From the IMG/VR virus record IMGVR_UViG_3300035389_000041, positions 1 through 22,139 of that record: DNA of 22,139 nt. One strand, 5' to 3'. The translations under genes and the position numbers were made by a program. Below the pieces are notes generated by a model. That model was not told the DNA's origin, ran no database searches, and saw nothing but the letters and a program-made list of their open reading frames with translations. Origin of the DNA: a virus. Shown here one piece after another: positions 1 to 22,139 of the stretch; position 1 is the first letter of the stretch; every line of letters starts with the position of its first letter.

Positions 1-4
1 AAAA

Positions 5-30
5 TGCGCCAGATAGGAGTCGAACCTTTC
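5..30 (-). other. tRNA 3'-end fragment, probable prophage attachment site (attL/attR core)
   Basis: Read on the minus strand, this segment gives a T-arm with its loop (GGTTCGACTCC) followed by the acceptor strand CTGGCGC and discriminator A. The rest of a tRNA is absent: the bases that should encode the anticodon arm (about 31-80) are not tRNA-like. A complementary 5' acceptor would be GCGCCAG, which fits many bacterial tRNA-Arg genes. A lone tRNA 3' end beside phage genes is the usual trace of integration into a tRNA gene, with the intact tRNA at the far end of the element. One T-stem pair is mismatched (AAAGG/CCTAT), so the crossover may lie inside the T-stem. The tRNA identity is inferred. 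Confidence 0.65.
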
Positions 31-118
31 ACGATATATGTATTAATGCGCTAATAGTTAATTTAGCAATCAAAAACAATGGTCAAACACGTCACTAGTA
101 AACAATACAAGCAAGAAA

Positions 119-270
119 TCTACATCATTTTTACATCAATAGCATAAATCACGTTAAAAAAAAAATCAAGATTGTTACCTTTAAACTAATTGTTGATAGC
201 TAAATTTCTTTTCAAAATTTTCATTCAAAGTATATGTGATTTACATCAAATTTACATCAAATTTACATCA
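119..270 (+). repeat. Two clusters of TTTACATCA repeats on 11-bp pitch, putative integrase arm-type sites
   Basis: Copies of a 9-mer occur at 119-127 (TCTACATCA, one mismatch), 130-138, 240-248, 251-259 and 262-270. The first two start 11 bp apart and the last three also start 11 bp apart, about one helical turn each. They lie 90-240 bp from the tRNA-derived core, on its phage side. Tyrosine recombinases such as lambda Int bind arm-type direct repeats in this arrangement, so that role is inferred. The rest of 31-379 is AT-rich non-coding DNA apart from the promoter at 322-351. Confidence 0.55.
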
Positions 271-321
271 CTGAAGTTTCTACATAAAACAAAAAGAGTT
301 TGGATTGTTTTTTTTATTTTA

Positions 322-351
322 TTGACTGTTGTTTAACTAAATGGTTATAAT
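322..351 (+). promoter_or_regulatory. Sigma-70-type promoter for the 380-1189 gene
   Basis: A -35 box TTGACT (322-327) and a perfect -10 box TATAAT (346-351) are separated by 18 bp, 28 bp before the start codon. A ribosome site GAAGG at 371-375 follows. The cargo gene therefore seems to be expressed independently of the phage late operon, including in the lysogen. Confidence 0.7.
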
Positions 352-379
352 TTATTAATTCTATATTAAAGAAGGTACT

Positions 380-1189
380 ATGCTAGAATTTTTAAAAAGC
401 AACATAAATTGGATTAAGGATATTTTTGTAATAGTTTTCACAGCAATTGTAACCATTGTTACTGTTTTTACCTACTGGCGAGCAAAAGATACTTTACTTC
501 AACCAATTCGAAATGAGACCATAAAAAAACAATCTGCAATATTGGCAGAATTGTTAGATTTTTTTGAATCGAATATTTCAGCATTTGAATCTCGCATTGA
601 TTTATTAAATACTACTAGAGTTAATGTATTGATGCTTCTTGAGGAATACGGCTTTAACCTTGATAACAAAGAAGAACTATTACAAGAATTTAAACCTACA
701 ATTTATGGAAGTATTTACTGTGGAAATTCAGAACATGTTGTTAAAAAAATTGAAATATTTATTACTAATCCTAGAGATAGACAAAATGTATATCATTCAA
801 AAGAGGTTATGCAAAAAAAACAGGATTTATTAAAAAAAGGAATAGTAAACCTAGAATATTTATATATCACTAACAAATTTTCATCTTTTATGGCTCAATT
901 AGATGAATTTATTGATAATGCGTTCATGCCAACAAGAGTTATCACACTTTTACAAAATTTCTCAAAATCATTAGAAGATGATTTGAAAATAATACTAAAA
1001 GAAGAATTAGAAAAATTTCTAATTGAATATTGTAAAAAATTTTTTGAAGATAAAAATATCTTAGAATTTTCACCTGATGGTGTATATAATTCTTTTGATT
1101 TGGCTAGATCGCATTATTGTATCAATACTGTAGTTATGTTAAAGGAAGAAATAAGAAGGTTCTTATTAATTGATAAACCTTGGAAATAA
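380..1189 (+). CDS. Membrane-anchored coiled-coil protein, function unknown
   Basis: This 269-residue protein starts at an ATG 4 bp after GAAGG. Residues about 10-33 form one hydrophobic transmembrane segment, followed by the basic/polar stretch YWRAKD and then a long, mostly helical, charged cytoplasmic-type region rich in Lys, Glu, Leu and Ile. I do not recognise a catalytic motif. It stands alone between the attachment site and the next cargo unit, with its own promoter and divergent in direction from the tail operon. That location and architecture (one N-terminal anchor plus a helical domain) are common for lysogenic-conversion and superinfection-exclusion genes, but this is only positional inference. 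Base composition is as AT-rich as its neighbours. Confidence 0.75.
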   Translation: MLEFLKSNINWIKDIFVIVFTAIVTIVTVFTYWRAKDTLLQPIRNETIKKQSAILAELLDFFESNISAFESRIDLLNTTRVNVLMLLEEYGFNLDNKEELLQEFKPTIYGSIYCGNSEHVVKKIEIFITNPRDRQNVYHSKEVMQKKQDLLKKGIVNLEYLYITNKFSSFMAQLDEFIDNAFMPTRVITLLQNFSKSLEDDLKIILKEELEKFLIEYCKKFFEDKNILEFSPDGVYNSFDLARSHYCINTVVMLKEEIRRFLLIDKPWK

Positions 1190-1597
1190 AAATAAATTAG
1201 TTTGAGGCTAAATATTTTCTAAAATTCAAGAACAATTTAATACCCCAGTTTGTAACTTAGTATGGTGCTTTAATCTAGTAGGGTATTTATAATTTTAGAG
1301 GTGCCAATCGTATTTGAACCCTTGCGAACTATGTCATTATCCAATCAATCGTGCTCTAGATAACTTAAAATAGCATGTTATCTATTCAACTGCAACTTAT
1401 CTAGTCACAAAATTGTACACAAATTGTAAACACCTCTTTCTTTGGTTTAAAAAATGGATATATTTTTGATGAATTTAATTGAGTAATAATAAGATTATTA
1501 GTAACCCTAAAATTTGCTTTCCTTTTGATAAGTTTATATAAATTATAAATAAGTAAGAAAATAGTTAATATTTTGCTAGTAAAACTATATATTAATA
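1190..1597. other. Non-coding gap with possible tRNA-like remnant
   Basis: No convincing gene is seen here. On the minus strand about 1300-1365 has pieces resembling a tRNA: TAGAGCAC (D-arm end), GGGTTCAAAT (T-loop) and TTGGCACC (acceptor end with discriminator and CC). The T-stem does not pair and the spacing after the T-loop is short, so it is not a working tRNA. A 7-bp inverted repeat AATACCC/GGGTATT (1239-1245 and 1281-1287) with a long loop might act in ending the upstream transcript, but it is weak. Confidence 0.25.
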
Positions 1598-1625
1598 TTG
1601 ACAAAATAGTTAATAATTTGTAGTA
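1558..1625 (+). repeat. Promoter-overlapping imperfect direct repeat, putative operator
   Basis: The stretch AAAATAGTTAATATTTTG plus CTAGTA (1558-1581) recurs at 1603-1625 with one substitution and one missing base. The two copies start 45 bp apart. The downstream copy begins at the last base of the -35 box and runs through the spacer into the -10 box of the promoter ahead of 1652. A protein bound there would block RNA polymerase. The downstream gene 2203-2550 encodes a likely ribbon-helix-helix DNA-binding protein, so autoregulation is a reasonable inference. Confidence 0.5.
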
Positions 1626-1626
1626 T
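1598..1626 (+). promoter_or_regulatory. Promoter of the 1652-2550 gene pair
   Basis: A consensus -35 box TTGACA (1598-1603) is followed after exactly 17 bp by TAGTAT (1621-1626). A strong ribosome site AGAGGAG (1637-1643) precedes the ATG at 1652 by 8 bp. The promoter spacer is occupied by the second copy of the direct repeat described separately. Confidence 0.75.
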
Positions 1627-1651
1627 TTTGATATTAAGAGGAGAATAAAAA

Positions 1652-2188
1652 ATGCAATTTACACATAATAGTACTATAGGAAAAATAAGAAAAATTAAAT
1701 CAACTTATGATGATTCAATGTTGATTTTTGATGGTATTTTTGTTGCTGAAGGTGCTGAATCTTATTATATGGGTGATTATATAACTCATTTTGAAATAGA
1801 AGATCAATTTGTTGCTGGCTCTTCTGATTCAGATCTTGATTATGATATGTCAATGAAATTTTTACAGGATAACTATTCTAATTTGTCATGTGTAGAATTA
1901 GAAATTTTGTATTCATTAACAGCAGAAGATATTGAAGTTAGAGATTTTATAGATTCTGATTGTAGTAATATTCCTTTTATCCCAAAAAAATTACAAAAAA
2001 TATATGATAGTAAAGATGAAGCTTTATATGCTATTGATGGTATACTTCTTGGTGAAATTTCTTGGAAATGTCAAAATATCAGAGGATTATTAGCAAGCAA
2101 TCAAGGTTATAGTGCAATAGCTATGAATGATGAATTTGGAATTAGCTACTTTATTCCATACACTGCAAATTTTAAAATTATAGATTAA
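1652..2188 (+). CDS. Small acidic protein with an internal repeat, function unknown
   Basis: This 178-residue soluble protein is strongly acidic (many Asp/Glu, few Arg). It has two similar segments: residues about 21-35, with a DSMLIFDGIFVAEG core, and about 124-135, with DEALYAIDGILLGE. This suggests two copies of one small fold. No signal peptide or membrane segment is seen. Its start is fixed by AGAGGAG and a near-consensus promoter. It is followed after 14 bp by a probable DNA-binding protein in the same transcript. Acidic small protein plus a DNA-binding autoregulator is the layout of anti-defence (for example anti-CRISPR/aca) and some toxin-antitoxin loci. I see no sequence match to a named family, so function is open. 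Confidence 0.75.
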   Translation: MQFTHNSTIGKIRKIKSTYDDSMLIFDGIFVAEGAESYYMGDYITHFEIEDQFVAGSSDSDLDYDMSMKFLQDNYSNLSCVELEILYSLTAEDIEVRDFIDSDCSNIPFIPKKLQKIYDSKDEALYAIDGILLGEISWKCQNIRGLLASNQGYSAIAMNDEFGISYFIPYTANFKIID

Positions 2189-2202
2189 TAGAGGTTTAAT
2201 AG

Positions 2203-2550
2203 ATGGAAAAAATAATTAACGGTAAACGATATAATACAAAAAGTGCTACAAAACTTTTTAGTTTAAAAAATAACATGACGTTTTATAAAAAATCTAATAA
2301 TGAATTTTTTTTCATCATTAATGATAAAGAGATAACACCTTGTACAAAAGATACTATATTTGAATTCTGTAAAAATGAAATACCCAAAGATAAACTTTTA
2401 AACCTTTTAACTGAAAGTAAAGAAATTAATCAAATTGGATTTAAAGTAACAAATGAACAAAAAATTTATTTAGAACAAAAGTCGAAAAAAGCAGGCTTTT
2501 CTACTTTATCAAAATACATAAAATCTCTAATTTTTCCAAACATTAAATAA
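2203..2550 (+). CDS. Probable ribbon-helix-helix (MobC/CopG-like) DNA-binding protein
   Basis: The 115-residue product has two parts. Residues 1-70 begin INGKRYNTKSATKLF and contain a short beta-rich stretch, recalling the common small phage/plasmid proteins with a GKRYDT...TA...LY..K.G.YFL pattern. Residues about 78-112 (IGFKVTNEQKIYLEQK, then AGFSTLSKYIKSLIF) have the beta-strand/helix/turn/helix pattern of ribbon-helix-helix proteins such as MobC or antitoxins. It lies 14 bp after the acidic protein gene with the ribosome site AGAGGT, so the two form an operon. It is the best candidate for the factor binding the direct repeat over the promoter at 1598-1626. It could instead be a relaxosome accessory relic, though no relaxase is present. 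Confidence 0.65.
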   Translation: MEKIINGKRYNTKSATKLFSLKNNMTFYKKSNNEFFFIINDKEITPCTKDTIFEFCKNEIPKDKLLNLLTESKEINQIGFKVTNEQKIYLEQKSKKAGFSTLSKYIKSLIFPNIK

Positions 2551-2590
2551 TGCTAATTATTACTTAAAAGTTAAATTTTAAACATTGAAA

Positions 2591-2617
2591 AGGCACTGTA
2601 TTAATAATACAGTGCCT
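2591..2617 (-). terminator. Intrinsic terminator between convergent units
   Basis: A perfect 12-bp stem, AGGCACTGTATT and its complement, encloses a 3-base loop. On the minus strand it is followed directly by TTTT-like bases, so it should end the 2650-4364 transcript. It may also slow plus-strand transcription arriving from 2550, although the T-run is on the minus side only. It sits in the 99-bp gap between convergent genes. Confidence 0.8.
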
Positions 2618-2649
2618 GGTAATTAGATTATCCAAATATATCTAGGAGG

Positions 2650-3345
2650 TTACCAAATCCAACCAATGCTTGCACTTGCTGTATAAGATGTGATATCGGC
2701 CATTTTAAGAGGGCTTGTAAAAGTTGTTATTGGGGCAGATAATCCACAACTAATAATACCACCTCTACCAAACGTATATCCAAGGTTTAATCCAACACCA
2801 AAGCCATCTTCTAAATTATATGTACTTCCAATAGTTGTAAAGAAATGGGTTGCATATAGCTCGTTATTTAGCTCTGTAATCTGTCCATCTTTCTTGGAAA
2901 CAGATTTTTCTAATTTAACATTCTTTTTTGTTAAATCATTAATAGCTGATTCCTTAATTTTTGAGTCTTCAGATAAAATTTTTATTTGATCTGAATTTTC
3001 ATTAACTTTTGAAACTGCTGCTATTAAATCTTCTTTTGCTTCAATAGTAGTTGATTTAGCATTATCTAATTTAATTAGTGCTGAATCAATTAAATCATTC
3101 ATTTCATTTTCTGAAATTTCGGAGTTCGTTTTCTGATTCTTCGATAGATTCGATTGTTTTATTGAGATTTGAGATTGAGGTGTTGAGTAAGTCTCCAACT
3201 TCGTTATTTCTTTTTCCGAGTTGTTCAAAACTTTTTTCTGAAATGGATTTAAAATTTTGCTTGGATTTACCTCGTGAAAAGGCATAGAGAATAATTGAGA
3301 TGCTACTAATGATAATACTAATAATAGAGAGATAGTTTTTTTCAT
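2650..3345 (-). CDS. Secreted coiled-coil protein with outer-membrane-like beta C-terminus
   Basis: This 231-residue protein starts with ATG 7 bp after AAAGGAGG. Residues 1-20 form a clear signal peptide (MKKTISLLLVLSLVASQLFS) without a lipobox cysteine. Residues about 80-160 are a coiled coil rich in Lys, Glu, Asn and Leu. The last ~68 residues alternate as amphipathic strands (HFFTTIGSTYNL, GFGVGLNLGYTF and others) and end in GWIW, an aromatic end typical of outer-membrane barrels. Signal, stalk and four-strand anchor is also the layout of small trimeric autotransporters. The ATG overlaps the TAA of the membrane protein by one base (TAATG), so translation is coupled. In the part 3104-3280 the codon third positions are unusually G/C in this frame, while another frame looks more natural there (separate entry). 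Function unknown. Confidence 0.75.
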   Translation of the reverse strand: MKKTISLLLVLSLVASQLFSMPFHEVNPSKILNPFQKKVLNNSEKEITKLETYSTPQSQISIKQSNLSKNQKTNSEISENEMNDLIDSALIKLDNAKSTTIEAKEDLIAAVSKVNENSDQIKILSEDSKIKESAINDLTKKNVKLEKSVSKKDGQITELNNELYATHFFTTIGSTYNLEDGFGVGLNLGYTFGRGGIISCGLSAPITTFTSPLKMADITSYTASASIGWIW

Positions 3346-3394
3346 TATAGGTCCTCCTTTTTGTTAAATGATTTGTAAAATTGAAAGGAATCAA
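3104..3394 (-). CDS. Overlapping-frame membrane/coiled-coil ORF, possible spanin-like partner or sign of shifted frame
   Basis: A 96-codon frame overlaps the 5' third of the 2650-3345 gene. It encodes a hydrophobic segment (YLSIISIIISSISIILYAF) followed by a basic residue cluster and a regular polar helix (SEKSFEQLGKRNNEVGDLL and onward), then TGA. Its codons end mostly in A/T as in neighbouring genes, whereas the competing frame does not in the same stretch. The weak point is the start: only a TTG at 3394 without a ribosome site is available, and no ATG/GTG/TTG follows the AAAGGAGG. It could be an embedded gene as in phage Rz/Rz1 pairs, the product of frameshifting near the seven-A run at 3336-3342, or the trace of two compensating indels in the longer gene. 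Confidence 0.35.
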   Translation of the reverse strand: MIPFNFTNHLTKRRTYNEKNYLSIISIIISSISIILYAFSRGKSKQNFKSISEKSFEQLGKRNNEVGDLLNTSISNLNKTIESIEESENELRNFRK

Positions 3395-4364
3395 CGATAG
3401 CTTTTGCGCGCCTTAATGGCTCTTCACTAACGTTCCCCCTTATAGAAATATCCACATTAGGATTTGGAATAGTATTTTCTGGATTAGGCGCATTTTTGAC
3501 TTTGCACTGAAAATTGAATCTTGAATTCCAAGTATCTGATTCAAAATAATAGCCACTATCAGTAATATAATTTGCAATAACTGTAGTTGTGGCTTCTTTA
3601 TTTTCAATTGATTTTTCCCAATCACCCCATTTTTGAAACAATAAATACTGTAGCATTGCAGGTTGTTTAACTAATTCAATTAAGTAGTAATGATTAAAAA
3701 CTATATAACCAATAGCAATAAGAATTAGAGTTGCAATACCAGTAATCACTTTTAGAAGTAAAATATTAGCAACTAGAAAAAGAGTTATTGTACCCATTAA
3801 TGCAAGAATGATTGAAATAAATAGATAATAGTATTTATTAATTTTATATTGCTCATATTTCTTACAATATATAAAATTCTTTATAATACCAAAATAAAGT
3901 ACCGAACTAAGAATAATATAATTATAATAGATTAATACTTCCAAATTACTTTTCATTAGAAATAGAATAATATTTGAAAATAAAAGAACAGTGATTAAAG
4001 ATAAGAAATTAATAATAATTTTATTTTTATAAATTTCTCGTATTTTTGTTAAATTCATTTTTCCTCCCAAAAAAAAATCATCTTCTTTTTTTACCAATTC
4101 TCTTAGTATTGTTTTGATTCCATAAGTAGAATCCCATCCATGAGTTGCTACAGTGGAAATTAGTGTTCCATTGAAAAGAGAATATTGAGCGAGAATTGTT
4201 GTTAGATTTTTGCCTAAAGCAAAACCAATTGAACCACAAATCAACCATGATAAAAACATAATCAAAATTGGAATTAATTTATTGTGAATTTTAGTTTTTT
4301 TCTTTATCCAAAAACCAAATATATTTAATGGAATTGCTAAAATAAACAAGCTTGAAATAATAAT
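3345..4364 (-). CDS. Polytopic membrane protein with probable ATT start, function unknown
   Basis: About 339 residues with roughly six hydrophobic segments, including LFILAIPLNIFGFW near the N-terminus and IPILIMFLSWLICGSIGFAL, and a paired block near the middle-to-end. A soluble tail of about 115 residues ends at the TAA. The start is unusual. An ideal AGGAGG (4371-4376) is followed after 6 bp by ATT at 4362-4364, in frame, with no ATG, GTG or TTG at a usable distance. The nearest upstream TTG (4443-4445) is part of the -35 box and so would not be transcribed. ATT is a rare but real start codon (infC in E. coli). The stop overlaps the start of 2650-3345. I recognise no family; candidates are superinfection exclusion or a lysis-related role, by position only. 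Confidence 0.6.
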   Translation of the reverse strand: MIISSLFILAIPLNIFGFWIKKKTKIHNKLIPILIMFLSWLICGSIGFALGKNLTTILAQYSLFNGTLISTVATHGWDSTYGIKTILRELVKKEDDFFLGGKMNLTKIREIYKNKIIINFLSLITVLLFSNIILFLMKSNLEVLIYYNYIILSSVLYFGIIKNFIYCKKYEQYKINKYYYLFISIILALMGTITLFLVANILLLKVITGIATLILIAIGYIVFNHYYLIELVKQPAMLQYLLFQKWGDWEKSIENKEATTTVIANYITDSGYYFESDTWNSRFNFQCKVKNAPNPENTIPNPNVDISIRGNVSEEPLRRAKAIVDSFQFYKSFNKKEDL

Positions 4365-4416
4365 AAGACACCTCCTATTGTGATATAAAACAAAATTGAA
4401 TGGAGGGTTTAAGATA

Positions 4417-4445
4417 ATAATATCATCGTTATAATTAGTGGGCAA
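4417..4445 (-). promoter_or_regulatory. Promoter of the 2650-4364 cargo unit
   Basis: On the minus strand, TTGCCC (4440-4445) and TATTAT (4417-4422) are separated by exactly 17 bp. Transcription would start near 4410, giving a leader of about 35 bases before AGGAGG. With the terminator at 2591-2617, this makes the two-gene unit transcriptionally independent of the tail operon. Upstream, TAAGCTT occurs twice (within 4468-4492), a possible binding site. Confidence 0.65.
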
Positions 4446-4567
4446 TAAGTCGCATTATTAAGTTTATTTAAGCTTAAGATATTAATAAGCTTTAAATTTA
4501 TAATGGTTTAAAAAAATATTTTTTAATATGCAAACAAACCTCATAAAATGTTGTAAGCATTTTATTT

Positions 4568-4939
4568 CTAATTATTAATGATTAATTCTAATTCATTGAT
4601 TCTTTTTATAGCTTCTTCTTGTTTATTCATAACTTCTAAGTTTGTCATATTAAACTTTTTGGATATTTTATTAAAATATTTTGTTCTTTCTTCAATGGTA
4701 AATTTCTTTCCTAAATTAATAACTATATAATTAGATTCATTAAGAAATAATTTTAATTTAAATTTTTCTTGTTTCTCTGCAACTTTATTATCAAGATCTT
4801 TTTGTTTTTGAATAGATTCAACTTCTTCTTCAGTTATTTGAATTAATTCTAATCTCTCACTTCTTTCATTAATAATTTCTTGATTAACATTATCTTCATA
4901 AGCATAAATTTCATTGTTTAGCGTTTTGTAATATTTCAT
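4568..4939 (-). CDS. Small tail-fiber-associated protein (putative fiber assembly/chaperone)
   Basis: The 123-residue product starts MKYYKTLNNEIYAYEDN, the pattern of short phage proteins found right after tail-fiber genes, where a (M)K-Y-x-x-x-D/N-x-x-x-Y/F-A-Y start is followed by an acidic 'EEEVESI' segment. The remainder (residues 45-123) is a highly charged helix rich in Glu and Lys with coiled-coil character. The gene follows the fiber gene by 10 bp with the ribosome site AAAGGAG, and it is the last gene of the late operon. Such proteins are often annotated as tail fiber assembly proteins; a structural role at the fiber tip is also possible. An AT-rich hairpin (4543-4565, 8-bp stem) lies downstream. 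Confidence 0.55.
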   Translation of the reverse strand: MKYYKTLNNEIYAYEDNVNQEIINERSERLELIQITEEEVESIQKQKDLDNKVAEKQEKFKLKLFLNESNYIVINLGKKFTIEERTKYFNKISKKFNMTNLEVMNKQEEAIKRINELELIINN

Positions 4940-4949
4940 TATTTCTCCT

Positions 4950-7376
4950 TTATACTACAGGGGGTGTAGTTGTTAACTCTGACCATAAATCAAAGTCCCA
5001 TGATGAGCTAAAAATATAAGTACTTCCTACTGGGACTATTGCTTGTATATTGTGTCTATCATAATCACCTTTAATTACGCACTTTGAGGCTATAACACCA
5101 TCAATTGTCAAAGTATACGTTGAATCATTTGTAGCAGTTGTTATGCTAACTACTATTGGTCTATCTGTATCATTTGTTCGTATTACATTCCTTGCTCTAT
5201 AAGAAGTCATATCTTGCCACGATTGTCCTTGTCCAAGCATGCCCCCTATATTTTCTGCACTTATATTTTCTGCAACAATATGGGTAGAATTTAAAAGATT
5301 TGAAAAAATATTATCATATCTATTTAAAGCATCACCGATATCTTTATTTGTACCAATAGGTATTAAAGCACCTGTCAATAGGCCTCTTGTTTCACCAGCA
5401 AAATAAATTGTGCCTGTAATATTGTACCAACCTATTTCTGATGGATCTGTTGTAGTTGAAGGTGCATTAAATGTTTTTGGAGTACCACTTGTTGTAAATA
5501 CTTTAAATTGGTTATTTTCTCTCACTACATATTTAGCAATAAAAGGTTCTCCATCTATTGTTATTGCACTAGTACTTTTACAAGGTCTAATCGAATTGTC
5601 AACTAAACCATTATACCAACCATTAATAGGGGCTAGTGTAATGTAGTTATCAGAATCCCATTTATCAATGATATTAATTCTATTAAGATAAAATGCATTA
5701 TCAATTATTTTATTTATTGCAGTTATTGTATTTACATCACCATTATATAAATATAATCCATCTTCATATAAATACATTGTTAATGTAGCACTACCACCTA
5801 CGATATTCGGCTCACCTGTTACTGGGTTTGGTATATTAACTGCTTGTGCGGAACTATTAATACTTACATTATCACCTTTTGTCAAAGTAATGATTTTTTG
5901 TGTTGTTGTGTTTTCATTAAAAACTTCTATACCATTTATACTTAATTGATTCGCTGCATAAAGACCACCTTTGTATAAGTCAAAATGATAAAGACCAGTT
6001 TTTTGTATAATAAAATTCTTTGTCATACTAACAGGCGCAGTGATAGTAACAGTATAAGCAGCTGTATAACCTACATTAAGACATGAACTCAAATCAGTAG
6101 TTTTACTCTTTATATATTTCGCGTAAATAGTAGAACCATCATTAAAACTACAAGCACCAGTTTCACCTATATCTAAAAATTCATACAGTGTATGACTGTT
6201 CCATCTTGTCTTATTTTCTACAGTTATCGAACCTTCGCCAACAGAACCATATTGAGTCTTTAATAAAGATTCTTCACTATCTGATAAATCTATAGTAGCA
6301 TTGCCACTAATAACTGTGTTGCCTGTAATGGTAGCAGATCTTGTAATAAAATTACCATCTGCATCTAAATAAAATCCTCGTAGTGCATCAAAAATATCAG
6401 ATCTAATTACACCATTTTTAGTAAGAATAATCTCATTTGCAAACATTTCACCAGCGAATAATTTACTAACTGCTAAAGTATTGTAATATTTATCACATCC
6501 CATAGCTTTCGACCATGCCTCTATATCGTATTGACCAAATGCAGCTTTTCTTAAAATTGAGGTAAATTCATTAGACAAGAAGGTCTTAGCTGATATAACA
6601 GGTTTTAAACTAGCATTTATAACAGTTCCATTATTAAGGCAAGAAAATTCACCAATTAATAAATATTGCCAGTTACTATCTACCTCTGCTTTAGTAATTG
6701 GACTATCAGTTCCTGTATTAAAATCTACGAAAGATAATATCTCGTTTGCAACTGTAATTTTCTTAAAAGTAACTACTACAGGAGATTGGCTAATATCTGC
6801 AATAATTATTCCATCACCACCGACTGTACAAATATAAGATTCATTTATATAGAATTTTTGATTATTATAAATAATATATCCTGTTGTTTGGCCATTCCCT
6901 TGCAATGAAATAGTTGTTCCTGTAAATGAAAGTGTTGAAACTCCTAGATCTCCATCTATACCTTGAGCTCCTTTTTTAGAATAAATAAAAACTACATCAT
7001 AAATAGAACCCCAATCTGCTACACCACCACTGATATGTTCTATTCTAAATATATTATTGGAATCAAAATTAATAAAAGAACTAGAGATTGTAAAACTTTT
7101 CCATTCTGTAATTGCATTTTCTCCATTTATTGCATTTGCTATTATGTTATTATTACATAAAATTCTAACATTACCCTCTAAATCATTTTGATTAATTTTG
7201 ACTTCAAATAAATCCATTCCTAGTGGTACAGGAGGAAATTCAAAGTCATATCCAACACCATCAGATCCAATATACCAAGAACCTTTATAATGATTATAAT
7301 CTTTACCATTTGCACCAGTATCACCGTCAACACCGTCATAAATCATAGAGATTGAATAACTACCACTTGTTTTCAT
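4950..7376 (-). CDS. Long tail fiber / receptor-binding protein with collagen-like patches
   Basis: This 808-residue protein begins KTSGSYSISMIYDG and continues into a short collagen-like run (DGVDGDTGANGKD, about residues 14-26). A second Gly-rich patch (KKGAQGIDGDLG) is near residue 135. A stretch around residues 290-360 (LAVSKLFAGEMFANEIILT) resembles the 'layered' shaft of phage fibers and central tail proteins. The C-terminal 90 residues (from WQDMTSYRARN) match the beta-sandwich knob with the 'TGRPIxVSIT' type pattern seen at fiber ends. It should be the distal host-recognition protein. Its first 14 residues echo the start of the preceding gene (MAKTSASYSI), suggesting a shared attachment module. 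Three bases separate the two genes. Confidence 0.8.
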   Translation of the reverse strand: MKTSGSYSISMIYDGVDGDTGANGKDYNHYKGSWYIGSDGVGYDFEFPPVPLGMDLFEVKINQNDLEGNVRILCNNNIIANAINGENAITEWKSFTISSSFINFDSNNIFRIEHISGGVADWGSIYDVVFIYSKKGAQGIDGDLGVSTLSFTGTTISLQGNGQTTGYIIYNNQKFYINESYICTVGGDGIIIADISQSPVVVTFKKITVANEILSFVDFNTGTDSPITKAEVDSNWQYLLIGEFSCLNNGTVINASLKPVISAKTFLSNEFTSILRKAAFGQYDIEAWSKAMGCDKYYNTLAVSKLFAGEMFANEIILTKNGVIRSDIFDALRGFYLDADGNFITRSATITGNTVISGNATIDLSDSEESLLKTQYGSVGEGSITVENKTRWNSHTLYEFLDIGETGACSFNDGSTIYAKYIKSKTTDLSSCLNVGYTAAYTVTITAPVSMTKNFIIQKTGLYHFDLYKGGLYAANQLSINGIEVFNENTTTQKIITLTKGDNVSINSSAQAVNIPNPVTGEPNIVGGSATLTMYLYEDGLYLYNGDVNTITAINKIIDNAFYLNRINIIDKWDSDNYITLAPINGWYNGLVDNSIRPCKSTSAITIDGEPFIAKYVVRENNQFKVFTTSGTPKTFNAPSTTTDPSEIGWYNITGTIYFAGETRGLLTGALIPIGTNKDIGDALNRYDNIFSNLLNSTHIVAENISAENIGGMLGQGQSWQDMTSYRARNVIRTNDTDRPIVVSITTATNDSTYTLTIDGVIASKCVIKGDYDRHNIQAIVPVGSTYIFSSSWDFDLWSELTTTPPVV

Positions 7377-7379
7377 AAT

Positions 7380-8372
7380 CTAGCTTACCTCACAAGTAAA
7401 ATCGGCTTTAACAGAAACCATATCATGTGTAACTGTAAAAGTATTGGATGTTCCAACAACTGTTGCTGAACCGTTTTTATACCATTTATATGTAAGTCCT
7501 GAAGTTACTTCTGTTCCATTTTGATAAACTTTACAAGTTAAAATAGTAGAGCCTGAACCGTTCTTTAAAAAAGCGCCTTCGCTAGAACTTATTACAGCTT
7601 GATAAGGATCTGTAAGATCTAAAATTGTAATCCCATTTGTAGTAAAGGTTTGGTTATAAGTATCAGAAGAAGAATCAGTATCTTTAATATTACATCTAAA
7701 TTGAGCTGCTCCTAATACACTTGAAGCATTAACTATATAAGTTGTACTAGTTGAGCTTGCAATATTTGACCATGTTCCACTACTATATTTTTGCCATTGA
7801 TATGTGAGACTTGTTGTATCTGTTGTTACACCTCGAATTAATTCTGTTCTTAAAGTTATGCTTGTTGGAATACTTTTATTTTTAAATTGTTCACCGTTTT
7901 CACTCCAAGCTCTAGCAATAACAACAGATGTCCCATTTGATATTCTTGCAAAAGTTTTGGTAACTTCATATGCAAAATCAAGGTTCAAAACAGAATCATG
8001 ATAAGTATATGAGAATTTGAATTCTACAGTTGAATGAGTTCCATCAAATAAACTGTTGCCAACAAATCCTAAAACACTTGATGAATTAATTGTAAATCCG
8101 TTTGTACCGTTTACTATGTTTGTCCATGAAGTAGCGCCTGCTCTTCGATAGGACCAAACTTTAGCTGTACTTTGAGCTATGATATCACCAGCTTTTCCAG
8201 CAACATAAGCTGTTGGTGTTAAGGCTAGAGGAGTTGTTGACCAACTTGGATTGTAAACCCCACTAGCTGGATCATAAGCTAATGTATCAGGATGGTTTGA
8301 GTTAATTTTACTAATTATTGTAAGTCCGTCATTGTAATCAATTATTGAGTAAGAAGCGCTTGTTTTTGCCAT
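7380..8372 (-). CDS. Tail-tip protein with immunoglobulin-like domains
   Basis: The 330-residue protein consists mainly of beta domains. Residues about 160-255 (with LTYQWQKYSSGTWSNI and a Cys in AAQFRCNIKD) and about 265-330 (TILTCKVYQNG, LTYKWYKNG, FTCEVS) have the Trp/Cys spacing of Ig-like folds. An N-terminal domain carries WSYRRAGATSWTNI, a further related motif. Ig-like domains on phage virions commonly bind cell-surface sugars weakly. Its N-terminus resembles that of the next gene and its C-terminus that of the preceding gene. It starts with ATG after AAAGG. An adaptor or adhesion role at the baseplate is inferred. Confidence 0.75.
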   Translation of the reverse strand: MAKTSASYSIIDYNDGLTIISKINSNHPDTLAYDPASGVYNPSWSTTPLALTPTAYVAGKAGDIIAQSTAKVWSYRRAGATSWTNIVNGTNGFTINSSSVLGFVGNSLFDGTHSTVEFKFSYTYHDSVLNLDFAYEVTKTFARISNGTSVVIARAWSENGEQFKNKSIPTSITLRTELIRGVTTDTTSLTYQWQKYSSGTWSNIASSTSTTYIVNASSVLGAAQFRCNIKDTDSSSDTYNQTFTTNGITILDLTDPYQAVISSSEGAFLKNGSGSTILTCKVYQNGTEVTSGLTYKWYKNGSATVVGTSNTFTVTHDMVSVKADFTCEVS

Positions 8373-8393
8373 TTTATATTCCTTTTTATTTTT

Positions 8394-10136
8394 TTATATT
8401 TCTACTTCGCAACTAAAATTTGTTCTTCCAATTGTATCTTCAGGTAATATTTCAATTGTTTTCTTTCCAATTGCTTTACTGCTAGTATTCCATCTATCAT
8501 CATCTAAATAATTAGTACTGGATGAAATTCTAGTCCAATTAAAAGATTCTTCAGAAATGCTATTTGTAATATTATCATCACCCTGAAAAACAAAGCATTT
8601 TAAAGTTGTTGAAGCTGTTCCATCTCTAAACTTATCTCCATTTGTAGAGAATATTTGAATAGAAATTGCATCATCACCTTTAGGCCCTGTCTCTCCTTTA
8701 TTGCCAACAATATTAATTGGATTTATTGGAGTATTTGAAGTTTTTGAAAACGTAGTAGGGGAAAAGACTTTTATTTCTTTTAACTTTATTGAAGTATTTA
8801 AAGTATTAATTCTTTGGCCTTTTTGATTGTTTTCAAAACTTTCTACAGTGCACTTAATGTTTTCATTATCAAGATCTAAAATAACAACATCATTTCTTTC
8901 TAAGAATGGAATAAAGCTTGTTTTAAATGAAAATTCTCTAGTTCTATTTTGATTTAGTTTTAAATATTTTTCTAATGCTTCTTGAACAGCTTCAACATTG
9001 GATGCAAATTTTGCATTAATAGTTTTACTAATCTTATCAATTTCCAATAAGTCTTGAATTTCCTTTTTAACATTGTTTTCAGATTTATGAATAAAAGGAG
9101 TTCCTGTAATAGTAAAATTATTGATAGAGCATGTTGTAGTTCCTGTATTTTCTAAAATAATCTGTGCAGAACTTGGATTATCTTCTGTATCATCTGTAGA
9201 TCCATTGAATGATTTTAATTCTAAATTACCACCACTGTACGAAATATCATAAGAATCATTTGGGCCAATAGTAGGAGTTTTAACATCAATAGCTAAAGGG
9301 AATTCACAATTTGTTTTTATTGATTTATAATTTAAATTAGTAACTCCTTCTTTTGGCCATGTTGTATTTGGTAGAATATCAATATTAATTAAATCAGTAC
9401 TTTCAACATAGTTTTCAAACGATTTAAATATGATTTGTTCTTCTTGCTTTTCGTATTCATTAAATGTGCAAGTAAATGAATTTCCTTCTACAGGTGCAAA
9501 GGTTTCGTTTATTTTTCCTAGTATTGGATTATCCGAATTATTACCAATTATATATTTAGCATTTGTTTCACTATCAACATAAGCATCTTTTAAACAAAGA
9601 GTTCCAATGTTATCAAAGTATAAATTTAAACAATATGTTTCTGCTATTTTTTGAAGTTCTGACCAGATTGAATCATCACCAATATTAACTATAGTTAAGA
9701 TATCCATAATTCTATCAGCGTTAACTCTAGTAATTCCTGCCAAATTTGCTAAATAATGAATCAAAGAAGTTTCTTCTTCATATATATTTGAAATATAAAA
9801 ATTTGCTAAAGTTTGTTTTGTTGGTTTTATCTTTGTTAATTTGGCTTTAGCTAAATCAATTAATTCTAAAGAAAGGTAATCATCTGTTACATAACCTCTG
9901 CTTCTGGTAGCTCCACTTGATGAAACTTTACCAACAAATATATTTTGCCAACTTGATTCGTCATTTTCTTTATATTGAATTTTAGCATCTTCATTTGCCC
10001 AATAACCAACCGACATTCCAGTATTTCGGATAGTTATTTTCCATGATTGGCTAAAGTCTGTCATTGAGCGTGAAAGAGTTTTAATATTAACTTCAACATC
10101 ATTTATTATTAATTGTAATCTATAATTTTCTAACAT
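8394..10136 (-). CDS. Tail-tip / baseplate hub protein with C-terminal Ig-like domain
   Basis: The 580-residue protein directly follows the tape measure gene, where Dit/Tal (hub) genes lie in siphophages. Residues 1-110 (YRLQLIINDVEVNIKTL, WKITIRNTG, IFVGKVSS) are beta-rich as in tail-tip hub proteins. A helical segment (DLLEIDKISKTINAKF, then VEAVQEALEKYLKLNQN) is near residues 355-400. Near residue 485 a short collagen-like GETGPKGDD links to a C-terminal Ig-like domain ending FSCEVEI. No separate Dit gene is present, so this protein may combine Dit-like and hub functions. No peptidoglycan hydrolase motif is obvious. The ATG lies 1 bp after the tape measure stop. Confidence 0.7.
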   Translation of the reverse strand: MLENYRLQLIINDVEVNIKTLSRSMTDFSQSWKITIRNTGMSVGYWANEDAKIQYKENDESSWQNIFVGKVSSSGATRSRGYVTDDYLSLELIDLAKAKLTKIKPTKQTLANFYISNIYEEETSLIHYLANLAGITRVNADRIMDILTIVNIGDDSIWSELQKIAETYCLNLYFDNIGTLCLKDAYVDSETNAKYIIGNNSDNPILGKINETFAPVEGNSFTCTFNEYEKQEEQIIFKSFENYVESTDLINIDILPNTTWPKEGVTNLNYKSIKTNCEFPLAIDVKTPTIGPNDSYDISYSGGNLELKSFNGSTDDTEDNPSSAQIILENTGTTTCSINNFTITGTPFIHKSENNVKKEIQDLLEIDKISKTINAKFASNVEAVQEALEKYLKLNQNRTREFSFKTSFIPFLERNDVVILDLDNENIKCTVESFENNQKGQRINTLNTSIKLKEIKVFSPTTFSKTSNTPINPINIVGNKGETGPKGDDAISIQIFSTNGDKFRDGTASTTLKCFVFQGDDNITNSISEESFNWTRISSSTNYLDDDRWNTSSKAIGKKTIEILPEDTIGRTNFSCEVEI

Positions 10137-10137
10137 A

Positions 10138-12849
10138 TTAAGCCTTTACAAAAGTGACTTTTCCACCTGATCCAATATATTCTTGAACAGCCTTTACAAA
10201 GTACTCTCCAACTTTAGCAAGTCCTCCATCACCAATTACAGGTTGTTCAAATGTTTGATATACATTGATATCATAGCTTTGGACAGCACTTGATGAAGAA
10301 TAAGAATTAGTAGTTCCATTTGCAGAATTACCTGCAGTTAATAAATCACTATAGGATATTTTGCTAAGAGCTCCAGCATCTAATGATCTATAATTAGCTT
10401 TTGAAATATTTACTCCTGGAATCCAGTTAATTGCAGAAATAATTGCATTTACAATTCCAATGAACACATTTGATAACATATTCGCACCTTTTATTAAAAA
10501 GTTTCCAACAGGAACTATTGCTTTATTGTATAGCCATATGAAGCCTTTACCTAAATACTCTGTAACAACTGATAAACCTTTAAAAACAGGTGCTAATATT
10601 TTTCCAACAACTTGTCCAATTAATGATAAAACTCCATTCAGAGGAGCTAGAACCTTATCAATTAAAGGAGATAGAACATTCATAACCCCTGAAAGAATTG
10701 TGGTTAAAGGATTTAAAAGACTGTTAACAGATTTAAATGAAGTTATCATTGGTAATATAGAAGTTCCTATTTTACCAAACATAATTCCAATTTTACTTAG
10801 AAAAGATGGAGTCTTTATTGATGCTTCAGGTTTGTTTGTAGTAGTACTTACAGGATTTATTCCAGTAATTGAATCTATTACCGAATTAGAATTTTTAACT
10901 GTATTTAATTGGCCGAGCATATTATTCCACTCATTTGTAATTCTATTTTGCATTTCACCATCACCGAATCCAGTTAAAACACCCTCTAAAAATGAAACAC
11001 CTGAAGTCTTTCCGTTTTCTCCAAGGTCTCCAATTCCATTTGAAAGACCTGTAGTAAACATGTTACCAATCCAAGTTGCTTTTTTACTAGGAGAGTGAAT
11101 ATCTAATGCTTCACAAAAGGCTTTAAGTAAGGCATCCCCTCCAAGTTTTGCAATCTCTGGAGCATCTTCAATTCCTTTTCCAAGTCCTTGTAAAAAATAT
11201 TTACCTATTTCAGTACCACTTAATAAAGCTTCTGAATTTTCTTGATTACTTTTAGACTTATCAAAGATTCCTGAATCAATAGCCTTTTTACCCTGTTTTT
11301 GTAAATCAACAGGATTATATAAACCAGTAGATCCATTAAATCTATCTACATAATCAGTGTTTTTGAAATTATCTGATTTGAAATTATCCAATCCATTACT
11401 AATTTTACTTCCAAGTTCAAAATTTACCGCTATTGAAAAAGCTAACATACCAGCATTGGGACTTTTAGTAAGTCCACCCGCAACCAAGCCTGCAACTAAT
11501 CCTAAAACTATGTTTTCTCCAAAAGCTTTATAATCTCCACTTTGTTTTGCATCAATTAAGCCAATTCCAATTGATGCAACAGCTAGCATAGCTGTTGTTT
11601 TAGAACCAGAAAAACCTTTTGCAAAAAGAGCAGTTTTAATAGTATTGGTTAGTAAAAGTGTTGCTAGTTTTATTCCTGTAAAGCCTACAGCAAGCAATAA
11701 ACCAGTTTTAAGCGCATCTGGTGCAACTTTGAATAAATCGGACCAATCACCATCTTTTAAGCCTTTCTGTATCGATTTGAAAGTGTCTCCTGTTGTTTCA
11801 AATATAAAATTTATTACAGGAACATTTGAAAATAGATTAGTTAATTTGTTCCATTCTAAACTTATTTCATCAGCTACAATTTTAAAAATATTTCCAACAG
11901 TTTTAAAATAGATTGGTAAATTTGTTAATTGAACAACTAGCCATGAATTAAATCTTACAGATTTTTCTATGAAGGATTGAAAATCTTTACTAGTGCTTAA
12001 AGTTGATAAAGCTGTACTTACATTTTCAAGTGCAATTTTAACAGTAGGAAGGGTAGTCATTCCAACTGTTTGTAAATTCTGAATAACATTATCTTTAAAA
12101 GTTGACCATTGTCCAGAAAGTGTTTTAGATTGCTTTTCTAGCATTCCATTAAACTTTCCACCTTCTGATGTTAATGAGCTCATTGCATTTTCAACTTCAG
12201 GAAGTCCAATTTTACCTGCAGTAATCATTTTCATAAGTTCTTCTGTAGTGATATTTAAATTTGTGGCCATTGCATCAAGAAGAGGTACACCATTTTCTGT
12301 AAATCTGTTAATTTCTTCAAGTGATGCTTTTCCCTTTGCTCTAATTTTTCCATAAGCAGAAACAAGAGTCATCATTTTATCACTATTTCCCATAGAGAGA
12401 TCACCAACTTGTTGAAGTTTACCTTGAACATCATCAAGACCAACTCCAAAAGCAAGTAAATTCTTAGCACCGTCCGAAATTGTATCAAAAGAAAGAGGTG
12501 TAGATGCTGCAAAACTTCTAAGACTTCCAAGCATTTTAGTAGCATTACCAACTGACCCTGTTAATACTTCAAATTGAGTAGATACTTTTTCTAAACTGGA
12601 AGCTTCTTTAATAGCTTTAACTGATGTAGTTAATATTGCAGCAAATCCAGCTAAACCACTTGCAAGACCTACTTTTGCTAGTGATGCCATGCTTTTAGTT
12701 ACTTTCAAAGTTTGATTATCTAAAGATTTAAGAGCTAGATTTGATTTTGCAGATTTGTTTCTAACACTAGAAAGGCTTTTTGTAACTTTATTAAATTCTT
12801 TAGTAGCAAAATTCTTTGCCGAAATGGTTACTTGGACTTTTGGTGCCAT
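10138..12849 (-). CDS. Tail tape measure protein
   Basis: This 903-residue protein sets tail length and passes through the tail tube during DNA ejection. Residues about 85-260 match the N-terminal tape-measure domain pattern (SLEKVSTQFEVLTG, FAASTPLSFDTI, ENGVPLLDAMATN), known as TIGR02675. Hydrophobic helices around 385-475 and 690-800 are suited to membrane insertion at infection. At about 1.5 angstrom per residue it predicts a tail near 130-135 nm. It begins inside the end of the frameshifted chaperone gene (22-bp overlap), with the ribosome site GGAG. The order chaperone, tape measure, hub is the standard siphophage layout. Confidence 0.92.
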   Translation of the reverse strand: MAPKVQVTISAKNFATKEFNKVTKSLSSVRNKSAKSNLALKSLDNQTLKVTKSMASLAKVGLASGLAGFAAILTTSVKAIKEASSLEKVSTQFEVLTGSVGNATKMLGSLRSFAASTPLSFDTISDGAKNLLAFGVGLDDVQGKLQQVGDLSMGNSDKMMTLVSAYGKIRAKGKASLEEINRFTENGVPLLDAMATNLNITTEELMKMITAGKIGLPEVENAMSSLTSEGGKFNGMLEKQSKTLSGQWSTFKDNVIQNLQTVGMTTLPTVKIALENVSTALSTLSTSKDFQSFIEKSVRFNSWLVVQLTNLPIYFKTVGNIFKIVADEISLEWNKLTNLFSNVPVINFIFETTGDTFKSIQKGLKDGDWSDLFKVAPDALKTGLLLAVGFTGIKLATLLLTNTIKTALFAKGFSGSKTTAMLAVASIGIGLIDAKQSGDYKAFGENIVLGLVAGLVAGGLTKSPNAGMLAFSIAVNFELGSKISNGLDNFKSDNFKNTDYVDRFNGSTGLYNPVDLQKQGKKAIDSGIFDKSKSNQENSEALLSGTEIGKYFLQGLGKGIEDAPEIAKLGGDALLKAFCEALDIHSPSKKATWIGNMFTTGLSNGIGDLGENGKTSGVSFLEGVLTGFGDGEMQNRITNEWNNMLGQLNTVKNSNSVIDSITGINPVSTTTNKPEASIKTPSFLSKIGIMFGKIGTSILPMITSFKSVNSLLNPLTTILSGVMNVLSPLIDKVLAPLNGVLSLIGQVVGKILAPVFKGLSVVTEYLGKGFIWLYNKAIVPVGNFLIKGANMLSNVFIGIVNAIISAINWIPGVNISKANYRSLDAGALSKISYSDLLTAGNSANGTTNSYSSSSAVQSYDINVYQTFEQPVIGDGGLAKVGEYFVKAVQEYIGSGGKVTFVKA

Positions 12850-13139
12850 GATTTTTGCTCCTCAATCATTCTTTTATTTTGTAATTCAATCCATTTGAAT
12901 CTAATAATGTCATAAATATTCATATCAAGTGCTGGTTGATCATAAAGGCCACCTGCAACTGGATAATGAGTATATGTACCTTTTGAATCAATCATTCTAA
13001 GACAGGAATTAATCCAAGAAATCCATTTCATATAGATGGAATAAGGATTTCTTCCATCAGGGAAATAATCATCAATATCGTAAGAATTTCCCTTAAAGTT
13101 CCATTCAACTACTTCACAGATTTCGGACGATTCAAAAAA
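12828..13139 (-). CDS. Frameshift extension of the tail assembly chaperone (gpGT-type T region)
   Basis: The T frame is open from the slippery site through 12828 and gives 101 residues after the shift, beginning ESSEICEVVEWNFKG and including DYFPDGRNPY. No start codon with a ribosome site exists for it. The slippery heptamer T TTT TTG lies at 13133-13139, within the last codons of the upstream chaperone gene and in the exact phase for a -1 shift. The fusion would be about 251 residues (150 from G plus 101), near the size of lambda gpGT. An ATG at 13031 inside this frame would give only 67 residues and lacks a ribosome site. In siphophages the G and GT products load the tape measure protein and recruit tube subunits. 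Confidence 0.85.
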   Translation of the reverse strand, partial: FFESSEICEVVEWNFKGNSYDIDDYFPDGRNPYSIYMKWISWINSCLRMIDSKGTYTHYPVAGGLYDQPALDMNIYDIIRFKWIELQNKRMIEEQKSWHQKSK

Positions 13140-13582
13140 GGGTTGTTAAATATTTCAACCTCTTCACAAATTTGGGTTGCTAGCTCTACATCTTGCAAGA
13201 GAGCATTTAATGAAGATTCTGTTAATTTATCAAATTCTTCTTCATCAAAGTTGTTTCTACCAATTCCATTTTCTAGTTGAAATTTTAATATCTCTCCACT
13301 ATCAAGAAATTGAGCATCGAGCATAGTTCTAACTTGTTCTTCAGTCATACTTTCTAGAATTTCAGATTCAGTTAAACTCTTATCTAAGTTTGAAAGTTTA
13401 TCTTCGAGCATTTTAATTTGCTTTACAGGAGCTGATTTAATCAATCGTCTTTTTAAATTATTATATTCATCATTTTGAGCAATATTAAATTTTTTAACTC
13501 TATAAGTATAAGTTTCATCACCAACTTTAATTTCAATTGGTTCACTTTGAATTCTATTTGTTATTGATTTTGCTAAACTCAT
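13109..13582 (-). CDS. Tail assembly chaperone (gpG-type)
   Basis: The 157-residue protein lies between the tail tube and tape measure genes. It has an N-terminal beta segment (IEIKVGDETYTYRVKKF), then a helical, acidic region (LEDKLSNLDKSLTESE, EEQVRTMLDAQFLDSGE), as in the G-type chaperones. It is not in the virion; it binds the tape measure protein during assembly. The last 7 codons follow a -1 slippery heptamer, so a minority of ribosomes make the longer GT form. The start has AGGAGA 7 bp upstream. The gene follows the tube gene by 3 bp. Confidence 0.85.
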   Translation of the reverse strand: MSLAKSITNRIQSEPIEIKVGDETYTYRVKKFNIAQNDEYNNLKRRLIKSAPVKQIKMLEDKLSNLDKSLTESEILESMTEEQVRTMLDAQFLDSGEILKFQLENGIGRNNFDEEEFDKLTESSLNALLQDVELATQICEEVEIFNNPFLNRPKSVK

Positions 13583-13585
13583 TTT

Positions 13586-14857
13586 TTATTCTCCTACAAA
13601 ATATAAAGTTGTGTAATCACCATAGTTGTCTAAATCTGCAATTTGGAAATCAAGGCTTGTATCTATTGTTGTATCTTGAGCGCTCTTACTAGAACTAGTG
13701 TATTGAATAGATCTAAAGTCAAAAATGATTTGAGATTTAACATTATCAGTAATATTTGTTCCTAAATATTCAAGTTGTAATGAACTTTCTAAATCACTGG
13801 CAACTTTTTCTCTTTCAAGCTCTGAACTTAAAGCATCATCTTTATCTGTTGTTGTTACTGTCATTGAACCAGTTATTCCAAAGACACCTCTAAAGTGTTT
13901 TGTTTTCGTTAAAGAGTGTTGAGAAATTCCATCATCATCCGATATATTGTTGGTAAATTCTGCAGAAATAGATTTGATATAATCCCACTGTTTTCCATTT
14001 ATTAATGTATATCCAGTATTAAATTTCATAGCATCTTCATCTAAATAATCTAATGTTTTATTTGCATTAGTTGGATTGGCTATTAAATCTAATAATTTTA
14101 AAGAATAAGATGCTTTTACTTTAGATTTTAAATCACCACTAAGAGAAAAAGAATCAACAGCACCTCCAGAAGCTTTTTCAGTAGTTCCTGTTCCTTCTGT
14201 TTGAACTGTAAGAGTTGGATTTTCTCCATAAGTTTTATTTGGACTAAAAATTGTTAATGTAGCATCTGTACCTGAGAAAAATATAGGTTGATAATGTGAT
14301 GCTATTTGATATGTTCCTGAATTAACACATAAAACAGAGCTAGAAGTTATTAGACCGTTTAAAAGCTTACATTTATAGTTTCCATTATTTAAAGTTGTTA
14401 TTAAGTCATTTATAGTTGTATCTGCTAAAGCTAGTGTTCCATCAGTTCCAAATTCTGTATCTAATACTTCATTTTTGTAACTTCCTATATATGATTTAAT
14501 ATCATTACTAGTAATTATTAATTTGCAACTTTTTTCTTCACCTACATATACAAGACTTATTCCAGAACCAATTTTAACAGGTGCTGATTTATCACCGTAT
14601 AAACTTTCAAAAAGCAATTTATTTGACTTATTAGCACTTAAATTACATTCTAATTTTGTAGAGTAGTTGATAGCATCTAAAGAGACTCCAGAACTTGAAT
14701 TTCGCCCTGTTATAATACCTGTTTCTGATTTACTAACATCTTGTTCTATAAAAGCAACACTAGTTACTGGAACACCACAAGTTAATGGACCTGCTACTCC
14801 CATTGTAGTTTCAAGGCCAATAGCTGTTTTAGTATAATTCTTTTTTGGAATTCCCAT
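13586..14857 (-). CDS. Major tail tube protein
   Basis: The 423-residue protein lies in the tube gene position, between the putative tail terminator and the chaperone. It is beta-rich, with Gly/Ser/Thr-rich strands: GVPVTSVAFIEQDVSKSETGI near the start and GVFGITGSMTVTTTDKDDAL near residue 330. It is longer than simple tube proteins (often 150-250 residues), which suggests an extra surface domain in the middle (residues about 120-230). The start follows GAGGAGAT by 6 bp. Assignment rests on order and composition; no single signature motif is seen. Confidence 0.75.
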   Translation of the reverse strand: MGIPKKNYTKTAIGLETTMGVAGPLTCGVPVTSVAFIEQDVSKSETGIITGRNSSSGVSLDAINYSTKLECNLSANKSNKLLFESLYGDKSAPVKIGSGISLVYVGEEKSCKLIITSNDIKSYIGSYKNEVLDTEFGTDGTLALADTTINDLITTLNNGNYKCKLLNGLITSSSVLCVNSGTYQIASHYQPIFFSGTDATLTIFSPNKTYGENPTLTVQTEGTGTTEKASGGAVDSFSLSGDLKSKVKASYSLKLLDLIANPTNANKTLDYLDEDAMKFNTGYTLINGKQWDYIKSISAEFTNNISDDDGISQHSLTKTKHFRGVFGITGSMTVTTTDKDDALSSELEREKVASDLESSLQLEYLGTNITDNVKSQIIFDFRSIQYTSSSKSAQDTTIDTSLDFQIADLDNYGDYTTLYFVGE

Positions 14858-14859
14858 TT

Positions 14860-15300
14860 TTATGATCTCCTCTCATTTTTTGTTATTGTTGTAAAAGCTG
14901 TAAAAGCTTTTTCTTTTGCAGTTGATAATGTTGTATTATCAATTGATTCTAAATCTGATATATCATCAATTTCATCAAGAGATGTAGTTGATAAAAATAA
15001 TTCTGTTAAACAGTCCATATACCCACTTATATAAGTTGTTGTCTTATCGTCTGATGAACCATTAATAAAACATCCAATACAAATTTTAATTTTATGGTTT
15101 ACAAGTCTTACACTTTCATTTTCAGTTGATCGCTCAACAGGATAGAATAAAATAGCAGGTTTCCTTAATCCATTATTTAAATAATCGGTTGCAACAGAAC
15201 ATGTTTTTATTGGTGGTAAATTTCTTGAAGCAAGAAGGGGTGGAAGTTCCCTTTCAACAAATTCTTTGATTTTATTTACTAAGTCAAATTGATTAATCAT
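14860..15300 (-). CDS. Putative tail terminator / minor tail protein
   Basis: The 146-residue protein has an N-terminal helix (FDLVNKIKEFVERELPPLL) and a following beta part (KPAILFYPVERST, HKIKICIGCFING), the pattern of lambda gpU/HK97 tail terminator proteins, which cap the tail tube and join it to the head. The gene overlaps the end of the gp10-like gene by 8 bp and is followed after 2 bp by the tube gene. The position is as expected for a terminator. No catalytic motif. Identity inferred from order and secondary structure. Confidence 0.6.
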   Translation of the reverse strand: MINQFDLVNKIKEFVERELPPLLASRNLPPIKTCSVATDYLNNGLRKPAILFYPVERSTENESVRLVNHKIKICIGCFINGSSDDKTTTYISGYMDCLTELFLSTTSLDEIDDISDLESIDNTTLSTAKEKAFTAFTTITKNERRS

Positions 15301-15787
15301 TTAAAGCCTTCTTGTACATATTTTCTTTAATTGCTTGCAGTGCTGCTTCTTCTCCAACTCCTGAATCCCTCATTTTTCGAACAGTATCAAAAAACCATGG
15401 TCTTGGTTGAATTACAATTTCACCTCTTGAAATAAAATTAGTACTAGAGTGAGAATTATTAATTGAACTTAAAGCTGTTTTGTCTTTAGGTTTTATTATG
15501 GCTCCGTTATATTCGTAAATAGATGATAATTGGCCACCTTTTAAATATTTGTTTCTTGCTTTTGGTCCACCTTTATAAAAAATGGATTTATTATATTTAC
15601 CTGTATTTATAGGAAATAGTCTTGCATTAACTTTTCTAGCTCCAGCCTTATAATAAAGAGCTATCATTGACGTTACTTGAGGAACTAATACTTTATCACT
15701 TCCTGCATCTTTGAGCATTTTTGTGACGTTTTCTTCACAAACAACTTTTTCGCCTTTTGCTAATCTTGTTTTGTATTTTCTACTCAT
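15293..15787 (-). CDS. HK97 gp10-like head-tail joining protein
   Basis: The 164-residue basic protein has the HK97 gp10 pattern: an N-terminal helix, then KAGARKVNARLFPINTGKYNKSI ('P..TG.L..SI'-like), a beta segment around IYEYNGAIIKPK, and RPWFFDTVRKMRDSG near the C-terminus, matching the conserved 'RPFL/F..a' motif. Proteins of this family (TIGR01725/PF04883) act at the head-tail interface or in tail completion. It starts with ATG after AGGG and ends inside the next gene by 8 bp. Confidence 0.75.
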   Translation of the reverse strand: MSRKYKTRLAKGEKVVCEENVTKMLKDAGSDKVLVPQVTSMIALYYKAGARKVNARLFPINTGKYNKSIFYKGGPKARNKYLKGGQLSSIYEYNGAIIKPKDKTALSSINNSHSSTNFISRGEIVIQPRPWFFDTVRKMRDSGVGEEAALQAIKENMYKKALND

Positions 15788-15789
15788 AA

Positions 15790-16338
15790 TTAAACCCTAT
15801 CAAATCTAAGTCGGTCTAAAGATTGCTTTGTTTCAAATGACATTTCAAAATCATATTGAATATTTGTTCCTTCAGGGGAAGTTCTATTTTTAATTCCAAA
15901 AGCTCTATCTCTCATTTTGTCATAGTTACTAGATATTAATTCAAGTAAAGCTTGTTTTATGATTGTTGGTAGAGTTGTTTCTGTAAAACCTGCAGTATAT
16001 TTAATTTGAATAACATCTTCACCAGAAAGAGGGATTTCATAAAATTTTATCATTCCATTATCTTTATTAAGTTTATATTTTGAAGGATTAATTAATGATG
16101 AATCATTAAAAGCTCTTGCCTTATTAAAATATATATTTGCATCTAAAATTGGAGCATTTGAAAGGAAAATGAATCTTGAACCCCCATTCGCTAATTCAAT
16201 TCTTTCCATTTGTTCCAATTCTCTATCCAATACACTTTCAACCTTGGCGATTGATAAAAGGATTAAATCATTGATAAAATCATCTTCATCATCATCAAAA
16301 TCAAATTTGTTTTTTACATATTCAATAGGCAAGAGCAT
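15790..16338 (-). CDS. Head-tail connector protein (gp6-like)
   Basis: The 182-residue protein begins LLPIEYVKNKFDFDDDEDD, then a helical region (FINDLILLSIAKVESVLDREL) and a beta region with VIQIKYTAGF, the hallmark 'i.Y.AG' of the HK97 gp6/SPP1 gp15 connector family (PF05135-type). About 12 such subunits form the ring under the portal that seals the DNA. RBS AAAGGA is 7 bp before the ATG. A 2-bp gap separates it from the gp10-like gene. Confidence 0.8.
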   Translation of the reverse strand: MLLPIEYVKNKFDFDDDEDDFINDLILLSIAKVESVLDRELEQMERIELANGGSRFIFLSNAPILDANIYFNKARAFNDSSLINPSKYKLNKDNGMIKFYEIPLSGEDVIQIKYTAGFTETTLPTIIKQALLELISSNYDKMRDRAFGIKNRTSPEGTNIQYDFEMSFETKQSLDRLRFDRV

Positions 16339-16350
16339 AAATTTATTCCT

Positions 16351-16746
16351 TTAACAATATATGGGAAGCTGTAAAATTCCCAAGGTAAAAAATTTGAGGT
16401 TATCTTCAAATGTACCTTTTTTACTTTTTACGAATCGAATATATTTTTTATCACCAAGATAAGAATATTTTCGAATTTGATTTTCTTTGATTACTTTATT
16501 TACTAAATATTTTATTTCATCTCCACCTATTTGGGTTATAGGTACTCTTTCCCATTTCTTTCCATCATCAGAATGTTCTAAAGAAGAAGAAAGATAGTTG
16601 GTAGGGCTATAAACACCCTCATAGATGAAATCAATAAAAGAGAGGGCAAAATAATCAGTTCTATCAATCGTAACTGGTTGTTGATTATCATTAACAGTAG
16701 AATCATAAGAAGAAACTACCTTCATGCGATTTGCTAATTCTTTCAT
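16351..16746 (-). CDS. Small conserved head protein following the capsid gene
   Basis: I take the start at the ATG overlapping the capsid stop (TAATG at 16744-16748), giving 131 residues. An earlier in-frame start inside the capsid gene (16809) is possible but has no ribosome site. The sequence has the pattern of a widespread beta-rich protein next to HK97-type capsid genes: SSLEHSDDGKKWERVP, then YSYLGDKKYIRFV and a C-terminal ILQLPIYC strand (compare 'EHSDDG...Y.GgkRYiR'). The exact role is not established; capsid decoration or head-fiber functions are plausible. Translation is probably coupled to the capsid gene. Confidence 0.65.
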   Translation of the reverse strand: MKELANRMKVVSSYDSTVNDNQQPVTIDRTDYFALSFIDFIYEGVYSPTNYLSSSLEHSDDGKKWERVPITQIGGDEIKYLVNKVIKENQIRKYSYLGDKKYIRFVKSKKGTFEDNLKFFTLGILQLPIYC

Positions 16747-17885
16747 TATACTTTTGCAACTCCCTTGATTCCAATAATTGCCCAGAAATTTCTTAAACCA
16801 CCGCCCCAACGTTGTTCATTATAAAATTGAGTAAACCCTTTGTGAGTTATTGAATCTCGGATGATTGTTGCTTTTTTGTGTCTGATAGGTTGATAAGCTT
16901 TTGAACCCATCAATAAGCAAAATACATCACCAGAGGATATATCAGGCATATTTTCATCAATTTTTACAGTGACTCCACAAAAAGTACTTGGAGAATCTTT
17001 AACTAGTCCATCTTGATCTTTCCAAAGAGGATTGCCATTAGCATCTTCAAGTCCATCAAGAATACCTGCAGTAGTTGAATTCATTATCCAATGTGCTTTT
17101 TTCAAATAGCCTGATTTAATGCATCTTTTTGCTTGTCTAAAAATCTTCCATTGTGATTTAACAGGTAAAGCACCTGCAACACCTGTTGGATAAAATCCAA
17201 GTTTTCCAAATTCAAGTTCTGATTTTTTTACAACTTGCTTTTGTGTATATGATAAAATTCCTTTAGGTCCTTTTGTTCCGTCACCATCAATAAAATCTTT
17301 TGCTAAAAGTCCACCAAGAGCTTCACCAACTCCTGAAGTAATTTCAGATGCTAGATTTTCATCATTATCATCAAGCAAGGAATTTGAAACTTCGGGATCT
17401 GCATATACAGCACCAAGTGGAATATCTATATTTTGATATTTTGCAGTGCCTGTTGTGGTTCTATCTTCTGTTTCTCCAACATGGCCTGCAGAATAGCCTT
17501 CAGTTCGAACATGATAAGAGACTTTATCAGTAGAAGTAGTTCTAAGTTGTGAAATTTCAAGAATAGCAGAATTTTCAGCAACATCTTTATCTATACCAGA
17601 TTGAACATCTATTGGAATTAAAACGCCACCGTCATTAGTTCCTGATTCTGTTAAAGTATCAGATATTTCACCTTTCCTTGCAAAAGCTGCAAAACTGGAA
17701 ATATTATTTGTAGTAGGTACAGGACCATTTCCTCTTGCTTGATTTTCTAGTTGTTGTTTTTCAAGATTTTCGAATTTACTTGTTAAAGTTTTAATTTCAT
17801 TTTGCAAAGCAGTAACTTCATCTTTATTGTTATTTTTCTCTGCTTGAGCTGTTAAAGCTTCTATCTTTTTTAATAATTCGTCCAT
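16746..17885 (-). CDS. Major capsid protein, HK97 fold
   Basis: The 379-residue precursor has an N-terminal coiled-coil scaffold-like part (residues 1-50, Lys/Glu/Gln rich), a linker around 50-65, then the capsid body from about residue 65 (SSFAAFARKGE, then TESGTNDGGVLIPIDVQ, a typical HK97-family signature). The adjacent protease should remove the N-terminal delta-like segment during maturation. The body is about 310 residues, normal for the family (PF05065). The start follows AAGGAGA by 8 bp. The gene sits between the protease and the small head protein, and its stop overlaps the next start by one base. Confidence 0.92.
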   Translation of the reverse strand: MDELLKKIEALTAQAEKNNNKDEVTALQNEIKTLTSKFENLEKQQLENQARGNGPVPTTNNISSFAAFARKGEISDTLTESGTNDGGVLIPIDVQSGIDKDVAENSAILEISQLRTTSTDKVSYHVRTEGYSAGHVGETEDRTTTGTAKYQNIDIPLGAVYADPEVSNSLLDDNDENLASEITSGVGEALGGLLAKDFIDGDGTKGPKGILSYTQKQVVKKSELEFGKLGFYPTGVAGALPVKSQWKIFRQAKRCIKSGYLKKAHWIMNSTTAGILDGLEDANGNPLWKDQDGLVKDSPSTFCGVTVKIDENMPDISSGDVFCLLMGSKAYQPIRHKKATIIRDSITHKGFTQFYNEQRWGGGLRNFWAIIGIKGVAKV

Positions 17886-17897
17886 ATACTTTTCTCC

Positions 17898-18677
17898 TTA
17901 CAGTTTAATTTTCTCTAAAGCTTTAAGAGCTTTAGTATAGTCAGTTGTGGTATTATCTTTTTCAAAATAATCTTTTATTTGTTCTTCGTTATATCCGTCC
18001 TTTTGTAAAAGGGCAGTTAATGAAACTTTGCTAATATCTTCTTTCTGAATTAAGTTTTTTGGTATATTTTTGTAATTATTCTTTTTAACTAAATAAGAAG
18101 AAATTGATGCTGTTGCTTTTGATTCTGATTTTTCAGTACAAAATCCTTTTTCAATAGCTTCATCTGAACCTAGCCATGTTTCTTTTTCTAATAAAGTTTT
18201 AATTTCATTTTCTGAAAGATTTGTAGCTTTTTTGTATATTTCAATCATTTCATTTTCAACAGTTTCAAGAATTTCAATTTCTTTAGAAAAGTCTTCACGA
18301 TTGCCCCTACAAAATGATGCAGGAAGATGAACCATAATTACACCACCGTCATAAATAATACGTTTATCACAAGCCATCATAAGATAGGATGCAGCAGATG
18401 CAGCCATTCCTGTAATATGCATTATTTTGTTTTTTGCTGGATGTCTTTTTATAGCGTTATAAATTACATTTGCATCAAAAACAGAACCACCAGGACTATT
18501 AACCCAGAAGTTAATAGTTTCAACATTTAAGGCCATTAAATCTTTTGTAAATTGTTCACCAGAAATTCCTGATTCATCCCAATAATCTCTTCCTATTTGA
18601 TCCATGATATAAATATCTGCTTGAGATTCGGATTCTGCTTTGTTCTTAATTGAATACCATTGTTTATTATTTTTCAT
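17898..18677 (-). CDS. ClpP-type prohead maturation protease
   Basis: The 259-residue serine protease shows the ClpP fold: oxyanion motif NSPGGS (60-65), nucleophile Ser94 in GMAASAASYLMM, and His117 in VMVHLP. The SDEAIEKGF segment near residue 170 is typical of the C-terminal part. It cleaves the scaffold segment of the capsid protein after shell assembly. The C-terminal 60 residues, rich in Lys/Glu, may be a scaffold or targeting tail. The gene overlaps the portal end by 11 bp, with GAGG 6 bp before the ATG. The capsid gene follows after 12 bp. Confidence 0.9.
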   Translation of the reverse strand: MKNNKQWYSIKNKAESESQADIYIMDQIGRDYWDESGISGEQFTKDLMALNVETINFWVNSPGGSVFDANVIYNAIKRHPAKNKIMHITGMAASAASYLMMACDKRIIYDGGVIMVHLPASFCRGNREDFSKEIEILETVENEMIEIYKKATNLSENEIKTLLEKETWLGSDEAIEKGFCTEKSESKATASISSYLVKKNNYKNIPKNLIQKEDISKVSLTALLQKDGYNEEQIKDYFEKDNTTTDYTKALKALEKIKL

Positions 18678-19830
18678 TTTTATCCTCTTTTTCGCCTAAA
18701 GTCCTCATATTTAAAGGTGTTAAATAATCATCTCCTCCCACAATTGGATTGTAATTTTCTTTTTCTCTTACTTCATTCCTTGATAAGAATCCTGCATTAC
18801 GGCCAATATTGTATGCGGAATATCTACTTGCTATATTTCCACGTTCCAAGGCATCCATATTGAATTTACAATAATAAGATTCTCCAAATTGTGGTTTTAC
18901 TATTTGTTGAGTAAAAGCATCCTCAATTCTTACACACCAAGGGGATAGCGTGTATTTTGTGAATTGAAGTGCTTGGTTTTCTATATTTGAAAAAGTAGCA
19001 TTATCAAGAATTCCAACCATATGGGGTGGAACTCTGAATAATCCACAGATTTCTGCATCTGTTTTTTTTGTTGTTTCAAGATATTGTGCATCAATATTTG
19101 ATACTGAAAGAGGGTGGAAGGTTTTTCCATTATCTAAAATTGCAGTTTTACCAGCATTTTGAGAGCCACTAAAAGTTTCATTCCACATTGTTTTAAAACG
19201 CTCAAAAGTTTCTTGAGTCATTTTGCCTTGAGTTTCAATTATTCCTGATAATCTGGCACCATTTTTGAAAAAATTAGAAGAATATTCTTTTAAAGAAGAT
19301 GCAAATTTTAAAGTATCGGCTTGGGATGAAATTATACTTTTGCCACCATGACTTTTAATATAGAAAATATTGTTTTTTGAATAAGCTTTATTCTTATAAG
19401 TAAAGGTTGGAACCCAATCTGTTACAACAGTATTTACAGAATCAGGTTCCAACCAAAGTAATTGTTTTGTATCAATTCCAATTTTATTTTTAATAGCATA
19501 GAAATTTCCACGTAGTGCAAGATGCCAAACCATTCTTTCTAAAAAATCAAATTTAGAATCTTCTTCATTAGGTGATTTTATTAATTTTGTAAAATCGTTA
19601 TATACTTTTTCTTTTGAACCATCTTTATTAATTTTATAAAGATGAAGTGGTAAAGTAGCTATTGATTCCCCTAAAACATTTACACAAGCATATACGGCAA
19701 ATAGTTTTTTAGAACCTGCTTCAGACATTACATTTGTCGAAAGATATTGTTCAAAAAAGCTATTTAATGATAATGCTTCTGATGAATTAGAAATATTCTT
19801 TTTGTTTTTAAATGGGTTTAAACTTCTCAT
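18667..19830 (-). CDS. Portal protein (HK97 family)
   Basis: The 387-residue protein forms the 12-fold ring through which DNA enters and leaves the head. It has the family pattern: VYACVNVLGESIATLPLHLY near residues 47-66, FLERMVWHLALRGNFYA near 97-113 and, further on, FRVPPHMVGILDNATFSN (the conserved 'FgVPp..lg' motif). Length is normal for TIGR01537. The ATG overlaps the large terminase stop (ATGA). Both ends overlap neighbours, so it is translationally coupled. Confidence 0.92.
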   Translation of the reverse strand: MRSLNPFKNKKNISNSSEALSLNSFFEQYLSTNVMSEAGSKKLFAVYACVNVLGESIATLPLHLYKINKDGSKEKVYNDFTKLIKSPNEEDSKFDFLERMVWHLALRGNFYAIKNKIGIDTKQLLWLEPDSVNTVVTDWVPTFTYKNKAYSKNNIFYIKSHGGKSIISSQADTLKFASSLKEYSSNFFKNGARLSGIIETQGKMTQETFERFKTMWNETFSGSQNAGKTAILDNGKTFHPLSVSNIDAQYLETTKKTDAEICGLFRVPPHMVGILDNATFSNIENQALQFTKYTLSPWCVRIEDAFTQQIVKPQFGESYYCKFNMDALERGNIASRYSAYNIGRNAGFLSRNEVREKENYNPIVGGDDYLTPLNMRTLGEKEDKNEK

Positions 19831-21524
19831 ACTGAATATAGCATACCATCTTCATCATTATCATCAAGCGCTCCCGTTATTCCGAAAGGGGCATAGCCTT
19901 CAATGAGTCCAATAACGCCATCTATGCGCTTTGTAGTGCCTTTTATCTTTCTTTTTGAAGGTTTAATATTACCTGCTGGATCAGTCTCTATTTCAACATT
20001 AGATATGTTCCAAGATAAAACAGGATTTCCATTATGACGAATATCTTTTGAACGTATTGCAATCTCAATTGCCTTAGATGCTGGAGACATAGATTTATAG
20101 CCTTGACCAAATTCAATCATATTTACATCCTTAGCTTGTAAGTGTGAAACCAAAGTTGTAGCATTCCATGGATCATATAAAATTGATAGTAAGTCTAAAT
20201 TGTATGATCTAACTTTATCAAGAATAAATAATTCAATATAATCTTGATCAACTACATTTCCAGAAGTTAATTCAATCCATCCTTGTTTTGCCCAAACATC
20301 GTATGGAACATGGTCTTGTTTTGCTTTTTGGACAACAATTTCTTTTGGCATATAAAAAACAGGAATTACAAGTGCAGGTTCTGTTTCATTAAGTGGAGGA
20401 AATACAAATACTGTAGTTGTTAGATCTATCCTTTGAGATAAATCAACACCTACATAACACTTTCTTCCTATTACATCATCAAATGAAAATTTCTTATATA
20501 ATGCATCCCAAGATTTTGCATCAATCCAAGTGTTTGGAGCATCAACCCATAAGTTAAAATTCTTTGTTAAAATAAGAGACTGTTTTCTTGGTTGTGATAA
20601 GGCTTCTTTGATTCTGTCTTTTATAAATTTTGGGTAAATTGAAATACCATAATTAGGATTTGCTTTAATTGCATTTTTTTCATCTGCCCAATCATCATCT
20701 TCATCTAGTTCTGCTATAAAATAAAAAGAACCTTCTCCATCAAGAATGTTATTTAAAACTTTTATTGCTTCGTCTCTTTCTTCGGTGTAACAAGGTCCTT
20801 GAAGATTAGTTCCAGCAGTTGTTGTAATTATGATAAGAGGTTGAGATCTTGCACCCATACCAGATTTAAGGACCTCTAGCATTTCATTTGTCTTGTGAGC
20901 ATGATATTCATCAATCCCAGCACCTGATGGATTTAAACCATCTTCAGTATCACTATCAGCGCCAAGAGGTTTAATGAAGGAATATAGTTCTTTAATTATT
21001 ATTGTTGAAGTTGACGGATAGAATTTAACCATCCTTTTTAAATCAGAATTCTTTTTAATAAAAGCTTCCATCTGTTTCCACATGATTTTAGCTTGGTCTT
21101 TTTTTGTAGCTGCGCAATAAATTTCTGTTCCTGGTTCTCCATCTAAAAAAAACTGTGAAACTAGCATTGCAGCAGCTAAAGCAGTTTTTCCATTTTTTCT
21201 TGCAACTTCAATATATACTTTTGTAAATCTTCTGTAGCCTGTATCTTTTGAAATCCAACCAAAAGTTGAGGCTACAATAAACTGTTGCCAAGGTTGCAAA
21301 AGGAATTTTTCATGTTTTAAGGCCCATATTCCTTTTGTATGTTCTAATAATGAAATGAATGAAATTGCTTTATTTGCTTTTTTGATATCAAAGGTCCATT
21401 CCCAATCTTTATTTTTTAAATCCTTTTGGTGTCTAATGCATGCTTGCTTAACTAAATTACTAGCTATTATTTTGCCACTAATAACATCTTTAACATATTC
21501 ATTGTAAGTAAATTCTAATTCCAT
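19827..21524 (-). CDS. Terminase large subunit
   Basis: The protein (565 residues from the ATG at 21524) is the ATPase-nuclease motor for DNA packaging. Visible features are a Walker A variant ARKNGKT (about 108-114), a Walker B AGIDEYH (Asp205/Glu206), a coupling motif IIITTTAGT (231-239), and a RuvC-like nuclease with Asp361 (VGVDLSQRIDLT), Asp451 (ILYDPWN) and Asp535 (RIDGVIGL). This matches the Terminase_1 type of HK97-like phages. A TTG codon 3 bp upstream is in frame, but ATG gives the usual TGATG coupling with the small subunit. Its end overlaps the portal gene by 4 bp. Confidence 0.95.
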   Translation of the reverse strand: MELEFTYNEYVKDVISGKIIASNLVKQACIRHQKDLKNKDWEWTFDIKKANKAISFISLLEHTKGIWALKHEKFLLQPWQQFIVASTFGWISKDTGYRRFTKVYIEVARKNGKTALAAAMLVSQFFLDGEPGTEIYCAATKKDQAKIMWKQMEAFIKKNSDLKRMVKFYPSTSTIIIKELYSFIKPLGADSDTEDGLNPSGAGIDEYHAHKTNEMLEVLKSGMGARSQPLIIITTTAGTNLQGPCYTEERDEAIKVLNNILDGEGSFYFIAELDEDDDWADEKNAIKANPNYGISIYPKFIKDRIKEALSQPRKQSLILTKNFNLWVDAPNTWIDAKSWDALYKKFSFDDVIGRKCYVGVDLSQRIDLTTTVFVFPPLNETEPALVIPVFYMPKEIVVQKAKQDHVPYDVWAKQGWIELTSGNVVDQDYIELFILDKVRSYNLDLLSILYDPWNATTLVSHLQAKDVNMIEFGQGYKSMSPASKAIEIAIRSKDIRHNGNPVLSWNISNVEIETDPAGNIKPSKRKIKGTTKRIDGVIGLIEGYAPFGITGALDDNDEDGMLYSV

Positions 21525-22015
21525 CAATTACCACTTATTAATTTTTGCATAGGTGATAACTCTGAAGTTTCTTTATTAACTTCAACTCTACTTCTTGAAG
21601 CAGGGGTTAATCCTAATTCTCTGTAGTAAGTAAGCATTTGTTGTTGAGCTTTTTCATAAGTCATTAACTCTGCCATTTCGGAGCGTTTATATTCTCTCTC
21701 TTTCATATATTCTTTTAAACTTCTTTTTTCTTTTTTATCAAAGTCCCAATAAATGGATCTTCTTGAAGTAACCATCATTTCATAAGTAAAAGATGCTTGT
21801 TCTAAAATTGATAAATCAGCTTGAGTTAATACTTTTCCAGAAACTAGAACTTTGTAATTATCCCTCCAAAATTCTTTTCCGTCTTTTGTTAATCCCATTG
21901 GTGGAGGAAGTATATCTGTTAATGAATCAAAGGAAGGTTCTAAATTGTTTTTTCTATATTTATAATCTGTACCTGCAGCTTTTTTTAGAGCCGTAGGTTT
22001 TCTAGGTCTAGCCAT
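21524..22015 (-). CDS. Terminase small subunit (P27 family)
   Basis: The 163-residue DNA-recognition subunit starts MARPRKPTALKKAAGT, the hallmark N-terminus of the P27 family (TIGR01558/PF05119). LTKDGKEFWRDNYKVL and LTQADLSILEQASFTYE follow, as in the family. It binds the packaging site and feeds DNA to the large subunit. The start has AAAGGAG 7 bp upstream. The stop overlaps the large terminase start by one base. No HNH endonuclease gene is seen between it and the right edge, only 124 bp of non-coding DNA. Confidence 0.93.
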   Translation of the reverse strand: MARPRKPTALKKAAGTDYKYRKNNLEPSFDSLTDILPPPMGLTKDGKEFWRDNYKVLVSGKVLTQADLSILEQASFTYEMMVTSRRSIYWDFDKKEKRSLKEYMKEREYKRSEMAELMTYEKAQQQMLTYYRELGLTPASRSRVEVNKETSELSPMQKLISGN

Positions 22016-22063
22016 TGAAAAACTCCTTTAAAATTTTGTTGATTTTACTTAACGTTTGTATCC

Positions 22064-22137
22064 ATGAGAAATCTCATTATGCGAGCGGTTGCGTATACCT
22101 TCATACGCGGTCTATAGAGAAAAAGCCCTAGAGATTT
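22064..22137. other. Candidate cos/packaging site with nested inverted repeats
   Basis: Just upstream of the small terminase gene is a patch clearly richer in G/C than its surroundings (22081-22110). It holds the hairpin GCGTAT/ATACGC (22091-22096 and 22103-22108), nested inside AAATCTC/GAGATTT (22069-22075 and 22131-22137). The separate near-palindrome ATGAGAAATCTCAT is at 22064-22077. Cos sites of HK97-type phages usually lie here and have two-fold symmetric nicking sites, so this role is inferred. Confidence 0.45.
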
Positions 22138-22139
22138 AA

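Follow-up and report, generated by a model that had tools for sequence, protein, structure and literature searches.

Conserved out-of-phase coding directly downstream of a phage holin-like gene and a candidate spanin pair with a possibly beta-anchored outer partner

The 22,139-base window, an IMG/VR record, comes from a tailed phage whose head-tail genes lie on the minus strand, with the terminase at the high end. The terminase, tape measure, ClpP-like protease and integrase showed low-identity matches to phages of many phyla. The operon leads through a gene for a 123-aa protein into a holin-like gene and, directly 3' of it, two overlapping open frames (Table 1). The main frame encodes a secreted protein, and the Shine-Dalgarno sequence, A7 run and signal peptide that an earlier note on this DNA had described for it were all found. 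The alternative frame is open from 23 codons 5' of the main ATG to a TGA at 3106-3104. The two overlap out of phase by 240 nt, the main frame lying in +1 of the alternative frame (the alternative in -1 of the main). The holin stop codon TAA (3347-3345) overlaps the main-frame ATG (TAATG), so that the pair sits in the late operon and is not the prophage cargo gene that it had been taken for. Gene callers would report the main frame alone and overlook the alternative protein. A small plus-strand gene at 2203-2550, convergent with the pair, weakly matches ribbon-helix-helix proteins of the NikA type.

Table 1. Features around the overlapping gene pair (positions in the window; L002, related contig described in the text)
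Feature	Position	Strand	Basis or remark
Gene for 123-aa protein	4939-4568	-	Low end of head-tail operon, before holin-like gene
Gene for holin-like membrane protein, ~340 aa, five hydrophobic segments	3345..4364	-	Pfam, PHROG, L002 homologue, TM segments
Shine-Dalgarno AGGAGG	3358-3353	-	7 nt upstream of main-frame ATG
Main frame, 231 aa, proposed o-spanin-like outer-membrane partner	3345..2650	-	Homologue L002:11077-11766
Alternative frame, proposed i-spanin-like inner-membrane partner	3394..3104	-	Homologue L002:11022-11354
A7 run right after ATG, candidate slippage site	3342-3336	-	A7 present in L002 too
Dual-coding stretch common to both frames	3104..3343	-	Synonymous-shuffle tests and GC3 shift

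A Pfam search using the upstream membrane protein revealed similarity with PF16079 (Phage_holin_5_2; E 2.5e-5, 24.9 bits), and a PHROG search with the holin family 1129 (E 2.6e-4); the Phage_holin_5_2 scores of 24.9 and 27.3 bits are both under the Pfam gathering cutoff of 29.2. No ATG, GTG or TTG was found at the proper start of this gene. In the window, an AGGAGG (4376-4371) precedes an ATT codon (4364-4362) with a spacing of 6 nt, and in the related contig described below the holin frame is closed shortly before its start by an in-frame TAG, and an AAGGGGG precedes ATT codons (L002:10022-10039). The gene likely starts at an ATT codon, which possibly keeps its expression low. The protein is unusually long: its holin-like N-terminus is followed by three additional TM segments and then by a soluble part at the C-terminus; this last part is conserved in the relative (e.g., GYYF.S..W.S.FNFQ.KV) and contains no known domain. 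No endolysin was recognised among the window proteins scanned or, in either contig, between the tail and holin genes.

Searching with the holin-like protein as the query identified one relative, contig IMGVR_UViG_3300009345_000018 (L002), whose holin homologue is 43% identical and whose terminase is 60% identical to that of the window. In L002 the holin homologue is followed by the main frame, the alternative frame and then an integrase gene. The main-frame proteins of the two phages are 33% identical and the alternative-frame proteins 34% identical, with the same relative register. This divergence is sufficient for a meaningful test of dual coding, in which only two sequences are compared. 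Among the matches listed, searches of IMG/VR, genome contigs, named phages, plasmids and 395 genomes of the Hymenobacter phylum returned L002 only; the absence of further homologues is weak evidence, since pattern-based scans reach near relatives only. A match in L009 was rejected as chance similarity in GC-rich sequence.

Dual coding was assessed by resampling, in which each main-frame protein was held fixed and synonymous codons were redrawn from the usage of each phage. After the ATG, the alternative frame has 79 stop-free codons in the window and 91 in L002, compared with resampled means of 18 and 23. None of 10,000 whole-gene synonymous shuffles of the window gave a frame as long (P ~1e-4 or less), and the corresponding value for L002 was P ~0.001 (0.0009); a stricter shuffle that permuted codons within the overlap only gave P 0.003 and 0.027, respectively. 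The alternative proteins of the two phages align with a local score of 126, whereas resampled pairs scored 41.7 +/- 11.1 with a maximum of 98 in 5000 (homology P < 2e-4), and the main-frame proteins encoded by the same overlap DNA scored only 66. When the alternative proteins were held fixed instead, the persistence of an open main frame had a P of 2e-4 or less in either phage, and the similarity of the main-frame proteins within the overlap was not beyond expectation (P 0.08). The third frame contains 9 stops across the overlap in the window and 10 in L002.

Base composition agrees with this picture. The main-frame GC3 is 0.317 (window) and 0.312 (L002) in the overlap and 0.147 and 0.131 downstream of it, a shift in both phages that is a mark of dual coding. 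The third positions of the alternative frame had been thought to fit the AT-rich genome better than those of the main frame. Within the window overlap, however, GC3 is 0.317 for the main and 0.291 for the alternative frame, and the codon-usage scores are -0.011 and -0.030 (0.327 downstream), so that both frames are compromised; near-zero scores of both are as expected for dual coding. On the shuffle, alignment-score and GC3 tests together, both frames are real and maintained, and the alternative frame is the more constrained. Aligning the homologues of both frames, a check proposed in the earlier note, thus also settles its suggestion of two compensating indels. Poor main-frame codon usage across the segment would fit such indels or a chance open frame, but in L002 both frames are open and homologous to those of the window, the alternative one being better conserved, and this conservation and the shuffle tests exclude both explanations, to which we assign a negligible probability.

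Close to the N-terminus of the alternative protein lies one hydrophobic segment of 19 residues, followed by a polar helix, and AlphaFold modelled the protein as a single continuous helix (mean pLDDT 80). Its predicted sequence includes SFEQLGK and NNEVGDLLNTSISNLNK. A TM helix with a polar helix had been noticed at 3280-3104; these elements are indeed present, but the overlap that contains them runs from the main start codon to 3104. We propose that the protein is i-spanin-like, with an N-terminal TM segment and a periplasmic helix; this predicted type II topology is not certain, since basic residues flank the TM segment on both sides. The alternative protein of the window has no cysteine for an intermolecular disulfide.

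In the model of the main protein (mean pLDDT 44), a signal peptide is followed by helices as far as about residue 143 and then by five strands at the C-terminus. The best Foldseek hit (E 0.9) was not significant, and neither were several outer-membrane barrels (such as OMPLA, VhGalP and LptD) among the best 50. PDB profile searches gave nothing useful, and Pfam gave no match of the main protein to a YadA-type anchor. In the window, the main protein lacks a lipobox, as no cysteine lies close to its N-terminus. Both main proteins carry a C-terminal aromatic pair (GWIW in the window, GWEF in L002). A strand-rich C-terminal region of about 70 residues that ends in W/F, together with the missing lipobox, suggests that the protein is beta-anchored in a presumed outer membrane, as read from a low-confidence model. 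In the L002 protein a cysteine ends the signal peptide (LPVYC-SGS), a doubtful lipobox with a weak Pfam LPAM_1 match (E 1.7). The type of anchor may differ between the two main proteins.

How the alternative frame starts is a separate question from its function. No potential start codon in it (ATG, GTG or TTG) is accompanied by a ribosome site. A TTG in this frame is found 49 nt before the main ATG in the window and 55 nt before it in L002, at different codons and with no Shine-Dalgarno sequence. The product would be 96 aa long from the TTG at 3394, or 80 aa (MKKNYLSII...) if ribosomes slipped by -1 past the ATG at 3345. In the part that precedes the ATG, the alternative frames of the two phages score 11 against 14 expected from the holin (P 0.78), and they are alike beyond expectation only downstream of it. 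Because the similarity begins downstream, we favour initiation at the main ATG and then slippage by -1, ribosomal or transcriptional, within the A7 run (ATG AAA AAA A), so that both proteins would share one start site (MKKN...); the chances that this occurs are about even. The A7 run follows the ATG in both phages and the only good ribosome site lies there, but an ATG with an A7 run is common in AT-rich signal-peptide genes, and neither a stimulatory RNA fold (z ~0) nor a conserved RNA structure was seen after the run. The A_AA.A motif is a known but weak -1 site that alone hardly shifts in E. coli (PMC4066793). Ribosomes finishing the holin gene could conceivably reinitiate at the upstream TTG, and we consider this start a reasonable but somewhat doubtful candidate. 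Slippage is no rival to a spanin function and is compatible with it.

Considering the order, register and predicted architecture of these genes, we propose that the pair works as a divergent spanin of the two-component type, with an OMP-like protein in place of a lipoprotein as outer partner, a proposal that we hold to be as probable as its negation. The phage host would be a two-membrane (Gram-negative-type) bacterium, and the module would consist of the holin-like gene followed by the overlapping pair. The alternative frame would supply a short inner-membrane protein with an N-terminal anchor and a periplasmic helix, and the main frame a secreted protein that has a stalk of helices and, at its C-terminus, a beta region anchored in the outer membrane. 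Once the holin had opened the inner membrane and the wall was cut, the periplasmic helices of the two proteins would pair and join the inner and outer membranes, as with Rz/Rz1-type spanins. The fuller version, with a beta-anchored (possibly trimeric) outer component, a ribosome site and start codon shared by both proteins and an inner component that arises when -1 slippage occurs at the A7 run, is in our judgement unlikely as a whole.

Spanin gene pairs are embedded, overlapped or separated (Kongari 2018, PMC6139136). Here the genes overlap, the outer candidate is in +1 and a holin-like gene adjoins. The Rz/Rz1-like pair envisaged in the earlier note is supported by the two-frame homology in L002, the post-holin position, the architecture and the register, but not by lipobox or cysteines. 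By our estimate, the combined periplasmic length of the pair is ~260 residues, which lies within the 62-300 residues of spanin pairs (PMC6139136) and counts for the spanin reading. Two-component spanins usually have a lipoprotein anchor and cysteine bridges (PMC6139136), and because the window pair has neither a lipobox in the main protein nor a cysteine in the alternative one, and because we infer its function, topology and anchoring, along with the interaction and the host envelope, we do not file it as one.

Two other functions have to be weighed against the spanin proposal. The alternative protein could be a small holin regulator (an antiholin or accessory holin) with its helix in the cytoplasm, the main protein having a separate outer-membrane or secreted function. 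Its gene directly adjoins the holin-like gene, and the basic residues after its single TM segment (RGKSK, RKQK) could favour a helix that stays inside; antiholins, though, normally have the holin itself as their partner, and a TM helix overlapping a signal peptide in the +1 register is the classic layout of spanins. We therefore consider a holin regulator improbable. More doubtful still is that the main protein acts at the surface or outer membrane in lysogenic conversion or exclusion, with the alternative protein as its membrane partner. Such a role would suit a signal peptide, a beta C-terminus and a place at the end of the late operon beside the non-structural region, but the TAATG overlap with the holin gene in the late operon indicates expression at lysis time.

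A divergent spanin of the proposed kind would fit into a known gap. An OMP has been called conceivable as an o-spanin, with no documented case, in a survey whose searches depended on either a lipobox or an inner partner already annotated, and in which ~13% of the phages of Gram-negative hosts had no recognisable spanin (Kongari 2018, PMC6139136). If the pair is a spanin, it would be the case of an OMP-type o-spanin and a concrete, testable candidate. It also suggests a search rule, namely late genes after a holin that encode a signal peptide and a strand-rich ending and hide a TM-helix product in their -1 frame.

The module resembles known systems in part. The N-terminal segment of the holin-like protein matches Phage_holin_5_2/Hol44 in PF16079 and PHROG 1129, but the protein scores below the Pfam cutoff and adds three TM segments and a soluble C-terminus. 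The main protein resembles the anchor domains of YadA-type trimeric autotransporters in its predicted coiled-coil-like stalk, followed by roughly four strands in each chain and an aromatic last residue; such strands could form a barrel as a trimer. Rz/Rz1 of lambda and LysB/LysC of P2 likewise combine an inner-membrane TM-helix protein with an exported partner, encoded by overlapping genes in the +1 register after the holin. The window pair differs from them in that its outer candidate has a C-terminal strand-rich region and no lipobox and its alternative protein no cysteine, and no sequence relation to them was found. The nesting differs as well: lambda Rz1 lies inside Rz, whereas the main frame of the window begins where the inner partner does (with slippage) or close by, and extends well past its end.
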